64,000 nt of DNA from contig NZ_CP009516.1 of the NCBI RefSeq assembly GCF_000970285.1, positions 3,327,036-3,391,035 on the forward strand. Reading direction: 5' to 3'. Below the pieces are notes generated by a model, which searched no databases, was not told the DNA's origin, and was given only the letters and a program-made list of their open reading frames with translations. Origin of the DNA: Methanosarcina horonobensis HB-1 = JCM 15518 (GTDB taxonomy: Archaea; Halobacteriota; Methanosarcinia; Methanosarcinales; Methanosarcinaceae). The position numbers and the translations under genes are program-made. The number at the start of each line of letters is the position of its first letter. Position 1 is the stretch's first letter. This document shows, piece after piece, positions 1 through 64,000 of the stretch.

Positions 1-669
1 GCCAGTTTTAGCCCGGAAGGTTCCAGAGTCCTGGATCTCGGGTGCGGACCAGGCACCCTCTCCCTTCCCCTCTCAAGGCTTGGAGCAGAGGTGACTGCAC
101 TTGACATATCTTCCGGAATGCTCAACAGACTGAAAGACACAGTAAAAAATGAGTCTCTCCCGATAGATGTAATTGAATGCTCCTGGTGGACGGCAGACAT
201 AGATAACCTTGGGCTCCGGAACAAATACGACCTTGTAATTGCATCCATGACTCCCGCAATAAAGGATATTGAAAACTTTGATAAGATGATGGCCTGCTCA
301 AAAAATCTCTGCTATTACAGTAACTTCCTTAGAAGAGTTGAGGATAAGGCGTATCGTGATATCAGGAGTTCGATACTCGGGGAAAAATCCGAGAATAATA
401 TGAACGGTGTAATTTACCCATTCATGTATCTTTACCTCTCAGGCTACAGGCCATCGCTCAGAATAAACCATTCCGAATGGAAAGATGAAACAAACTGGAG
501 AGAAGCGGCCGATCAGGCAATGGAGTTTATTGGACGAGGCCGGGATTTTGATAATGAAACAAAGGAAAAAATAATGGACTATTATCAGAATGCTTCACCG
601 AATGGAATTTACCGTTCCGAATCCGATGTATATACCGGTATGATGGTCTGGGAAGTTAACAGCAGATAA
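1..669 (+). CDS. Class I SAM-dependent methyltransferase (5' end outside window)
   Basis: The frame is open from the first base, so the start lies upstream. The nucleotide-binding motif I (VLDLGCGPGT) is encoded within bases 30-60, followed by the acidic end of strand beta-2 (ALDIS), both typical of class I methyltransferases. The substrate cannot be read from the sequence. It ends 27 bp before an ABC permease in the same direction and is probably co-transcribed with the importer genes. A second importer of the same kind in this window (31.7-37.0 kb) also has a methyltransferase beside it, so a link to the transported compound is plausible but inferred. Confidence 0.85.
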   Translation, partial: ASFSPEGSRVLDLGCGPGTLSLPLSRLGAEVTALDISSGMLNRLKDTVKNESLPIDVIECSWWTADIDNLGLRNKYDLVIASMTPAIKDIENFDKMMACSKNLCYYSNFLRRVEDKAYRDIRSSILGEKSENNMNGVIYPFMYLYLSGYRPSLRINHSEWKDETNWREAADQAMEFIGRGRDFDNETKEKIMDYYQNASPNGIYRSESDVYTGMMVWEVNSR

Positions 670-696
670 TCGGGTGTTAAAGGAGCAGATGATTGG

Positions 697-1680
697 ATGG
701 AAAAGGATAGGAATTCGTTTATTTTCAGGTTGTTATCAACCCTTTTTGTAATTCTTGCCATAAACTTTTTTCTTCCAAGAATGATGCCCGGAGACCCGTT
801 TTCAACCACTTCCGCAGATGAGGTTGGGGAAGAGATTATCGTAATGACGGAGGAGCAGCGGCTTTATTACATGAAATATTACGGACTTGACAGGCCGCTT
901 AATGAACAGTTTTTGGTATACATGAAAAACCTGATGACGGGCAACCTGGGAAAGAGCATTTATTACAAAATGCCTGTCAGGGATGTAATAATGCTCCATC
1001 TTCCCTGGACCATATTGATCGTTCTTGGCGCTACAACAATCAGTACAATCTCCGGTGTGGTTCTGGGAACACTTTCGGCAAAGAACAGGAAAAACGGGAG
1101 TGACAGGATTATGATGACGGGGTTGATTGCCTTTGCGGAAATTCCCTCATTTCTGCTCGGCCTGATTCTTCTCCTGATTTTCAGTGTATATCTCAGGCTT
1201 TTCCCGCTTGCGGGCGCTGTTACTCCTTTTGCGGACTATAATGGTCCTGCAGAACAGGCATGGGATATACTGTACCATGCATTTCTGCCTGTTGTGACCC
1301 TTTCCCTTTCCCAGCTGACCGGTGTGTACCTTCTCACCAGAAACACATTGATTACAGTGACAACAAAGGACTATATCAGGACTGCACGGGCCAAAGGCCT
1401 GGGCGAAAAAACCGTATGGATCCGGCATGCACTCAGAAATGCCCTGCTTCCGGTAGTGACAAGAACAGGTTTTATGATCGGTATAATGATGGGCGGAGTT
1501 GTACTTGTTGAGAATGTTTTTCGTTATCCCGGTATAGGGATGACACTCAGAAGTGCTGTAGTCTGCCGGGATTATCCTCTTATTCAGGGTATTCTCCTGG
1601 TAATTGCGGTCTCCATACTTATCTGCAATCTGCTTGTCGACAAAATATACGGGAAACTTGACCCGAGAGTTGCGATATGA
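697..1680 (+). CDS. ABC importer permease, DppB/NikB type
   Basis: This 327-residue membrane protein matches the first permease of nickel/peptide/opine importers. It has an N-terminal membrane segment, the early MPGDPF motif, a large extracellular loop and further helices. The EAA-type ATPase contact loop is visible as RTARAKGLGEKTVWIRHALRNALLPV. An AAAGGAG ribosome site lies upstream of ATG 697. It overlaps the next permease by 4 bp (ATGA), so the two are translationally coupled. Nickel-chelate and oligopeptide permeases cannot be told apart from the sequence alone. Confidence 0.9.
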   Translation: MEKDRNSFIFRLLSTLFVILAINFFLPRMMPGDPFSTTSADEVGEEIIVMTEEQRLYYMKYYGLDRPLNEQFLVYMKNLMTGNLGKSIYYKMPVRDVIMLHLPWTILIVLGATTISTISGVVLGTLSAKNRKNGSDRIMMTGLIAFAEIPSFLLGLILLLIFSVYLRLFPLAGAVTPFADYNGPAEQAWDILYHAFLPVVTLSLSQLTGVYLLTRNTLITVTTKDYIRTARAKGLGEKTVWIRHALRNALLPVVTRTGFMIGIMMGGVVLVENVFRYPGIGMTLRSAVVCRDYPLIQGILLVIAVSILICNLLVDKIYGKLDPRVAI

Positions 1681-2606
1681 TAAAGGATGTTACTGCCTCT
1701 GGAAATGCCAAAATAATTTCGTTTGCTCAGGCTTTGAATATTGACAGAACTGTCAGCAGTATAGCCAGGACATTCTCCAGGTTCAGTACTGAAGGAAAAA
1801 TCGGTGTCTTCGGAATAATCTGTATCATTTTAATGGCAGTTTTTGCTCCCATGATAACAATTTATCCTCCCCAGAAAATCACAGGTGATTCCCTTGAACC
1901 TCCAGGTCCAGGACACATACTCGGAACCGATGAACTTGGTATGGATATCTGGTCACAGATATGCTATGGTGCAAGAATGAGCCTTACAATAGGGCTTGCA
2001 GTAGCCTTTGCAGCAGGTTTCGGGGGAGGGGCTGTTGGAATACTGGCAGGATATATCGGAGGGCACACTGACCAGGCGCTGATGAGAGTAATTGATGTGA
2101 CAATGGCTCTTCCGAGTTTTCCTCTTCTGATTGTAATATCCGCTTTTCTCGGGCCAAGTATTCTTAACGTAATCCTTATACTTGTTCTTTTCAGCTGGGC
2201 AAAACCCGCACGTATTGCACGTTCTCAGACACTGGCATTAAAGAAGAACAGCTACATTATTGCTGCCAGGAATTACGGTGCAAAACCGTTTTACCTGCTC
2301 TGGAGGCATATATTTCCCGAAGTTATGCCTGTCCTGTTCGTGCTTGTCATCGGCATATCCTCCCACGCTATCATAGCCGAAGCAGGGCTTGCCTTTCTGG
2401 GTCTCGGAGACCCTACTTCCAAGAGCTGGGGGATGATGCTCAATCATGCAACCGGGTTCAGGTCGATATATTTTACACCTTACTGGCAATGGTGGCTGTT
2501 ACCTCCGTTGTTCATGCTTATTTTTCTCCTGCTCTGTCTTGCGTTCATAAGCAGAGACATGGAAAGGATACTTGACCCGAAATTAAAGATAAAGAAAGGT
2601 TTCTGA
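1677..2606 (+). CDS. ABC importer permease, DppC/NikC type
   Basis: This is the second permease of the importer (309 residues). It shows an N-terminal OppC-like segment, the family motif LGTDELGMDIWSQICYGAR, and an EAA loop near AARNYGAKPFYLLWRHIFPE. About six membrane helices are expected. It overlaps the upstream permease by 4 bp and lies 2 bp before the ATPase gene, which indicates one operon. In the family, DppB- and DppC-type subunits form the membrane channel as a heterodimer. The substrate is probably a small peptide or a metal chelate. Confidence 0.9.
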   Translation: MIKDVTASGNAKIISFAQALNIDRTVSSIARTFSRFSTEGKIGVFGIICIILMAVFAPMITIYPPQKITGDSLEPPGPGHILGTDELGMDIWSQICYGARMSLTIGLAVAFAAGFGGGAVGILAGYIGGHTDQALMRVIDVTMALPSFPLLIVISAFLGPSILNVILILVLFSWAKPARIARSQTLALKKNSYIIAARNYGAKPFYLLWRHIFPEVMPVLFVLVIGISSHAIIAEAGLAFLGLGDPTSKSWGMMLNHATGFRSIYFTPYWQWWLLPPLFMLIFLLLCLAFISRDMERILDPKLKIKKGF

Positions 2607-2608
2607 TT

Positions 2609-4330
2609 ATGAGTCTGCTTAAAATCAATGATCTTAAATGCCACTATCTGACTGACATCGACACTGTCAGGGCTGTTGACGGCATTTCTTTTGAAATTGA
2701 AGAAGGAGAAATTCTGGGCATTGTCGGAGAATCCGGAAGTGGCAAGACTACCATTGCGCTTGCGATCATGGGGCTTTTGCCGGAAAATACATCCATTTCC
2801 GGCGAAATTCTTTACAGGAATGATGTAATCTCTTCTTTGCCTGAATCCGGGATGGACAGATTCAGATGGAAGGATATTGCAATCGTTTTTCAGAACAGCC
2901 TGGAGGTAATGAATCCTGTTATGAAAGTAGGCGTTCAGGTAACGGAATCAATGATAAGGCACCTTGGTATCAGCTCTGAAAAAGCCCGGAGTAAATGTGC
3001 TGACCTGTTCCGGACCGTCGGCCTTGATCCGAAATGGATGGATTCATATCCGCATCAGCTCTCCGGAGGTATGAGGCAGAGGGTTCTTCTGGCAATGGCT
3101 CTTTCATGCGATCCGAAGTTGCTGATTCTCGACGAAGTTACTTCTGCACTTGATGCGTTTACCCGAAAAGAGATCAGGGATCTCCTGGTTGACCTTCAGA
3201 AGAAAAACGGGTATACGATGTTAATGATCTCTCATGATATCACTTTTGTCTCTTCTGTGGCGTCCAAGATTGCTGTTATGTATTCGGGAAGGGTTATGGA
3301 AACCGGCCCTGTAAGGGATATTCTCGTATCTCCCCGTCATCCTTATACGAGAGGTCTTGTCCATTCGACACCGGATATTTTCGTTTATAAAGATTTATGG
3401 GGAATTCCTGGAGGTATTCCGGCAGGAGATGAGTTTAAGGGTTGTCCCTTCAGCCCGAGATGCACACAAAAAATCGGTATATGCAATAAAGTTTCTCCGA
3501 TTCTGATGCCAGCAGGAAGCGGGCGGGAAATTGCATGCCATAGAGGTGGCATAGCAGGACTTCTGGAAGCAAAAAGCCTGAGCTTCAGTTATCGTCTTCC
3601 GGATGGAGAATATCTTCAGGCAGTTGATGAGGTTAATCTGGAAGTGAGGGAAGGAGAAGTTCTTGCAATTGTCGGTCAGACCGGTTCGGGCAAGTCAACC
3701 CTTGCACACATCCTTGCAAACGTAATCAGGCCCGATTGCGGAGAGGTATTGTTTATGGATGGAAATATCAGAGGGGGAAACTATGGAAGCAGGTTCAATG
3801 GCATTCAGATAGTGTTCCAGGACCCCTTCAGTTCAACCAGCAACAGGTTTACCGTGCTTGATGCAATCAAGGAGCCTCTTTATATCAATAAAATCGGGTC
3901 CAACGGAGATAGACTCCAAATGGTTAAAGACGCCCTTGAACTTGTTCATCTTCCCGGTAATGATAATTTCCTCAGAAAATATTGCGGTGAACTCAGCGGC
4001 GGGCAGAGGCAAAGGGTTGCACTTGCCAGAGCAATGGTCATGGAGCCAAAACTTCTTATTGCCGATGAGATAACTTCGGCTCTGGATGTCTCAACCTCTG
4101 CAAATATATTGCGTCTTTTAAAGGGCCTTCAGAACAGGAGAGGATTTGCAATGATATATATTTCACATGATCTCTCCCTGACACTGAAAATTGCTGACCG
4201 AATAGCCATTATGCACTCAGGAAAGATTGTAGAGATGGGAAATTCCCACGATGTAATGCTTTCACCTTCTGACGAGTACACAAAAAGGCTTGTGGGTTCA
4301 AGAATAGGGCTATGCTGTCATAACCATTGA
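2609..4330 (+). CDS. Fused double ABC ATPase of nickel/peptide importer (DppD-DppF type)
   Basis: Two complete ABC domains are joined in 573 residues. The first has Walker A GESGSGKTT, signature LSGGMRQR and Walker B LLILDEVTS, followed by the oligopeptide-family C-terminal segment with a cysteine motif (CPFSPRCTQKIGIC). The second has GQTGSGKST, LSGGQRQR and LLIADEITS. In most importers of this family these are two polypeptides, as in the second cluster of this window (31751-33465); here they are fused. It energises the permeases encoded just upstream. No substrate-binding protein is visible beside this cluster; it may lie upstream of the window. Confidence 0.92.
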   Translation: MSLLKINDLKCHYLTDIDTVRAVDGISFEIEEGEILGIVGESGSGKTTIALAIMGLLPENTSISGEILYRNDVISSLPESGMDRFRWKDIAIVFQNSLEVMNPVMKVGVQVTESMIRHLGISSEKARSKCADLFRTVGLDPKWMDSYPHQLSGGMRQRVLLAMALSCDPKLLILDEVTSALDAFTRKEIRDLLVDLQKKNGYTMLMISHDITFVSSVASKIAVMYSGRVMETGPVRDILVSPRHPYTRGLVHSTPDIFVYKDLWGIPGGIPAGDEFKGCPFSPRCTQKIGICNKVSPILMPAGSGREIACHRGGIAGLLEAKSLSFSYRLPDGEYLQAVDEVNLEVREGEVLAIVGQTGSGKSTLAHILANVIRPDCGEVLFMDGNIRGGNYGSRFNGIQIVFQDPFSSTSNRFTVLDAIKEPLYINKIGSNGDRLQMVKDALELVHLPGNDNFLRKYCGELSGGQRQRVALARAMVMEPKLLIADEITSALDVSTSANILRLLKGLQNRRGFAMIYISHDLSLTLKIADRIAIMHSGKIVEMGNSHDVMLSPSDEYTKRLVGSRIGLCCHNH

Positions 4331-4333
4331 ACA

Positions 4334-4379
4334 TCACAGATCCATTAAGCGTCACAGATCTATTAAGCGTCACAGATCT
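4334..4379. repeat. 18-bp tandem repeat, about 2.5 copies
   Basis: Two 18-bp units (TCACAGATCYATTAAGCG) at 4334-4351 and 4352-4369 differ at one position, and a partial third copy runs to 4379. They lie in the gap between the fused ATPase and the next ABC gene. No function is evident; replication slippage would explain them. Confidence 0.85.
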
Positions 4380-4420
4380 TCGTATATAATTTTCAAGTTT
4401 ATGCTGTTCGTTTTTGCCAA

Positions 4421-4462
4421 TGAAAGGTGAATTCTGAAAGGCGAGTTTTGAAAGGTGAATTT
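4421..4462. repeat. 14-bp tandem repeat, three copies
   Basis: Three 14-bp units of the form TGAAAGGYGARTTY occupy 4421-4434, 4435-4448 and 4449-4462. The array ends 43 bp before the likely start of the damaged ABC ATPase. It is separate from the 18-bp array nearby. Confidence 0.8.
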
Positions 4463-4505
4463 TGGATAGTTTTTCAAAAATCCCGGTTTGAAGGTCTTGT
4501 TTGAT

Positions 4506-5111
4506 ATGAGTGCAATAATAATTAAAGAGCTGACAAAAAAATTCGGGGAATTTACTGCTGTGGACAGTGTCTCATTTTCGGTTGAGACCGGAGAGCTTTT
4601 CGGGCTTCTAGGTCCTAATGGTGCGGGAAAGACGACTATTCTGAATATGCTTACCACTTTTCTTCTTCCTACGGCAGATGATGCTGAAATCGCAGGATAT
4701 GATCTTAGAAGAGATCCCTATGAGATAAGGAACAATATCGGAATAATATTTCAGGACCCTTCGCTTGATATAGGTCTTACAGGGAGGGAAAACCTTGAGT
4801 TTCATGCCATGATGTACAATAGCAGTCCAGATAAGCGAAAAGAAAGAATCCGTGAAATGCTTGATGTTATCATATCTGACTATGAGAAAAATACTCCGGA
4901 TATTTTTCAGACTGCCGGTAGTCTGGGTATAGGGATAAGTTCGATAAATTTCAGCAAACCAAGTCTTGAAGACGTTTTTATCCGCCTGACAGGTTCAACG
5001 ATACGGGAGCAGGAAGGTAGCAGGAAGGCAGTCAGGCGTGATAGGATGAGAAGGAGGATGCTCCGAGGATTCAGGGAAGAGTTATCTATATTCTCTGGCG
5101 GCGTGAGATGA
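4506..5111 (+). CDS. ABC-2 exporter ATPase with internal deletion (probably non-functional)
   Basis: The start of a DrrA-type exporter ATPase is clear: Walker A GPNGAGKTT and a Q-loop region (IGIIFQDPSLDIGLTG). About residue 115 the sequence jumps directly to the family's C-terminal tail (INFSKPSLEDVFIRLTG). The signature motif LSGG, the Walker B aspartate and the H-loop are all absent, so roughly 100 residues are missing although the frame stays open. ATG 4506 is a better start than the TTG at 4488. Without these motifs it should not hydrolyse ATP normally, and I regard it as a remnant. It overlaps the permease gene by 4 bp. Confidence 0.75.
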   Translation: MSAIIIKELTKKFGEFTAVDSVSFSVETGELFGLLGPNGAGKTTILNMLTTFLLPTADDAEIAGYDLRRDPYEIRNNIGIIFQDPSLDIGLTGRENLEFHAMMYNSSPDKRKERIREMLDVIISDYEKNTPDIFQTAGSLGIGISSINFSKPSLEDVFIRLTGSTIREQEGSRKAVRRDRMRRRMLRGFREELSIFSGGVR

Positions 5112-5830
5112 TAAAGTATTTCAGGGCAAGATCCAGAATAGCGGGTGCTATTGGCATGCCGGCTTTTATGCTGATCTTTCAGGGTATGGGATTTAGAAAA
5201 GTGGAATTTCCGGGCCTGCCTGAATCGATAGGGTATTTTCAGTATCTTGTGCCAAGTATTATCGGGATTACGCTTCTTTTCACGGCTGCTTATGCAGGCA
5301 TGAGTGTCATAATGGATAAACAGTTCGGTTTTTTAAAAGAGGTAATGGTGACTCCTGCAAGCAGAATCTCTATTGTTCTCGGGATGATCTCCGGAAGTGC
5401 AACCACATCAATCATTCAGGCAATTATCATTGTGATGATGTCGGTATTACTTGGTTTTAGACTGCCTTTTATTCCTGCGATTCTGTCCTCTCTCATGATA
5501 ATGGTTCTTATATCGATGATCTTTATAAATATAGGATTAATTTTGTCATCAGTACTGAAGGATTTTCATGCGTTTAGTACGGTTATTAACTTTATTGCGT
5601 TCCCTCTGTTTCTTCTATCTGGAGCTTTATTTCCGATTTCAAATTTGCCTGCCCCTATAAGGGTTCTATCTTACTTTGATCCGCTGACATATGGTGTGGA
5701 TGCCTTGCGAGAGGTATTAATCGGCCATTCTGAATTCTCAGTAATTCTGGACGTATGCATTCTTTTGACATTATCAGTTCTCATGGTCTTTGCCAGTGGT
5801 TATTTCTTCCGGAGGGCAGAGACGATATAA
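5108..5830 (+). CDS. ABC-2 type exporter permease (DrrB-like)
   Basis: This protein of about 240 residues has roughly six hydrophobic segments and the ABC-2 permease ending (LSGALFPISNLPAPIRVLS ... DPLTYGVDALRE). In the frame upstream of ATG 5108 a further stretch reads RVIYILWRRE, which resembles the usual N-terminus of this family, but no start codon precedes it before an in-frame stop at 5042. The authentic start may therefore have been lost when the adjoining ATPase was damaged. It could export a drug or lipid-like compound if functional. Confidence 0.75.
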   Translation: MIKYFRARSRIAGAIGMPAFMLIFQGMGFRKVEFPGLPESIGYFQYLVPSIIGITLLFTAAYAGMSVIMDKQFGFLKEVMVTPASRISIVLGMISGSATTSIIQAIIIVMMSVLLGFRLPFIPAILSSLMIMVLISMIFINIGLILSSVLKDFHAFSTVINFIAFPLFLLSGALFPISNLPAPIRVLSYFDPLTYGVDALREVLIGHSEFSVILDVCILLTLSVLMVFASGYFFRRAETI

Positions 5831-6070
5831 ATGTCAGGATTTAAGCGGTTGAATAAAAAACAGGAGCATAAAGCACCAAACTATCTAAAGCATGCTATCA
5901 CAGCATACTCCCATGTACCTATTTTTACCTCAAAAGTGCGCAGCTCCTAATATGATTATATATTTTTAATCTTTATTTATATCCGGCAAATTAATTTCAG
6001 GAATAATTTCACGAACCCCATTCATGAAAAACATTAAAAAATAACGAAAAAATCAACAGGAGATATTTAA

Positions 6071-7993
6071 ATGCAGTACAGCATGGGCATTGACGCAGGA
6101 GGGACATACACAGATTCGATCATCATCCGGGATTCCGATGGCAAGGTGATGGATTCGAACAAAGCTCTTACTACATATCCGGACCTCCTTGAAGGAATTA
6201 AAAACTCCATTGACGGGCTGGATGAAGAGTATTTAAAAGACGTAAAAATGGTATCAGTCTCAACAACTCTTGCTACAAACACAATCCTTGAAAAAAATGG
6301 CTACCCTGTAGGTTTAATCCTTGTAGGAGATTACGAGATTCCGGAAAAAATGCAGGCTGAGTTTTATACTGTGGTAAAAGGAGGGCACGACCATCACGGA
6401 GCTGAACTGACTTCCCTTGATATGGAAGCAGTTGAGGCTTTTGTAAGCAAGGTAAAAGACAGGGTCTCGGCTTTTTCAGTCTCTTCATACTTCAGCATCC
6501 GGAACCCTGCCCATGAACTGGCAATTAAAACTCGTATCCAGAAACTTACCGGATTTCCCGTTGTCTGCGGGCACGAGCTCTCGCTTGACCTCGGAGCCTA
6601 CGAAAGGGGGATCACAGCCTACCTGAACGCCCAGCTTATTCCTATTGCAAGCCAGTTTATCCTTTCCATCAGGGAAGAGATCAAGCGCAGGGGAATGGAT
6701 GCCAGACTGCTCATGCTTAAATGCGACGGCTCTGTGGTGGGCATTAACGAAGCCCTGGAAAAACCCATAGAATCGATTTTTTCAGGTCCTGCTGCAAGCC
6801 TTGTAGGGGCATCCCATCTTTCAGGGCTTGAGACCTGTGCAGTTATAGACGTCGGTGGAACAAGTACGGATGTCTCTATGCTTGAAAACGGGCTTCCCGA
6901 ACTCTGCTCGGAAGGAGCTGTGGTTGGGGGCTGGCAGACCAAGGTCAAAGCTATCCGCATGGAGACCTCGGCAATGGGAGGGGACAGCCATGTATGGGTT
7001 AAAAACATGAAAATCAATATAGGTCCCCGCAGGGTTATTCCACTCTGCGTTGCAGCTGTCAAATACCCCGGCTTTCTTGAAGTCCTGAGAAAAGGAAGGA
7101 TCCCCGGAACTATGCACCTTGAAGAAAACGTGCAGCCCACGAAATTTTTCATAAGAACAGGGGTAAAAGCTTCAAACCTTGGAAGTTATGAGCAGGAACT
7201 CTTTGACAGGATAGGAAACACTCCCACATCCCTTAATGATATCTTCTGGGAAACTCAAAAAACTCTATCCCCCGGACTGCTCGATTCTCTCATAAGAAAA
7301 CGCCTTATTCAGGCAATTGGTTTTACCCCAACCGATGCCCTGCACGTGCTCGGAGATTACAGGGGATGGGATGTGGAAGCATCGGTTGCCGGGGCAAAAC
7401 TTCTGGAACGTTACACTCAAACAAACCATATTGAACTCTGCAGGCACATAAAAAAGGACGTTACAAAGAACATGGCACTGAACCTTATGTCCTTTGTCTT
7501 GAAAGATGTACCCTCTCAGGAAATCGAAAAAATTATCCTTTCGGATAGGTTTGCGCAGTTCAGGATGAAAATTCCTGTCGTGCTGATAGGAGGCCCTGTA
7601 GTCGCCTATACGGAGGAGTTAAAGCAGATTCTTGATGCTGATATTATAGTCCCCAGATACTCGGAAGTAGGAAACGCTGTAGGGGCTGTAGTCGGAAAGG
7701 GCATAAAAAGGATTGAAATTCTTATCAAGAGCACCTATACAAAAGACAGGAAGAGGCTTGTCCTTCTTTTTTCTCCCAGAGGCAGGGAAACATTTGGAAG
7801 CTATCCGGAAGCCCTGGAACATGCAAATTCCCTTGGAAGAAAACTGGTAATGGACTATATGACAGAAGCAGGGCTTGACAAAGGAAAAATTCAGATAGAA
7901 ATTACCAGAAGGGATATTTCATTGAGTGAAGCAGGTACGATACCCGTAGAAACAAAACTTGTTTTTGTTGGAGTTGGAATGCCTAAAGTTTGA
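6071..7993 (+). CDS. Hydantoinase/oxoprolinase family protein, copy 1
   Basis: This 640-residue protein starts with the ASKHA-type phosphate-binding motif GIDAGGTYTDS and later has a second one (VIDVGGTSTDVS, about residue 259), as in HyuA and 5-oxoprolinase N-terminal domains. The HyuA signature region FSGPAASLVGA is present. AGGAG lies 7 bp before the ATG. The partner subunit HyuB is absent nearby, so conventional hydantoin or oxoproline hydrolysis is doubtful. A close paralogue follows at 8161. The true substrate is unknown. Confidence 0.85.
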   Translation: MQYSMGIDAGGTYTDSIIIRDSDGKVMDSNKALTTYPDLLEGIKNSIDGLDEEYLKDVKMVSVSTTLATNTILEKNGYPVGLILVGDYEIPEKMQAEFYTVVKGGHDHHGAELTSLDMEAVEAFVSKVKDRVSAFSVSSYFSIRNPAHELAIKTRIQKLTGFPVVCGHELSLDLGAYERGITAYLNAQLIPIASQFILSIREEIKRRGMDARLLMLKCDGSVVGINEALEKPIESIFSGPAASLVGASHLSGLETCAVIDVGGTSTDVSMLENGLPELCSEGAVVGGWQTKVKAIRMETSAMGGDSHVWVKNMKINIGPRRVIPLCVAAVKYPGFLEVLRKGRIPGTMHLEENVQPTKFFIRTGVKASNLGSYEQELFDRIGNTPTSLNDIFWETQKTLSPGLLDSLIRKRLIQAIGFTPTDALHVLGDYRGWDVEASVAGAKLLERYTQTNHIELCRHIKKDVTKNMALNLMSFVLKDVPSQEIEKIILSDRFAQFRMKIPVVLIGGPVVAYTEELKQILDADIIVPRYSEVGNAVGAVVGKGIKRIEILIKSTYTKDRKRLVLLFSPRGRETFGSYPEALEHANSLGRKLVMDYMTEAGLDKGKIQIEITRRDISLSEAGTIPVETKLVFVGVGMPKV

Positions 7994-8160
7994 GTTCCTG
8001 ACAGCAATGTTTATATTTTTTCCCTCAATAGTGCAAATAATACTAAATGGCTTACGAACAGCTTACAAATAATTAGGACATGTAATAAAATTCGGAATCT
8101 CAAATGGCAATTTATGCACGTCCCGAAAATGGAAAAAATAAAATCAGGAAGTTAAAAAAA

Positions 8161-10158
8161 ATGGCATATAGTCTTGGCATTGATGCCGGCGGAACTTACA
8201 CTGATTCCATATTAATCCGGAATTCGGATGGAAAGGTTATAAGTTCAAACAAGGCACTTACAACGTATCCCGACCTTCTGGAAGGGATCACGAAATCAAT
8301 TGACGGGCTTGATCAGGAAAAACTGAAACTTGTGACAATGGTTTCGGTCTCCACAACCCTTGCAACCAACACAATTCTGGAAAAGACCGGGTACCCTGTA
8401 GGGCTGATCCTTGTAGGGAACTATGAAATCCCCGAGGATTCTGAGATTGAAAACTGTACAATGGTGCAGGGAGGGCACGACAGTCATGGAGATGAAGTAG
8501 CAGCCCTTGACCTATCTGCAGTTGAAAACTTTGTTTTAAGGCTAAAGGGCAGGGTTTCGGCTTTTGCGGTCTCTTCATATTTCAGTGTCCGCAACCCCGA
8601 ACATGAGCTTCAGGTAAAAGCCCTGATCCAGGAACTTACAGGCCTTCCCGTTGTCTGCGGGCACGAACTTGCCCAGTCCCTGGGTGCTTATGAGAGAGGG
8701 GTTACAGCTTACCTCAATGCCCAGCTCCTTCCGGTAGCAGAGAGTTTTCTAAAAACCGTTGTCCGTGAGATAGAAAGGAGAGGGCTTGAGCCCAGAATAG
8801 CTATGCTCCGCTGCGACGGGTCTGTCGTAAGCATGCACGAAGCCATGAGAAAGCCAATAGAATCGGTCTTTTCAGGCCCTGCTGCAAGCCTGCTTGGGGC
8901 TTCCTACCTGTCAGGTAATGAAACCTGTGCAGTTATCGATGTTGGAGGGACGAGTACGGATGTCTCCCTGATTCATAAAGGGCTTCCTTACCTCAGTGAA
9001 ACCGGAGCAGTTGTGGGAGGCTGGCAGACAAAGGTAAGGGCGCTCAGGATGGAGACCTCGGCAATGGGAGGAGACAGCCACATCTGGGTCCAGGGAAGCA
9101 AGATAAATGTCGGACCACGCAGGGTTATTCCTCTCTGCAGGGCTGCTGTCCTTTATCCTTCGTTCATGAGTACACTTAAAAAACGCTGGATTCCTGACAA
9201 GCTCAAATTGAATGAACACATCCAGGCAACAAAGTTCTTTGTAAGAACAAAGCAGAAGCCTGTTAACCTGACCAGGGAAGAAGAGGAACTCCTTGCCCTG
9301 ATAAAAGATGAGCCTCTTTCTCTCAAAGACATTTACTGGGACAAAAATATTCTTCCTGCCAAAAAAGTAATGGACCTGCTTATCCAGAAAAGGCTTGTGC
9401 AGGCTATTGGTTTTACTCCAACCGACGCCCTGCATGTGCTCGGGGAATACACTGAATGGGATTCCGAAGCTTCTGTCATAGGGGCTACGCTGCTTGCAAA
9501 CTTTATCGGGACAGAAAGGCAGGACTTCTGTTTAAATGTAAAGCGGCTTTTTGCTCGGAACATGGCAAAAGACCTCATTTCTTTCCTTATGGAAGGAGTT
9601 GACAGGAATGAAATTGAAAAAATGCTTGAAGGCAGCTTTTTTTCCCGCTTTAAGGTAGACATTCCGGTTGTGCTTCTCGGGGGTCCGGTTAGAGCTTATG
9701 TGGATGACCTGAAAAAACTGGTAGATTCAGAAATAATTGTCCCGGAATACTCTGAGGTAGGAAATGCGGTAGGAGCTCTTGTCGGAAAAGGGACTAAACG
9801 TGTTGAAATCATAGTCCGTACAACTTACAGCGAATCAAGGTATGACCTGAGGACAAAAGGGGTTTTTGTCTATACCCCTGTCGGAAGAAGGCATTTTATC
9901 GTGAGAAATGAGGCTCTCGAGTTTGCTGAGGAATTCGGAAGAAAACTTGTCCTTGATTATATGGCTGAATCCGGGCTTTCTCCTGACCAGGTCACAGTCA
10001 GCGTAGAAAAGAAGGATATAATGGTCCATGCAGGCGATATTCCTCTTGAGACCAGGTTTATTATCGAAGGGATCTCAAACTCTGATGTTTACGAGAAAGC
10101 GGTATCCGGGAATAAAACGCTTTCTATAAATTTTGATGAACTCGAGGGACAGACCTGA
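8161..10158 (+). CDS. Hydantoinase/oxoprolinase family protein, copy 2
   Basis: This paralogue of the preceding gene shares most motifs with it in register: GIDAGGTYTDS, FSGPAASLLGA, VIDVGGTSTDVS and GFTPTDALHVLGEY. I start it at ATG 8161, where AGGAAG lies upstream and the N-terminus aligns with copy 1; an in-frame ATG at 8104 would add 19 residues. Its C-terminus is about 20 residues longer than that of copy 1. Tandem duplication followed by divergence is the simplest history. As with copy 1, no HyuB partner is adjacent and the reaction is unknown. Confidence 0.85.
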   Translation: MAYSLGIDAGGTYTDSILIRNSDGKVISSNKALTTYPDLLEGITKSIDGLDQEKLKLVTMVSVSTTLATNTILEKTGYPVGLILVGNYEIPEDSEIENCTMVQGGHDSHGDEVAALDLSAVENFVLRLKGRVSAFAVSSYFSVRNPEHELQVKALIQELTGLPVVCGHELAQSLGAYERGVTAYLNAQLLPVAESFLKTVVREIERRGLEPRIAMLRCDGSVVSMHEAMRKPIESVFSGPAASLLGASYLSGNETCAVIDVGGTSTDVSLIHKGLPYLSETGAVVGGWQTKVRALRMETSAMGGDSHIWVQGSKINVGPRRVIPLCRAAVLYPSFMSTLKKRWIPDKLKLNEHIQATKFFVRTKQKPVNLTREEEELLALIKDEPLSLKDIYWDKNILPAKKVMDLLIQKRLVQAIGFTPTDALHVLGEYTEWDSEASVIGATLLANFIGTERQDFCLNVKRLFARNMAKDLISFLMEGVDRNEIEKMLEGSFFSRFKVDIPVVLLGGPVRAYVDDLKKLVDSEIIVPEYSEVGNAVGALVGKGTKRVEIIVRTTYSESRYDLRTKGVFVYTPVGRRHFIVRNEALEFAEEFGRKLVLDYMAESGLSPDQVTVSVEKKDIMVHAGDIPLETRFIIEGISNSDVYEKAVSGNKTLSINFDELEGQT

Positions 10159-10339
10159 TCAAGGGATTTGATCTCCCATAAGGACTTCAATACTTGAAAA
10201 TTGGCAGTGAAAAAGGGTAAAGTTCATAACTCTCCTGTACATTTGGAACATGAAACATTCATTGGGAACATGAAATATTGGTTTAAGCTTACCGGTTCAT
10301 TCGAAAGGTCACTCGAGACTGTAGAAAAGTTTTAAATCA

Positions 10340-10348
10340 TTTATAAAT
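10340..10348 (+). promoter_or_regulatory. TATA box for pdaD
   Basis: TTTATAAAT lies about 95 bp before ATG 10443. Archaeal transcription would begin near 10370, leaving a leader of about 70 nt. Confidence 0.45.
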
Positions 10349-10442
10349 TATCTATGTTCTATTGGTTGCCCAGACAATGGAAATCGCACAGCAGATGTAC
10401 GAAGAGCAGATATATTTAATACAGAAATTTAAAGGAGTAAAC

Positions 10443-10994
10443 ATGATCCCTAGAAAAGCATTTATGACAAAAGGTACCGGGGTCCATAAGGACAGATTAG
10501 CATCCTTTGAACTTGCATTGAGGGATGCAAAAATAGAGAAATACAACCTTGTGAGCGTATCAAGTATTCTGCCTCCCAATTGCAGACTTGTGTCCAAAGA
10601 GGAAGGTCTTGCGGAACTTAGACCTGGTGCAATTGTCCATTGTGTTCTTGCAAGAAACGATACTAACGAACCTCACCGCCTGATGGCGTCAGCTATAGGA
10701 ACTGCCGTGCCTGTGAATGAGGAAAATTACGGATACATTTCAGAACATCACTCTTTTGGAGAAGAAGAAATAATTGCCGGAGAGTATGCCGAAGACCTGG
10801 CTGCAACAATGCTGGCAACAACCCTCGGTATCGAGTTCGACGCAGAGATGGCATGGCATGAGAGAGAACAGGTATACAAGGCAAGCGGGCATATCTTCGA
10901 CACCTTCAACATCTGCCAGACTGCAAAAGGCGACAAGGACGGAAAGTGGACTACGGTAGTAGCTGCCATGGTCTTTGTTACAAGTAAATGTTGA
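10443..10994 (+). CDS. pdaD: Pyruvoyl-dependent arginine decarboxylase
   Basis: The predicted protein has 183 residues. The motif SVSSILPP contains the Ser-Ser self-cleavage site, where the second serine becomes the pyruvoyl cofactor of the alpha subunit. The family converts arginine to agmatine, the first step of archaeal polyamine synthesis, and acts in the cytoplasm as a trimer of alpha-beta units. ATG 10443 is chosen because AAAGGAG stands just before it; the open frame extends upstream to 10362 but lacks conservation there. The gene appears monocistronic, followed by a hairpin and T tract. Confidence 0.92.
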
Positions 10995-11019
10995 AAGGCG
11001 AGCCTCCCTTATCCTCATA

Positions 11020-11057
11020 CTCCCGCTCTTCAGCAGTGGGCTTTTTTTTTCTATTTT
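11020..11057 (+). terminator. Hairpin and T tract after pdaD
   Basis: An imperfect stem (CCCGCT ... AGCAGTGGG) is followed by nine T residues and a second T run. This suits termination of pdaD. Confidence 0.5.
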
Positions 11058-11144
11058 TTGCTACTCCTTAAGTAAGTAGTATAATGCTATTGAATTAACC
11101 AATCCTGAGCCAAAGACTCAAGGATTTTTCTAACATTTTGGCGA

Positions 11145-11665
11145 TCAAAGCACCGTCCTGAACTCGCGTTCCGCTTCCTGTAGCTTACCGAGTTCAAAAA
11201 AGAGATTTCCATAGTTGCAGTGGGTGCTGATATGTTCGGGTTCAAGTTCAAGAGCCCGTATGTACCGGCTCTCTGCTTCAGGTTTTCTCCCAAGCTCGAA
11301 AAGGACAATTCCCTGGTTGCAGAGAGAATTAACATGTCCGAGATCAAGCTTCAGGGCTTCATCAAAATCCTGAAGAGCGGTTTCCTTCCTTCCAATGAAA
11401 TAAGCAAGAACTCCGGAAAGGAAATAGGCCTCAATCTACTGTTCTCCTTCTTCCAGGAGGGCGACGGCTTTCAAAAACACGTATTCTTCCCTGAACATTC
11501 CCTTTGAGTCACATATCTTTGCGATGTTCAGGAGAAGTCGGGAGAAACTCCGTTTTTCCTTGAAAACTGGACTGAAAACTCAACCCCTGCGTCGGGCTCA
11601 CCCTCGTTTTTCCTGACCGATTCCACAACATTAAAAACAAGTTTATTAATTATGTCCAGATCCAT
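11145..11665 (-). pseudogene. TPR-repeat protein, broken by a frameshift and a stop
   Basis: Read on the minus strand, the region encodes a protein that starts at ATG 11665 (MDLDIINKLVFNVVESVRKN). It changes frame near 11540 and then continues as SFSRLLLNIAKICDSKGMF. An in-frame TAG follows near 11435. After it come clear tetratricopeptide repeats, for example LGHVNSLCNQGIVLFELGRK and PEHISTHCNYGNLFFELGKL, ending at TGA 11145. At least two lesions separate the parts, so the gene is dead unless the sequence contains errors. TPR proteins are protein-protein scaffolds; the partner is unknown. Confidence 0.75.
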
Positions 11666-12234
11666 AAAAACCAATTCCCTTAAAAAGTTTCTGAGAAAAA
11701 GCTTCAGCTTTCTCCTTATTTATCCACTGTTTTCAGCCGATAAACACTTTATTATATAATTCGGATTCAAGATAAGAGTTTCAAAAAAGTTATAGCCTGA
11801 TCTTTGTATCTCCCTAATTCAAGATAGCACAGATAATTTTCAATAACAATATTGTTATTTCCGAAATCTGGCAACCTATCCACGAAGTTACATTGAAGAC
11901 TATATACATGAAAATATTGCCTAATTTATTCATTCCTTTTACAAATATATCTGCAATATCCACAAGAATGCAGGGTATAATATCTGCTGTAGAATGCTTA
12001 TTATTTTTTTTAAGTGTTGTGAACATAATTGCAAGAGAGATATTAGAGCCAGAATATATAACTATTTGAAAATTATCAATCATTACAAATTCATTAATAT
12101 AATACAGTTTGAAAAGGATTTAAGTAAATAACTGGTAGAAAAAAAGGTAATATCATAGGCTTAAGAATAAAATTAAAGAAAAAGAGAAAAAAGAGGGAGT
12201 AAATAATTTAAAAATAAATTAACCTGTGTTCCCA
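11666..12234. other. Intergenic region with no convincing gene
   Basis: This A/T-rich stretch holds a perfect 18-bp palindrome (AATAACAATATTGTTATT) at 11842-11859. An 89-codon hydrophobic open frame on the minus strand (11814-12083) has no recognisable domain or ribosome site, and I do not call it a gene. Confidence 0.5.
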
Positions 12235-15200
12235 TCACTCTACAAAATAAATCATCTCGTTGGGAGTTCGGGTCAGCTCATTACTTTCTATCCCGGACTG
12301 AATGAGTTTCTCTATTCTGTCCCATGTGTTTTTGCGGGTTGTTTTAATTCCCAGTACCCTGGAGGTCTGGACTATCAGGTCTTCCATAGGGGTTGAGTAC
12401 TGGTTGGTAAGGACAAAACGGACAGCTTCTTTTATCTCTTCGTCGCAAATCCATTCTATCTTTGCATATGATTCGGCATCACGTCTGCGTAAAAGGTCTG
12501 CAGGTCCTGATAGAGGCCAGCAAAATTCTCCTCTTACCTGAATTTTTCCCAGACCTTCGGCCAATGCTATGGAGTCAAGTATTCTCTGTTTGATTTTGTT
12601 GAGCATGCGGGGAAGTCCTGTGTGAGACCTTATTCTCTGGAGTATTTCCTCCGAATGAATGGGACCTTCGCATTCCACTATTTTTATAACTGCATCCTCC
12701 AGTTGCGAGTCAGAGATTTCGGAAAGGTCTGCTGACTGCGGGAGTCCGGAGGAGAGGCAAACCCTGTAAGAGGGCACAAGAGCTTCAAGGGAATTTCCTT
12801 TTCCTGACAGCTTTTCATCCCCATCTTTCACATTCTCAGGGGAATCGGGTTCGGTTATTTCTGAATTGTTAGCCTCAAGCATTAAGCCGAAACCGGATTT
12901 TAGTTCATCCTGAGGATCACTGCCGTGCAAGGCTTCAGATTCAAGTTCAGACTCAGATTTAAGTCCTGACCCGTCTTTAATTTCGTTTTCAATTTTCGTT
13001 TTATTTTCAATCCCAGGTCCGGGTCTGGCTTTCAATTCGGCTATGTTTCCAGACTCAATTTCAGTTTCAGGTTTTACTTCAGGTTCGGATTCAATTTCAG
13101 GTTCAGAACCCCATTCAAGGTAAGGATAGTCGTCTTCTTCCGGGTCCTCAGGTTCAGAGAAGCCTCCAGACCCGTAAATATAAGCAAACTCGTTAATCTT
13201 CCTGCCTCTTCGCTTCTTTTCCGAGCCAGCACTGAAATCAATCTCAGGGTAAGCCTGGAAAAAGTTTATTTTTTCAGGTTCAGGCTCAGGAATGAGGTCC
13301 GGTTCGTCTTCCATATCGGATTCGATATCCGAGCGCGGGTCAACACTGAACTTAAGAAGTTTTGACTTCTTTGTCCTTCTGACAGGTCTGTTTCTGGAGT
13401 TTTCGTCAGCCAGTGTAGCCAGAGACTCGGCTTTAAAAGTCATTTCGGGAAGGAAATCAGCTCCTGAAGAAGTCGAAACTCCTTTTTCCGGCCCTGAGAA
13501 GATATTCTGATAAGCTTCTTCATTTACTGCTTCGTCTTCGTACTCCCCATACTCTTCCGGTTCCTCTTCGTATGTTTCTTCCGGTTCCTCTTCTTCTGCT
13601 TCTTCAAGGGGAATTTTAGAGATACCTTTCTTTTTAGGCGAGAACTCGACTTCAACTTTCCTCACAAATGGTGAATTTCCCAAAATATTTTCTGAAAGAA
13701 AATCCAGCTCAAGGGAAGTTTCCTTCAGAGGCGTGGTCTCGGAAGCCTTTACTTCTGATTCTTTAAAGGAACCGCCTTCTGCAGGTAAAACCAGGCTGGC
13801 AGCAGGACCGACATTTATCTCATATGTTTTGGCGGTTTTTGCCCAGGCCGAAGGTTCGTTTATTGTTACAGCCGCAGGCTCGGGTTCGGATTTTGCCTGC
13901 AGTTTTGCCTGCTTGACAGCTTCCTTTACGGTTTCAAGCAGTTTTTCCCTGCATTCTTTTGGATGGAGATACCAATCCGTAGACCAGACCCTGTATATTT
14001 TCCAGCCCAGCCCTTCGAGCACCTGCTGGCGCAAACGGTCGCGGTCCCTTGCAACAGGTGAGGAATGGTAATCTGCTCCGTCGCACTCGATCCCGAGCAC
14101 ATACCTTCCTGGATGACGCGGGTCAGGGACTGCAAGGTCGAGCCTGTACCCGGCACACCCGATCTGTCTGTGGACTTCACACCCGTTTTCAGTCAGGAAC
14201 TCGGAGACCGCCTCTTCGAAAGGAGACTCAAGCTCCTGCCTGCCGCAAGAAGGAGCAGGAAGCGTGCCGCTCTCGGCAAACTCGAGGAATACTTTGAGAG
14301 CTTTGAGCCCGAAAGATGAATTTTCGTCAAGGGGCAGGTCTTTTGAAGTAAAGTTTGAAAATACAACGCATTTTTCCCTTGCCCTTGTTATAAGCACATT
14401 CAGGCGACGTTCTCCTCCGTCCCGGTTAAGAGGTCCGAAGTTAAGGGAAAGTTTCCTGTTGCTGTCAAAGCCGTAACCTACGCTCAGCAGAATTACATCC
14501 CTTTCATCACCCTGGATGGTTTCGAGGTTCTTTACGAAAAAGTGTTCACCCCTTTCATTTCCTGAGTTCAGGTCAACGCCAGGGTTTGCTTTCTGGAGGG
14601 CTTCGATCTCATCCAGGATAGCCTCCTGCTGCTTAATATTGAAAGTGCCGACCCCAAGGCTTTTTCCCGGATACTTCTGGAAGTGTTCGAACACTGTCCT
14701 GGCAACAGCCCTTGCCTCTATCCTGTTTGCCCCGCTCTTGCCCCTGTCATAAGCAGCATCCGGAAGATAAACGAATTTTAACCCGAGGCTTTCATCTTTC
14801 TGCATCGGCGAGGGGTAAACATAGAGGCGGTTATCGTAAAATTCCTGATTAGAGATTGCAATCAGGGACTCATGCCTGCTCCTGTAGTGCCAGCGCAGGG
14901 TCTTTACCGGGAAGCTGCGTTTGCAGACGTTGAGGATACTTTCCATATCCCCTGCGGGTGTGTAATCTTCAGGCTCCTCTTCGTGAGAATCAACAACAGT
15001 ATCGAAGAAATCGGTTGGAGGAAGCTGCTTTGAGTCTCCCATTACCACTACCTGTTTCCCGCGCAGGAGTGCTCCGACAGCGTCTTCCGGCCTGACCTGA
15101 CTTGCCTCGTCAAAAATGATAACATCGAACCTTGTGCTCCTGGGGTCCAGGTATTGAGCAATGGAAAGCGGGCTCATGAGGAAGCAGGGCTTTATCTTCT

Positions 15201-18012
15201 GTATAAGGCTGCCTGCCTTTTTCATAAGGGTACGAATAGGCATATGCCCGCGTTTGCGGTTGAATTCGTTGAGCAGAATTCCGGCTTCAGAAGCTCTTGA
15301 TGCTCCTGAGGTCAGTTTAGGGGCTTCTTCATAAGCAAAACACACAATTCTTTTCCTGTTCTCAAGCAGGACTTTTTTGTCAAGCTCTGTAAACTTGCTT
15401 ATCTTGCCTTCATGCAGTTCCCGGATAAAAGCAGATAGATCGGGTCTTTCCCTGAAAGCCCTGTGTAGCATGCTTTCGGCATAATTTCCTTCAAAAGCAG
15501 GGATCATATCTTCGGGTTCTATTTTCCCGGCTTCTATGTCATCAAGCATGGGGGAAGCGAGCGTTTCAAGGCATGCCTGCCTGTATCCGAGATACTGGCT
15601 CCAGAAAACAAGGGAAGAGGTCTCATCTTTCCATTTAGTCACACGACTCTTTAACTGGCTGAGCTTTATAGCTTCAACATCTCCGAACATTTTCTCGAAG
15701 TCTGCTCCTATAAGAGTACCGAGTTTTTCAAGGGAGAGTATAAAAGCCTCTTTTGCAGCCAGAGTTTCATTTACTGTAAATTCGACGGACCCTGCGTCAA
15801 CTCCACTACCTACCAGCCTTACTGACCTGTCGGTTAGAATGCCTTCTTTGATATGCCTGCGGAAAGGAACCATCCACTTACAATAATCTTCCAGCAAGGC
15901 AGGATCGCTTTCAAATCCCTTCCAGTACTCCCAGAAGAACTTCTTTCCGCTGATATCAGCTCCTTCAAGCTCAGCCCTGCGTGCCTTACACTCGGAAACG
16001 CAGGCAAGGTCGAGAAGGATTTTGCTGTCTTTTAAGGGTGCCCCTGAGATATAGCAGGCTGAGATTTCCTTTTTCAGTTTCCTGTACCTGGAGTTTAAAA
16101 CGCTGAGCAGTTTTCCGGATATTTCCTTGAACTCCGAGGTATCGAGATCTAAAATTGAAGGGTGGAAAGTTTTATCCACAAAGGTTTTGAGTTCCCTGTA
16201 CTGCCTGACCTTTGATACCAGAGCTTCGGCTTCTGATGTAAAAGCCTCGGAGTCCCATTCAGGGTTTTGAAGCAGTTTCTCAGGCAGGGGCTTTGATTTG
16301 CCGACAAGTTTTGCAGCTTCGGTTATGCTGGCAATGTCCTTAAGAGTCTGGGGCTTTGCGGTTGCAGAGAGGTCGTTAAGGTTTTTTATTGCCTTTTCAA
16401 GGTTTTCATACGCAAAAGCGCATTCGTCTGCAGCAGCTCCTATTTCCCCGAGATCAGAAGGAAGCACAAGTCCGGGCTCGCAGCCGTACCAGGTATTTTT
16501 CCGGACAGGACCGAGAGCCGGAAGTACCTGCCCCATTTTTTCCAGAATCGACTCAGCTTCGATCCAGGCCGCAGTTTCCCATGTTTCAGGGTCCTGAAAC
16601 TTAAAACGGGGCATTTTCATGCCCTTTGATTCAAAGTAAATTCTGTTCTTTTCCTTTACCCCGTAGAGAGAATAAAGGCTTGGATAGATCTTTCCGGCAG
16701 GCTCCCTGAGAGTCTGTGCATAGCCGTTGAGCTCCCGTTTAAGTTTTTCAAGTTCATTAAGGTCTCTTTCAGCACTGATAGCAGGAGGTGCTGCCCGGTT
16801 AAGGGCTTTTTCCAGTTCTTCTAATACGGCTTTTTTCCTTGTCTGGTGGCTGTGAACCTCAAGGCAAAGCTCTCCCAATCCGGCATTATCGAGTCTGCTC
16901 TTCACCACCTGAAGGGCAGCCATCTTTTCACTAACAAAGAGTACGCTTTTGCCCTGCGCGAGCAGTTCTGCAATTGTGTTTGCAATGGTCTGGGACTTTC
17001 CTGTGCCCGGGGGCCCTTCCACAACAAGGTCTTTTCCGGCTTTCACGTCTTCAACGACTGCTATCTGGGAAGAGTCAGCATCCATTATATGGAAAGTATC
17101 TTTTGCCGAAAGTTTCAGATCGACCTCATCTTCCCGAAATCCCTGAACCTCACACTCAGGCTCGTCAGGGTTGAAGACTTTCTGGATAAGAGGATGCTCT
17201 GCAGGGGACATGTCCTCAGGCCAGGTTGCAGGGTCCAGATCTTTATACATAACGAATTTTCTGAAGTTGAAAAGGTCCAGGCAGACTTCAGGAATGACCT
17301 TCCATTCAGTTTTATCGCGAATTGCCCCACTCACTGTCCTGAAATATTCCTGTATCCCTGAAGCTTCTTCAGGTATCTCGAATTCAGGAATCTCTATCCC
17401 GAACTCTTTCATCTTAGCCTGAAGAGTGATGGAGGTGAAAACCTCGTCCCCTGTCCACTGAATGCTGAAGTTCCTGCCTTTTCCTATCCTTTTGAGCTCA
17501 ACTGGAACAAGCACAAGTGGAGCCCTCGGGTTCTTTACCGCGGATTTGGTTTCACTCCACTGCAGGAAGCCCATTGCAAGATAAAGGACGGGATAACCCT
17601 GTTCTTCAAAAATAGAATTTGCCTGGTTATATACGTAAAATAATTTCCGATCAAGAGTCTCATTGTCATCCGGAGTATCAAGGAAAGGTTCGAAACGGGA
17701 GTTCTGCGGTCTATTTTTCTCTTCGGAAGTAAGGATTTTTCCAATTGTTTTCAGAAGTCTATTTTCGTTTTCCGAAGCATCGTCTTCTTCCCCGTCTTCA
17801 GCCTTTTTGCCTTTTTTGGGCCTGGTTTTAGTTGCCCTGAACTTCATTGACTTTTCCTGAAGAACAAAAAGATCATATACCTCCTCCGGACTTCTGCCCG
17901 TAATTGAAATTGTCCGTCTCGGGGAAGGGCGGTAATTGAGAAGGTTATTCCGAAGGGATAGATCAAGTAAATTCTGCCTTAGTGTTTCCAGTTCCTTAAC
18001 TACGTCCACCAT
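12235..18012 (-). CDS. DUF4011 / SF1 helicase / Vsr-like nuclease giant protein (Hhe-like defence candidate)
   Basis: The protein has about 1925 residues. In order: an N-terminal DUF4011-type segment (ETLRQNLLDLSLRNNLLNY), Walker A GPPGTGKS near residue 333, a 600-residue insert, Walker B DVIIFDEAS near 963, then helicase motifs GDSKQLPPT, WHYRSRHESL, QGDERDVILLSVGYG and RRLNVLITRAREK (superfamily 1). A Vsr/DUF559-type nuclease follows (YRLDLAVPD ... GIECDGADYH, about 1265-1350), then a 350-residue acidic low-complexity linker and a C-terminal DUF3320-like domain. The order matches, from memory, the single-gene Hhe anti-phage system. I start at ATG 18012, where homology begins; the frame is open to 18123. 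It stands alone, with long gaps on both sides. Confidence 0.85.
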   Translation of the reverse strand: MVDVVKELETLRQNLLDLSLRNNLLNYRPSPRRTISITGRSPEEVYDLFVLQEKSMKFRATKTRPKKGKKAEDGEEDDASENENRLLKTIGKILTSEEKNRPQNSRFEPFLDTPDDNETLDRKLFYVYNQANSIFEEQGYPVLYLAMGFLQWSETKSAVKNPRAPLVLVPVELKRIGKGRNFSIQWTGDEVFTSITLQAKMKEFGIEIPEFEIPEEASGIQEYFRTVSGAIRDKTEWKVIPEVCLDLFNFRKFVMYKDLDPATWPEDMSPAEHPLIQKVFNPDEPECEVQGFREDEVDLKLSAKDTFHIMDADSSQIAVVEDVKAGKDLVVEGPPGTGKSQTIANTIAELLAQGKSVLFVSEKMAALQVVKSRLDNAGLGELCLEVHSHQTRKKAVLEELEKALNRAAPPAISAERDLNELEKLKRELNGYAQTLREPAGKIYPSLYSLYGVKEKNRIYFESKGMKMPRFKFQDPETWETAAWIEAESILEKMGQVLPALGPVRKNTWYGCEPGLVLPSDLGEIGAAADECAFAYENLEKAIKNLNDLSATAKPQTLKDIASITEAAKLVGKSKPLPEKLLQNPEWDSEAFTSEAEALVSKVRQYRELKTFVDKTFHPSILDLDTSEFKEISGKLLSVLNSRYRKLKKEISACYISGAPLKDSKILLDLACVSECKARRAELEGADISGKKFFWEYWKGFESDPALLEDYCKWMVPFRRHIKEGILTDRSVRLVGSGVDAGSVEFTVNETLAAKEAFILSLEKLGTLIGADFEKMFGDVEAIKLSQLKSRVTKWKDETSSLVFWSQYLGYRQACLETLASPMLDDIEAGKIEPEDMIPAFEGNYAESMLHRAFRERPDLSAFIRELHEGKISKFTELDKKVLLENRKRIVCFAYEEAPKLTSGASRASEAGILLNEFNRKRGHMPIRTLMKKAGSLIQKIKPCFLMSPLSIAQYLDPRSTRFDVIIFDEASQVRPEDAVGALLRGKQVVVMGDSKQLPPTDFFDTVVDSHEEEPEDYTPAGDMESILNVCKRSFPVKTLRWHYRSRHESLIAISNQEFYDNRLYVYPSPMQKDESLGLKFVYLPDAAYDRGKSGANRIEARAVARTVFEHFQKYPGKSLGVGTFNIKQQEAILDEIEALQKANPGVDLNSGNERGEHFFVKNLETIQGDERDVILLSVGYGFDSNRKLSLNFGPLNRDGGERRLNVLITRAREKCVVFSNFTSKDLPLDENSSFGLKALKVFLEFAESGTLPAPSCGRQELESPFEEAVSEFLTENGCEVHRQIGCAGYRLDLAVPDPRHPGRYVLGIECDGADYHSSPVARDRDRLRQQVLEGLGWKIYRVWSTDWYLHPKECREKLLETVKEAVKQAKLQAKSEPEPAAVTINEPSAWAKTAKTYEINVGPAASLVLPAEGGSFKESEVKASETTPLKETSLELDFLSENILGNSPFVRKVEVEFSPKKKGISKIPLEEAEEEEPEETYEEEPEEYGEYEDEAVNEEAYQNIFSGPEKGVSTSSGADFLPEMTFKAESLATLADENSRNRPVRRTKKSKLLKFSVDPRSDIESDMEDEPDLIPEPEPEKINFFQAYPEIDFSAGSEKKRRGRKINEFAYIYGSGGFSEPEDPEEDDYPYLEWGSEPEIESEPEVKPETEIESGNIAELKARPGPGIENKTKIENEIKDGSGLKSESELESEALHGSDPQDELKSGFGLMLEANNSEITEPDSPENVKDGDEKLSGKGNSLEALVPSYRVCLSSGLPQSADLSEISDSQLEDAVIKIVECEGPIHSEEILQRIRSHTGLPRMLNKIKQRILDSIALAEGLGKIQVRGEFCWPLSGPADLLRRRDAESYAKIEWICDEEIKEAVRFVLTNQYSTPMEDLIVQTSRVLGIKTTRKNTWDRIEKLIQSGIESNELTRTPNEMIYFVE

Positions 18013-18123
18013 AAAATACCAGGCCCTGTTCAAATAATCAATAAAATATATTTGTAATACAGATAAGAATACAGAACATTTACTAATAAATTTTGCCATG
18101 TTCTGCCGGAGATTAAACTTCAA

Positions 18124-18629
18124 ATCGGGCAGAAAACTTTACCGAAAGAGTGACGAAATCCTCAGGAAATCTCCTCAAACTCTGGAAGAATCTGGTTCCT
18201 TAAGAATACAACTGTAGAATATTGATATAAGAGTATAAAACACTTTACCAAACGGTTTTAATTCTATTATTGTGTTGATTTGCTCTTAGCTTTGTATATT
18301 CCTCTGAAAAAGGATTATGTAAGTGTGTATAAGTGGGTGTATATTAACTATTTGAAATTACATATACAATTACGGAAAATACATCTGAAATTATTTATCT
18401 GTTATTAGAATTTGTTGGTAGCTCCTGATTAATCGGTCGATATTACTCAAGACAGACTCGGTAAAGCGAATAACGTTGCACAATCTAACTTTGCACGATC
18501 AAAGATATTTTATCTCAATTCTTCGGCCCTCTTGGTGAAGCTTACTGTTATAACTTATAAATTAACCTTCTTGAGCAAAGCGGAGCGAGCAAAAAGGGCA
18601 GCGTATTCCAGAGATGCAACTCGGGTGTT
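18124..18629. other. Intergenic region with no gene seen
   Basis: About 500 bp of A/T-rich sequence separates two minus-strand genes. It should contain the promoter of the giant helicase-nuclease gene, which reads leftward. No open frame with a recognisable domain and no strong repeat was found. Confidence 0.5.
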
Positions 18630-19523
18630 TTAGCTTTCGTTTTTCCTTTCTTCCTCCAGGCTCATAAGAAGAGAACTCGCAAGAATAAGAACGCAGCCGA
18701 TCAGAGTGCCTGTGGAAACCGGATCATTAAGAATCAAATACGCAAAGAAGATTGCACTTACCGGCTCAAGCAGGGAGATTACACTGGCGTTCTGAGCTTT
18801 CACGTGCTCAAGCCCTGTGAAATAGAGAATAGAGCCGATGGAGGTTATCATTATCCCTAGAAAGAGAAGGACAGGCAGGTTTTCAAGCAGGGCTGATGAA
18901 GACACCTGCAACATGAAAGGGAAGAGAATTACGAGAGTCACGCCTGTTGAAAGAAAAAGCTGTTCAAGACCTGAGTACTCATCCCTGAGATAACGTGAGG
19001 TCATGATTATGCAGGCGTAGAAAAAGCCTGAAAAAAGCCCCATCAGTACCCCAAACAAGTATCCTGAGCCGGCTTCTACCGTGCCTGGAATAAGATTTTG
19101 AGGACCCACGACTACCACTACCCCTGCGAGTGAGAGTACAAGGGCAGCAAGGCTTTTTGTGCTGATTTTTTCGTTGAGGATAACAGGGGCAATCAGCAGG
19201 ACATAAAGAGGGGCTGTATAAAGCAAAAGCACTGACATTGAGACATTAGTAAAACTTACAGCCATGTAATAAGAAAGCAGGCCTCCGGCTTGCCAGGCTC
19301 CAAGAAGCAGCACAGCATTTATTTTTCTCCTGAGTTTTACTCCCAAGAGTTTTCCTCTTGCTCCCAGATAAATAGCAAGAACCAGAAAACCAAGAAGAAG
19401 CTGGCAAAAAACAACAGGTCCTGCAGCCATATTCTTTATGAACATAAAAAAGATTCCTGCAAACCCATAGATAACGGATGCGGCAATAACCTGAGCATTT
19501 GCTTTTATGTACCTGGACTCCAT
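18630..19523 (-). CDS. EamA/DMT family transporter
   Basis: This 297-residue protein shows ten hydrophobic segments arranged as two similar halves, the hallmark of the drug/metabolite (EamA) exporter family. Family-like stretches include VIYGFAGIFFMFIKNMAAGP near the N-terminus, LLLYTAPLYVLLIAPVILNE at the end of the first half and LLEPVSAIFFAYLILNDPVS near the end. Members export small metabolites or amino acids; the substrate cannot be inferred. The gene stands alone between intergenic regions, so there is no operon context. Confidence 0.88.
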   Translation of the reverse strand: MESRYIKANAQVIAASVIYGFAGIFFMFIKNMAAGPVVFCQLLLGFLVLAIYLGARGKLLGVKLRRKINAVLLLGAWQAGGLLSYYMAVSFTNVSMSVLLLYTAPLYVLLIAPVILNEKISTKSLAALVLSLAGVVVVVGPQNLIPGTVEAGSGYLFGVLMGLFSGFFYACIIMTSRYLRDEYSGLEQLFLSTGVTLVILFPFMLQVSSSALLENLPVLLFLGIMITSIGSILYFTGLEHVKAQNASVISLLEPVSAIFFAYLILNDPVSTGTLIGCVLILASSLLMSLEEERKNES

Positions 19524-19610
19524 GATCTCCTCAAATAAGAGTCCTATTTAAATAAGACTTTCCCGAGTTTAATGAAAGTGTAGAAGGAAACTCTAATGGA
19601 ACCATCATAA

Positions 19611-20001
19611 CTCCACAACAGGATTACTGACTGTGATTATGGGATTGTGATTGGGATGTCAAGTTCAGGAAGAATTGACAATAATACAATATTAAACTGT
19701 GATAGAGGAATTATTTTAGGAGAAGATTGTAATGTTGACGACATAATCAACAATACAGTAATGTCCTGTGCAGAATGCGGGATTTTTGCTCAGGAAAACA
19801 ACGGCGTTAAACGGGATCTACAACAATTATTTTAACAATAGTCTAAACGTAAGGTTTGGACCTGGAGCAGGGGGAAATATCTGGAACAATTCACCTGCTT
19901 CAGGCACTAATATTGCAGGTGGCCCTTCCATTGGAGGCAACTTCTGGGCAAAACCGGATGGGACCGGGTTCTCCCAGGTCTGCGTAGAAAACCCTTTTTG
20001 A
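19611..20001 (+). pseudogene. Remnant of a right-handed beta-helix (NosD-like) surface protein
   Basis: The first part reads DNNTILNCDRGIILGEDCN and IINNTVMSCAECGIFAQENN, with the short Asn-rich repeats of parallel beta-helix (PbH1/NosD) proteins. The frame then shifts by one near 19800 and continues as GIYNNYFNNSLNVRFGPGAG and GPSIGGNFWAKPDGTGFSQV, a motif common in Methanosarcina surface proteins. There is no start or signal peptide, and a stop lies just upstream. It is a decayed fragment of a much longer gene. Confidence 0.7.
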
Positions 20002-20061
20002 AGTTTGTAAGGATTGAAAACATAAAGTTACATACCTACAGTCGATCATACAGCCACTTTT

Positions 20062-20820
20062 TTATGTTAAGGAAGAATCAAGCTGAGGTACCTTATCCTT
20101 CACGCCAAGCACTCTCACAATAACCATGCTGATCTCAAAAAAGACGATCATCGGAACTGCTACCATGACCTGGCTCAGTACATCAGGAGGAGTAATCACA
20201 GCTCCTGCAAACAGGAAGACGATATAAATGTGCTTGCGATAGGTCACAAGGGTGCTGTACTGTATAAAACCGTTCCGGGTCAGGAAAGTGAGCACTATAG
20301 GGAGCTCAAAGATCAGCCCGAAAAGAGCCGTGCCTGCAGCTGCAAACGAAATGAACTTGAAGATAGAGTAGGTCGCAGTTACCCCTGAGCCTGCCGCGTT
20401 CAGATAGAGGTAGTCCAGAAAGAGGGGCAGCATAAAGAAGTAGGCATACGAAGCCCCGAGGACAAACATTATGAGAGCAGCCCCACTCAGGAGTACAGCC
20501 TGACTCTTTCCTATCCGTATCGGGTTTCTGAAAGAAAAGCGCCTCGATACAGCCCGGTAAGCATAAAATGCAATAAAGGGAAGGGCAAGAAGCAGCCCTA
20601 TTATAAACGAGAGCTTGAGCTTCAACATCATTACTTCGAGAGGGGATACATACACAAGTTTCGCACCCTCGGGCAGGAGGTCCTCTTTCATTCTTTCAAT
20701 TAGCGGACCCGTAAACTGGAAAGAAAGGGCAACACCTGCAAAAAGGACTGCAGCAACTACAGTCAGTTTTTTCCGCAGGGTCAGCAGAATTACACTTAAA
20801 TTCTCAATTGCTTCAGACAT
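20062..20820 (-). CDS. tatC: Sec-independent translocase subunit TatC, copy 1
   Basis: This 252-residue protein has about six membrane segments and TatC features: a cytoplasmic N-terminus ahead of the first helix, the SPLEVMMLKLKLSFIIGLLLALPF stretch after the first loop (seen here as PLEVMMLKLKLSFI), and FELPIVLTFLTRNGFI before the last helices. TatC is the receptor for twin-arginine signal peptides in the cytoplasmic membrane. It is transcribed away from a second tatC (21327-22112), with a 506-bp gap between them. The two proteins are clearly different in sequence. Confidence 0.9.
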   Translation of the reverse strand: MSEAIENLSVILLTLRKKLTVVAAVLFAGVALSFQFTGPLIERMKEDLLPEGAKLVYVSPLEVMMLKLKLSFIIGLLLALPFIAFYAYRAVSRRFSFRNPIRIGKSQAVLLSGAALIMFVLGASYAYFFMLPLFLDYLYLNAAGSGVTATYSIFKFISFAAAGTALFGLIFELPIVLTFLTRNGFIQYSTLVTYRKHIYIVFLFAGAVITPPDVLSQVMVAVPMIVFFEISMVIVRVLGVKDKVPQLDSSLT

Positions 20821-21131
20821 ATGGAGTACCTATCCGGCAAAGAAGGAACCGGTTTCCTTAAGGAACTGATTATTCCGTTATATGTTTTTACTACGCTGGG
20901 CATGGCAAATGCAAGATTTCAGATCAGGCATTCTATTTCAAGCTTTGCGTTTTCTGTACTATATTTTTCTGTGATATATTATAATTGTGCGGCTGCAGTA
21001 ACTGTGATTATTTTTGTGATTATTTTGCCGAACTATAATTGTAGTTATTTAAATCATGTTTTAATTATGTAAATATTAAGGGCGGTAAATATATATCTTG
21101 GAGATATAGTTCTAGGGTATCCTTCGTAGGA

Positions 21132-21179
21132 ATATCCAGAGCAATCGCCGCATCCGGTGTATATGGATGCGCTGGATAT
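21132..21179. other. Long bulged inverted repeat between divergent tatC genes
   Basis: An outer stem ATATCCAG/CTGGATAT (21132-21139 with 21172-21179) continues directly into an inner stem CGCATCC/GGATGCG (21149-21155 with 21165-21171). The only interruption is a 9-nt bulge on the left. That makes 15 perfect pairs around a 9-nt loop. It lies about 150 bp upstream of the plus-strand tatC. It could be a structured RNA, a regulator site or a small mobile remnant. Confidence 0.6.
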
Positions 21180-21326
21180 CCATCACGAGAACACGGAATA
21201 CGGTGTAATAAGATGTTCCGATATTAATATATTTATTTAAATGCAGTGTAAGAGAAATCAGATGGAAATCCCTGACCGAAAATTAAATAGAAAAAGTAGA
21301 AAAACTGGGAAGATTAGATAAAAACC

Positions 21327-22112
21327 ATGAACTCTCATAATACCGGAAACCAGCCCCCTGATGCCAGAAACAAAAATAAGGGAAATACTAACACTTATTC
21401 TTCCGGGGTTCCCGGGGATATAGAAGAACCCCTTATGGCTCACCTCTATGAGCTCAGGAACCGGCTTGCTGTAGTCCTTGTCTGGCTTTTTCTGGCAATG
21501 CTGGTTGCATATCCTTTCTCTGAAAAAGGAATGCTGCTGGTCTGGAAAGAGTTCATAAGCCCTGAACTTGACATGGCGGTGTACTCTCCTCTTGAATGGA
21601 TCTTTGCCCGACTCAAGCTCTGCCTTGTCTTTGCACTTGCGGTATCTATCCCGCAGTTCTTCTACCAGCTCTACAGGTTTGCAGGCAAAGGGCTTTACCC
21701 GCATGAGAAACGCTTTTTCCTGAAAGTTGTCCCTGCCTCGTTCCTGCTATTTATTCTGGGATCTGCCCTGGGCTATTTCATTGTCCTGCCTGTAATGTTC
21801 AGGTACGTTATTTTCTATTCTGGGGATGTGGCTTCAGCCCAGCTTTCCGTGCAAAATACCCTTTCAGCCGTGACAACAATCCTTGCGGGCTTCGGAGTTG
21901 TGTTCCAGGCTCCTCTCCTTGTGGTGTTTGCCGTAAAAATGGGGCTTATAAAGTATCAAACCCTCAAAAAACAGAGGATACTGGTTTACAGCGCAATTGT
22001 AACACTCTCGCTGTTCCTTTCTCCTGACCCTACTTTCATTGCACAGATCCTGGTTGCACTTCTGCTTGTAGTACTTTTTGAGTTCAGCCTGCTGCTGGTG
22101 AGATTATTTTAA
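21327..22112 (+). CDS. tatC: Sec-independent translocase subunit TatC, copy 2
   Basis: This 261-residue TatC paralogue has an N-terminal extension rich in Asn and Gly and then the family start EEPLMAHLYELRNRLAVVLV, including the conserved glutamate and the HLxELRxR motif. YSPLEWIFARLKLCLVFALA follows the first periplasmic loop, and FQAPLLVVFAVKMGLIKYQT precedes the last helices. It is followed by two tatA-like genes in the same direction (22276 and 22970). Its HLYELR motif is closer to the TatC consensus than copy 1. This cluster probably forms a complete Tat translocon. Confidence 0.93.
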   Translation: MNSHNTGNQPPDARNKNKGNTNTYSSGVPGDIEEPLMAHLYELRNRLAVVLVWLFLAMLVAYPFSEKGMLLVWKEFISPELDMAVYSPLEWIFARLKLCLVFALAVSIPQFFYQLYRFAGKGLYPHEKRFFLKVVPASFLLFILGSALGYFIVLPVMFRYVIFYSGDVASAQLSVQNTLSAVTTILAGFGVVFQAPLLVVFAVKMGLIKYQTLKKQRILVYSAIVTLSLFLSPDPTFIAQILVALLLVVLFEFSLLLVRLF

Positions 22113-22244
22113 TGGACTCTGAAAATCTAACGGTTACCTTATGTAGAAAGCCCTCAACCCAGGTGATCTTCAGACAGCAGTCTTCCTGTACGGTTTCCAT
22201 ATAGTTTCCACATAAAACCTGTCTACCCTGCTTTTTGCAAGAAC

Positions 22245-22254
22245 TTTTATATTT
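22245..22254 (+). promoter_or_regulatory. TATA box for the first tatA gene
   Basis: TTTTATATTT ends 21 bp before ATG 22276, and no ribosome site precedes that ATG. The spacing predicts transcription starting at or next to the start codon, a leaderless mRNA. Confidence 0.5.
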
Positions 22255-22275
22255 GGTTGTTGATAATAGCCGACA

Positions 22276-22620
22276 ATGATAGGTTCAACTGAACTGCTTG
22301 CAATCCTGATCGCTGCTCTCTTTCTTTTTGGGCCCAGGAAGCTCCCCGAACTTGCACGGTCTCTTGGAAGTGCTGTAGGGGAGTTCAAGAAAGCACAGAG
22401 AGCCGCCGAACTGGAGTTAACCACTTTCGACTCATACACCCGGAAAACAGGATATGAAGCTGCTGCCGGGACAAAAGAGGAAGAAAAGAAAAAGGAAGAT
22501 CCAGGCACTAAGATCCGGGCAAGCGGCAGCCTTGAAGATTCCCTGGAAGCCAGACCTTCCATTCCAGAAAAAGAAAATTTCGAGGCTTCCGACACCAGCG
22601 GAAAAACCCCGGAAAACTAA
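22276..22620 (+). CDS. tatA: Twin-arginine translocase TatA/TatE family protein, copy 1
   Basis: This 114-residue protein begins with a short membrane helix (GSTELLAILIAALFLFGP) followed by the amphipathic helix KLPELARSLGSAVGEFKKAQ, including the Phe-Gly hinge, which defines TatA/B/E. A charged, flexible tail rich in Lys and Glu completes it. TatA subunits assemble with TatC to form the export pore for folded proteins. A TATA box just upstream and the absence of a ribosome site suggest a leaderless transcript. It is separated from tatC copy 2 by 163 bp. Confidence 0.93.
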   Translation: MIGSTELLAILIAALFLFGPRKLPELARSLGSAVGEFKKAQRAAELELTTFDSYTRKTGYEAAAGTKEEEKKKEDPGTKIRASGSLEDSLEARPSIPEKENFEASDTSGKTPEN

Positions 22621-22969
22621 AGTTTGCAGTACAGGTTCAAAGTTTCAACTACTTAGTGGGAATGTTTCAATTAATGGTTGGAACTAAAAGAGATGTTGGA
22701 ACTAAAAGAGATTATACACTCTGGAGTTAATGAGAATAGTATATACATATATAGATAAAAATACAACAAATAATAAATTAAAAATAAAAGGCTTATATAG
22801 TAGAAGTAAATCCTCATTCTCTACTAAACAGCAGTTATTTAACATAATTTTGTTCTGCTAAAAGTATTATAATAGTCATTAATCTACTACAATTAGTGAT
22901 TAATCTACTGACAAATAATTACTGATAAACTTAAAAACACCAGAAAAAGGTAAGATTCGAGGTATAGAT

Positions 22970-23284
22970 ATGTTTGGCGGGGTAGGTCCCACAGAACTGA
23001 TACTTATATTAGCAGTAGTTATGCTCCTGTTTGGGGCAAGCAAACTCCCGGAACTTGCGCGGTCCATGGGAAGTTCGGTGGGAGAATTCAAAAAAGCCCA
23101 GAAAGAATCCGAACAGAACCTGAAGGATTTTGAGAAATCCTTAAAGGAACCCGTAGCCCCAAAGACCAAGGTACAGGAAACAGCTGAAAAACTCGGGCTT
23201 GACATAAGAGGCAAGACTGACGACCAGCTACTTGAAGAGATCCAGAGATCCGCGGAAAAGCCAAAAGAGGTCTCCGAGCCCTGA
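22970..23284 (+). CDS. tatA: Twin-arginine translocase TatA/TatE family protein, copy 2
   Basis: This 104-residue protein has the TatA layout: MFGGVGPTELILILAVVMLL as membrane helix, then FGASKLPELARSMGSSVGEF as hinge and amphipathic helix, and a charged tail. A GAGGT ribosome site lies 6 bp before the ATG, unlike copy 1. The tail ends in a helical stretch (TAEKLGLDIRGKTDDQLLEE) that copy 1 lacks. The two copies may play TatA- and TatB-like roles, but that is inference. It has its own upstream gap of about 350 bp, so separate transcription is likely. Confidence 0.93.
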   Translation: MFGGVGPTELILILAVVMLLFGASKLPELARSMGSSVGEFKKAQKESEQNLKDFEKSLKEPVAPKTKVQETAEKLGLDIRGKTDDQLLEEIQRSAEKPKEVSEP

Positions 23285-23330
23285 AAAAGGATTTAAAAAA
23301 TAAACTTTTCTTTTTTCACTTTATTTTATT
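23285..23330 (+). terminator. T-rich tract after the second tatA gene
   Basis: Several T runs (CTTTTCTTTTTTCACTTTA and more) follow the stop codon. Archaeal RNA polymerase terminates at such tracts without a strong hairpin. Confidence 0.35.
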
Positions 23331-23504
23331 TGTTTTATCCAGGTCTTTTTCCATAAGTTTTTAAAGTTTCTTTGTTCAAAGTTTCTTTTGTTATGGTTCT
23401 TATTCAGCAGTATCCATATTAGAGATGACTGACAATTAGAGATAACTGATAAATACCGAAAGAATTAACGCCGGAGATGATTAAAAACGATCAGGAGGTT
23501 CACT

Positions 23505-24026
23505 GTGACAGAGATGATCAGTGAAGTTGATAGAGATGATAATTTTCTTGGCCTGCGCTCAAGGGAAGAGTTTTACTCGGGAAACCACATCCATAGGGCT
23601 TCACAGCTGATTCTTCTGGATCCGGAAAACAGGATGCTCCTGCAGAAGCGGTCGCCTGGAAAATACTGGTTTCCGAATCGCTATACCTATTCCGTAAGCG
23701 GCACTGTCGCAGACGAGTCTTATGAAGCCTGCATTGCTCGGGAGATGCTTGAGGAAATCGGAATCTTGGTCCCTTTCAGGAGATTGTTTAAAATTCCCTG
23801 CATTTTAGAAAACAAAGGAGCCTACCATACTGTATTTTCAGGGCGATGCTCAAAAGAGACCATAGACCTCATCCGATACGATCCGGAAGAAGCCGTTTCC
23901 ATTGAGTGGATAGAACTCGAGGAATTGTACAGTGCTGTAAAAACAGAACCCGGCAAATACACTCCTTCTCTAAGGGCAGGGATAATAAAAATCTTTGAAG
24001 AGGGGTACGAAAAGTACCTTTTCTAA
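23505..24026 (+). CDS. Nudix hydrolase, IPP-isomerase/YfcD-like
   Basis: This 173-residue protein starts at GTG 23505, with a strong AGGAGG site just upstream. The Nudix box core is readable (ACIAREMLEEIGI, the REUXEEXGU part), but the glycine-to-glutamate spacing before it is one residue shorter than the classic GX5E, or a serine takes the place of the glutamate. The HRASQLILLD and MLLQKRSPGKYWFPNRYTYS stretches resemble isopentenyl-diphosphate isomerase type 1 and YfcD-like proteins. Hydrolysis of a nucleoside diphosphate derivative or isomerase activity are both possible. Confidence 0.82.
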   Translation: MTEMISEVDRDDNFLGLRSREEFYSGNHIHRASQLILLDPENRMLLQKRSPGKYWFPNRYTYSVSGTVADESYEACIAREMLEEIGILVPFRRLFKIPCILENKGAYHTVFSGRCSKETIDLIRYDPEEAVSIEWIELEELYSAVKTEPGKYTPSLRAGIIKIFEEGYEKYLF

Positions 24027-24082
24027 TCGCTGTTCCTTCTAACCGGTTTCTTTTCTAAACCGCAAGGACATAATCTAATTAC

Positions 24083-24102
24083 AATCTAATCTAATCTAAT
24101 CT
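24083..24102. repeat. Pentanucleotide repeat (AATCT)4
   Basis: Four perfect AATCT units lie between convergent genes. No role is apparent; slippage is the likely origin. Confidence 0.7.
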
Positions 24103-24155
24103 AATTACTATCCTTCCATTTTTTTATGTGGCTCACGTCTTCGTACTAACACTCT

Positions 24156-25214
24156 TCAAAACTCTTCCGGCCCTGTTTTTGAGCCCGCATACTCTCCAAC
24201 GATAGGGATATTCTCCCCGCAGACCGGGCAGGTCTTCTCAGGAGTGATTTCATACTTTTCGATATCGAAATAGCCTCTGGAAATCAACATTTTGCCGCAG
24301 TTCGGACAGAAAGTATTGTTACGGTCGCTTCCGGGAACATTGCCCATGTAGACATATTTCATCCCTTCTTCTGTTGCGATTTTACAGGCGTCCTGCATGG
24401 TTTTTACCGGTGTAGGGGCAAGATTCTGCATCTTGTACTGAGGGTGGAAGCGTGTAAAGTGCAGAGGGGTATCAGGCCCGAGATTCTTATAAACCCATTT
24501 TGAAAGTTCCCTGAGCTCGTCCAGGGAATCATTTACTCCAGGTATAATCAGAGTCGTAATCTCTACATGGACCCCAAGAGCTTTTGCAAGGGCAGAAGCC
24601 TCAAGTACAGGAGCCAGTTTCGCACTGGCAACATCATGATAGAATTTTTCATTGAAAGCCTTGATATCGATATTTGCTGCATCCAGATAGGGTGCGATAT
24701 GTTTCAGAGGTTCGGGGGTTATGTACCCGTTTGTCACGTAAATTGTACCAAGTCCGGCTTCTTTTGCCAGTTTTGCACTCGGATAGGTATACTCGTGCCA
24801 GATAGTTGGCTCATTGTATGTCCAGGCAATGGACTGCGAGCCTGAGTAAAGCGCCCTTTCCACGAGTTCCTCCGGGAGAATATCTTTTGTGTAAGCATCT
24901 TCCAGGCAGACCTGAGAAATCGACCAGTTCTGGCAGTGTTTACAGCGGAAATTGCATCCTATAGACCCGACTGAGTAAACATAAGACCCTGGATGGAAAT
25001 GATAAAGCGGCTTCTTTTCTACAGGGTCGATGGCCTCGCTTGAAACAGTGCCGTAAATAAGGGAGTAAAGGTCTCCTTCCCTGTTTTCTCTGACTCCGCA
25101 AAAACCTCTCTTTCCGGATGCAATTTTACAGCTCTGGGCACAGAGACTGCAGTGCACTTTATTATCTCCGATCTTCTCATAGAACATGGCTTCCTTTATC
25201 ACATCAATCCCCAT
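24156..25214 (-). CDS. amrS: AmmeMemoRadiSam system radical SAM enzyme (AmrS-like)
   Basis: This 352-residue protein has an N-terminal cysteine pair region (HCSLCAQSCKIASGKRGFC) and the radical SAM cluster motif CNFRCKHC, followed by WTYNEPTIWHEYTYPSAKLA, as in AmrS/PflA-like enzymes. A C-terminal zinc-ribbon-like motif (CPNCGKMLISRG ... CPVCG) is present. The usual partners AmrA and AmrB are not adjacent. A broken relative lies at 45619-46349. The reaction of AmrS is not well defined; a role in protein modification has been proposed for the family. Confidence 0.92.
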   Translation of the reverse strand: MGIDVIKEAMFYEKIGDNKVHCSLCAQSCKIASGKRGFCGVRENREGDLYSLIYGTVSSEAIDPVEKKPLYHFHPGSYVYSVGSIGCNFRCKHCQNWSISQVCLEDAYTKDILPEELVERALYSGSQSIAWTYNEPTIWHEYTYPSAKLAKEAGLGTIYVTNGYITPEPLKHIAPYLDAANIDIKAFNEKFYHDVASAKLAPVLEASALAKALGVHVEITTLIIPGVNDSLDELRELSKWVYKNLGPDTPLHFTRFHPQYKMQNLAPTPVKTMQDACKIATEEGMKYVYMGNVPGSDRNNTFCPNCGKMLISRGYFDIEKYEITPEKTCPVCGENIPIVGEYAGSKTGPEEF

Positions 25215-25389
25215 TCATTGATTGTTTTTTTGTGTAATAACGGTTACTGTTATAGGTTTCCTCTCTGTTCGAGAAAGCAGGTGAAATACACTTTTTTGTT
25301 ACAGAAAACCTGATTGTTCTCCCGAAATTTTCTAGTTGCAGGTTTTATGTATTAATATTTTGCTAAGGGAGATAATTTTACCCACACAC

Positions 25390-25415
25390 AAAATTTTCGC
25401 ATATACGAAAATTTT
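25390..25415. promoter_or_regulatory. Perfect inverted repeat upstream of feoA (candidate iron-regulator operator)
   Basis: Two perfect 10-bp arms, AAAATTTTCG (25390-25399) and CGAAAATTTT (25406-25415), flank a CATATA spacer. The right arm overlaps the likely TATA element (TTTTAAATAA, 25412-25421) of the feo operon. A DtxR-family repressor is encoded at 29688, and iron-dependent repression at this site is the natural guess. Confidence 0.7.
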
Positions 25416-25486
25416 AAATAATTAAGCTTACATTTCAAAGATAAGCAAAAAATTAGGTAATCCGAATATATTATGGTGATACAAAA

Positions 25487-25735
25487 ATGACAGAATTTGT
25501 CGATAAAACCCTGAACATGCTTGAAATAGGCCAGAAAGCCCGCGTTATTCAGGTAAAAGGTCAGGGGAGTTCCCGCAAACGTCTTCTTGATATGGGCATG
25601 GTTCCCGGAACAGTCCTGAGTGTTACCAAAAAAGCTCCACTGGGAGACCCTGTGGATTTCAAATTGAAAGGATACAACCTCTCCCTCAGGAAGCAGGAAG
25701 CGAAAATGGTTATTGTTGAAGTAATGGAGGATTAA
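25487..25735 (+). CDS. feoA: FeoA domain protein, copy 1
   Basis: This 82-residue protein has the FeoA SH3-like fold signature: MLEIGQKARVIQVKGQ at the start, RKRLLDMGMVPGTVLSVTKK in the middle and LRKQEAKMVIVEVM at the end. FeoA is a small cytoplasmic accessory of the ferrous iron transporter FeoB. It leads an operon of two FeoA proteins, FeoB, a membrane protein and a FeoC-like protein. The upstream region holds a perfect 26-bp inverted repeat next to the TATA box. It ends 1 bp before the second feoA. Confidence 0.93.
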   Translation: MTEFVDKTLNMLEIGQKARVIQVKGQGSSRKRLLDMGMVPGTVLSVTKKAPLGDPVDFKLKGYNLSLRKQEAKMVIVEVMED

Positions 25736-25736
25736 T

Positions 25737-25991
25737 TTGACCGCACCGATGCCTCTTACAATGCTCCCGGAAGGAAAAGGATGCAGGATCAGAGAAGTTC
25801 GAGCAGGTAAGGAGCTCAAGAGAAGGCTGATCGAAATGGGCTTTACACCTTCGTCCTCTGTCCGGCTTATAGGGTGTGAGAGAGGGAATCTGCTCATCAA
25901 TGTGAACGGGGCTCGGTATGCCCTGGGAAAAGGGATGGCGATGAAGATTATGGTAGAACCGGATTCACTTGAAGGTGTGGAACTTGGTTGA
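25737..25991 (+). CDS. feoA: FeoA domain protein, copy 2
   Basis: This 84-residue second FeoA starts at TTG 25737, one base after the stop of copy 1 (MTAPMPLTMLPEGKGCRI). The core motif KRRLIEMGFTPSSSVRLIGC matches FeoA. Its end overlaps the start of feoB by about 20 bp, so translation is coupled. Two FeoA subunits ahead of one FeoB occur in several bacteria and archaea. They might form a heterodimer or bind FeoB separately; this cannot be decided here. Confidence 0.92.
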   Translation: MTAPMPLTMLPEGKGCRIREVRAGKELKRRLIEMGFTPSSSVRLIGCERGNLLINVNGARYALGKGMAMKIMVEPDSLEGVELG

Positions 25992-27981
25992 AAACAAGAT
26001 CAGGGTTGCACTTACCGGAAACCCCAATGTGGGAAAGACAACCGTTTTCAACGCTATTACCGGGTCAAGGCAAAAGGTAGGAAACTGGCCCGGGGTTACA
26101 GTTGAGAAAAAAACAGGTATAAAGGAATATGGAGGGCGTATTCTTGAAATCGTAGACCTTCCAGGCACCTACAGCCTTACAGCCTATTCTGCAGACGAAG
26201 TTGTTGCCAGAGATTATATCCTTGAAGAAAAACCGGATGTCGTAATACAGGTTCTTGATTCGACAAATCTGGAACGCAATCTTTACCTGACAACTCAGCT
26301 TCTGGAAATAGGTACAAATCTTATTCTTGCACTCAACATGTCCGACCTTGCAGAAAGAAAAGGCGAAGACGTAAATATCCCGGTGCTTGAGAAGTTACTT
26401 GGAATCTCTTTGATAAGAACAACAGCAAACGAAGGAAAAGGTATCAATGAGCTGCTTGATGAGATCATTTTAAGGTCCGGTTCTGCAAGCTCTTTTCCCA
26501 ATAAAATCGAGTATAATAAAAAAATAGAAGATGAAATCCGCCAGCTGGAACGGATTCTGGCTGAAGACGAGGCTCTGATGACCAGGTACCCTTCCAGGTG
26601 GTTGAGTATCAAACTGCTGGAGGGAGATGAAAATGCACATTCAAAACTCTCTTCATCAAATGTACAGTTCAAAGTTAATAAATTCCTTTCCAACCTGATC
26701 TCTGAAGAATATGAAGCCGAAATGGCTGATAAGCGTTACGAATTCATAAGCAGGGTTCTTCCACAGGTAAGTAAGGGCCGCGTAGAGAGGATGTCAAGCT
26801 CGGATATGATCGATAAGGTACTTACCAGCAGATACCTGGGAATCCCCATATTCCTTGCCCTGATGTGGGGAATGTTTGAGCTGACCTTTACCTTCGCGAC
26901 TCCTTTTATGGAACTCATTGACATGTTTTTCGGTTCCCTTGCCAAAATAGTTGCTGTAAATATCGATTCACCATGGCTTTCATCCCTGCTTGGAGACGGA
27001 ATAATTGCAGGAGTCGGGTCAGTCATGCTCTTCGTACCCAATATTTTCATTCTGTTCTTCTTACTTGCTTTACTGGAAGACAGCGGATATCTTGCAAGAG
27101 CCGCCTTTATCATGGACAGGCTGATGTATTCGATGGGTATTCAGGGAAAATCCTTTATTCCGATGCTTATGGGATTCGGGTGTTCGGTTCCGGCTGTTAT
27201 GGCAACCCGGACCCTTGAAGACAGAGCAGACCGCCTTATTACGATGATGGTTACACCGTTCATGTCCTGCGGAGCAAGGATGCCTGTTTACGTCCTGCTG
27301 GCAGGGACATTTTTCGGAAAACAGGCAGGATCGGTTATCTTCGGGATCTATGTGCTTGGGATTATTGTGGCAATAGTGTCTGCCAAGCTTTTCAGAAGTA
27401 TCATTTTCAAAGGTAAGCCTTCTTCCTTTATAATGGAACTTCCTCCCTACCACAGTCCTTCGGCTGGCAATTCCTTCAAGTATATGATGAACCAGGGCTC
27501 CCTTTACCTCAAAAGGGTGGGTACTGTAATTGTCGGAGGGGTGGTGGTCATATGGCTGCTTGCATATTTCCCTCAGGGAGTTGAGTACGGAAGTGCGGAA
27601 AGCTACATAGGCAGCCTTGGAAAACTGATCGAACCTCTGGTAGCTCCGATAGGTTTTGACTGGAAAATTGCAATTTCCCTGATCTTTGGTTTCCTTGCCA
27701 AAGAGGTTGTCATAGGTTCCCTGGGAACCCTTTACGGTACCGGGGCAGATGAGGGAATGTTATCTTCGGCTCTTGTAGCAGACCCGATCTTTACACCTGC
27801 TGTTGCACTCGGGCTTATGGTGTTTACCCTGCTTTACGTACCCTGCATAGGGGCAGTTGCAGTAATCAAAAAAGAATCGGGCTCCTGGAAATGGATGCTT
27901 TTTGCAGCAGCTTATTCAACAGCCATGGCATGGATAATGGCCTTTGTGACGGTAAAAATCGGGAATATAATATTCGCGTGA
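25969..27981 (+). CDS. feoB: Ferrous iron transporter FeoB
   Basis: This 670-residue protein has an N-terminal G domain with G1 GNPNVGKTT, G3 DLPGTYSL and G4 NMSD, then a linker and a membrane domain of about eight helices containing the FeoB features MLMGFGCSVPAVMATRT and TPFMSCGARMPVYVLLAGTFF, with conserved cysteines. It moves Fe2+ across the cytoplasmic membrane, with GTP binding in control. The start is uncertain: TTG 25969, GTG 25975 and TTG 25984 all lie ahead of the G domain and within the end of feoA copy 2. It is followed closely by a membrane-protein gene. Confidence 0.95.
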   Translation: MKVWNLVENKIRVALTGNPNVGKTTVFNAITGSRQKVGNWPGVTVEKKTGIKEYGGRILEIVDLPGTYSLTAYSADEVVARDYILEEKPDVVIQVLDSTNLERNLYLTTQLLEIGTNLILALNMSDLAERKGEDVNIPVLEKLLGISLIRTTANEGKGINELLDEIILRSGSASSFPNKIEYNKKIEDEIRQLERILAEDEALMTRYPSRWLSIKLLEGDENAHSKLSSSNVQFKVNKFLSNLISEEYEAEMADKRYEFISRVLPQVSKGRVERMSSSDMIDKVLTSRYLGIPIFLALMWGMFELTFTFATPFMELIDMFFGSLAKIVAVNIDSPWLSSLLGDGIIAGVGSVMLFVPNIFILFFLLALLEDSGYLARAAFIMDRLMYSMGIQGKSFIPMLMGFGCSVPAVMATRTLEDRADRLITMMVTPFMSCGARMPVYVLLAGTFFGKQAGSVIFGIYVLGIIVAIVSAKLFRSIIFKGKPSSFIMELPPYHSPSAGNSFKYMMNQGSLYLKRVGTVIVGGVVVIWLLAYFPQGVEYGSAESYIGSLGKLIEPLVAPIGFDWKIAISLIFGFLAKEVVIGSLGTLYGTGADEGMLSSALVADPIFTPAVALGLMVFTLLYVPCIGAVAVIKKESGSWKWMLFAAAYSTAMAWIMAFVTVKIGNIIFA

Positions 27982-27994
27982 GGAGGTAACGTAA

Positions 27995-28435
27995 ATGGAG
28001 AACAAGAATAAAGCTCTGACCGGTTTTACCCTTCTCTGGGGGATAATATACCTTGTAATCGGAAGCCTGCAGGTTCTGAAGGGAGCAGGGCTTTTGCCTG
28101 AGAATTTCATATCCGTCAACTTGCTTCCCCCGGAGATTGCCGGCGGGCTGGCACTTGCAGTCGTAGGTGCAGTCTACTTATACGGAACCATCGAATTTTC
28201 AAAAGGTTCCTTTGAAGGAAAAGCCTATGCGTACGTGGGGATCGTACTCTCCCTGCTCTTTGGAGCTCTGTATTTACTAACTTTTATTGCCGACCTTATC
28301 AACGCCCGGGTGCTGTTCGCGGAAGGATTTGAGGAGTGGACTCCTCTTGCCGGAATTAAACCTGCACTGTATCTTGGCCTGCTTTCTCTTGCAGTATACA
28401 CAGGCTGGGAAAAAACGTTCAGATTACAGGATTAA
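27995..28435 (+). CDS. Four-helix membrane protein of the feo operon, unknown function
   Basis: This 146-residue protein begins 14 bp after feoB with a strong AGGAGG site. It shows about four hydrophobic segments (GFTLLWGIIYLVIGSLQVL; IAGGLALAVVGAVYLYG; AYVGIVLSLLFGALYLLTFI; PALYLGLLSLAVYTGW) and no obvious catalytic motif. I do not recognise the family. Its tight position between feoB and the FeoC-like gene points to a role in iron transport or its control, which is inference from context only. Confidence 0.8.
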   Translation: MENKNKALTGFTLLWGIIYLVIGSLQVLKGAGLLPENFISVNLLPPEIAGGLALAVVGAVYLYGTIEFSKGSFEGKAYAYVGIVLSLLFGALYLLTFIADLINARVLFAEGFEEWTPLAGIKPALYLGLLSLAVYTGWEKTFRLQD

Positions 28436-28485
28436 GAAATAATTACAGAATAAGAAAAAATTTGGGGATATGGAGGAAACAGATT

Positions 28486-28797
28486 ATGGTACTCGGATAC
28501 ATGTATGTGTTAAAACAGATAGCAGAAGTAGAAAAGAAAGGCAATATGTCTTTCAATGAGATATCGGGACATTTGAAAATGAGTACGCAGCAGCTTAGAA
28601 GCTTACTTGAAATAATGGAAAGAATGGGGCACGTTGAAAAAGTTACGGACAACAGTTCCGTCTTATCCTCTTCCTGTTCAGCTTCCTGCAAAAACTGTGG
28701 ATGTTGTGGGTTTTTAGAAAAACCTGCCGTTTCAACAGGTATGGTTTACAGGCTGACCGAGAAGGGAAAAAGAGTATGTCACAACCAGACAGGCTGA
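28486..28797 (+). CDS. FeoC-like winged-helix protein with cysteine cluster
   Basis: This protein of about 104 residues carries a helix-turn-helix-like segment (MSFNEISGHLKMSTQQLRSL) followed by a cysteine-rich loop (CSASCKNCGCCG) and a short tail (MVYRLTEKGKRVC). This matches FeoC-like regulators, which have a winged helix with a Cys cluster that can hold an Fe-S centre. ATG 28486 is preferred over the TTG at 28462, because GGAGG lies 9-10 bp before it. It closes the feo operon. It could sense iron or redox state and affect FeoB stability or transcription. Confidence 0.82.
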   Translation: MVLGYMYVLKQIAEVEKKGNMSFNEISGHLKMSTQQLRSLLEIMERMGHVEKVTDNSSVLSSSCSASCKNCGCCGFLEKPAVSTGMVYRLTEKGKRVCHNQTG

Positions 28798-28889
28798 ATC
28801 TGAAAAAATCCTGATGAACAAAAACCGGAGGTTTCAAAGCCTGAACACAGTCTTCCTGACCTTAAAGTTGCATAAGCAGACCAGAAAAA

Positions 28890-28940
28890 GAACAGGATCA
28901 AAAAGCGAACAGGATCAAAAAGCGAACAGAATCAAAAAGC
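28890..28940. repeat. 17-bp tandem repeat, three copies
   Basis: Units of GAACAGGATCAAAAAGC lie at 28890-28906 and 28907-28923, and one with a single change at 28924-28940. They are adjacent and in the same orientation, about 90 bp after the end of the feo operon. Confidence 0.85.
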
Positions 28941-29285
28941 AAGAATAAAAACGAAACTAAAAGCAGATTTTGAAACTTTAAGGCAACAGTTTGCAAAGTC
29001 ACTAAGCTTTGGAATCTTCCGGATCAAGGAAAGGAAGAACAGGATAGAGATGCCTCCTACCCTGAAAAACTCCCGGCAATTCTATCCTGCCTTTCTCTCC
29101 AATTAAATATCATGGACTTATGCACTTGGAAGGAAAAGTAAACAACAGGAATATCTGTTAAAATATTGTACAGACCAAAATCCTGCGATGATGTTTCTTT
29201 CTCAATTGTATAAATCTTCAACTGCAAAAATCTTTGGAAAGAATTTCAATCTCTATCTCTACATTCTGAAAAGGTGATTTAAAAA

Positions 29286-29354
29286 ATGGAATACGAGCTC
29301 GAAGAAGTCGAAAGGGATTACATAGAATTTAGAAAAGAAATAGGAGAGGAATAA
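29286..29354 (+). CDS. Possible 22-residue peptide
   Basis: ATG 29286 opens a 22-codon frame (MEYELEEVERDYIEFRKEIG ...) that is mostly charged and helical in character. GGTGAT lies 8 bp upstream. No relative is recognised. Its coding-like composition within an A/T-rich gap is the only support. Confidence 0.25.
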   Translation: MEYELEEVERDYIEFRKEIGEE

Positions 29355-29636
29355 CACACAGAAAAAAACGAAAAATAGTATGTTTCAAGTAATGTTTAAT
29401 ATCATAACAATATTGCCTGAAAGAAGAGTTAAATCCTTTAAGGAACATTTCTGGCTGTTGCTTGGAGGTCCTTTAAGACTTGAAGGTTTGAAATATTTTT
29501 AAATTTGTTTATTTGAATAGTCGCTTATTTCGTAATGTTTCTCTTTTATCCCAGTTCTACCTTTTTTATTTCGATTTTTTCCTTTTTGATTTTTCGGTTA
29601 TCATACAGCTACACTTATATGTCTTTCCTGCATAAT

Positions 29637-29662
29637 CGAATATAATAATCGAAAAATATTCG
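29637..29662. promoter_or_regulatory. Inverted repeat upstream of the DtxR-family regulator
   Basis: Perfect 7-bp arms CGAATAT and ATATTCG are separated by 12 bp, for a total span of 26 bp. The repeat ends 25 bp before ATG 29688, so a bound protein would block transcription. Autoregulation by the adjacent metal regulator is inferred. Confidence 0.5.
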
Positions 29663-29687
29663 GCATACAAAAAAGGGTTCGAGTTTT

Positions 29688-30173
29688 ATGACGACAGAAA
29701 GAGATGAAGACTACCTGAAAATTATCGCCTCAATCGTGGAAGAAAAAGGATACGCCAAAGTTAAAGATGTAGCAAAAGAGCTGGAACTCGGCCCTTCAAC
29801 CGTGACAGGTATGTTCAAGAAACTTGATAAAGAAGGCTACATAAATTATGAAAAGTACGGCGGAGTAACCCTTACCGAAAAAGGGATGGAAATCGCCAGA
29901 AAGACAAGGGAAAAATACAGTATGCTCAAGGACTTTCTGATGCATCTGGGAATTGACGAAAAGACAGCAGAAGAAGATGCATGTAAGATTGAGCACATAT
30001 TGAACCCAAAAACGGCACAGACGTTAAAAAAATTCGTAGAGTTTACGAATAAAGAAGGTGAGTCAAAGATCTGGATAGAACATTTCAGGCATTTTGCCCA
30101 GACCGGAGAATATGTACATTACTCTCCCGAAAACCGGGATAAATGCCCTGTTCACGGCAAGAAAGTTGAGTAA
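29688..30173 (+). CDS. DtxR/MntR-family metal-dependent transcriptional regulator
   Basis: This 161-residue protein has the winged helix-turn-helix of the family (AKVKDVAKELELGPSTVTGM, then LDKEGYINYEKYGGVTLTEK). The dimerisation domain follows, with metal-ligand candidates in DACKIEHILNP and a C-terminal His/Cys-containing tail (CPVHGKK). DtxR-type proteins repress metal-uptake genes when Fe2+ or Mn2+ is bound. The feo operon lies 900 bp upstream, and perfect inverted repeats precede both, which makes an iron regulon likely. Whether it senses iron or manganese is not decided by the sequence. Confidence 0.9.
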   Translation: MTTERDEDYLKIIASIVEEKGYAKVKDVAKELELGPSTVTGMFKKLDKEGYINYEKYGGVTLTEKGMEIARKTREKYSMLKDFLMHLGIDEKTAEEDACKIEHILNPKTAQTLKKFVEFTNKEGESKIWIEHFRHFAQTGEYVHYSPENRDKCPVHGKKVE

Positions 30174-30200
30174 TTTCTGTTTTCTCTGTTTTTTTGCTCA
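30174..30200 (+). terminator. T-rich tract after the DtxR-family gene
   Basis: The stop codon is followed by T runs ending in a seven-T stretch, the usual archaeal termination signal. Confidence 0.35.
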
Positions 30201-30313
30201 ACTCTGCAAAAAATTCACTTTGACAGTTCCCTCAAACAGGAACTGTCGTATTCCATCTCCTATTATGTGTAATTCCTATATGATTTGAAGAAGCTTTATC
30301 TTCCATGAAAAAC

Positions 30314-31519
30314 TCAGGCAACCTTCCATGCAAACACAATCCTTGACCCGTCCTTCATGTCAAGGGCACGGAAGACTTCGAGCCCGTAGTTACCCAGCGT
30401 CTCTATATACTCGTTAAAAGGGACGCTGTTTTCGAAACTATAACCTGAGCTTCCTTTTTTCACATCTTCAAAGGTCCAGAGGTTCCAGTCAAGGCTCATA
30501 AGAGGACTGGATTTCATTTTTTCATCCGGAACCTGTCTTGTTACGAAAACACCTCCGGGATTTAAGGCCGCGGCAATTTTTGGGATAAGGGAAGGCACTT
30601 TCCCTCCGGGATTAAAGGAAGAGAAGATAAGATCATACTCACTTCCGATTTCATCTTTAAAAAAGTCCCCCGGAATTACATCCACCCTTGAAGCTCCATA
30701 TTTTTTAATGAAATATCTCGTCTCTTTCGTAACCGGCGGGAGATCGAAAACAAAAGCCTGAAGGTCTTCGTTCAGCTTTGAAAAAGCGATTGCATAGAGC
30801 CCGTGACCTCCCCCGAGGTCGAGAAGCTTCTTGACATTTGTAAAATCAACATTTTCCCGGACAACCCTGACCGTTTCCTGAAGCAGGCCGCAGCGTGCGT
30901 TTTCAGCCATACAGTGAACGACCTCCCCAAAAAATGGCCCTTTTTCGACAATATCAGGTCCCTGCTTCATGATCTGCGGAAGACGCGCCCAGCGTTCAAC
31001 ATTCCTGAACCTTTCGGCAAGGTAATGCTGTTGAGAAAACGGTGAACTTTCCAGAAGATAGGTTGCACTGAGTTCCGAGACCAGATATACTGCCCCATCA
31101 TTCTTTGTTCCTTTATCTGGATTCTGGTTCTGAGATATATCTTCGGGTTCTTCTTTATATTCACCTTCCGCTGCGCCTTTCTTTACAGTCTGCACTTTTT
31201 CCCCTTCTTCGCGTACTCCTTCCTCAAACCTGTCAAGGAGCCCGAGGCTGTGGAGAGCCTCGCAAAAATGGGGCATGAGCACGGGGTCACAGCCTAGCCT
31301 TTCAGCCAGAGCCCCTGATGACAGGGGGATTTTAAGAGTTTCAAACACTCCAAGCTCAAAAGCCGCAGAAATAAGCCTGCATTCCCTCAAGCCCTGAACA
31401 GAAGAATCAACAAGCTTGAAAAATCGGTCAGAATCTACCTCAGGCTTTCGCATCAGGTCAATAGGCATTTCAGCTTGATTCCAGGATTTATTTTCCATAC
31501 CGTTAGCCTCATTTTCCAT
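30314..31519 (-). CDS. SAM-dependent methyltransferase, O-methyltransferase (dimerisation + catalytic) type
   Basis: The protein has about 401 residues. The N-terminal part (LISAAFELGVFETLK ... LAERLGCDPVLMPHFCEALH) is the winged dimerisation domain of plant-type O-methyltransferases. The catalytic domain has motif I LLDLGGGHGLYAIAFSKL and a later FNPGGKVPSLIPKIAAALNP stretch. A low-complexity Glu/Lys insert lies between them. ATG 31519 is preferred because AGGAG precedes it; the frame is open to 31555. It lies downstream of, and in the same direction as, the second nickel/peptide importer (31751-36978), with a 230-bp gap. The substrate is unknown. Confidence 0.85.
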   Translation of the reverse strand: MENEANGMENKSWNQAEMPIDLMRKPEVDSDRFFKLVDSSVQGLRECRLISAAFELGVFETLKIPLSSGALAERLGCDPVLMPHFCEALHSLGLLDRFEEGVREEGEKVQTVKKGAAEGEYKEEPEDISQNQNPDKGTKNDGAVYLVSELSATYLLESSPFSQQHYLAERFRNVERWARLPQIMKQGPDIVEKGPFFGEVVHCMAENARCGLLQETVRVVRENVDFTNVKKLLDLGGGHGLYAIAFSKLNEDLQAFVFDLPPVTKETRYFIKKYGASRVDVIPGDFFKDEIGSEYDLIFSSFNPGGKVPSLIPKIAAALNPGGVFVTRQVPDEKMKSSPLMSLDWNLWTFEDVKKGSSGYSFENSVPFNEYIETLGNYGLEVFRALDMKDGSRIVFAWKVA

Positions 31520-31597
31520 ACCATTTCTCCTATTTTCATATACTTTCCTGTTCACTTTCTTTTACTTATCTTTCAAATCCGATGGAACATAATTTAC

Positions 31598-31636
31598 AGT
31601 TTCTTTTAATAGTTTCTTTTAATAGTTTCTTTTAAT
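31598..31636. repeat. 13-bp tandem repeat, three copies
   Basis: Three perfect AGTTTCTTTTAAT units (31598-31610, 31611-31623, 31624-31636) are followed by a partial fourth. They sit between the methyltransferase and the importer ATPase. On the minus strand they read as an A-rich leader for the methyltransferase. Confidence 0.9.
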
Positions 31637-31750
31637 AGTTTCTCTTCACGGTTTGTATGTGCAGTTTGTAAAGAAAAAAATAAGCAAGGCAAACAACCGG
31701 TAAAAACAGGCAAACCAGGTACAGGGTTACAGAATTCTTGCGTTGCAACA

Positions 31751-32449
31751 TTACCTGAAACCGATAATTTTTCCTCCCTCCATTAAAGCGACTTTATCAC
31801 TCATCCATTCCACTACCCGCATATCGTGCGAGATAAATAGAAAACTGATTCTGTACTCGGTTTGCAGTTTTTTGAGAAGGAAAAGGATCTGGGCCTGGAC
31901 AAGAGGGTCAAGCATGGATGTGGGCTCATCCGCGACTATGAACTCAGGTTTCATGCCAAGGACTCTGGCTATTGCGACTCTCTGGAGCTGCCCTCCGCTC
32001 AACTCCCTGGGATAGCGGAAAAGCAGTTCTTCGCTCAGTGAAACAGCCTCGATGAGTTCCTGAATCCGTCCTCGCTCTTCATCCCTTTCAAAGAGCCTGT
32101 GAAGCCTCAGGGGCTCAGCAATTGCATCGTAAATCCTCATCCTCGGATTCAGGCAGGATTCCGGGTTCTGGAAAATAATCTGCATTCTTGTTCCCAGGTT
32201 TTTCAGGTCACTGCCTTTGAGGCCTGAGATGTCCTGCCCGTCAAAAAAGATACTACCAGAAGTGGGATCCAGCAGCTTTAAAACTGTTCTTCCGAGGGTA
32301 GATTTTCCACAGCCGCTTTTTCCGACAAGCCCCAGGGTTTCTCCTCGTCCGATATCAAAACTGACCCCATCAACCGCCCTGTGAATCTCTTTTTTGAACA
32401 GCCCTGAATAATAGTACTTTTTCAGGTTTTCTACCTTCAACAGCGCCAT
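31751..32449 (-). CDS. ABC importer ATPase, DppF/NikE type
   Basis: This ATPase of about 232 residues has Walker A GKSGCGKST, signature LSGGQLQR, Walker B FIVADEPTS and the H-loop LFISHD. It is the second ATPase of a nickel/peptide importer and partners the DppD-like ATPase just upstream. ATG 32449 has GAGGAGG directly before it and overlaps the end of the upstream gene by about 13 bp. It lacks the C-terminal peptide-family extension found in many DppF proteins and ends soon after the H-loop domain. Confidence 0.9.
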   Translation of the reverse strand: MALLKVENLKKYYYSGLFKKEIHRAVDGVSFDIGRGETLGLVGKSGCGKSTLGRTVLKLLDPTSGSIFFDGQDISGLKGSDLKNLGTRMQIIFQNPESCLNPRMRIYDAIAEPLRLHRLFERDEERGRIQELIEAVSLSEELLFRYPRELSGGQLQRVAIARVLGMKPEFIVADEPTSMLDPLVQAQILFLLKKLQTEYRISFLFISHDMRVVEWMSDKVALMEGGKIIGFR

Positions 32450-33465
32450 ATTCCCTCCTCTGAACACCTTAGAACAGGCTGTAAGGTAAGAAGCGGCTGT
32501 GCTGCAGTTTCCTTTCTCCTGCCCTTCTCTGAGAGAAGGCAGCGGATAAAGCGCTCTCCCTCAAGTTCTCGAAGTGCCGGATGGGCTAATGAACAAGCCT
32601 CAAACCGGAAACGGCAGCGCTGATGGTACCTGCACCCTGAAGGAGGGGAGACAAGGCTGGGCGGGTGGCCTGAAACGGTTCCGAATCCCTTTCCGGGAAG
32701 TGAGCGCAGGAGGTCAAGAGTGTAAGGGTGTTTGGGGCTAGAAATGATCTCTTCTGCCATTCCCATTTCAACGATTTCTCCGGCGTACATGACTGAAATC
32801 CTGTCTGCAAGCCTGCCGGCAAGTTCCAGGTCATGTGTGATAAGGAGCATAGAAGCGTTTTCTTTGCGGACAAGCCCAACAATCAGTTCTGCAATCTGCA
32901 ATTTCGTATCCGGATCAAGTCCCTTTGTAGGTTCGTCCGCGATCAGGAGTCCGGGTCTGATGGCAAGCCCTATTGCGACCATAACTCTCTGCAGCATCCC
33001 GCCGCTGAACTGGTGGGGATAGTCACACCCCCGAGAAGAGCTTATTCCTACGAGCTCGAGCATTTCTCCGGCTTTTTTTTCGGCTTCCTTTTTTCCCATG
33101 ATTTCGTGGTAGCGGTAGATTTCTGCAATCTGCTTTCCTGTAGAAAGGACAGGATTGAGGCAGGCTGAAGGGTTCTGGAGAATAATTCCGATCTCCTTTC
33201 CCCTGAGAAGCCTCATTTCCTTCTCAGGCAGGGTGAGGAGATCTTTATCTCTGTACATAATTTTTCCTTCGAGTTTTGCCTTACCTGAGAGCAGTCTTAA
33301 AATAGCTTTTCCAAGCGTGGTTTTTCCACAGCCGGTTTCCCCGATAAGTCCCAGAATTTCTCCTTCCCTGATCTGAAGGGAGACATCCTCATTGGCTTTT
33401 ACAATGCCTTTTGAGGTTTTGAAAGAAACATTCAGGTTTTCTATTGATAGAATGGGAGAACTCAC
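32437..33465 (-). CDS. ABC importer ATPase, DppD/NikD type
   Basis: The protein has about 342 residues. It shows Walker A GETGCGKTT, signature FSGGMLQR, Walker B LLIADEPTK and the oligopeptide/dipeptide C-terminal motif (CRYHQRCRFRFEAC). I start at GTG 33465: it forms a GTGA overlap with the stop of the upstream permease, and homology begins there, whereas the open frame running on to 33630 lies inside that permease. It pairs with the NikE-type ATPase. Nickel-chelate or peptide import is expected. Confidence 0.9.
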   Translation of the reverse strand: MSSPILSIENLNVSFKTSKGIVKANEDVSLQIREGEILGLIGETGCGKTTLGKAILRLLSGKAKLEGKIMYRDKDLLTLPEKEMRLLRGKEIGIILQNPSACLNPVLSTGKQIAEIYRYHEIMGKKEAEKKAGEMLELVGISSSRGCDYPHQFSGGMLQRVMVAIGLAIRPGLLIADEPTKGLDPDTKLQIAELIVGLVRKENASMLLITHDLELAGRLADRISVMYAGEIVEMGMAEEIISSPKHPYTLDLLRSLPGKGFGTVSGHPPSLVSPPSGCRYHQRCRFRFEACSLAHPALRELEGERFIRCLLSEKGRRKETAAQPLLTLQPVLRCSEEGIWRC

Positions 33466-34361
33466 CTTGCGAGCACCTCCTGATCCGCGGGCTGCCCGAG
33501 GCTGTCCCTCAAGCCGTCTCCTGCAAAATTGAATGCAAAGACTGTGAATATGATCATCAGACCCGGGAAAAAGGTGAGATGAGGAGCTGTACGAAGGTAG
33601 GGAATCCCGGCTTTGAGCATGGAACCCCATTCCGGAACAGGTGGCTGGATTCCGAGCCCGAGAAAACTCAGAGCTGAAGCAAAGATTATAACGTGCGCAA
33701 TCTCAAGTGTCCCAAGCACAATTATGGGTTCCATGCAGTTTGGAAGAATATGTTTTCGCATAATGTAGAAGCCGGAAGGCCTGAGAGCCCTTGCGGCCTC
33801 CACAAAAGCCCTCTTCCTGAGGGAGAGAGCCTGCCCGCGTACAAGCCTGGCATAAGCAGGCCACTGGGTAAAGGCAAGGGCAAGGACAACACTTGAAAAA
33901 CCCGGACCAAGCAGTCCTGCAATCAAAAGGGCGAGGATGATATTTGGAAAAGCCATCACGATGTCCACTCCTCTCATCAGGACTTCATCGAGCAAACCTC
34001 CCCTGTACCCTGAAGTCAGCCCTATGGCTGTGCCTGCAACGGATGTTACTGCAACTACAAGAAGTCCTATTCCAAGAGAAATGCGAGTGCCGTAAATGAC
34101 CCTTGAAAAAATGCAGCGCCCAAGCTCATCGGTCCCGAAAGGATATTCGGAAGAAGGAGACAGAAGCCTGCGGTCAAGTTTCTGGGCAAAGGGATCGTGA
34201 GGGGCTATTTCAGGAGCAAATAGTGCCAGAATGCAGAGGACGGCGATAAGCATGAGACCTGAAACCGCAAGTTTGTTTTTCCCGAATTCCTCCAAATCCG
34301 GTCTTTTTTCGGCCAGGTACGCTTTTTCGGTAATCTCTGTTTTTTCAATCACGTCTGTCAT
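33462..34361 (-). CDS. ABC importer permease, DppC/NikC type
   Basis: This 299-residue permease has the family motif FGTDELGRCIFSRVIYGTRI and the EAA loop EAARALRPSGFYIMRKHILP, with about six helices. It overlaps the upstream permease gene by 17 bp and the downstream ATPase by 4 bp, so the five genes form one operon (binding protein, two permeases, two ATPases). The corresponding protein of the first cluster (1677-2606) is similar in plan but clearly diverged. Confidence 0.92.
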   Translation of the reverse strand: MTDVIEKTEITEKAYLAEKRPDLEEFGKNKLAVSGLMLIAVLCILALFAPEIAPHDPFAQKLDRRLLSPSSEYPFGTDELGRCIFSRVIYGTRISLGIGLLVVAVTSVAGTAIGLTSGYRGGLLDEVLMRGVDIVMAFPNIILALLIAGLLGPGFSSVVLALAFTQWPAYARLVRGQALSLRKRAFVEAARALRPSGFYIMRKHILPNCMEPIIVLGTLEIAHVIIFASALSFLGLGIQPPVPEWGSMLKAGIPYLRTAPHLTFFPGLMIIFTVFAFNFAGDGLRDSLGQPADQEVLAR

Positions 34362-35292
34362 ATCTTATCCTCGGGTCAAGCACTGCATACAGAATATCAA
34401 CAGCAAGGCTGGAAAGGGAAAAAAGCACTGCAATAAACAGGACGCAGCCCTGTATCATGGAAAAATCCCGCGCAAAAATCGAGTCAACAAGAAGTTTTCC
34501 AATGCCGGGCCAGGAAAATATGGTTTCCACAATCACGGTTCCTCCGAGAAGGTAGCCGAACTGCATTCCTGCAAATGTGACTACAGGTAAAAGGGCATTT
34601 TTCAGGGCGTGTCGGAAAAGGACGGTACGTTCGTCAAGCCCCCTGGCACGGGCAGCCACAATATATTCCTGTCCCATCACTTCCAGAAGGCTTGCGCGGG
34701 TCAGCCTTGCAGTAACCGCAGCCAGTGAAGTGCCAAGAGTAATTGCAGGAAGGACAAAATGCTTGAGGCTTCCGTACCCGAAACTTGGGAGCATGTGAAG
34801 CGTAAGGGCAAAAAGCCAGATCAGGAGAAGTCCAAGCCAGAAGTTCGGAACAGAAACCCCAACCAGAGAAACAAACATGCAGCTATTGTCAAGAAGGGTA
34901 TTTTTTCTAAGTGCACTCAGTATCCCCGCAGGCAGGGCGATCAGGAGGGAAATCAGCAGGCTGGCGACTGCAAGCTCTACAGTCGCAGGCAGTTTCTGAA
35001 GGATTTCGACAAGGACATCTTCCGATGTCACAAGCGATTTTCCAAAGTCCAGTCTGAGCAGATGCCCGATCCATATAAGGTACTGCACATGTACAGGAGC
35101 GTCAAGCCCTTCTGCCTCCCTAAGGGTTTCGATCTGGCCTGCGCTCAGGTCCTGCCCGTATCTTGCAAGGGCGATAACCTCTGCTGGGTCGCCTGGAGCA
35201 AGGTACATCGCAGAAAAAGCTACTAGCGTAACTCCTGCGATCACGATAGAAACCATTGCCAAGCGTTTTGCTATATATTCCCACATGGGCAT
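34345..35292 (-). CDS. ABC importer permease, DppB/NikB type
   Basis: This 315-residue permease has the N-terminal motif APGDPAEV, a long external loop, and the EAA loop VAARARGLDERTVLFRHALK. It is the first permease of the second nickel/peptide importer and follows the lipoprotein gene after 111 bp. Together with the NikC-type subunit it forms the channel. Typical NikB and DppB proteins have the same length, so the family name alone does not settle the substrate. Confidence 0.92.
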   Translation of the reverse strand: MPMWEYIAKRLAMVSIVIAGVTLVAFSAMYLAPGDPAEVIALARYGQDLSAGQIETLREAEGLDAPVHVQYLIWIGHLLRLDFGKSLVTSEDVLVEILQKLPATVELAVASLLISLLIALPAGILSALRKNTLLDNSCMFVSLVGVSVPNFWLGLLLIWLFALTLHMLPSFGYGSLKHFVLPAITLGTSLAAVTARLTRASLLEVMGQEYIVAARARGLDERTVLFRHALKNALLPVVTFAGMQFGYLLGGTVIVETIFSWPGIGKLLVDSIFARDFSMIQGCVLFIAVLFSLSSLAVDILYAVLDPRIRYDRRD

Positions 35293-35403
35293 CTTCCAGG
35301 CTTTACATTTTCCGACTTTATATTTTTCGAACTACACCTTAGGAGGCTTTATAACATCCTTTCTTTACAACACCCTTTGGAACTGTACTAGGAACTGTAC
35401 TCA

Positions 35404-36978
35404 TTACTTCCTTTCCAGGTAGACCCCTGAAAGGTTCAGCCAGGGGTCTTCGGAACTTATAGTATAGCCTTTTACCGAAGAACCGGTTGCAACGACCTTT
35501 TCCTCATGCACAAGGTAATAAGCCGGAACTTCTTCTATCACAAAGGCCTGCAGGGAATGATAGAGTTCTTCCTGCTCCTGTACATCAACAGTCATATCAG
35601 CTTCATTTACGAGCTGGTCATAGGTTTCATTGTGGTAGTGAGAGTACGGGCTTGCGGAATGGTGCACAAAGAAATGCTTCGGGTAGGGTCCCCAGACGAA
35701 ATAGCCGCTTCTGAGTATCATGCCAAAGTCCCCTGTGCTTTCGAGTTTGTTTATGGCTCCTTCGTCAAGCACCTGGATTTCCAAGTTCATTCCTATTTCC
35801 CTGAGGGTTCCCTGCACAACCTGAGCCATGGGGTTATGCCTGGCTGCCCAGACTCCCTTACTTACCACCAGAGTTACATGCAGTGATTTTCCGTCTTTGT
35901 CCCTTATCCCGTCCCCGTCAGAGTCTTTCCACCCGGCTTCCTCAAGGAGAGCTTTTGCTTTATCGAGGTCTTGAGTATATGTTTCAAGGTCCGGGTCAGA
36001 ATACATCATCACAGGGGAATATGGCCTTCCGCCTGCAGGTTCACCTATGCCTTCAAGTACTTCGTTTACCAGGGATTCGGTATCGATAGCATAAGCAATA
36101 CTCTGGCGTACCCTGGTGTCATTAAAGGGAGATTTGTCGCAGTTGAACTGCAGGAAGTCTGTAAATGTCGTAAGTTTCCTGTGAATCTGGATGCCTTCTT
36201 CGGCTTCGAGCCTTTTAACATCGTATTCGGGGACCTTGATTATCATATCCACCTCCCCGGTCTCAAGGGCAATTACCCTGGTAGCAGCTTCAGGGACAAC
36301 CTTGAAAGTAACCTTATCAAGCAGCGATTTTTCTCCCCAGTAAGCTTCGTTTCTTGTGAGCACTATCTCCTGGTCTTTTGTCTGGGTTTCAAATTTGAAA
36401 GGTCCGGTACCTACCGGTTTGACAAAATTTCCTTCAGAATCAAGGCATCCAGGACCCATCACAGGCCAGGCTACATGGGTAAGGTAGTAAGGCAGAGGCA
36501 TGGGTTTTGCAAGGACAAATTTCACAGTATAATTATCAATGGCTTCCACGCTCTGAACCGGCTTTAAAACTGCCTGCCTTACGTAGGACTGGTTTGAATA
36601 AGAGAAAACAACCGAGTCCGCATCAAAAGGTGTCCCGTCATGGAAAGTCACGTTTTCGCGCAGGTGAAAGATCCAGGTCTTGCCGTTATCAGGGGTTTGC
36701 CAGGACTCTGCAAGCCCTTGGGTAATGTTAAGGTCCGAGTCAAGCCTTACAAGGGTTTCATAGACCTGAGACCAGACAAAACGTGCGTCACCAGCTGCAA
36801 ATGTGTCAAGATACCAGCTGCTGACGTCCGAACCTAGGCCCACGACAAGCTCCTGGGAACTTCCCCCGGAGCCTGCACCCTGAGCAGTTCCTTCCTTATC
36901 TTCGCCTATACAGGCACTTGCTCCTATTACTGCAAACAACATACAGATGATCAGAATGAACTTGAAGTTCCGGTTCAT
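35404..36978 (-). CDS. Substrate-binding lipoprotein of nickel/peptide importer
   Basis: This 524-residue protein starts with a lipoprotein signal (hydrophobic FILIICMLFAVIGASAC, with the lipobox cysteine near residue 23). The SBP family 5 core follows: VYETLVRLDSDLNITQGLAE, FHLRENVTFHDGTPFDADSV and PVGTGPFKFE. A Ca-loop-like insert (DSDGDGIRDKDG) is present, as in many of these proteins. NikA-like features (VRQAVLKPVQSVEAIDNYTV) make nickel or a nickel chelate a good candidate; oligopeptides cannot be excluded. It leads the operon and captures the ligand outside the membrane. Confidence 0.9.
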   Translation of the reverse strand: MNRNFKFILIICMLFAVIGASACIGEDKEGTAQGAGSGGSSQELVVGLGSDVSSWYLDTFAAGDARFVWSQVYETLVRLDSDLNITQGLAESWQTPDNGKTWIFHLRENVTFHDGTPFDADSVVFSYSNQSYVRQAVLKPVQSVEAIDNYTVKFVLAKPMPLPYYLTHVAWPVMGPGCLDSEGNFVKPVGTGPFKFETQTKDQEIVLTRNEAYWGEKSLLDKVTFKVVPEAATRVIALETGEVDMIIKVPEYDVKRLEAEEGIQIHRKLTTFTDFLQFNCDKSPFNDTRVRQSIAYAIDTESLVNEVLEGIGEPAGGRPYSPVMMYSDPDLETYTQDLDKAKALLEEAGWKDSDGDGIRDKDGKSLHVTLVVSKGVWAARHNPMAQVVQGTLREIGMNLEIQVLDEGAINKLESTGDFGMILRSGYFVWGPYPKHFFVHHSASPYSHYHNETYDQLVNEADMTVDVQEQEELYHSLQAFVIEEVPAYYLVHEEKVVATGSSVKGYTISSEDPWLNLSGVYLERK

Positions 36979-37547
36979 AGATAGTCCTCAATTTTTGATG
37001 GGAGAAAACTTAACGAATGAGAATTTGATAGAACTTGGATCGATGGAGTGACAGCTTTGTTAGACCAGTTTAACTCGAAGCATTTTGATAGAGATGGTTT
37101 AACAGTATGAACTATCTGGAGCTTTGCATTGGTCCACTTTTTTAAGGAGTTACTGCAGAAGATAAAGCCGGATGATTTTAAGTATTAAAAGGCTTCAGTT
37201 ACTCCTATTAAGTGCCTTTAAGCCAGATCTATGATTGTTTTTCAAAACGAAACTCCAGATGTACCTGCCCTACAATTATTATTTTGCTAAAATATTGTAA
37301 TATTTAATAAGATAAAAAATTTTTCTTATAGCAAGACAAGTAAACGGCGTTAACCGAAGATGTTACACATCAGACACTCATGTATCAGGTGTGTTAGAGG
37401 GGATCTAACAGGCAGTAAAACAAAGCACTGAAAAATAATCTGAAAATAAAAGACAAAATGAAGATAAAAACCGAAAAAATTCTGGTTTTAATTGACTTCA
37501 GTTACTGTTTAAAAGAAAGTATGAGCCTGAAAACTCTCTCCACGTCT
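36979..37547. other. Intergenic region upstream of the binding-protein gene
   Basis: About 570 bp of A/T-rich sequence without a gene. It must hold the promoter of the importer operon reading left. An imperfect inverted repeat (ACACATCAGA ... TCAGGTGTGT, about 37370-37396) is the only structure noticed. Confidence 0.45.
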
Positions 37548-40500
37548 TCAGGTATCAAATCCCTGTTCCCTTAAGATATACATAAAAAGGACCAGACCAA
37601 GCACGTTTACCAGGAGCATGGAAGGAAGGCTATTTCGTATAACACTGGTGATATCCTCCATAGGAGCAGGATAGACTAGAAGCGGGAAAATGACCAGAAG
37701 ATGAAGGCATTCGACCAGAATTCCTAAAAAAATAGCTTTAAGGTAGTTAAGTTTTCGTTTCCAGAAAATAGAAAAGCCTCCTGCAACAAGTCCTGCGACA
37801 ATTGTGGCAACTGCGCAGGGGACAGCAGTCCACCCTCCCTGACTTAAACGGTAGATGCCGCCTATGAGTCCTGTAAGCCCCCCGATTAAAGGACCTCCCA
37901 GAAGCCCTGCAAGCATGGGACCCAGATCCCGGAAATTAACCAGAATCCCGTCCACCGGGACAGCTCGCATCGTGCCATAGACAGAAAGCAGGCCGAAGCT
38001 CATCACCAGCCATATCCTGCTGCTTCCTGAAAGCCTTCCTGCAACCGCTTCACACAGAGTATCAGTACGGCTGAGAAGGTACAGAGAAAAGGCAACCACA
38101 AGCACCCTTTCAAGCAGCGGGACAGCAACATTAAGCAGATAGCCGTCATTGGCAGCAGCAAGGAAAAGAAGTACAGAAACTGCAAGCGGCTTTATGAGAG
38201 CCGAAGTTTCCGTCTTTTCAGCGTTAACCTCACCTGTGAGCTTTAAGTTTCCGGTGTCAACCGGGTTAAGTTCCTGGATCACATAGAGGAAAAATAAAAG
38301 TCCCAGCACGTTTATCACGGTCATAGGCAGGTAGGAACTGCGGATAACTTCCAGAATATCAGAAAGAGGCGCAGGATATGTAAGAAACGGGAACAGTACG
38401 AATAAGTGCAGACTTTCGATAAAAACTCCAAGAAAAACAAACCGGGCGTAACTAAATTTTTTCCCCCATTTATTTGAAAGTACTCCGGCCAGGAGACCTG
38501 CAGCAACACTTGCCACTGCACATGGAAGAGCTGTCCAGCCTCCCTGCATATAGCGAACAGAGCCGCCCATTAGTCCGGCAGCTGCCCCTGCAAAGGGCCC
38601 GCAGAGCAGACCTGCCAGCATTGGCCCGAGGTCCCGGAAATTGACAAGAATCTCTCCTACCCGAACAGCCTGAAGTGTTCCGTAGACCGAGAGGAAACCA
38701 AAATCCAGTGCCATCAGGCTCTTCTCCTTAAGGTTCAGGCTGCCTTTGAGCGATTTTTTTACCGTGGCAGTTCCGGAGAGTATGTAGAGGAAAAAGGCCA
38801 CAACCGCAAAGCGTTCGATCAGCTGGATGCCGGTTGTCATGAAACTCCCCTCTAAAATTAGAAGTATGAGCACGGATATCAGGACGGTTAAAGTCTGCAG
38901 CGATACTTTCAGGTCCCCGGCTCCCTGCAAGCGCGAAACGAATTTGTTTTCAAGGAAAAAGCTCTGTTCCTTTAGAATATACAGGAAGAGAGCCAATCCG
39001 AACACATTTGTGAGAATCATGGGCAGCAGGAAACTCCTGATCAGGCTGAGAATATCCTCAAGGGGTGCGGGATATACAAGGAGAGGAAAAATCACCAGGA
39101 GATGGATAGCTTCCACAAACACACCAAGCCCTATAAGCCTTTGATAGTCCAGCCTGCCCTTCCAGCAAATTGCGGCATAGCCTGCCAGGACGCCTGCCAG
39201 AATTGTTGCAACCGCACATGGAAGGGCTGTCCAGCCTCCCAGAGAATAGCGGTAGAGCCCTCCTATCAATCCAGAGAGGCCACCGATTACGGGTCCCCCT
39301 ATTAGCCCTGCCAGCATGGGTCCGAGATCCCTGAAGTTGATATACGCCCCGTTAAAGAGAACTGCCTGGGTGGTTCCGTAAATGGAAAGAGTGCCGAAAA
39401 CTATCACGATCAGGGCTCTGTCAGCCATTGAAAAACCGCGTTCAAGGGCTAACCTCATGTTTTTTGAGCTACTGAACAGATATATAGCAAAGGCGACCAC
39501 CGTAACCCTTTCCATTAAAGGGACCCCGAAAAGCAGAAGCTGTTCTTCTTTCAGGAGTGCTACAAGAAGGAACAAAAAGCTGCCTGAAACCATTAGGAAA
39601 CGCCATAACTTTGACCCCCTTGCATATGCAGGGAGCTTGAAGTCAAGATAAACTACCATAAAACCGATGAATGCAAACATTATTGATGCGAGTGCAGAAA
39701 CCCATGTGAGGATACTGCCGGGTTCGCCGAAGATGATTATAAAAGCAAGAAGAATTACAAGCCCGGAAATTATCCTCCTGTAGAGAGTTTTTTCGTCCCG
39801 GAAGCTTATTCCTGTTCCTCTGACTATAGAAGCAATTGCGCGAGCCCTTCCGTCGATTCCTGTAAGGATAAGGGCGATGAAGATAACATATGAAGTTAAA
39901 ACGAATACAGGAACTCCATAAGGCAATTTGCGGAGTGAAAGATAAATCCCATTGAAGAAATCAATGCTTGAGCTTGAAGAAAGTCCGATAGTCATGAAGG
40001 CAAAGGAAAAGATCCCTGTCAGCAAGAAGGCTATCCCCTGACTGATCCTTACATTTCGAAAATTCCAGGAAAAATAAGCTTCCCCATGCATTGTCCCGAT
40101 CTTTTCCCGAAGCCAGGTGGAATAGAACAGGAGAGAAAGACTTGAACCTGCCGCCCCCAGCAGCCCCATAATCGTAATGAGCTGCTCTTTTTTAAGAACA
40201 GGAGCAAGGTCACTGGACAGATCTACGAAAGAAATTCCGGTCCCGAGTAAGGTATAAAGAGTCCCGATTATTATCAGGCATGCAAAAAAGGATACAATAG
40301 CTTCAAAAAAAGAATATGGACACTTGTATAGAAATAGGCCTGCCAAGATAAGAGAAAAAATCGCCATCAGTTTTACGGAAAAAAGTCCGGGTAAAAGCTG
40401 AACTAGAAAAGTTCCGGCAAAAAAGGCAATACCTCCGAAACCTAGCAGTTCGAGTGTGTAGATGCACATAATAAAGATTACTTCCCAGTTTTGGGGACCA

Positions 40501-40823
40501 GGAATGTGTCGGAAACCCCTGAAAATATCTTCTCCCTTTGAAATGGTATACCTGGAAAGGCCTTCTATGAGACAGTATTTGTAGACCAGAGCTACTCCGA
40601 TAACCCAGAGCATTCTGTATCTGGAAGATGCCCCTGAAATCAAAAGATCCGCATAACTGTCAACACTCATATGGACGGCAAGAATCAAGCACGGTCCTAA
40701 GAAAAACAGCATGTCTAACAGAACAGGCACAAATCGCCCTGTTCTACTCTGAAGAATAAATGGGGTAGTAAATGCGGAATCCGAGGCGTTTTTTAGATCT
40801 TGGAATAAGTTGATTCCAGCCAC
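37548..40823 (-). CDS. NRAMP-like transporter domain fused to three LytS-type 5TM modules
   Basis: This is a 1091-residue membrane protein. Residues about 30-425 look like a diverged NRAMP/SLC11 transporter: a GP motif in the first helix, SYADL near where DPGN normally stands, then LLWVIGVALVYKYC-like (MLWVIGVALVYKYC) and a sixth-helix region LLGAAGSSLSLLFYSTWLRE. Three tandem modules follow (about 430-620, 650-850, 880-1090). Each contains NFRDLGPMLAGL (at 496, 728 and 963), GGWTALPCAVA or GGWTAVPCAVA, and a YPAP motif, as in the 5TM-5TMR_LYT sensor domain. It is divergent from a sensor histidine kinase across 311 bp. Loss of DPGN and of the MPH motif suggests sensing rather than Mn/Fe transport, but this is inference. 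Confidence 0.82.
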   Translation of the reverse strand: MAGINLFQDLKNASDSAFTTPFILQSRTGRFVPVLLDMLFFLGPCLILAVHMSVDSYADLLISGASSRYRMLWVIGVALVYKYCLIEGLSRYTISKGEDIFRGFRHIPGPQNWEVIFIMCIYTLELLGFGGIAFFAGTFLVQLLPGLFSVKLMAIFSLILAGLFLYKCPYSFFEAIVSFFACLIIIGTLYTLLGTGISFVDLSSDLAPVLKKEQLITIMGLLGAAGSSLSLLFYSTWLREKIGTMHGEAYFSWNFRNVRISQGIAFLLTGIFSFAFMTIGLSSSSSIDFFNGIYLSLRKLPYGVPVFVLTSYVIFIALILTGIDGRARAIASIVRGTGISFRDEKTLYRRIISGLVILLAFIIIFGEPGSILTWVSALASIMFAFIGFMVVYLDFKLPAYARGSKLWRFLMVSGSFLFLLVALLKEEQLLLFGVPLMERVTVVAFAIYLFSSSKNMRLALERGFSMADRALIVIVFGTLSIYGTTQAVLFNGAYINFRDLGPMLAGLIGGPVIGGLSGLIGGLYRYSLGGWTALPCAVATILAGVLAGYAAICWKGRLDYQRLIGLGVFVEAIHLLVIFPLLVYPAPLEDILSLIRSFLLPMILTNVFGLALFLYILKEQSFFLENKFVSRLQGAGDLKVSLQTLTVLISVLILLILEGSFMTTGIQLIERFAVVAFFLYILSGTATVKKSLKGSLNLKEKSLMALDFGFLSVYGTLQAVRVGEILVNFRDLGPMLAGLLCGPFAGAAAGLMGGSVRYMQGGWTALPCAVASVAAGLLAGVLSNKWGKKFSYARFVFLGVFIESLHLFVLFPFLTYPAPLSDILEVIRSSYLPMTVINVLGLLFFLYVIQELNPVDTGNLKLTGEVNAEKTETSALIKPLAVSVLLFLAAANDGYLLNVAVPLLERVLVVAFSLYLLSRTDTLCEAVAGRLSGSSRIWLVMSFGLLSVYGTMRAVPVDGILVNFRDLGPMLAGLLGGPLIGGLTGLIGGIYRLSQGGWTAVPCAVATIVAGLVAGGFSIFWKRKLNYLKAIFLGILVECLHLLVIFPLLVYPAPMEDITSVIRNSLPSMLLVNVLGLVLFMYILREQGFDT

Positions 40824-41134
40824 TATAGCACCTTTAATAAAAAATTAAATATATAATAAAGATCAGAATAGTATTACTATTTTAAAAGAGTTGTGCCCGG
40901 AAAATTAATTTGACTATTAATGTACCTATCTACCAATTAATAGATATGACGAATTCATTAAAAACGAGTCTTGAATCTTTCAAGTATTTAAAGACCTAAA
41001 AAATTCTTTTAACTTGGTTTTTAAGAGACTACTTATAAAACTAGAAAACAATTTATACTACGGTCAATAGATACAATTAAGGATGTGGTGTTGGGAAATA
41101 AAAAAACTCTTACATAACCTTCAAGCCTTCCCTC
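40824..41134. other. Divergent promoter region
   Basis: These 311 bp separate the NRAMP-like fusion gene (minus) from the histidine kinase gene (plus). The only distinct structure is the inverted repeat at 40914-40943. Confidence 0.5.
40914..40943. promoter_or_regulatory. Inverted repeat in the divergent promoter region
   Basis: Perfect 8-bp arms CTATTAAT (40914-40921) and ATTAATAG (40936-40943) are separated by 14 bp. The location between two divergent genes suits an operator controlling both. Confidence 0.45.
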
Positions 41135-43153
41135 ATGAAACTGGGGCTGTTCCTGGTCATATCAGGCATTCTCTACTCGATCAGTCTTGAGAATTATCTG
41201 CTTTTCCGTATCGCTGTAAATCTTTTTAATGTTATAATTGCCTACATGGTTTTCATAATAGTATGGAAATCAAAGACAGTTTCGGAGAACAGGTATCTTA
41301 CATTTATCGGGACTGCGCTCTTCTTCATAGCTTGTCTTGGTTTTTTACGTGCCTTTGCATATGAGGAAATGAATGTATTTCCCGGATACGGTGCAAATCT
41401 TCCTGTACAGTTATGGATAGCCATAAGGTATCTGGTAAGTATCTCCTTCTTTGTGGCTCCATTGTTTTTTATACGGCGCTCAGGTAGCGAAAAAGATGAT
41501 TTGAAAACTGTCGAAAACAGCCAGTTTGCCCAGAAGGTGTTCCTTATATATACTGTAATTACGGCTGTTCTCCTTCTCTCAATCTTCAAGTACAGAAATT
41601 TTCCGGACTGCTACATCGAGGGCTCCGGACTAACTGAGTTTAAAATCTTCAGTGAGTATTTAATCTCTTTATTATTTCTTGGATCAGTGGTTTTCCTATA
41701 TAGGAAGAGAGACAGATTTGAGAAACACGTTTTTAGAATACTTATAGCAACCATAGTAGCGTCTATCTTAGCGGAACTTGCCCTTATTCACTACACAAAC
41801 ACAGAGGAACTTTTGAACTTTATCGGACAGACTTTTAATGCCCTTTCTTTCTACCTTATTTATATCGCAATCGTGGAAACAGGCTTTGATGAGCCCTGTA
41901 GCCTTCTTTTCAGGGAACTTAAGTTCAGGGAAGAAGCCCTGAGGAGAGAGACTGACTTCCTGAAGGATGACCGGGGAAGAATTTACAGGATGCTTGGAGT
42001 GGAAAAATGCATGCCTGAGAGTAAAACCTCAACTGAAAAGCTACAGGATAGAAGAGAACAATACAAAACCGAGCAATACAAAACCGATCAGTACAAAACA
42101 GAACAATACAGCTCTTTCTTACGGGACATGCAGGGGGTGATAGCGTTCAGGCTTGATGAGAAAGGTGCTCTGGTGTTTATGGACGGAGATGTGAGGGAGA
42201 TTACAGGCTACAGTAAAGAAGACTTCATTTCTAAAAAAGTGAAATGGACTGAAATAGTTCTACCCGAATACCGTCAATTAATTCTTGAAAACCTGAAAAA
42301 GATGGAATTAGACCCCAATTCCTCTCCGGAGCTGGAATATCGGATAAGGAAAAAGGATGAGAACATAGTGTGGGTCAGGGAAATCATACATGTTATTCCT
42401 GGAAAATCCGGCATCTCAGGAAAATTCCAGGGCTTTGTTCGTGACATCACTCAACATAAAAAAGCAGAAGAAGCTCTCGCCAAAAATGAAGAAGCCCGTA
42501 TAAAAGAGATCCATCATAGAATTAAAAATAACCTGCAGGTTATCTCTTCACTACTCAGCCTTCAGGCGGATAAACTCAATGAGAGGAAAACCTTCCAGTC
42601 TTCAGAAGTCTTTGAAGCTTTCAGGGAAAGCCAGAACCGCGTAGTTTCCATGGCTCTGATTCACGAAGAACTGTATCATGGAAAGAATATGGAAACGCTT
42701 GAGTTTTCGGCTTACCTCCGGAGGCTGACTTCGGACCTTCTCGCATCCTACAGTGTCAAAAGTGAGAGTATCAACCTGAAACTGGAGCTTGAACAGGTTT
42801 ACCTGGGAATGGACACTTCAGTTCCTCTGGGTATCCTTGTAAATGAACTGATTTCAAATGCTCTGAAACACGCTTTTCCGGAAGGCAAAGGAGGCGAAAT
42901 CCGTGTAAATCTCTTCAGGTCAGGTAATGATAGGGCAGAAAGTAAAATATCCGGCTTCAAAGAAGAAAGTGAACAGCAATTTACGCTGGTTATAGCAGAT
43001 AATGGAAAAGGTATTCCCGAAGAGCTTGATTTCAGAAATACGGACTCTCTTGGACTTCAGCTTGTAAATATTCTCGTGGAACAGATTGAAGGCTCTATCG
43101 AGCTTAAAAGAGATTCCGGAACGGAATTCCAGATCACGTTCAGGAAACCATAA
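41135..43153 (+). CDS. MASE3-PAS sensor histidine kinase (HisKA_2 type)
   Basis: This 672-residue protein has an N-terminal MASE3 membrane sensor (about 10-250, with NVFPGYGANLPVQLWIAIRY at 80-99). A Gln-Tyr-Lys-Thr repeat linker (309-325) comes next, then a PAS/PAC domain (about 325-445). The HisKA_2 dimerisation domain has the H-box EIHHRIKNNLQVISSLLSLQ, with the acceptor His at 460 or 461. An HATPase domain (about 550-670) shows NELISNALKHAF and DNGKGIP. No response regulator is adjacent. It is divergently transcribed from the NRAMP-like/5TM protein. No clear ribosome site precedes ATG 41135. Confidence 0.92.
   Translation: MKLGLFLVISGILYSISLENYLLFRIAVNLFNVIIAYMVFIIVWKSKTVSENRYLTFIGTALFFIACLGFLRAFAYEEMNVFPGYGANLPVQLWIAIRYLVSISFFVAPLFFIRRSGSEKDDLKTVENSQFAQKVFLIYTVITAVLLLSIFKYRNFPDCYIEGSGLTEFKIFSEYLISLLFLGSVVFLYRKRDRFEKHVFRILIATIVASILAELALIHYTNTEELLNFIGQTFNALSFYLIYIAIVETGFDEPCSLLFRELKFREEALRRETDFLKDDRGRIYRMLGVEKCMPESKTSTEKLQDRREQYKTEQYKTDQYKTEQYSSFLRDMQGVIAFRLDEKGALVFMDGDVREITGYSKEDFISKKVKWTEIVLPEYRQLILENLKKMELDPNSSPELEYRIRKKDENIVWVREIIHVIPGKSGISGKFQGFVRDITQHKKAEEALAKNEEARIKEIHHRIKNNLQVISSLLSLQADKLNERKTFQSSEVFEAFRESQNRVVSMALIHEELYHGKNMETLEFSAYLRRLTSDLLASYSVKSESINLKLELEQVYLGMDTSVPLGILVNELISNALKHAFPEGKGGEIRVNLFRSGNDRAESKISGFKEESEQQFTLVIADNGKGIPEELDFRNTDSLGLQLVNILVEQIEGSIELKRDSGTEFQITFRKP
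42059..42103 (+). repeat. 15-bp in-frame tandem repeat inside the kinase gene
   Basis: Three 15-bp units (CAATACAAAACCGAG and variants) encode QYKTE, QYKTD and QYKTE between the MASE3 and PAS domains. Changes in copy number would alter the linker by five residues each. Confidence 0.85.
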
Positions 43154-43390
43154 TGAATCTTCCAGGGTTTCACCTGATTCCAGGTCTTAGGGCTGCATTA
43201 GCACCCTTATGGGATATCAGAATTATAATATAATTTCAAAGCAAGAACAGTACTGTCTAAAAATGGTATCCAGAATAGATATGAAGATAAATTCGTATCT
43301 GGATGGGAAATACAATTTGTAAGAAACTTGGTTATTTTTCGTCGCATTAATCATATTTTGACATTAAAAGATTATTCAATCAAAAAGAAA

Positions 43391-43399
43391 TATATAAAT
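43391..43399 (+). promoter_or_regulatory. TATA box for the Hsp20-like gene
   Basis: TATATAAAT lies 36 bp before ATG 43435, which predicts a leader of about 10-15 nt containing a GAGGGT ribosome site. Confidence 0.45.
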
Positions 43400-43434
43400 C
43401 GATTAATTGGTAATAATATGTGAGGGTAAATATT

Positions 43435-43734
43435 ATGGCAGACGTTTTGAGATTATCACCGGTAATCAGCGCATATCCAGACGACAAATTTGAAAACCTT
43501 CTAATTGAGGTAATTCTTCCAGGAATCGAAAAGAAAGATATTTCTTTCAAAATGGACGAAAATAGCTTTTATGTAAAGGCCAGTAAAGAGGGAGTTGACT
43601 ATCTGGACAGTTATTCAATCTGCTGTCCTGTAAATCCTGAAAAGGCAGCTGCTAAATACTCAAACGGTGTGCTTAAAGTCACAGTACCGTATCAACAGAC
43701 TTTAGAAAAATTAGTAGATGTGAAAATAGATTAA
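43435..43734 (+). CDS. Small heat-shock protein-like (Hsp20/alpha-crystallin domain)
   Basis: This 99-residue protein consists almost only of an alpha-crystallin-like domain. FENLLIEVILPGIEKKDISF forms the first strands, and KYSNGVLKVTVPY matches the NGVLxxxxP signature before the final strand. It lacks the long N-terminal arm and the C-terminal IXI motif of classical small heat-shock proteins, so assembly into large cages is doubtful. ATG 43435 has GAGGGT upstream; an in-frame GTG at 43420 is less likely. It stands alone and is likely a holdase or stress protein. Confidence 0.72.
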   Translation: MADVLRLSPVISAYPDDKFENLLIEVILPGIEKKDISFKMDENSFYVKASKEGVDYLDSYSICCPVNPEKAAAKYSNGVLKVTVPYQQTLEKLVDVKID

Positions 43735-43940
43735 GATAACGATTGCATGGCAAACTCCTTCTGAAGAATAGATAGCAAACAGATAGCAAACGAAAATAAG
43801 GAATCGAGAAGCTTGTAAAACTTTAAAGGATATCAATACTTTTTACGCTATATCTATTGAAAACAGGAAACCATTAAAAATGGGAAGTAATAAAAAGCAA
43901 GAAATGATGAAAACAAGAAATGTAAATTAAAAAAAGAGTT

Positions 43941-44126
43941 TTAGAAGGCTGCATCAACATAGTCAACAGGTCTTTTAAAGACAGCTGTGATCATGCCGTT
44001 TTCATCGATCTCGTTTGAAAACTTAATCAGTTCCCAGCCTTCAACTCCAAGGTTGTTAAGGTCTTCTTTTGCCTTTGACCACTCACTGAACCTGATCTCT
44101 TTAACATCGTATTCCCAGATGGTCAC
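43941..44126 (-). CDS. DUF4177-like small protein
   Basis: This 61-residue protein has the short-domain pattern of DUF4177: an N-terminal strand (WEYDVKEIRF), a helix (SEWSKAKEDLNNLGVEGWEL) and a closing strand (MITAVFKRP). The LGxEGWEL motif is the family's most recognisable part. No function is known for the family. It stands alone between A/T-rich regions. Confidence 0.72.
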   Translation of the reverse strand: MTIWEYDVKEIRFSEWSKAKEDLNNLGVEGWELIKFSNEIDENGMITAVFKRPVDYVDAAF

Positions 44127-44402
44127 TTTCAGTCATCTCCAGTAAAATTGGGTAATATTATATCATATATTAACTGGAGGAATCTTCTATATGTAGCTTT
44201 TTAAAAAATAGATTTGAGATTAAGTCAACTAAACTTGATTTTCAGAACATAACCCGGTTCAGGTCAAACCAGAAGTAACACGACACTTCCCGACAAGCTC
44301 AAAATGCCAGACAACTCAGGCGATTCCAAGCTGCCTCAAAGGTACAACGTACGGGATTTGTCGGAATACACGGTTCGAGCTCTGGGGGACATAAGCCAGT
44401 TT

Positions 44403-45167
44403 TTAGGCCCAATCCCCGGAAACAAGGAAGTCAGCAACGGATTCTATTTCGGGAAGTTCCACGTTCAGCTCCTCTCCTGCAAACCCTGCCCGGAAAATTT
44501 CCATATCCGATGGTACTGAAGTCAGGACGTGAGTTTTGTCTACGGTTTCCAGCATAAAATGAGTCCCGATTTTATCCGCACGGTTAAGAATAAAGTACAG
44601 GGGTTTTCCGGCTTTTTCTGCAAGCTGTCTTATTTTTTCTGAAAGCCGTATGGACTCATAAGACGGGTCAAGTACCATCAGTACAAGGTCGCAACCCTCT
44701 TCAACCCCTCTTCCGAAGTGCTCGATTCCAGCTTCGGTGTCCACAAGCACCAGGTCTTCAGATGTGGTTTCTATGTTTTTCAGCAGGTGTTTGGCAAGCG
44801 CACCCATAGGACAGGCACAGCCTTCCCCGAAATCATGGATTTTCCCTACAGCCATCATTTTTATGTTCCCGTTCTTTACCGTATAAGCCTCAGGAATTTC
44901 GGGTATTCCCCATTTCTCGTCAAAAATGCTTGCAACTTCTCCTTTCTGAAATGCCTTCATCATCTTTTCTCCAAGGGCTTTTTTTCCTCCCAGGTAATTC
45001 GTGAAATCTTCAGGCATTTCAACACCAAGCTGTCTGTGCAGCCCGAAATTCGACTCATCGCTGTCCACGACAAGTACATTGTATCCTTTTCTTGCCATTG
45101 CCTTAGCAAGCAGGGCAGTAATCGTACTCTTGCCGCTTCCACCTTTTCCACATACAAGAACTTTCAT
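44403..45167 (-). CDS. cooC: CooC-like nickel-insertion ATPase (MinD/ParA family)
   Basis: The protein has about 254 residues. The deviant Walker A KGGSGKST near the start, DSDESNFGLH and the later DTEAGIEHFGRGV switch region are as in CooC. The CXC metal-binding pair is visible in GEGCACPMGALAKHLL. CooC-type ATPases deliver nickel to the active-site cluster of CO dehydrogenase as ATP-dependent dimers. ATG 45167 is chosen because GAGGTG precedes it. No CODH genes are present in the window. The name is by family resemblance, and other Fe-S or Ni enzymes could be the client. Confidence 0.85.
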   Translation of the reverse strand: MKVLVCGKGGSGKSTITALLAKAMARKGYNVLVVDSDESNFGLHRQLGVEMPEDFTNYLGGKKALGEKMMKAFQKGEVASIFDEKWGIPEIPEAYTVKNGNIKMMAVGKIHDFGEGCACPMGALAKHLLKNIETTSEDLVLVDTEAGIEHFGRGVEEGCDLVLMVLDPSYESIRLSEKIRQLAEKAGKPLYFILNRADKIGTHFMLETVDKTHVLTSVPSDMEIFRAGFAGEELNVELPEIESVADFLVSGDWA

Positions 45168-45185
45168 TTTCACACCTCTTTTCAA

Positions 45186-45618
45186 GACCTGTTTTTTTTC
45201 GGTAAATGAAGAAGCTTTTCAATTCCGCATGTTTTAGCCAGGTAACTGAGCATCAATTAAAACTTTAAATAAATTAATTAGCATTTATTCTTAATATTTT
45301 TTTAGTTTTTACGCTCAAATAAGAAAAAGATTCAAGATTGATAAAACTTTCGAAATAATACATTTCTTAAAAATGGTCGTCCTTAATTAATTATTTGATT
45401 TCTTCCGGAGTTCAGTAGAATTTTTGTTTCTCTTATTCTGTACTGCACCGGGCCTTAGCCGACCTGTCAGTCAGAGAAGAATTCAACAAATAGATAAAAA
45501 CAGCCGACATCCAGTTCCGCAGTTAAGAGAAGCAATGTACTGAAAAAAAATGTCTGCTGGCATGGAGATACTTTTCTTAATCCCGGAAGACTGTCTTTCA
45601 ATTCACACAACTTTTAAT
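45186..45618. other. Intergenic region with no gene seen
   Basis: These 430 bp of A/T-rich sequence lie upstream of the CooC-like gene (minus) and downstream of the broken amrS copy. No open frame with recognisable content was found. Confidence 0.5.
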
Positions 45619-46349
45619 TCACACTGTATAGAATAGAATTAAATTATACTTGAATCTCCCCAATGTTATCAGGTTTACAACCTCCACATGGACACCGAGC
45701 TGCTTTGCAAGCAGACATGCCTCAAGTACGGAAACCAGTTTTGCCCCGCAAATTTCCCGGTGGAATGCTTCGGAAAAACTCTTAATGTCCACGCTGAAGG
45801 CGTCAAGATAAGGTGCGATCTGCTCAAGGGCTTCAGGAGTGATGTAACCGTTAGTTACATAGCTTGTCCCGAGACCTGCTTCCTTTCCAAATTTTGCCCC
45901 GTTGTAAGTATACTCATACCAGACCGTGGGCTCGTTGTAAGTCCAGGAAACCGACTGGCAGCCTACCATTTTAGCCTGCCTGACAATCTGGGAGGGCTGA
46001 GGGTTCCCAGAGAAGCATCCTCAGGAACTGCCCTGGAAAGTATCCAGTTCTGGCAGTGCCTGCACCCGAAGTTGCAGCCTATGGTCCCTACCGAGTACGC
46101 CGTGGATCCCGGATAATAGTGGTAAAGGGGCTTCTGTTCTATATTCGCCACAGCTTCGCGTGCGACTTCTCCGTAGACAAGGGAGAAAAGCAACCTTTCG
46201 CAATTCTCCCTTATCCCACAGATGCCCCGTTTTCCGGGTTTGATCCTGCACCTATGGGCACAGAGGCTGCATTTCACCTCGCTTTCAGCAAGCTTTTCAT
46301 AAAACATGGCTTCATGAATCATTATACAAAATCCTCTTTTTTGGGCCAT
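45619..46349 (-). pseudogene. Broken AmrS-like radical SAM gene
   Basis: The first part (46349 to about 45963) encodes the N-terminal half, with KCSLCAHRCRIKPGKRGICG and the cluster motif CNFGCRHCQNW, much like the intact gene at 24156-25214. A one-base frame change near 45990 moves the rest into another frame, which continues as CQSVSWTYNEPTVWYEYTYN and ends early (VHVEVVNLITLG). About 110 residues of the C-terminal end are missing. The gene is frameshifted and truncated, so I call it a pseudogene. Confidence 0.85.
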
Positions 46350-46509
46350 GAGATTATGGAAACAGGTATGACAATGTTATCCTCTGTTCATTAGTTTCCT
46401 GAAGGGTAATAAGCCTGTGGTCTCATAAACAATATTGACTGCAACATTCTCTTCCTGCGGAGGTTTTTCTCTACACTAGAGAAGGTCTTTTGTTTTGAAA
46501 GGAGGAAAC

Positions 46510-46872
46510 ATGAAACCAAAAATTAATTCCACAAATTTTGGTTCTATAACGGTCAAAGGGGAGCCCTTCGAGCACGACATTCTTATCCGACTGAACGGGA
46601 ACGTAGAAAAACGCAGAAAAAAGCTTTCGAAAAAACTCTACGGGACGTCTCATAAAATCTCTCTTGCCGAAGCTAAATACATCTATGAAAAAGGAGCAGA
46701 TAGGCTAATCCTGGGAACCGGGCAGACAGGTTATGTGGAGCTCTCAAAGAAAGCCAGGGAATATTTTGAGAAAAAAGAATGTAAGGTCAAACTTCTTCCA
46801 ACCCCGAAAGCAATAAAAATCTGGAACAAAAGCAAGGGCAGTACCATCGCAATGTTTCACGTGACCTGCTGA
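46510..46872 (+). CDS. Mth938-like domain protein (DUF498/NDUFAF3 family)
   Basis: This 120-residue protein has the features of the Mth938 fold: a short N-terminal sheet (INSTNFGSITVKGEPFEHDI), a central ADRLILGTGQTGYVELSKKA motif and KVKLLPTPKAIKIWN near the end. The AAAGGAGG ribosome site before ATG 46510 sets the start. Relatives include the mitochondrial complex I assembly factor NDUFAF3 and Methanothermobacter Mth938, whose function in archaea is unknown. It lies divergent from the broken amrS gene. Confidence 0.85.
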   Translation: MKPKINSTNFGSITVKGEPFEHDILIRLNGNVEKRRKKLSKKLYGTSHKISLAEAKYIYEKGADRLILGTGQTGYVELSKKAREYFEKKECKVKLLPTPKAIKIWNKSKGSTIAMFHVTC

Positions 46873-47011
46873 ATTCTGGATTTTCTTCTCATCAGGATTT
46901 CTTCAGGATTTCATAGCTTTCTTATGTTTTATTGTGCTTTCTCATATTTTATTGTGCTTTATTCAGGTTTTATTGTGTTTTATCAGTTTTTATCATCCTT
47001 TATCATTTTTG

Positions 47012-48529
47012 TCAGGCATTTTTATATCCAAAAATCTTCTGCATGCAGTTTTCCATTTTTTCAATCTCTTCATCCGTGAGCATGGAAAATATAGACTTGC
47101 GCTTTTTTCCTGAGAGTTTGCCCCTGTTCTGGAGGCTGATAGTTATAAAAACGTCCAGCAGGCGGTCTGGCATGTCAACGATTTCCCTGATTACGAACCT
47201 GGCACGGTCATAATTTCTCAAGTACTCTAATTCTGCTTCCATTTCCGAGTCAATAGTGTCAAGAATTGTGGCGAAAAGATATTCTGTAAACAGTGTCATG
47301 TCAATGTAACGGTAGTAGTTTGCATGGTTTCCCTGTGCGGTAATTCTTTTTTCCTCATCAAGGGTATACTCTACGAAATGTAAAAGGGGCTTTGAAAACA
47401 GTTCAAGGGTCTCATCATACCTGTCAAGGTTTTTGAGCATCGTTGCCGAAACCGGAAAAATCACACCTCTGGGGGTAAAACCGGTTTGTCCAAGGACATG
47501 ATGAATTAGAAAACGATGCACTCTGCCATTCCCATCTTCAAAAGGGTGAAGGAAAACAAAACCAAAAGAAACTACTGCTGCTGAAACTACAGGATGGATT
47601 TCCGAAGAGAGAATGCGTTTACAGGTCCTCAGGAGCCCTTCCATGAGATCTGGAAGATCATCGGGTGAAGGGGGAATGAAGTGCACAATTTCCTGGTACC
47701 TTCCTATGCTTTCTCCGACATAGTTCTGGGTCATTCGGTAATCGTCACCTGCAAACCTTGGTTCTATTACCGTTTTCTGGAGCTCTATCAGGGAATCCCT
47801 GTTGCAGAAATCCTTTTGACCTGCCAGTTTCAAAAGTTCTATAAAACGAATACTGCGTTTCTGGTCAGGCTTGGAGTGTTCTATATCGAAAGATGATTTT
47901 GTTTCCTTTGTATAAAAGTAAGATAGGGCTCTCCTGAGCATAGGTTCAGGATATTCTTTTAGAAGGGATTTACAGCGCCTGTCCAGGCCCTCAGCTTCGA
48001 AATTATTCAAAAGATTGGTTTTTCGCACAAGAGGACAGAACTCCTTATTTCCCGGAAGGTTATTGTAAACTCTATGCCTCTTGCTCGAAACCCTATCAGC
48101 TGTATAGTAAGTTTCCTCTTCCAGCAGGTCTACATACCTTACCGCTTTTAAGTCTTCAAGGGGTAGCTTTTTTTCGGTCAGGAACTCATATAAAAACCAG
48201 ATTTTCCGTGTATATTTCCCTGAAGGTTTTTTCTTAACAAACTCACAAATCTCATCGGGATCAACTTTTTCAAACAGGAAAGCAAGGACCTGGAGATTTA
48301 CTCCTTCATACTTCAGGGCAAACTCAAGCTGCTCTCCGGTTGATTCCCCGGGGAAATAACCTGAAGGAAAGATATTCCAGACAGTTCCATCCCTTTCTTC
48401 AGTTCTCCTTGGGCCTTTTTCCGAAATAAAAGATTTACAGTAGTGGGGGAAAACCTCAAGGTCGTAAAATTCAATCAGGTAAGTGTATCCGACTTTCAAA
48501 AGATGTTCTTCATCTCTTTCAGCAGGCAT
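47012..48529 (-). CDS. Fic-domain protein (probable AMP transferase)
   Basis: The 505-residue protein carries the Fic motif FLHPFEDGNGRVHR (residues 326-339), with the catalytic His and the phosphate-binding loop. An upstream segment (TKETKSSFDIEHSKPDQK, Ser213 to Glu217) resembles the inhibitory (S/T)XXXE(G/N) helix, with His in place of Gly or Asn. Fic enzymes usually attach AMP from ATP to a hydroxyl of a target protein. GGAG precedes the ATG. No antitoxin-like gene is adjacent, and the inhibitory helix appears to be built in. Confidence 0.9.
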   Translation of the reverse strand: MPAERDEEHLLKVGYTYLIEFYDLEVFPHYCKSFISEKGPRRTEERDGTVWNIFPSGYFPGESTGEQLEFALKYEGVNLQVLAFLFEKVDPDEICEFVKKKPSGKYTRKIWFLYEFLTEKKLPLEDLKAVRYVDLLEEETYYTADRVSSKRHRVYNNLPGNKEFCPLVRKTNLLNNFEAEGLDRRCKSLLKEYPEPMLRRALSYFYTKETKSSFDIEHSKPDQKRSIRFIELLKLAGQKDFCNRDSLIELQKTVIEPRFAGDDYRMTQNYVGESIGRYQEIVHFIPPSPDDLPDLMEGLLRTCKRILSSEIHPVVSAAVVSFGFVFLHPFEDGNGRVHRFLIHHVLGQTGFTPRGVIFPVSATMLKNLDRYDETLELFSKPLLHFVEYTLDEEKRITAQGNHANYYRYIDMTLFTEYLFATILDTIDSEMEAELEYLRNYDRARFVIREIVDMPDRLLDVFITISLQNRGKLSGKKRKSIFSMLTDEEIEKMENCMQKIFGYKNA

Positions 48530-48926
48530 TTTAACTCCGGGAATTCCATTTTAATATCTTTTTATCTTTGTTGAGTTCTTTTGACCTTTATCAGCAGCTG
48601 CACGTTTTTAGAATTAGAGATTTTAGATGCCTCTGTTCTTTTTTGATTGCAGAGTAGATTTTTGAGTTTTGATTGAAGAGAAGATTTTTGCAGAGAAAAC
48701 TTAAAATCTCAACTGATTATGGAAATTTTGTTCAGGAAATCAGTCCTGATCAAAAAAACATTCAGGAAATTAAAATTTTGTTCAATATTCTACGTAATAG
48801 TAAAAAAACATTTGCAAAAAAGGATAAGTTGAAAAAAATGTTCAACTTAAGTACCTTCAATTCGTAAACGAATGTTAAAGAATTTACATTAAATTTTGAT
48901 AAAGTGGAGGCCTGGAAGCTTTCCGC
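48530..48926. other. Intergenic region with no convincing gene
   Basis: A 64-codon TTG-initiated frame (48673-48867) is Lys- and Asn-rich, as expected of A/T-rich noncoding DNA. No motif or ribosome site supports it. The promoter of the Fic gene should lie here. Confidence 0.45.
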
Positions 48927-50036
48927 TCAAATCTCAATTAGCTCATATTCCCTGCTCCCAAGCCCGATTTTCTTAGCGTACTCAAGCTGGTGGGTGCCGT
49001 CAACTCTGGGCCATGTCCCTTTGAACTTGTCAGCTCCTGTCTCATGGTTGCACTGAAGAGCAGAGCCCACAAGCCCTTTCTGCCTGTTTACAAGGTCATA
49101 GCTTGCCTGGTCGAGGGCAACAGGGTCTTTTGAAGCTAGAATGCCTATATCAGGAACAATAGGGGCATCGCTCCAGGGCACACAGTCGCAGTCAGGCGTG
49201 ATTTTAAGCAGGAAATTGATGTAGCCTACTCTGCCCTCTTTTCCTTTTACTGCCCCACGTGCATATTCTGTCATGTACTCAAGAAAAATCGGGATGTCAT
49301 GTTCCCAGTCTATATCAATGGCACCTGCCGGACAGACTTCCATGCATTGCCCGCAGCTTACGCAGGCTTCAACTTCAATTCTTGATAGTTCACCTTCAAG
49401 GGCGGCTGCTCCTGTTGGACAGATTTCGACACACTTCCCGCAGCCTATGCACAATTCTTCATTGACCTGCGGACTTGTAGGGAAGTGCTGATCCTTCTTT
49501 CCGGCAGCAGGTGCACATCCCATTGCAAGGTTCTTTATAGACCCTCCGAAACCTGCAACAATGTGCCCTTTGAAGTGGGACATTACAATCATCGAATCCG
49601 CAGCAACGATATCAGACCCTATCTTTACGGACTTGAAGTGATTTTGATTGATCTCAACCTCTGATATGTTCTGGCTCCTGAGCCCATCAGAAATTATAAG
49701 CGGAGCCCGGACGACAGAATAATCAAAACCATGTTCTATGGCTGTTGTCAGGTGGTCAACTGCATTATGCCGGCTCCCTGAATAGAGGGTATTTGTGTCA
49801 GTGATAAATGGTTTCGCTCCGGCTGTCCTTACTTTATCCACCACCTGCCGGACAAAAACAGGGTTGATATAGCCGTCGTTCCCGTATTCCCCAAAATGGA
49901 TCTTGATAGCGGTCAGGTCTTCTGCTCCAAGCAGTTCGACAAAACCCGCCTCGTCAAAAAGCTTCTGGATCTTGCTAATCTTACTTTCGTGAGGATTTTT
50001 TGCCCTCAGGTCTGCGAAATAGACTTTACTTGCCAT
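48927..50036 (-). CDS. DUF362 protein with two [4Fe-4S] ferredoxin motifs
   Basis: This 369-residue protein has a DUF362 N-terminal domain (SKIQKLFDEAGFVELLG ... MSHFKGHIVAGFGGSIKNLA). Two CXXCXXCXXXCP motifs are read as CIGCGKCVEICPTGAAAL and CVSCGQCMEVCPAGAI, followed by the DUF362 ending (LASKDPVALDQASYDLVNRQ). It is a soluble iron-sulphur protein of unknown reaction, frequent in methanogens and anaerobes. It is transcribed in the same direction as rsgA, which lies 193 bp upstream. Confidence 0.92.
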   Translation of the reverse strand: MASKVYFADLRAKNPHESKISKIQKLFDEAGFVELLGAEDLTAIKIHFGEYGNDGYINPVFVRQVVDKVRTAGAKPFITDTNTLYSGSRHNAVDHLTTAIEHGFDYSVVRAPLIISDGLRSQNISEVEINQNHFKSVKIGSDIVAADSMIVMSHFKGHIVAGFGGSIKNLAMGCAPAAGKKDQHFPTSPQVNEELCIGCGKCVEICPTGAAALEGELSRIEVEACVSCGQCMEVCPAGAIDIDWEHDIPIFLEYMTEYARGAVKGKEGRVGYINFLLKITPDCDCVPWSDAPIVPDIGILASKDPVALDQASYDLVNRQKGLVGSALQCNHETGADKFKGTWPRVDGTHQLEYAKKIGLGSREYELIEI

Positions 50037-50140
50037 TCAAGTACCTCCCTTTAAAAGAAATCAGATTCTATTCTTTACCCGTTCTATGCAGTCAAGAAAG
50101 TCTTTTTCGTTTTTAGGTGTTACGCTGTTAGGCGAAGGAT

Positions 50141-50166
50141 AATACTACTCCTCGAGAGGAGGTATT
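50141..50166 (-). terminator. Short GC-rich hairpin between rsgA and the DUF362 gene
   Basis: AATAC-TA-CTCCTC pairs with GAGGAG-GTATT around a tiny loop, with two unpaired bases on one side. A T run follows on the minus strand only weakly. It might terminate rsgA or fold in the leader of the DUF362 gene. Confidence 0.3.
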
Positions 50167-50229
50167 CAGCATGTCAGGACTGTACAGGTAAAAATGAGAT
50201 TCAGGATGATTGGCAAAAAATGTTTAACT

Positions 50230-51339
50230 TCACTGCTTTCCCGTAAATTTCTTATACTTTTTTATGTCCACTGCTATTTGTTTGTATCTTTCCTTTTCAA
50301 GCCTCTTCAGCCCGATTTCAGCTTTTTTCGTCTGGAATATTAGCTCTTCGGTTAACCTGTGATAGCTGGCAAGCCTTTCCTCAGAAATAAGCCCATCCTC
50401 AACCGCCTTAAGTACAGCACAGCCCGGCTCGTCCCGGTGAGTGCAGTCTTTAAACTTGCAATTGCGGGCTGCGTCAACAATCTCGGAAAAAGCTTTCTCA
50501 AGCCCTTCGGCAGAGTCTCCGAGCTGGATTTCCCTGATCCCTGGGTTGTCTACAAGAACCGCTCCGTTTGGAAGAGGGAACATCTGACGGACTGTAGTTG
50601 TGTGCCTACCTTTTTCATCGTCTTCTCTGATACCCCCAGTTTTCTGGACAGTCTCACCAAGAAGAGAGTTGATAAGCGTGGATTTTCCGACACCAGAGGA
50701 ACCTACGAGTGCAACTGTTTCCCCCGGTTTCAGGTAAGGACTGAGTGCATCAAGCCCGGTTTTTGAAAGAGCGCTTAACGGAACAACCGGCACGATCCCT
50801 GCAATCGACTGAATTTTTTCTACCACCTGGGTTGGGTTATCCTCAAGGTCGATTTTGTTAAGTAAAATCACAGGTCTTGCCCCGGAAGAGTATACAATTG
50901 CGAGATACCTTTCAAGCCTTCGAAGGTTGAGATCCTTACCAACGGAAGTCACGATAAAAATAGTATCAAGGTTTGCAGCAATTATCTGTTCCCCGCCTCC
51001 GTCTCCTGCTGCTCCTCTTGAAAGGCAGGTTCTCCTGGGCAGGATGTTCACAACCATGCGTGAACCAGTCTCGGGCTGGTCAAGCAAAACGACAAAATCC
51101 CCTACAACCGGCTGCTTCCCGATTTTCTGGAGTGCACCGGAAATTCCTGCCTGTACGACAGTTCCAGGAATGAGAACATCGCAGACTGTTTTGTGCCTTG
51201 AAGAGATTCTTCCGGGAACGTAAGGACCTTTGTAGGCAGAAAAAGCCAGTTCAAGCTCCTCATTCCATCCTGGAATTTTATCGGTAAGACTGTTAACCGA
51301 AGTATTGCCTGAACATGCCGCTTCGCAGTGGTCATTCAT
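50230..51339 (-). CDS. rsgA: Ribosome small subunit-dependent GTPase A
   Basis: This 369-residue circularly permuted GTPase shows G4 (LLNKIDLED) before G1 ([16 protein letters not shown]) and then G3 ([13 protein letters not shown]). An OB-like N-terminal domain ([20 protein letters not shown]) precedes them, and a C-terminal zinc finger ([14 protein letters not shown]) follows. RsgA releases factors late in small ribosomal subunit maturation in bacteria; the archaeal homologue is assumed to act on the ribosome too. The gene is bacterial in type and may have been acquired by transfer. Confidence 0.94.
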
Positions 51340-51484
51340 GAAATGTAACTATCGGTTTGACATGGATAAGTCTTTTGATACTTCAACCGTTATAATTTCG
51401 ATTAAACCTGAAAAGCTCTTCTAGCTCTTCTTTTACGGCTGTAAAAGCTCACCCCGCCAAGAAAATCCCGCAATTACAAACTAT

Positions 51485-51494
51485 TTTTATATTA
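51485..51494 (+). promoter_or_regulatory. TATA box for the small membrane protein gene
   Basis: TTTTATATTA ends 19 bp before ATG 51514, so transcription should begin at about the start codon (leaderless). Confidence 0.45.
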
Positions 51495-51513
51495 AAGTAA
51501 CAAATCCAGAGTA

Positions 51514-51813
51514 ATGACCAGATTGGCACTTTTATTGATAGCTGTAACTTTAATTGTCACCACTATAACTGTTTATCTTATTTCCTTCCGCAGAGGAAAA
51601 AAGGCAGATAAAACTGGTAAATACATGAGTGAACATGGAAAAAAGGAAGGGAAAAACATGGAAAATGAAAAAGAGGATGCAATGAGCTCTGGACTCGCCC
51701 TTGGCATGTCATTAGGTTTGATAATTGGTATCCTGATGGACAATATAGCCCTGGGAGTTGCTCTCGGCTCTGCTCTTGGAATGGCTCTGGGAGCTGTACT
51801 TGGAAAAATATGA
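51514..51813 (+). CDS. Small protein with N-terminal helix and glycine-zipper-like C-terminus
   Basis: This 99-residue protein has an N-terminal membrane helix (LALLLIAVTLIVTTITVYLI), a charged Lys/Glu middle and a Gly/Ala/Leu C-terminal stretch with regular glycines (GLALGMSLGLIIGILMDNIA, ALGSALGMALGAVLGKI). The spacing resembles glycine-zipper membrane segments. I do not recognise the family. A TATA box just upstream and no ribosome site suggest leaderless expression. It is followed by a DUF2283 gene in the same direction. Confidence 0.7.
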   Translation: MTRLALLLIAVTLIVTTITVYLISFRRGKKADKTGKYMSEHGKKEGKNMENEKEDAMSSGLALGMSLGLIIGILMDNIALGVALGSALGMALGAVLGKI

Positions 51814-51908
51814 TTTGATCATAGTAGTATCTCGTAAAAGTCTTAACCCAGATAAGATTTCTATAATAACTGTTCACCAACAAGAAGCAAAAAGGAGACG
51901 GGGTAATA

Positions 51909-52277
51909 ATGCCAGAAGGTAAAAAAAATATCGATCTATGGAGATATGATTTCGAAACGGATACTTTCTTTTTCCGTGATAAAAATCTACAATACCATAC
52001 TTCGATAGATATGGGGAATTTGATACTAGATCTGGGGGAAGATGGAACTCCCATTGGTATAGAATTACTTGACGCCTCTAAAAATTTTAATGTTTCAAAA
52101 ATTGTAATGAAAGGAATTGAAGGCTTTAATGCCACTATCGACGTTTCAGAAACCGAGATAAAAGTAACAATAAAAGCATTTGTTAAACTCAGAAACACTA
52201 AAGTTGAAAAAGTAAGTGTTTCGTATGGAGTCAATGACGTAAATTTGCAAACTGGGCAAACAGCTATGGTTAGTTAA
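51909..52277 (+). CDS. DUF2283 family protein
   Basis: This 122-residue protein carries the DUF2283-type core: YHTSIDMGNLILDLGEDGTP, then IGIELLDASKNF. An AAAAGGAG site lies upstream of the ATG. The family is small and of unknown function, often near toxin-antitoxin or regulatory genes. The last 60 residues add a beta-rich extension (KVTIKAFVKLRNTKVEKVSV). A hairpin with T tract directly follows the stop codon. Confidence 0.78.
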   Translation: MPEGKKNIDLWRYDFETDTFFFRDKNLQYHTSIDMGNLILDLGEDGTPIGIELLDASKNFNVSKIVMKGIEGFNATIDVSETEIKVTIKAFVKLRNTKVEKVSVSYGVNDVNLQTGQTAMVS

Positions 52278-52313
52278 AAATAGAATCCCTGATCTCTATT
52301 TTTGCTTTTTTAT
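52276..52313 (+). terminator. Hairpin-T terminator after the DUF2283 gene
   Basis: A perfect 9-bp stem AAAAATAGA/TCTATTTTT (52276-52284 and 52295-52303) around a 10-nt loop is followed by a six-T run. Confidence 0.65.
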
Positions 52314-52435
52314 TAATCGTTGTGCGATTCTTTTAATAAAAATTTAACTCATTTTGCCTTCACATTTGCATTTTGAATCAACGTGATTCACTTGTTTTCT
52401 CCCTTTAACTCAATCCCACATGCTTCTGCTGGAGT

Positions 52436-52714
52436 ATTAGTGAACTACTGGTCCTCCCACTATGCTTATAATCTACACTTCATCCAGGTATCTCTGCAGC
52501 TTATCCGCAAGTTTGCCAATATGAATACCATCAACAAATGCATGATGAACCTAGCTGCAAAAGGCATCATAAATTTGCCTTCTTTTTCATGATATTTTCC
52601 CCAATCAATTATGGGTTGCGCTTTTTCCCTGTTTCCAAAGTACTTGTGCGAAATATGTGTAAATGCTATCCACGGCAGGACAGAGAATTGATATACATCG
52701 TTTTCTACAGGGCC
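52436..52714 (-). pseudogene. 3' fragment of a CAT-like gene, copy A
   Basis: The DNA closely matches the 3' part of the intact CAT-like gene (55196-55843) plus about 40 bp of its downstream flank, on the same strand. The match ends abruptly at ACAGGGCC, corresponding to intact position about 55440. The stretch encodes the catalytic-end region in interrupted frames. It is a remnant, not a functional gene. Its break matches the start of copy B at 60004. Confidence 0.8.
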
Positions 52715-53018
52715 TTAATAACTTGTTTGATGACAATAGAGATTGCTCCTCATTTTTTGTGGGGACAAAAATAAAGGGCATTTTTACAATCTTATTTTTA
52801 TAGATTTTTTTGGTAAAAAAGAGAATCTAGAGAATTTCTACAGAGCCTGTATTTTTTACAGTCATATACCCACTAACTCACTGTGGGTGTGCCAGCGCAA
52901 GTTTTCTTGTTATAATTAAAGGTAATTTTCATACTTAGTGTTAAACCATAACGGTTTTATGTTATTAATTTTTATAGCTTTTAATATCTTAAAATTTAGT
53001 TTTTATTGGGTAGATACT
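52715..53018. other. Sequence between CAT copy A and the P-type ATPase
   Basis: No gene is seen. A short inverted repeat ACCCAC/GTGGGT (52868-52888) lies about 130 bp before the ATPase start. An open frame upstream of ATG 53019 extends to GTG 52938 but is not supported by homology. Confidence 0.4.
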
Positions 53019-54956
53019 ATGACAAAAAACACTTCTCTTCATACAAAGAATTTTTTGGGTAACCTTCGCAATGTGGTTATTCGCTACAAGGATTTTTTAC
53101 TGGACCCTGGAACGTTATTTACTGTAGCAAGCGGTGTTTTGCTTATAATAGCAATAGCGGTTTATCCCCAAAACATGCTGTCAGATGGCAATAATACAGG
53201 TGAAGGTAACTGGTTATATCTATTATCGGCATTGACAGGATCTTCATTTATATGGTGGTCTGCCTATCAGGGAATTAAAGAAAGGGACTTCACTGCTGAT
53301 ATTCCGGTTACCATCGCAACAATTGCTGCTATTGCTATTGGGCAATATTCAGCTGCTGCTGTCGTAGCCGTGCTTTTACTTCTCGGCGGCATGCTGGAGG
53401 AGCTGGTCTCAGCGAGAGCAGGAAAAGCACTTGAATCACTGGCGAAACTGTTACCCGATAGAGTCACTGTTAGGCGCGATGGGCATGACATTTCAGTGCC
53501 TCTTGAAGATGTTCAGGTAGGAGATATAATTCTGGTCAAGTCCGGAGAACGTATCGCTGTTGACGGAACTGTCCTTTCAGGTACTGCCTCGGTAAATCAG
53601 GCTGCCATTACCGGAGAAAGCCTGCCTGTCGATAAACAATCTGGAGATACGGTTTTTGCAGGGACTCTTAACGAAACGGGCGCAATGGAAATACTGGCAA
53701 CAAAAGTTGGAAATGAAACGGCCCTTGGGCAAATCCACCGTTTAATTGAAGAAGCTCAGACACAGAAACCAAACGTAGAACGGCTTTTGAATCGGCATGC
53801 TAAAATTTACACGCCTACTGCAATTGTTTTAGGTGGCTTGCTCTGGTGGTGGAGTGGTGACATGATGCGAGCAATAACCATGCTAATTGTATTCTGTCCG
53901 TGCGTAATGGTACTTGCTACTCCTACAGCATTGGTAGCTTCGGTTGGTAATGCGGCGTTAAAAGGCAATCTCATTAAAAAAGGAGCTACTATAGAGTCTA
54001 TGGCAAAAATCGACACAGTTATTTTTGATAAAACCGGAACACTTACTTACGGTGAGCCAAAACTTGCCAGTATCACAGCATTAAAAAATAACAGTGATGA
54101 AAACTTATTACTATTAGCTGCTATTGCAGAAAAATTCAGTGAGCATCCATTTGGAAAAGCTATTGTCAAAGCTGCAGAAGAGAAAGGACTATCAATCCCG
54201 GACCCGGAGTCATTTGAATCCATATCAGGGATGGGAATTAGAGTTAAAACCAGTGGAAAGAATATCTTTGTAGGCCGCCCTAAACAACTGTTCGGGTTAA
54301 ACATTTCATACTCAGATGAAATTGAAAAAATAATTAAAGAGCAGTCTCAACAGGGTCGTAATGTAGTCATGATAGGGATTGAGAACGAAGTTGCCGGATT
54401 GTTAGCATTTGAGGATAAAATCAGGCCTGAGTCAAAAAAATCTATAGAGAATCTCCACAAACTCGGAATAAAGACAATAATGGTGACTGGCGACAGCAAA
54501 GCTGTAGCGGAAAGGATAGCTAAAAGTCTAGATATAAATGAGGTTTATGCCGAAGTAATGCCTCAAGAAAAGGTCGAAATTGTAAAACGTCTACAGTTGG
54601 GAGGTCATAAAGTAATCTTCGTCGGCGACGGCGTTAATGATGGTCCGGCACTTGTCACTGCTGATGTAGGGGTAGCAATGGGACTTACAGGAACAGATGT
54701 GGCAATAGAGACAGCAGAAGTCGGATTATTATCAGACGACCTTTTAAAAATTCCATACCTTATAAGCATCTCTAAGAAAGCCATAAATACTATCTGGCAA
54801 AACGTTGCTTTCTCGCTTAGTATACTCTCAATGGCAGTTATATTGACTATACCGGGAATACTAACACCAGTAACAGGAGCATTATTGCATGAACTATCAT
54901 CGATTCCAGTGATAATGAACTCTGCAAGGCTGATTACGTATAAACCTGAAGATTGA
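53019..54956 (+). CDS. Heavy-metal P1B-type ATPase
   Basis: The protein has about 645 residues. It shows the actuator motif AAITGESLPVDKQSGD, the metal-site helix VFCPCVMVLATPTALVAS with CPC, the phosphorylation motif DKTGTLTYGEP, the SEHPFGKAIV nucleotide-domain HP motif and GDGVNDGPAL. The last helix reads ALLHELSSIPVIMNSARL, which resembles the HEXS-type ending of other P1B classes rather than the usual Cu or Zn tails. There is no N-terminal metal-binding domain. It exports a metal ion from the cell; which one is open. ATG 53019 is preferred over an open extension to 52938. Confidence 0.92.
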   Translation: MTKNTSLHTKNFLGNLRNVVIRYKDFLLDPGTLFTVASGVLLIIAIAVYPQNMLSDGNNTGEGNWLYLLSALTGSSFIWWSAYQGIKERDFTADIPVTIATIAAIAIGQYSAAAVVAVLLLLGGMLEELVSARAGKALESLAKLLPDRVTVRRDGHDISVPLEDVQVGDIILVKSGERIAVDGTVLSGTASVNQAAITGESLPVDKQSGDTVFAGTLNETGAMEILATKVGNETALGQIHRLIEEAQTQKPNVERLLNRHAKIYTPTAIVLGGLLWWWSGDMMRAITMLIVFCPCVMVLATPTALVASVGNAALKGNLIKKGATIESMAKIDTVIFDKTGTLTYGEPKLASITALKNNSDENLLLLAAIAEKFSEHPFGKAIVKAAEEKGLSIPDPESFESISGMGIRVKTSGKNIFVGRPKQLFGLNISYSDEIEKIIKEQSQQGRNVVMIGIENEVAGLLAFEDKIRPESKKSIENLHKLGIKTIMVTGDSKAVAERIAKSLDINEVYAEVMPQEKVEIVKRLQLGGHKVIFVGDGVNDGPALVTADVGVAMGLTGTDVAIETAEVGLLSDDLLKIPYLISISKKAINTIWQNVAFSLSILSMAVILTIPGILTPVTGALLHELSSIPVIMNSARLITYKPED

Positions 54957-55095
54957 GAATGAGCGAAAAGTTCCTAAATATATTTTTTGTAAATCTTTCC
55001 AGGTGATTTCCACAATATCGGATTTCTAAAAAAGACGACATTTTTTTGCCTCTTCAGGATAAGAATTAAAAGATAGAATTAAAAAATTCCCTAAC

Positions 55096-55128
55096 ATGCA
55101 CAGGTTTTACTGTAATAAACCTGTGCAT
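55096..55128. terminator. 12-bp perfect hairpin after the CAT-like gene
   Basis: ATGCACAGGTTT (55096-55107) pairs exactly with AAACCTGTGCAT (55117-55128) around a 9-nt loop. On the minus strand a six-T run follows, so it may end the CAT gene. The P-type ATPase ends 140 bp away on the other strand. A decayed copy of the hairpin lies at 60820-60849. Confidence 0.55.
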
Positions 55129-55195
55129 TGTGAAGACATAACTTTAAGAAAAGTAAAAATTAGTGAACTGCCGGCCCTCCCATTACACTTATAAT

Positions 55196-55843
55196 CTACA
55201 CTTCATCCAGGTATCTCTGCAACTTATCCGCAAGTTTGCCAATATGAATACCATCAACAAATGCATGATGAACCTGGACTGCAAACGGCATCATCAATCT
55301 GCCTTCATTTTCATGATATTTTCCCCAATCAAATATGGGTTGAGCTTTTTCCCTGTTTCCGAAATCCGTATGCGAAATATGCGTAAATGTCATCCATGGC
55401 AGGGCAGAGAATTGATATACATCGTTTTCTACAGGGCCTGTAAAATGTTCTTTTTGATTTTCCGCTGTTAAGGTTGCCAGTTGTACAAACTTCTCAATCG
55501 TATCCTGCATGGGTACATTTACTACCTTAAATAATTCCGTTTCTTTATCCAGATATGTAAATGAGGTATCAATGGACTCATATAACACAACTTCACCATC
55601 AAGAAAACGATACCGAAACTCTTCGACTTCATTTGCGCATTTCGTAACAGCAAATATAAACGCCATCGTAAACGGCCAGTTATTCTCTTTAACGTGCTTT
55701 TTAAAATTCGTCACATCAAGTTCAAAACTCACACAATATTGAGGCTGCACCGCACTCCTGTATATTTGACAATACTCTTTTCTCTTCCATATTTCAAAAT
55801 CTATTATCTGGTACTTGTTTCCCAAATTTACACCTTCGCTCAA
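55196..55843 (-). CDS. Chloramphenicol acetyltransferase-like protein (intact copy)
   Basis: This 215-residue protein has the CAT family layout: ends of the sheet at YCVSFELDVTNFKKHVKENN, then FTMAFIFAVTKCANEVEEFR, and the catalytic HHAFVDG motif (residues about 192-198) near the C-terminus, where the His deprotonates the acceptor. The length equals that of type A CAT enzymes (about 215-220). Resistance or another acyl transfer is possible. Three broken relatives are found at 52436, 60004 and 60820. Base composition is low in G+C, like its neighbours in this island. Confidence 0.88.
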   Translation of the reverse strand: MSEGVNLGNKYQIIDFEIWKRKEYCQIYRSAVQPQYCVSFELDVTNFKKHVKENNWPFTMAFIFAVTKCANEVEEFRYRFLDGEVVLYESIDTSFTYLDKETELFKVVNVPMQDTIEKFVQLATLTAENQKEHFTGPVENDVYQFSALPWMTFTHISHTDFGNREKAQPIFDWGKYHENEGRLMMPFAVQVHHAFVDGIHIGKLADKLQRYLDEV

Positions 55844-56075
55844 TATAATCTACATTATAATATATTTCCTTTTTAGTTTCACGACCTATTTTTTGCTATG
55901 GATCTCATAAATTACCGTTTCCTTAAGCGGTTTTTCCGTGGAAGCGCTCTGGAGGGTCTGTAAGAAATCAAACTCAAAACAGAAGGATAAGCCGAAGGAA
56001 AAAGAAAAGCCTTTCATGAGCTTTAGAAGAGCTACGGATTTAAGCTATTAATGTTAATATTATCCAAGTGTGACT

Positions 56076-56858
56076 ATGGATGAAACAGTGAAAAAAATAA
56101 TCACTTATTTATTTTTAATATTCTTATTGATAGCATTAAGTGGACTATACGTTGTTGAGATAAATCTAAGAGACTGGAGGGCTGACGAATTAAGACCACA
56201 TTACGAATATACGGTTAAAATAAGTGGCCTTTCAGGAACTGAAGTATTGGGAACAACCAAAATTTTAGTTCCAATTCCTGCAACAAAAGAAGGAGTTTTT
56301 GCAATCACACCTTCTCAGGAAGAACCATCTTTTTTCAAAAGTCTCCTACAAGAGCATGTTTTCCACACGCCAGAGAAGTACATAAGAGGAATATATTTTG
56401 AAAATACTACTGAGTCACTCGACAATAAATCACTCAATGGAAACTGGACGACTTCTATTGTAAATATCAAACATGGTCCTATGCTAGAATTTAGGACAAA
56501 CGAATCTGTTCTTGCAGATATTTCCTTCTCAAAGATTGTGGTATTGGAACAGATGAACAATGAAGACCCTATTAATGAAAACAGTCCTATTTTATATCCG
56601 ATTGCAAGTGAAGCATCATTAGTAGAAGAAGATTATCAATACTTTCGATTAATGTCCCGAGTAATCACATATGAAACTTATATTGAAATGAGTGATAATA
56701 TCAACAGTAAGGCCATAAAATTTGATATTAGCCTTGAAGTCTATCCAGATGTTACTGAACGCGATGGAGAGAAAGGCACTTATAAAAATAAATTGGACGT
56801 TGTTGTTGCCGAATCTGGCGAATTTAAAAAGAATGCCACAATTGAAACATATTTCTAA
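56076..56858 (+). CDS. Membrane-anchored extracytoplasmic protein of unknown function
   Basis: This protein of about 260 residues begins with a single hydrophobic helix (KIITYLFLIFLLIALSGLYV) followed by a long polar domain rich in beta-like segments (HYEYTVKISGLSGTEVLG, FRLMSRVITYETYIEMSD, IKFDISLEVYPDV). Several N-glycosylation-type sequons (NTT, NWT, NES) fit an external location. I do not recognise the family. An in-frame GTG at 56070 is an alternative start. It stands alone in the same direction as the P-type ATPase but far from it. Confidence 0.68.
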   Translation: MDETVKKIITYLFLIFLLIALSGLYVVEINLRDWRADELRPHYEYTVKISGLSGTEVLGTTKILVPIPATKEGVFAITPSQEEPSFFKSLLQEHVFHTPEKYIRGIYFENTTESLDNKSLNGNWTTSIVNIKHGPMLEFRTNESVLADISFSKIVVLEQMNNEDPINENSPILYPIASEASLVEEDYQYFRLMSRVITYETYIEMSDNINSKAIKFDISLEVYPDVTERDGEKGTYKNKLDVVVAESGEFKKNATIETYF

Positions 56859-57156
56859 CTTATTTTTATTCGATGAATTTGGATAGATAGGTTTCTATAT
56901 CCTTATCCGGGCTGAAATAGTCTTCCAGGCTGTCTGGCTAAGATCGAAATCTCCTATCTTTAGGTTTCTTTAATCCTGTATTATCCGACAGTCTCTATAT
57001 AAATCTTAGAAGAAAATGGCTCCCTCAAGCCAGGTTGACACTATTTGATCAGAAGCAATGAAATCAAATGCTTTTGACATGATAATATTTGGCTTTTGGA
57101 TCTATCATAATTGCCATAAATTTCTCAAAAAATTAATTCAGGTATTCCTTCTTTAT
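56859..57156. other. Intergenic region with no gene seen
   Basis: About 300 bp between a plus-strand gene and the minus-strand GNAT gene. No hairpin or repeat stood out. Confidence 0.4.
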
Positions 57157-57768
57157 TTATAGTTTTAATTGAGTGTCCGTAACATGCTTCTCTTTGTAGG
57201 GAAATTGCTTTTCAAAATCCTCCAGCTCTTCGTTTTCTATTCTAAAAACCTCGTCCTCATAAAATTTTCCTGAAATGCCCCTCAAGCTACCATCGTAGAG
57301 TTCTAATGCCATAAATGCATCAAAATTATCGCCCCAGGATGTCCGGATATCATATTCTTTAGCATTGACAAAACCAAAACGATGATAATAGTCGGAATTT
57401 CCAAAAATAATTATACCCTTATATCCAAGCTGCCTTGCCCTTTCGATAGAATGATTCATTAATAAAGAACCGATCCCCTGCTTTTGATATGATGGCAATA
57501 CTGTTAATGGGCCCATACATAAAACTTCGAATTCTTTATTTTCCTCATTCAGGACCTTAGCTCTTGAATAAATAATATTGCCGACGATTGTATCCTTATC
57601 ACATGCAACAAAATCCAGTTCTTTTACAAATGCAGGTACTTTTCTTATTTTATGCACTACAAGATGTTCATCACATCCCGGTTTGTATAAATCCCAGAAT
57701 GCTTCTCTTGTCATGTATTCTACAATTTTGAAGTCCTTTTCTTCTTCCAATCTGATAGAAATGTTCAT
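57157..57768 (-). CDS. GNAT family N-acetyltransferase
   Basis: This protein of about 203 residues has GNAT motif A (CMGPLTVLPSYQKQGIGSLL, with the acetyl-CoA loop QKQGIG), then ARQLGYKGIIIFGNSDYYHR and the strand region FGFVNAKEYD. It resembles the YhbS-like group. ATG 57768 is preferred because AAGGAG lies upstream; the open frame extends to 57810. The substrate is unknown. Its neighbours (hydrolase, pentapeptide protein) suggest an acquired gene in the low-GC island. Confidence 0.85.
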   Translation of the reverse strand: MNISIRLEEEKDFKIVEYMTREAFWDLYKPGCDEHLVVHKIRKVPAFVKELDFVACDKDTIVGNIIYSRAKVLNEENKEFEVLCMGPLTVLPSYQKQGIGSLLMNHSIERARQLGYKGIIIFGNSDYYHRFGFVNAKEYDIRTSWGDNFDAFMALELYDGSLRGISGKFYEDEVFRIENEELEDFEKQFPYKEKHVTDTQLKL

Positions 57769-57824
57769 TGTCGTTTTCTCCTTGCTTCTAAAATAAATCC
57801 GTATCTGCAATGAATGAAATATAA

Positions 57825-57998
57825 TTACTCCACTTTCACATCAAAATTAAAATCTTTTACTCTATTTGTTTGTGTCTGGTTTTCTGAAATAACCCCATAG
57901 TTCAACTTAAGGAGATCTTCCCATTTCTCAGCCTGCCAATCCCCAACAACCTTTGGAAATGGGTTAGTTAAATGCTCAATTCCACATGGTTTAAGAGG
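57825..57998 (-). pseudogene. Probable C-terminal coding remnant of unknown gene
   Basis: The minus-strand frame between two stops reads like real protein (VVGDWQAEKWEDLLKLNYGV, then NRVKDFNFDVKVE) and ends at TAA 57825. It has no start codon and overlaps the stop of the hydrolase by a few bases. I cannot name the family. It may be the tail of a gene whose front was lost when the hydrolase gene arrived or decayed. Confidence 0.4.
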
Positions 57999-59037
57999 CG
58001 GATTCGGTTACAAATTCTCTCACAAGCACCCTCGTCCCGTTCATTTGAGATAACATTCCATGGCCACTAGTATCATATAATACCAGTTGCGATTGGTTTA
58101 TTTTACTGTGAGCATTTTCCGCATGTTTGTAACTTACCAGCGCATCATCTTTAGCGTGGATAATTAATGTTGGTGCACGAAGATTACCTGCAGGTACGGT
58201 ATAAAATTCAATCATTTTTTCATCGTTTACGGTGCCTTTATATCTTTGAGACATCGGATGCATGATATCAAGCATTTCCTGTGCCAGTTCTTTCTGTTCC
58301 GGATTAAATGTTTCGTATACTTCTGTTGGAATACCCATCAGGTTCAGAATTGCAGGTTGAAAAAATCTTGTGAAGAGCCAGTATACATAATCAGATTGCT
58401 GGATAATGTGAATAATACTAACATAAAAAGGATCCTGGTCGCCTGGTGCCGGACCCATACTTACAGCAGAAATCAATATTAATGCTGAGCATCTGTCAGG
58501 ATAGTCGTTTGCAAACTGAGTGGCTGACGGACCTCCAGCTGATGCTCCTACAACAATTACTTTATCTATGCTTAAATTGTCCAGAAGATTTTTATAAGCA
58601 GTGGCTTGCAATTCAATTGAAGCATTATCCGGAATGGATGATCGAAGATAGCCATATCGTGAAACCGAGATAAATTTATAGTCATCCCCGAAAAATACTT
58701 TGCCCACCCAGAGTCCCTGATCATAACCTCCTCCTGCGCCATGTAGCAATAAGACAGGCTTCCCTTCTCCCTCTACAGTATACTCAATATCTCCATATTC
58801 TGTTTTCAAAATAGTACTGTTCGCAATCAATTGCTTTTCTGCTTCCGTCATCGTCTCGTGGTAATTCGGATAAGTTAGAGCAATTAGAATAACAGTTGAA
58901 CAAATTAAAAATGCCAATATAATTAGTAAAATATTCCTGCTTCTTTTTTTAACTTCTTTCAAGAATACCACTTCTAATTTGTAGTCACTATACCCAGGCT
59001 TAAGTCCAGGCATATTTGCAACCCTTAAACTTCTCAA
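57991..59037 (-). CDS. Membrane-anchored alpha/beta hydrolase
   Basis: This 348-residue protein has an N-terminal membrane anchor (ILLIILAFLICSTVILIAL) and an alpha/beta-hydrolase domain. The oxyanion HG motif (VLLLHGAGGGYDQG), the nucleophile elbow VVGASAGGPSA (Ser of GASAG) and the catalytic His in DTSGHGMLSQM can be read; the acid is likely the Asp in HAKDDALVSY. It is an esterase or lipase-like enzyme with unknown substrate, acting at the cell surface. The start could also be internal, near residues 23-30; no good ribosome site was found. Confidence 0.85.
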   Translation of the reverse strand: MRSLRVANMPGLKPGYSDYKLEVVFLKEVKKRSRNILLIILAFLICSTVILIALTYPNYHETMTEAEKQLIANSTILKTEYGDIEYTVEGEGKPVLLLHGAGGGYDQGLWVGKVFFGDDYKFISVSRYGYLRSSIPDNASIELQATAYKNLLDNLSIDKVIVVGASAGGPSATQFANDYPDRCSALILISAVSMGPAPGDQDPFYVSIIHIIQQSDYVYWLFTRFFQPAILNLMGIPTEVYETFNPEQKELAQEMLDIMHPMSQRYKGTVNDEKMIEFYTVPAGNLRAPTLIIHAKDDALVSYKHAENAHSKINQSQLVLYDTSGHGMLSQMNGTRVLVREFVTESAS

Positions 59038-59334
59038 TTATGAATATTGTTCAGCAATTTATTTCTCAACAACTTTCAAACCATCTAATAGTAAATTCTC
59101 TACATAATATCCCATAACTCACACCCATTATAATTATTCCGACCTTTATAGAAAACTCAAAAATGTAACTTTTGATTGAAAAATTTTCGTACGACATTAA
59201 CGACATTATCTTGTTGGCATGACAATAAGAAGTTCTTTAAAAACAGGACCGGAAAAAATATAGGTGTGGCCTACCAGTGAGTAAGTCCTATATTGTATAA
59301 TCATTTGGAAACATCAATATCTGGAGATGGAAGC

Positions 59335-59940
59335 ATGTTGGAAAGCAGAATTATTGCCGCACAATCTGATGACAGTTATATAGAAAGGATGCGCTTTGAA
59401 GGCGAGATGCTTTCGGACGTCGATATCGCAAGGATAGAATTTGAATCGATACAGTTTATACAATGCCAGTTCAGCAAATGTAATTTTTCAAAAGCCAGCT
59501 TTTACAATTCGGTGTTTGATAACTGCAATTTTGCAAATTGCAGTTTTATGGAAAGCTACTGGAAAGGCTCTAAAATATTAACGTGCAAAGGCGATGGCAG
59601 CAACTTCAGCAAGAGCCACATGAAAGAAACCTCTTTAGCTGACGGTTCCTTTCGATATGCAGATTTTTCAAGTTCTGTATTGGAGAGCTGCGCCATTCAT
59701 GACTGCAATTTCACGGAAGCCTTCTTGTCCGAGATTCGATTAAAGAAGCCCACGCTGAAAGCGGTTAATTTCACAGGAGCGGATTTCTTTAAAACCTTAC
59801 TCAAAGGCATCGACTTATCGGACTGTATAATTGACGGGATTACAGTATCCGATACACGCAATGAACTCAGAGGAGCTATAGTCAATGCCGGGCAAGCAAT
59901 AGAACTTGCTGCGCAGACTCTGGGAATAAAAATTGTGTAA
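59335..59940 (+). CDS. Pentapeptide-repeat protein (Qnr/McbG-like)
   Basis: The protein has about 201 residues. It shows consecutive pentapeptide repeats with the central Phe/Leu pattern: FIQCQFSKCNFSKASFYNSV, FDNCNFANCSFMESY, FRYADFSSSVLESCAIHDCN and VNFTGADFFKTLLKGIDLSD. This builds a right-handed quadrilateral beta-helix. Members of this fold such as Qnr and McbG protect DNA gyrase by mimicking DNA; whether this one does is inference. ATG 59335 has GGAG before it. The gene is typical of low-GC bacteria and likely acquired. Confidence 0.85.
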   Translation: MLESRIIAAQSDDSYIERMRFEGEMLSDVDIARIEFESIQFIQCQFSKCNFSKASFYNSVFDNCNFANCSFMESYWKGSKILTCKGDGSNFSKSHMKETSLADGSFRYADFSSSVLESCAIHDCNFTEAFLSEIRLKKPTLKAVNFTGADFFKTLLKGIDLSDCIIDGITVSDTRNELRGAIVNAGQAIELAAQTLGIKIV

Positions 59941-60003
59941 GGCATTGACTCACTCACATAAATCAAAGGAGAAATAAATGGATCTGTCCAGTGTCTTACA
60001 AGT

Positions 60004-60270
60004 CCTGTAAAATGTTCTTTTTGATTTTCTGCCGTTACGGTTGCCAGTTGTACAAACTTCTCAACATATCCTGCATGGGTACATTTACTACCTTAAATAA
60101 TTCCGCTTCTTTATCCAGATATGTAAATGAGGTGTCAATGGATTCGTATAACACAACTTCACCATCAAGAAAACGATACCGAAATTCCTCGATTTTATTT
60201 GCGCATTTCGTAACAGCAAATATAAATGCCATCGTAAATGGCCAGCTGTTTTCTTTAACGTGCTTTTTTT
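60004..60270 (-). pseudogene. 5'/middle fragment of a CAT-like gene, copy B
   Basis: About 265 bp match the middle of the intact CAT gene (55436 to about 55700), same strand. The match begins at CCTGTAAAATG, right where copy A stops, and ends near AACGTGCTTTTT. A small deletion near 60065 and several substitutions break the frame. The N- and C-terminal ends are absent here. A and B look like the two halves of one interrupted gene. Confidence 0.8.
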
Positions 60271-60305
60271 GAAATATTACCCTTTAGTGAGGCAGAACGA
60301 TATAT

Positions 60306-60333
60306 ATTAATAGGACATTAACCTTCTATTAAT
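60306..60333. promoter_or_regulatory. Inverted repeat over the antitoxin promoter
   Basis: Perfect 8-bp arms ATTAATAG (60306-60313) and CTATTAAT (60326-60333) with a 12-bp spacer overlap the A/T-rich TATA region, 12 bp before ATG 60345. Antitoxins often autoregulate through such sites. Confidence 0.55.
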
Positions 60334-60344
60334 GTGGTATATAT

Positions 60345-60584
60345 ATGGTTCAAGCGATAATAAACATTGATGAGCGAACTAATCGAGTTTTGAATATTAT
60401 CAAGGCTAAATACGGTTTAAAAGACAAAAGTGCTGCTATTAATAAAATGGCTGAAGAGTATGAAGAAGAGATTTTAGAGCCAGAGTTAAAGCCTGAGTAC
60501 ATTGAAAAATTGAAGAAAATAGAAAAACAGGAAGCTATAGAAGTAGGCACAGTTGAAAACTTAAGAAAACGATATGGTCTTTGA
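60345..60584 (+). CDS. DUF2683-type antitoxin
   Basis: This 79-residue protein matches, from memory, the DUF2683 family common in Methanosarcina: a short N-terminal strand (MVQAIINIDERTNRVLNIIK) and a helical KDKSAAINKMAEEYEEEILE segment, ending with VENLRKRYGL. The first part resembles ribbon-helix-helix-type DNA-binding antitoxins, and the tail wraps the toxin. A gutted RelE-type toxin follows 5 bp downstream, and the upstream inverted repeat looks like its operator. Alone it would no longer neutralise a cognate toxin from this locus. Confidence 0.8.
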   Translation: MVQAIINIDERTNRVLNIIKAKYGLKDKSAAINKMAEEYEEEILEPELKPEYIEKLKKIEKQEAIEVGTVENLRKRYGL

Positions 60585-60589
60585 TTTTT

Positions 60590-60732
60590 ATGTATTTTTT
60601 AAAAATCAGATCGGAACTTGATAGTAAAAAAGAGTGCATATCGATAAACATTTTGCATTAGTCTTCTCTATTGATGAGGAATCAAAGACTGTAACCCTGG
60701 AAGATTACGATCATCACGATAAAATATACTGA
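60590..60732 (+). pseudogene. RelE-type toxin with internal deletion
   Basis: The start (ATG 60590, MYFLKIRSELDSKK) and the last 32 codons (HIDKHFALVFSIDEESKTVT, ending EDYDHHDKIY) of a RelE/ParE-type toxin are visible. The middle, about 40-50 residues including the core strands, is missing, and the frames of the two ends differ. It sits 5 bp after the antitoxin gene, where a complete toxin would be expected. The toxin is inactive. Confidence 0.75.
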
Positions 60733-60819
60733 CTTCGAAATTTTGTTTATTTTTATGGCAGCCCATTGGAAACTTCTTTTGTGTGTCCAGAGGAATAGCC
60801 TGTTTTTCCTGTTTCATTG

Positions 60820-61118
60820 ATGCACAGATTTTAAAGTAAACCTATGTATTTTGAAGACACAACTTTAAGAAAAGTAAAAATTAGTGACCTACTGATCCTC
60901 CCATTATGCTTATAATCTACACTTCATCCAAGTATCTCTGCAGCTTATCCGCAAGTTTGCCAATATGAATACCATCAACAAATGCATGATGAACCTAGAC
61001 TGCAAACGGCATCATAAATTTGCCTTCTCTCTCATGATATTTACCCAAATCAAATATAGGCTGCGCTTTTTCCCTGTTTCCAAAATCCGTGTGCGAAATA
61101 TGTGTAAATGTTATCCAC
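60820..61118 (-). pseudogene. 3' fragment of a CAT-like gene with flank, copy C
   Basis: The match to the intact CAT locus starts in the downstream hairpin (decayed copy ATGCACAGAT, 60820-60849) and runs through the flank and about 225 bp of the 3' coding part to ATCCAC near 61118. There the homology stops and jumps to TTACCGTTTCC, a sequence also found at 55912, upstream of the intact CAT start. Copy C therefore looks like a CAT locus with an internal deletion of about 500 bp. Confidence 0.75.
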
Positions 61119-61128
61119 TTACCGTTTC

Positions 61129-61150
61129 CTTAAGTGGTTTTTATTGGGAA
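61129..61150. repeat. Short repeat shared with the CAT upstream flank (55912-55934)
   Basis: TACCGTTTCCTTAAGTGG plus T residues occurs here and, with one change, at 55912-55934 just upstream of the intact CAT gene. It supports a shared origin of the two loci. Confidence 0.6.
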
Positions 61151-61244
61151 TTCTCTTGATGACAATTTCTTATTCATCCCAAACAAATTTTAGCCTCCGT
61201 CATGTACCTAATATTTCTCTAGAAAATATTCTGAAACAAACTAA

Positions 61245-61298
61245 CAGTTATTTACTAACCAATAGTTATTTAATTGTCAATAGTTATATCATAACTTA
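61245..61298. promoter_or_regulatory. Three 18-bp AGTTAT repeats upstream of the ferredoxin-TetR pair
   Basis: Units starting CAGTTATTTACT (61245), TAGTTATTTAAT (61263) and TAGTTATATCAT (61281) are spaced exactly 18 bp apart. The last contains a perfect inverted repeat AGTTAT-ATC-ATAACT (61282-61296). The array ends 29 bp before ATG 61327. Regular spacing suggests a regulator site, most simply for the TetR protein encoded downstream. Confidence 0.5.
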
Positions 61299-61326
61299 GA
61301 GTTACGCAATTGATGGAGTAAATAAA

Positions 61327-62127
61327 ATGAAAATGGAATCTGTGAAATTAGCTTATTTTTCACCTACCGGAACAACAAAATCAGTTGTTCAGGGCGTTGC
61401 GCATGGTATTAACCCAGGCACCGCGGAATTAATTGATATTACCAGACCGGATACAAGAAAACAACCATTGCAGACATCGGAAAATGAATTGCTTGTAGTT
61501 GGAGTTCCCGTTTATATGGGGAGAGTGCCGGCATTATTAAGTGAATGGCTGAATGCAATTCAAGCTCATAATACACCGACGGTCTGTGTTGTGGTTTATG
61601 GTAACCGTGTGTATGACGATGCGTTACTCGAACTAAAAAATATTGTAATGAAATGTGGGTGTATTCCCATTGCCTGTGCTGCATATATCGGGGAACACTC
61701 ATTCTCAAACTCCGAGACACCAACAGCACAGGGACGGCCCGATGAAGACGATTTACACCATGCAGAAGTATTTGGACAGAAAATACGTGAAAAACTGCAA
61801 TCTGTTTCATTAATCTCTCAGGTTTCTGATGTGCATGTGCCTGGCACTTATCCTTATGGAGGAGTTACAAAATTGTGGATTGTTGATTTTATCGCAGTCA
61901 GTGACGAGTGTTCACAGTGTGGAATCTGTGCAGAGGTGTGTCCTGTAGGTGCTGTTGATGCAGAAAATTCCCGTTTGATTGATATAGAAAAATGCATTAC
62001 CTGCTGTGCGTGTATCAAAAACTGCCCGCAAAGTGCCAGATCGATGAAACCCGGGCTGGTTAAAGATGCATCAGTGCGTCTCCATACGCTCTATAGCCAA
62101 CGAAAGGAGCCTGAATATTTTATCTAA
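61327..62127 (+). CDS. Flavodoxin-ferredoxin fusion protein (EFR1-like)
   Basis: This 266-residue protein has an N-terminal flavodoxin-like domain (FMN-phosphate loop YFSPTGTTKSVV, then VVGVPVYMGRVPALLSEWL) and a C-terminal ferredoxin domain with two cluster motifs (CSQCGICAEVCPVGAVD and CITCCACIKNCPQSAR). It fits the EFR1 group of electron carriers, often encoded with TetR regulators in low-GC bacteria. It is separated by 27 bp from a TetR gene and is probably repressed by it. A role in transferring electrons to a detoxifying or reductive enzyme is inferred. Confidence 0.88.
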   Translation: MKMESVKLAYFSPTGTTKSVVQGVAHGINPGTAELIDITRPDTRKQPLQTSENELLVVGVPVYMGRVPALLSEWLNAIQAHNTPTVCVVVYGNRVYDDALLELKNIVMKCGCIPIACAAYIGEHSFSNSETPTAQGRPDEDDLHHAEVFGQKIREKLQSVSLISQVSDVHVPGTYPYGGVTKLWIVDFIAVSDECSQCGICAEVCPVGAVDAENSRLIDIEKCITCCACIKNCPQSARSMKPGLVKDASVRLHTLYSQRKEPEYFI

Positions 62128-62154
62128 TGAATATATCCCGAATGGAGTGGAACT

Positions 62155-62880
62155 ATGGGAATCGCCGAGAGAAGACAACGAGAAAAGGAACAGCGAAAAA
62201 CCGAGATCATCGATGCAGCCGAGCGTCTCTTTTTTTCTCGAAATTATGAAGATGTTTCTATGGAAGACATCGCCCGCGAGGTCGAACTGAATAAGGCTAC
62301 CATTTATCTATACTTTAAAAATAAAGAGGCACTTTACGCTACTATCGTACTCCGTGGTATCGGGATCCTGAAGGAAAAATACACGGAATGCATGGAGAAA
62401 CAGGTGTCGGGTATTGTCAAGGTAGCCCTGATGGGCCAGGCTTATTACCAGTTTTCACAGGAATACCCCGATTATCTTCGAATGATCCATTTTTACGGTT
62501 CTGAGCGTTTTTCCAAAGAGAACCCGTGTACTGCAGAGATTGGAAAGGGATACGGTACCTGCCGTCTGATTCTGCGGGATGCGATCCAGGAGGGTATCGA
62601 TGACGGTACAATCCGGGCCGATCTCGATCCGTTCCTGACATCGATGTACCTTATGATCTCCTTCATGGGTATTCTGTCAATGGAAAATAAATGGAAACTG
62701 GTGATCGAGGTTGAGGGGTTCAGCTACGAGCAGTTTGCCAGTGAGTTTTTCCGGTTCATCACTCCTGCTATCTCTTCCGATGAGAAATCCCACAAAATGG
62801 ATGTCAAAGATTTCGCATCATTTGGATTCTATTTAACCGAACCTGTGGCACCTGAGAAGAAAAAGAGAAAAGAATCTTAA
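62155..62880 (+). CDS. TetR family transcriptional regulator
   Basis: This 241-residue regulator has an N-terminal TetR helix-turn-helix: KTEIIDAAERLFFSRNYEDV, then SMEDIAREVELNKATIYLYF and KNKEALYATIV. The helical ligand domain (residues 60-210) is followed by a charged tail ending in KKRKES. GGAGTG lies before the ATG. It forms a two-gene operon with the flavodoxin-ferredoxin gene and likely controls it through the AGTTAT repeats at 61245-61298. The inducer is unknown. Confidence 0.9.
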   Translation: MGIAERRQREKEQRKTEIIDAAERLFFSRNYEDVSMEDIAREVELNKATIYLYFKNKEALYATIVLRGIGILKEKYTECMEKQVSGIVKVALMGQAYYQFSQEYPDYLRMIHFYGSERFSKENPCTAEIGKGYGTCRLILRDAIQEGIDDGTIRADLDPFLTSMYLMISFMGILSMENKWKLVIEVEGFSYEQFASEFFRFITPAISSDEKSHKMDVKDFASFGFYLTEPVAPEKKKRKES

Positions 62881-62883
62881 ATT

Positions 62884-63475
62884 TTAGATTAATCGATTCC
62901 GATAATTTAACATTTCACCCCAAACACTGCTCCTTCTATACACATAAGATTCAGTCCAGTTAAGAATAGACTTAATTTCTGCAGCTTTCATCTCTCCGGC
63001 TGAAGGGTTACTATAATGTTCCTGGATAACCCGAGAGTATCATCTATAAGCTTTGCAGCTTCCTCTGGAGTCCAGCCTGCAGCTTGGGTGAACTTTATGC
63101 AGTTGCTCTTAATGCGTGGAAAGGCCTTTTATGAATCCCTGCATGTTCGCAGTAAACCTGGAATCTGTTATATGCGGTCCTCCCAGTAAATGGGAACAGA
63201 AATTCCTCCTTATTTTTTCCCTGGAGTTCCAGACCTTCCGGATCAGGAGTACTATATCATCCAAAAGAGGAGCATCGTACATACTTTTTTTCTTAGCTTC
63301 ATAGAAGTACAGGATATTTTCATTCAGATGAATATGATTATTCTTGATATTGCAGATATCTCCCCTCCAGATCCCTGTGGTTGCTGCCTGCTTGAACAGC
63401 AGTTCATCTTCCAGAACATCAATCACTCCCAAAAGCTTAGAGAATTCTTTTTTGTGAAGGCCGGTTTTCCGGGTC
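62884..63475 (-). pseudogene. Remnant of a tyrosine recombinase (integrase)
   Basis: The minus strand holds the catalytic half of a phage-type integrase in pieces. LLFKQAATTGIWRGDICNIK (R of the core TGxRxGDI region changed to W) is followed by HLNENILYFYEAKKK. After a frame change near 63115 it reads CIKFTQAAGWTPEEAAKLID, and after another near 63040 it reads VIQEHYSNPSAGEMKAA, with the nucleophile Tyr in EHYS. The HxLR arginine region reads as FPRIKS, so catalytic residues are lost. It is dead and marks an old integration event. Confidence 0.82.
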
Positions 63476-63606
63476 TATAGCTTTCCTGTTTTTTTATTGC
63501 GCAGGAAAGTACTTCCAATGGATTATAAATGACTATGAAAAAAAGAAGAGAAATTTTCCTTTACTGCCCGGAGGTGGAAAACTTAAGATCTTTTATCGGA
63601 AGAAAC

Positions 63607-63999
63607 TTAATAATATGTAATTTTAGCTTCTCTTACATGGTAATATACACTGCCTGTGTTACTCCCATGAGCTGAAGTACCAATTGTACCATCACCTTCA
63701 ATATTCCAATATACTTTCCATTTTACACAAACTTTATCATAACCACTTTCATAAACGTACGTTGAAGAACCTATTCTTTCTGCAATATACTCGAACTGAG
63801 GCTCCAAACTAGGCGAAGCAACTGTTGTACTCTCAAATTTACCGATATCAATTTCAATCCATTTAATTTGATCAAATAATTTCACTTGCGCATTTGGATA
63901 GCCCATCTTATTTAAGTCAAGTTTAATTTTTGATGTTAGATCATTTTCATCTTGGAAGTCATTCTCTGAAACACTATTCTCTGAAGCAATGATATCCTT
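63607..63999 (-). CDS. Protein of unknown function (5' end beyond window)
   Basis: The frame is open to the window edge, so the start is outside. The visible 130 residues show no named motif. The section LFDQIKWIEIDIGKFESTTV and the later SGYDKVCVKWKVYWNIEGDG look beta-rich, and GSNTGSVYYHVREAKITYY closes the protein. Composition resembles an exported or surface-associated protein, but no signal peptide can be judged. It is separated from the integrase remnant by 130 bp. Confidence 0.6.
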   Translation of the reverse strand, partial: KDIIASENSVSENDFQDENDLTSKIKLDLNKMGYPNAQVKLFDQIKWIEIDIGKFESTTVASPSLEPQFEYIAERIGSSTYVYESGYDKVCVKWKVYWNIEGDGTIGTSAHGSNTGSVYYHVREAKITYY

Positions 64000-64000
64000 A

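Follow-up and report, generated by a model that had tools for sequence, protein, structure and literature searches.

Fusions of an NRAMP-like domain to 5TMR modules, mainly archaeal, have already been published (Partipilo et al., 2024; PMC11109136), and the protein in the present study combines both domains in the identical order. In the sections of that paper considered here, the front is discussed as a metal transporter, and no module number, metal-ligand loss, binding-protein operon, kinase-like fusion or triplication is given. Besides these fusions, the 5TMR fold, the NxR motif, and equivalents of N70, R72, R99, and C110 are shared with BtsS and YpdA, the LytS-type pyruvate receptor kinases. 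In BtsS, R72, R99, and C110 matter for pyruvate binding, and S113A abolishes the sensing of pyruvate (PMC10653868). The present protein differs from these receptors in that S113 is replaced by Ala, no kinase is attached, the modules number three, and an NRAMP-fold domain is placed in front. The core fold of the modules is that of ECF S-components; however, they lack the AxxxA motif in H1, possess an extra helix, H0, and are fused to the NRAMP-fold domain.

Regarding the front, NRAMP/SLC11 metal transporters (MntH, DMT1) have the same 11-TM LeuT-type fold with significant profile and fold similarity, whereas the DPGN/MPH ligands are missing here and identity is about 15% in structural alignments. 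PxpT/YcsG also belong to the NRAMP family, with a proposed organic-acid role, and the YcsG-FabL model (PDB 9a52) was among the fold matches; in contrast, these proteins have no 5TMR modules and are tied to 5-oxoproline use or Mn, their substrate being debated. A transporter fold recruited for sensing is the feature in common with the transceptors CbrA and Ks-Amt5, although both have a fused histidine kinase and other transporter folds, while the present protein has no kinase domain.

Results

The window, namely the whole stretch of 64,000 nucleotides that was analyzed, contains the following features.

37548..40823, minus strand: fusion protein, NRAMP-like domain and three 5TMR modules, 1091 aa, GTG start (ORF, Pfam, NCBIfam, full-length AlphaFold model)
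39543..40733, minus strand: NRAMP-fold domain, residues about 31-427, 11 TM, without metal ligands
38964..39545, minus strand: 5TMR module 1, H0 and six helices, residues about 427-620; NFRDLGPM at 39315-39338
38268..38900, minus strand: linker TM and 5TMR module 2, residues about 642-852; NFRDLGPM at 38619-38642
37566..38231, minus strand: linker TM and 5TMR module 3, residues about 865-1086; NFRDLGPM at 37914-37937
40824..41134, no strand: divergent intergenic region, 311 bp, fusion gene and kinase gene head to head
41135..43153, plus strand: sensor kinase, 672 aa; MASE3 41180-41896, PAS_3 42173-42439, HisKA_2 42506-42751, HATPase_c 42824-43147 (Pfam)
35404..36978, minus strand: NikA-type substrate-binding protein, next co-directional gene, 569 bp from the fusion gene
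31751..35292, minus strand: NikB, NikC, NikD/OppD-like, and NikE-like ABC genes
30314..31555, minus strand: O-methyltransferase-like gene (PF00891/PF08100) that travels with the nik operon
29688..30173, plus strand: DtxR/MntR-type metal regulator (context)

The original prediction described a 1091-residue protein divergent from a kinase with its own MASE3 sensor, a diverged NRAMP-like front with the DPGN and MPH motifs missing or altered, and three tandem modules with NFRDLGPM at residues 496, 728, and 963, and these descriptions were borne out, the motif positions exactly. NCBIfam Nramp_1 matched residues 43-390 (E 8.4e-13) with 48.3 bits, slightly below the cut-off of 50 bits. A profile of the front domains of the family matched NRAMP PDB chains (best E 5.8e-17), and Nramp/MntH structures were the best PDB matches of the AlphaFold model (Foldseek, E 2.6e-8, TM about 0.66-0.73), the full-length model having a pLDDT of 76.8 and a pTM of 0.52. 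Nramp_1 was matched by all 35 family members and PF01566 by 31, among which the window protein was not found.

DPGN in TM1 is replaced by VDSY in the window protein and mostly by GES plus a hydrophobic residue in its relatives, while the M and H of MPH in TM6 align with S and L, respectively; across the family alignment, M is mostly S and H is L (26/26 domains). None of the canonical metal ligands of the two motifs is retained in any of the 26 aligned NRAMP-like domains. The 11-TM NRAMP fold is conserved with 39 invariant columns in these 26 sequences, and the unwound part of TM1 has a family-specific acidic residue in 25 of them. In a part-by-part comparison with KYL-1, omega was 0.11-0.20 in all four parts, which indicates purifying selection; the 1091-codon frame is intact, with an omega of 0.13.

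Pfam PF07694 matched the fusion protein three times (E 3.7e-108, 359 bits against a cut-off of 24.6), and PF07155 was weakly matched by the modules (E 2e-8). In all three modules, the NxR motif reads NFR and the equivalents of BtsS N70, R72, R99, and C110 are kept, so that R72, R99, and C110 of the four residues expected of a BtsS-type pyruvate receptor are present and the fourth, S113, is Ala. The adjacent polar pair of H0 is ER at 438, 670, and 905, one per module, and the AxxxA motif of transport-competent S-components is absent from all three H1 helices, both features being among those described in the sections of PMC11109136 considered here. All three pockets are conserved across two genera. 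No cytoplasmic output domain was found on the window protein, the C-terminus of which directly follows module 3. The triplication, known only in Methanosarcinaceae, is old and under purifying selection, and the relatives in Methanomicrobiales mostly have one module. The module tree is a polytomy from which no nearest single module emerged. The possibility that modules 2 and 3 arose by copying from the fusion protein, with NRAMP TM11 included, was weighed and set aside; the linker helices align with TM11 by position, and the identity is not strong.

Among the relatives, 24 of 49 family loci have as a neighbor a gene for an amino-acid-binding protein of the LivJ type with a membrane anchor; none of 451 non-adjacent ORFs encodes such a protein (kinship ignored). 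This neighbor lies directly downstream on the same strand in 23 of the 24 loci, in many with a 4-bp overlap. The encoded proteins, the best PDB matches of which are amino-acid binders, have a hydrophobic N-terminal segment in all cases except one, the ORF of which looks truncated. No Peripla_BP_6 gene adjoins the fusion gene in the window, where the neighbor at 569 bp is of the NikA type; two homologues with 26% identity are located elsewhere in the genome. Kinase genes occupy 9 of about 92 adjacent slots versus 11 of 451 background ORFs (p 0.003; kinship ignored).

In the genus g141, a protein with the NRAMP-fold domain and two 5TMR modules runs on into about 280 soluble residues that are degenerate and histidine-kinase-like, and this is the only genus in which an output-like domain was found on the fusion protein. 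With a first profile of the C-terminal domain (4 sequences), there was no PDB or consistent Pfam match and the kinase match was weak; a deeper profile, comprising 19 sequences, matched an archaeal kinase profile with a probability of 95.5 and E 1.5e-8, the next best of 85 comparison clusters being at E 0.013. The HisKA_2 profile did not match this domain, the matched type being another archaeal kinase type. Elsewhere, kinase-like domains of the g141 type adjoin STAS, 5TMR-SpoIIE, and RsbW-like (partner-switching) genes.

Discussion

The explanation that we tentatively favor, with somewhat less than even prospects, is that the window protein is a receptor in the membrane, or possibly a transceptor, that recognizes a small carboxylate or amino acid and acts via a partner kinase. 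The idea of a receptor or transceptor had been raised in the original prediction and appears reasonable. In related lineages, the 5TMR part either has a histidine kinase as its neighbor or continues into a degenerate kinase-like domain. An external small carboxylate, for example an amino or organic acid, would be the ligand of the modules, with their S-component fold; the NRAMP-fold domain, with its changed substrate site, may move the bound solute or serve as a conformational partner, and a partner of the histidine-kinase type would receive the ligand state. Ligand presentation would, in most relatives, fall to the membrane-anchored amino-acid-binding protein encoded on the same transcript; in the window lineage, in which this protein is not adjacent and the binding modules have multiplied to three, the MASE3 kinase would be the nearest candidate output. 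We infer the ligand class, the direction of signaling, and any role of the MASE3 kinase.

Counted in support of the receptor are the pocket residues and NxR in 3/3 modules, the ER pairs, the missing AxxxA, the adjacency of LivJ-type and kinase genes, the g141 fusion with the STAS/5TMR-SpoIIE/RsbW-like neighbors, and purifying selection, with CbrA (PMC13022988) and Ks-Amt5 (PMC5764959) as precedents. Counted against it, the window protein has neither an output domain nor an adjacent amino-acid-binding protein, its neighbor being NikA; most relatives lack an adjacent kinase; the g141 kinase-like domain is degenerate and, in such a fusion, limited to one genus; S113 of BtsS, needed for pyruvate sensing, is Ala; and the MASE3 kinase, equipped with a sensor domain of its own, persists in genomes with a decayed or missing fusion gene.

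A special case of the receptor, in which the MASE3 kinase would be permanently paired with the protein in a single signaling complex, appears unlikely. Orthologues of the kinase (at least 68% identity) occur in 6 of 31 Methanosarcina genomes, and the fusion gene or a relic of it was found in four of these six versus none of the other 25 (p 0.0005, kinship ignored). The expectation that the kinase is kept beside the fusion gene in other Methanosarcina held in part: counting the window, the kinase adjoins the fusion gene or relic in three genomes, including KYL-1 and G075 (relic), and is about 8 kb away in a fourth, G094. However, the head-to-head orientation in the window is replaced by a tail-to-tail (convergent) arrangement in KYL-1 and G075, the kinase is retained in G075, G094, and G092, where the fusion gene has decayed or is absent, and no orthologue was found in G005, which has a 68% identical fusion homologue on a contig that stops beside the gene. 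The whole locus could also be the conserved unit. The link thus recurs in Methanosarcina and is real but loose, and since the kinase is retained after the fusion gene has been lost and the two genes differ in orientation between genomes, a dedicated pair is no more than a possibility.

A solute transporter without signaling is a credible, though rather doubtful, alternative. Here, an amino or organic acid would cross the membrane by secondary transport through the NRAMP-fold domain, to which the modules, joined in relatives by the binding protein, would deliver captured substrate in the manner of S-components serving ECF transporters. The conserved 11-TM fold with its invariant columns, the acidic residue in TM1, the 24 loci with a binding-protein gene, and the lack of an adjacent kinase or fused output in most members are consistent with this, as is the requirement for NRAMP-family PxpT in 5-oxoproline use by C. 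glutamicum (PMC13274462). On the other hand, characterized 5TMR domains are sensors in every case, the modules retain the receptor-type H0 pair without AxxxA, kinase adjacency exceeds the background, and g141 provides a natural fusion to a kinase-like domain. The import or sensing of a divalent metal by the NRAMP part, reported by the modules and tied to the nik operon and metal regulator, is closest to the original prediction and to PMC11109136 in the sections considered. The window gene sits among nikABCDE, the DtxR/MntR regulator, and FeoB, the nik operon adjoins the gene in KYL-1 and the relic in G094, and B. subtilis YcsG, of the NRAMP family, has been linked to Mn import (PMC10448178). 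Nevertheless, the relic and nikA are separated by about 34 kb in G075, G005 has enolase and MacB-type genes in place of nik, about 15 of the 31 Methanosarcina genomes have the nikA orthologue, most of them lacking the fusion gene, and no recurrent metal genes adjoin the Methanomicrobiales relatives. Because all metal ligands have been lost in 26/26 domains and an amino-acid-type binding protein is encoded beside relatives, we consider metal transport or sensing to be quite improbable. An operator shared with the metal regulator was also sought; the palindrome TAGTATTACTA (40869-40879), upstream of the fusion gene and partly kept in KYL-1 beside an A/T-rich TATA-like stretch, has no second match in the window, a weak result with approximately one match expected by chance at one mismatch, and no link was drawn. 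A decaying, functionless remnant is very improbable; the distribution is patchy, the gene being intact in 3 of 112 Methanosarcinaceae genomes with relics in two, whereas the intact frame, its omega of 0.13, and the three pockets conserved over two genera argue against decay.

The original prediction knew of no described system with this layout, a view superseded by the archaeal fusions in PMC11109136. New in the present study are the metal-ligand loss in 26/26 domains, the module pocket residues, the LivJ-type operon, the g141 kinase-like fusion, and the old triplication. A broader proposal, speculative and on balance doubtful, concerns an archaeal family of amino/organic-acid transceptors. 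One receptor would be built from S-component-fold modules, multiplied to three in Methanosarcina, and an NRAMP-fold carrier put to new use; a membrane-anchored binding protein would supply its ligand, and the readout would be through a histidine kinase or a partner switch of the STAS/SpoIIE/RsbW type.

To judge by its relatives, the protein would detect or capture amino acids or other small organic acids instead of carrying metals. As an automatic annotation, 'Nramp family divalent metal transporter' is probably incorrect in the case of the NRAMP-5TMR fusion family. The sections of PMC11109136 considered here present the fusion as linking metal transport to sensing. The present data favor amino or organic acids over metals; they also supply a partner in the form of a binding protein and an example of natural fusion with a domain resembling a kinase. 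If this is true, methanogens would possess a type of receptor, with a directly testable ligand, in which a solute-binding protein acts together with two folds, that of a transporter and one resembling vitamin transporters.

Architecture of the fusion protein

The genes under study are as follows.
37548-40823, minus strand: fusion gene (1091 residues), head to head with the kinase gene at a distance of 311 bp
41135-43153, plus strand: MASE3 sensor kinase gene (672 residues)

The original prediction of an NRAMP-like front followed by three tandem 5TMR modules was borne out: PF07694 was found three times in the 1091-residue product (Pfam, E 3.7e-108), with the NFRDLGPM motif at residues 496, 728, and 963. 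Residues 43-390 matched NCBIfam Nramp_1 at 48.3 bits, slightly below the cut-off of 50, a profile built from 26 front domains of the family matched PDB NRAMP chains at E 5.8e-17, and the AlphaFold model of the front (pLDDT 79.7) had Nramp/MntH proteins as its best PDB matches. In the full-length model (pLDDT 76.8), whose pTM of 0.52 makes the arrangement of domains unreliable, the NRAMP domain is accompanied by three repeats that each comprise H0, six helices, and a small hairpin at the NFR motif. The helix count in the model fits a front with 11 transmembrane segments and its C-terminal end outside, which would be compatible with an H0 that begins outside, as described in PMC11109136; an extra helix between modules may then restore the orientation.

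The metal motifs were read off a HMMER alignment of the 26 front domains to solved NRAMPs. At the DPGN position the window protein reads VDSY and its relatives mostly GES followed by a hydrophobic amino acid, the MPH position is SSL or SGL, and these metal ligands were retained in none of the 26, in agreement with the predicted loss or alteration of both motifs. An acidic residue (D or E) one position later is conserved in 25 of them, the sole exception being L038, a locus without a 5TMR module. Membership of the NRAMP family need not imply metal transport because PxpT, an NRAMP-family protein, is needed when cells grow on 5-oxoproline (PMC13274462); Mn import has been assigned to its homologue YcsG (PMC10448178). 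The genome of the window encodes another NRAMP-like protein (L045:3489-4556, G000:C1:2226603; 355 aa, PF01566 E 3e-14), which also lacks DPGN.

Distribution and evolution

PF07694 occurs in the genome of the window in the fusion protein only. Intact three-module homologues are present in KYL-1 (86%) and in G005, a genome of another genus (68%), and relics of the gene in G075 and G094. Each of modules 1, 2, and 3 clustered with the equivalent module of both other proteins at a support of 98-99, and the triplication is thus older than that split. Omega against KYL-1 was 0.12 for the front and 0.12, 0.20, and 0.11 for modules 1 to 3. Since the synonymous divergence from KYL-1 is 0.59 for the fusion gene, approximately half that of the neighboring nik genes and kinase (1.1-1.5), a more recent exchange is hinted at; in KYL-1 (L058) the gene lies at the opposite end of the nik operon relative to 37548-40823, and it may recently have been exchanged or transposed within the locus.

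Among Methanomicrobiales, 77 of 232 genomes had a match at E <= 1e-20, some being more distant NRAMP-like proteins. Relatives consist of the front only, the front with one module (the commonest form) or with two (L132, L133), or the front with two modules and approximately 280 soluble residues (L134-L137, genus g141). The latter loci carry a DUF6790 gene upstream (Pfam, L134, L136, and L137) and a 327-aa gene downstream, of phosphofructokinase type in L134.

Links to signaling

The extra domain of g141 had no consistent Pfam family match. Aligned with 15 relatives from MBL-fold proteins, it matched an archaeal kinase profile (probability 95.5, E 1.5e-8) from the ATPase part through the C-terminal end; among 85 comparison clusters, the runner-up reached E 0.013. 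The ATP-site motifs of the domain appear degraded. Of 108 genomes of the family, 74 carry the domain, which is C-terminal in MBL-fold proteins where examined. By coordinates, ten cases lie no more than 3 kb away from a 5TMR gene, and in Pfam-checked loci the neighboring genes encode a STAS protein, a phosphatase of the 5TMR-SpoIIE type (L170), and an RsbW-like ATPase. Fusion and neighborhood thus tie it to 5TMR signaling in two ways.

In L170:2815-6819 (G407:C1) and L171:2917-6942 (G357:C1), with comparable spacing in approximately ten genomes of family f15, an MBL-fold protein with the degenerate kinase-like C-terminus and a STAS gene stand divergently opposite an apparent 5TMR-SpoIIE phosphatase and RsbW-like ATPase. 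This set resembles the partner-switching modules of sigma-factor control, here in methanogens, which are not known to have sigma factors.

Of approximately 92 slots adjacent to the fusion gene, 9 held a kinase, against a background of 11 kinases in 451 ORFs (p 0.003, kinship ignored). Six of 31 Methanosarcina genomes carry an orthologue of the window kinase (at least 68%), one as a fragment in an incomplete genome; the fusion gene or a relic is present in four of these six and none of the other 25. The two genes diverge in the window, as noted originally, and both KYL-1 and G075 have them tail to tail. In G092, the kinase adjoins the methyltransferase gene, and both nik and the fusion gene are absent. 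In G094, nikA adjoins the kinase gene, and the relic lies at the far end of the nik operon; G005 has no close kinase orthologue, its contig ending near the fusion gene. nikA orthologues occur in approximately half of Methanosarcina, mostly without the fusion gene. The kinase, methyltransferase, nik, and fusion genes thus have a common but shuffled neighborhood, and a dedicated complex of fusion protein and kinase is possible. In several Methanosarcina genomes, the nickel-type ABC operon is accompanied by an O-methyltransferase-like gene (30314-31555 in the window), for which a role in nickel-ligand biosynthesis is conceivable.

Possible role

The fusion type has been reported in PMC11109136, the available part of which makes no mention of triplication, metal-ligand loss, an amino-acid-type binding protein, or a kinase-like fusion. 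Each H0 of the three modules carries an adjacent ER pair and none of the three H1 helices AxxxA, which is receptor-type rather than ECF-type as distinguished in that paper. In an alignment with E. coli BtsS, N70, R72, R99, and C110 were retained in all three modules, whereas S113 is Ala throughout. Changes at R72, R99, C110, or S113 lower the pyruvate affinity of BtsS and abolish signaling (PMC10653868), and, judged from these residues, the pocket looks carboxylate-binding and probably differs from that of BtsS.

The strongest functional clue is a binding-protein gene matching Peripla_BP_6/ANF_receptor, which adjoins the fusion gene in 24 of 49 distinct loci, in 23 immediately downstream on the same strand and often with a 4 bp overlap; none of 451 non-adjacent ORFs of these loci matched the profile. 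The best PDB matches were branched-chain and other amino-acid-binding proteins, which points to amino or organic acids. A hydrophobic N-terminal segment is present in 20 of 21 binding proteins, the remaining ORF being apparently truncated at its start, and a Gly-Cys resembling a lipobox in only one of the 21. Separately, a divergent gene of the Bmp/PnrA-type substrate-binding cluster (type checked in L054) lies upstream of the fusion gene, usually at approximately 45-50 bp, in ten loci, mostly of Methanocorpusculum (L054, L074, L076, L078-L080, L084, L086, L089, and L091).

Transport alone, the main rival explanation, appears somewhat less likely than the receptor or transceptor reading, and a dedicated receptor-kinase pair is a special case of that reading, the probabilities of the rivals overlapping in part. 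The role that we tentatively favor as the most likely for the fusion protein is that of a small-carboxylate receptor or transceptor.
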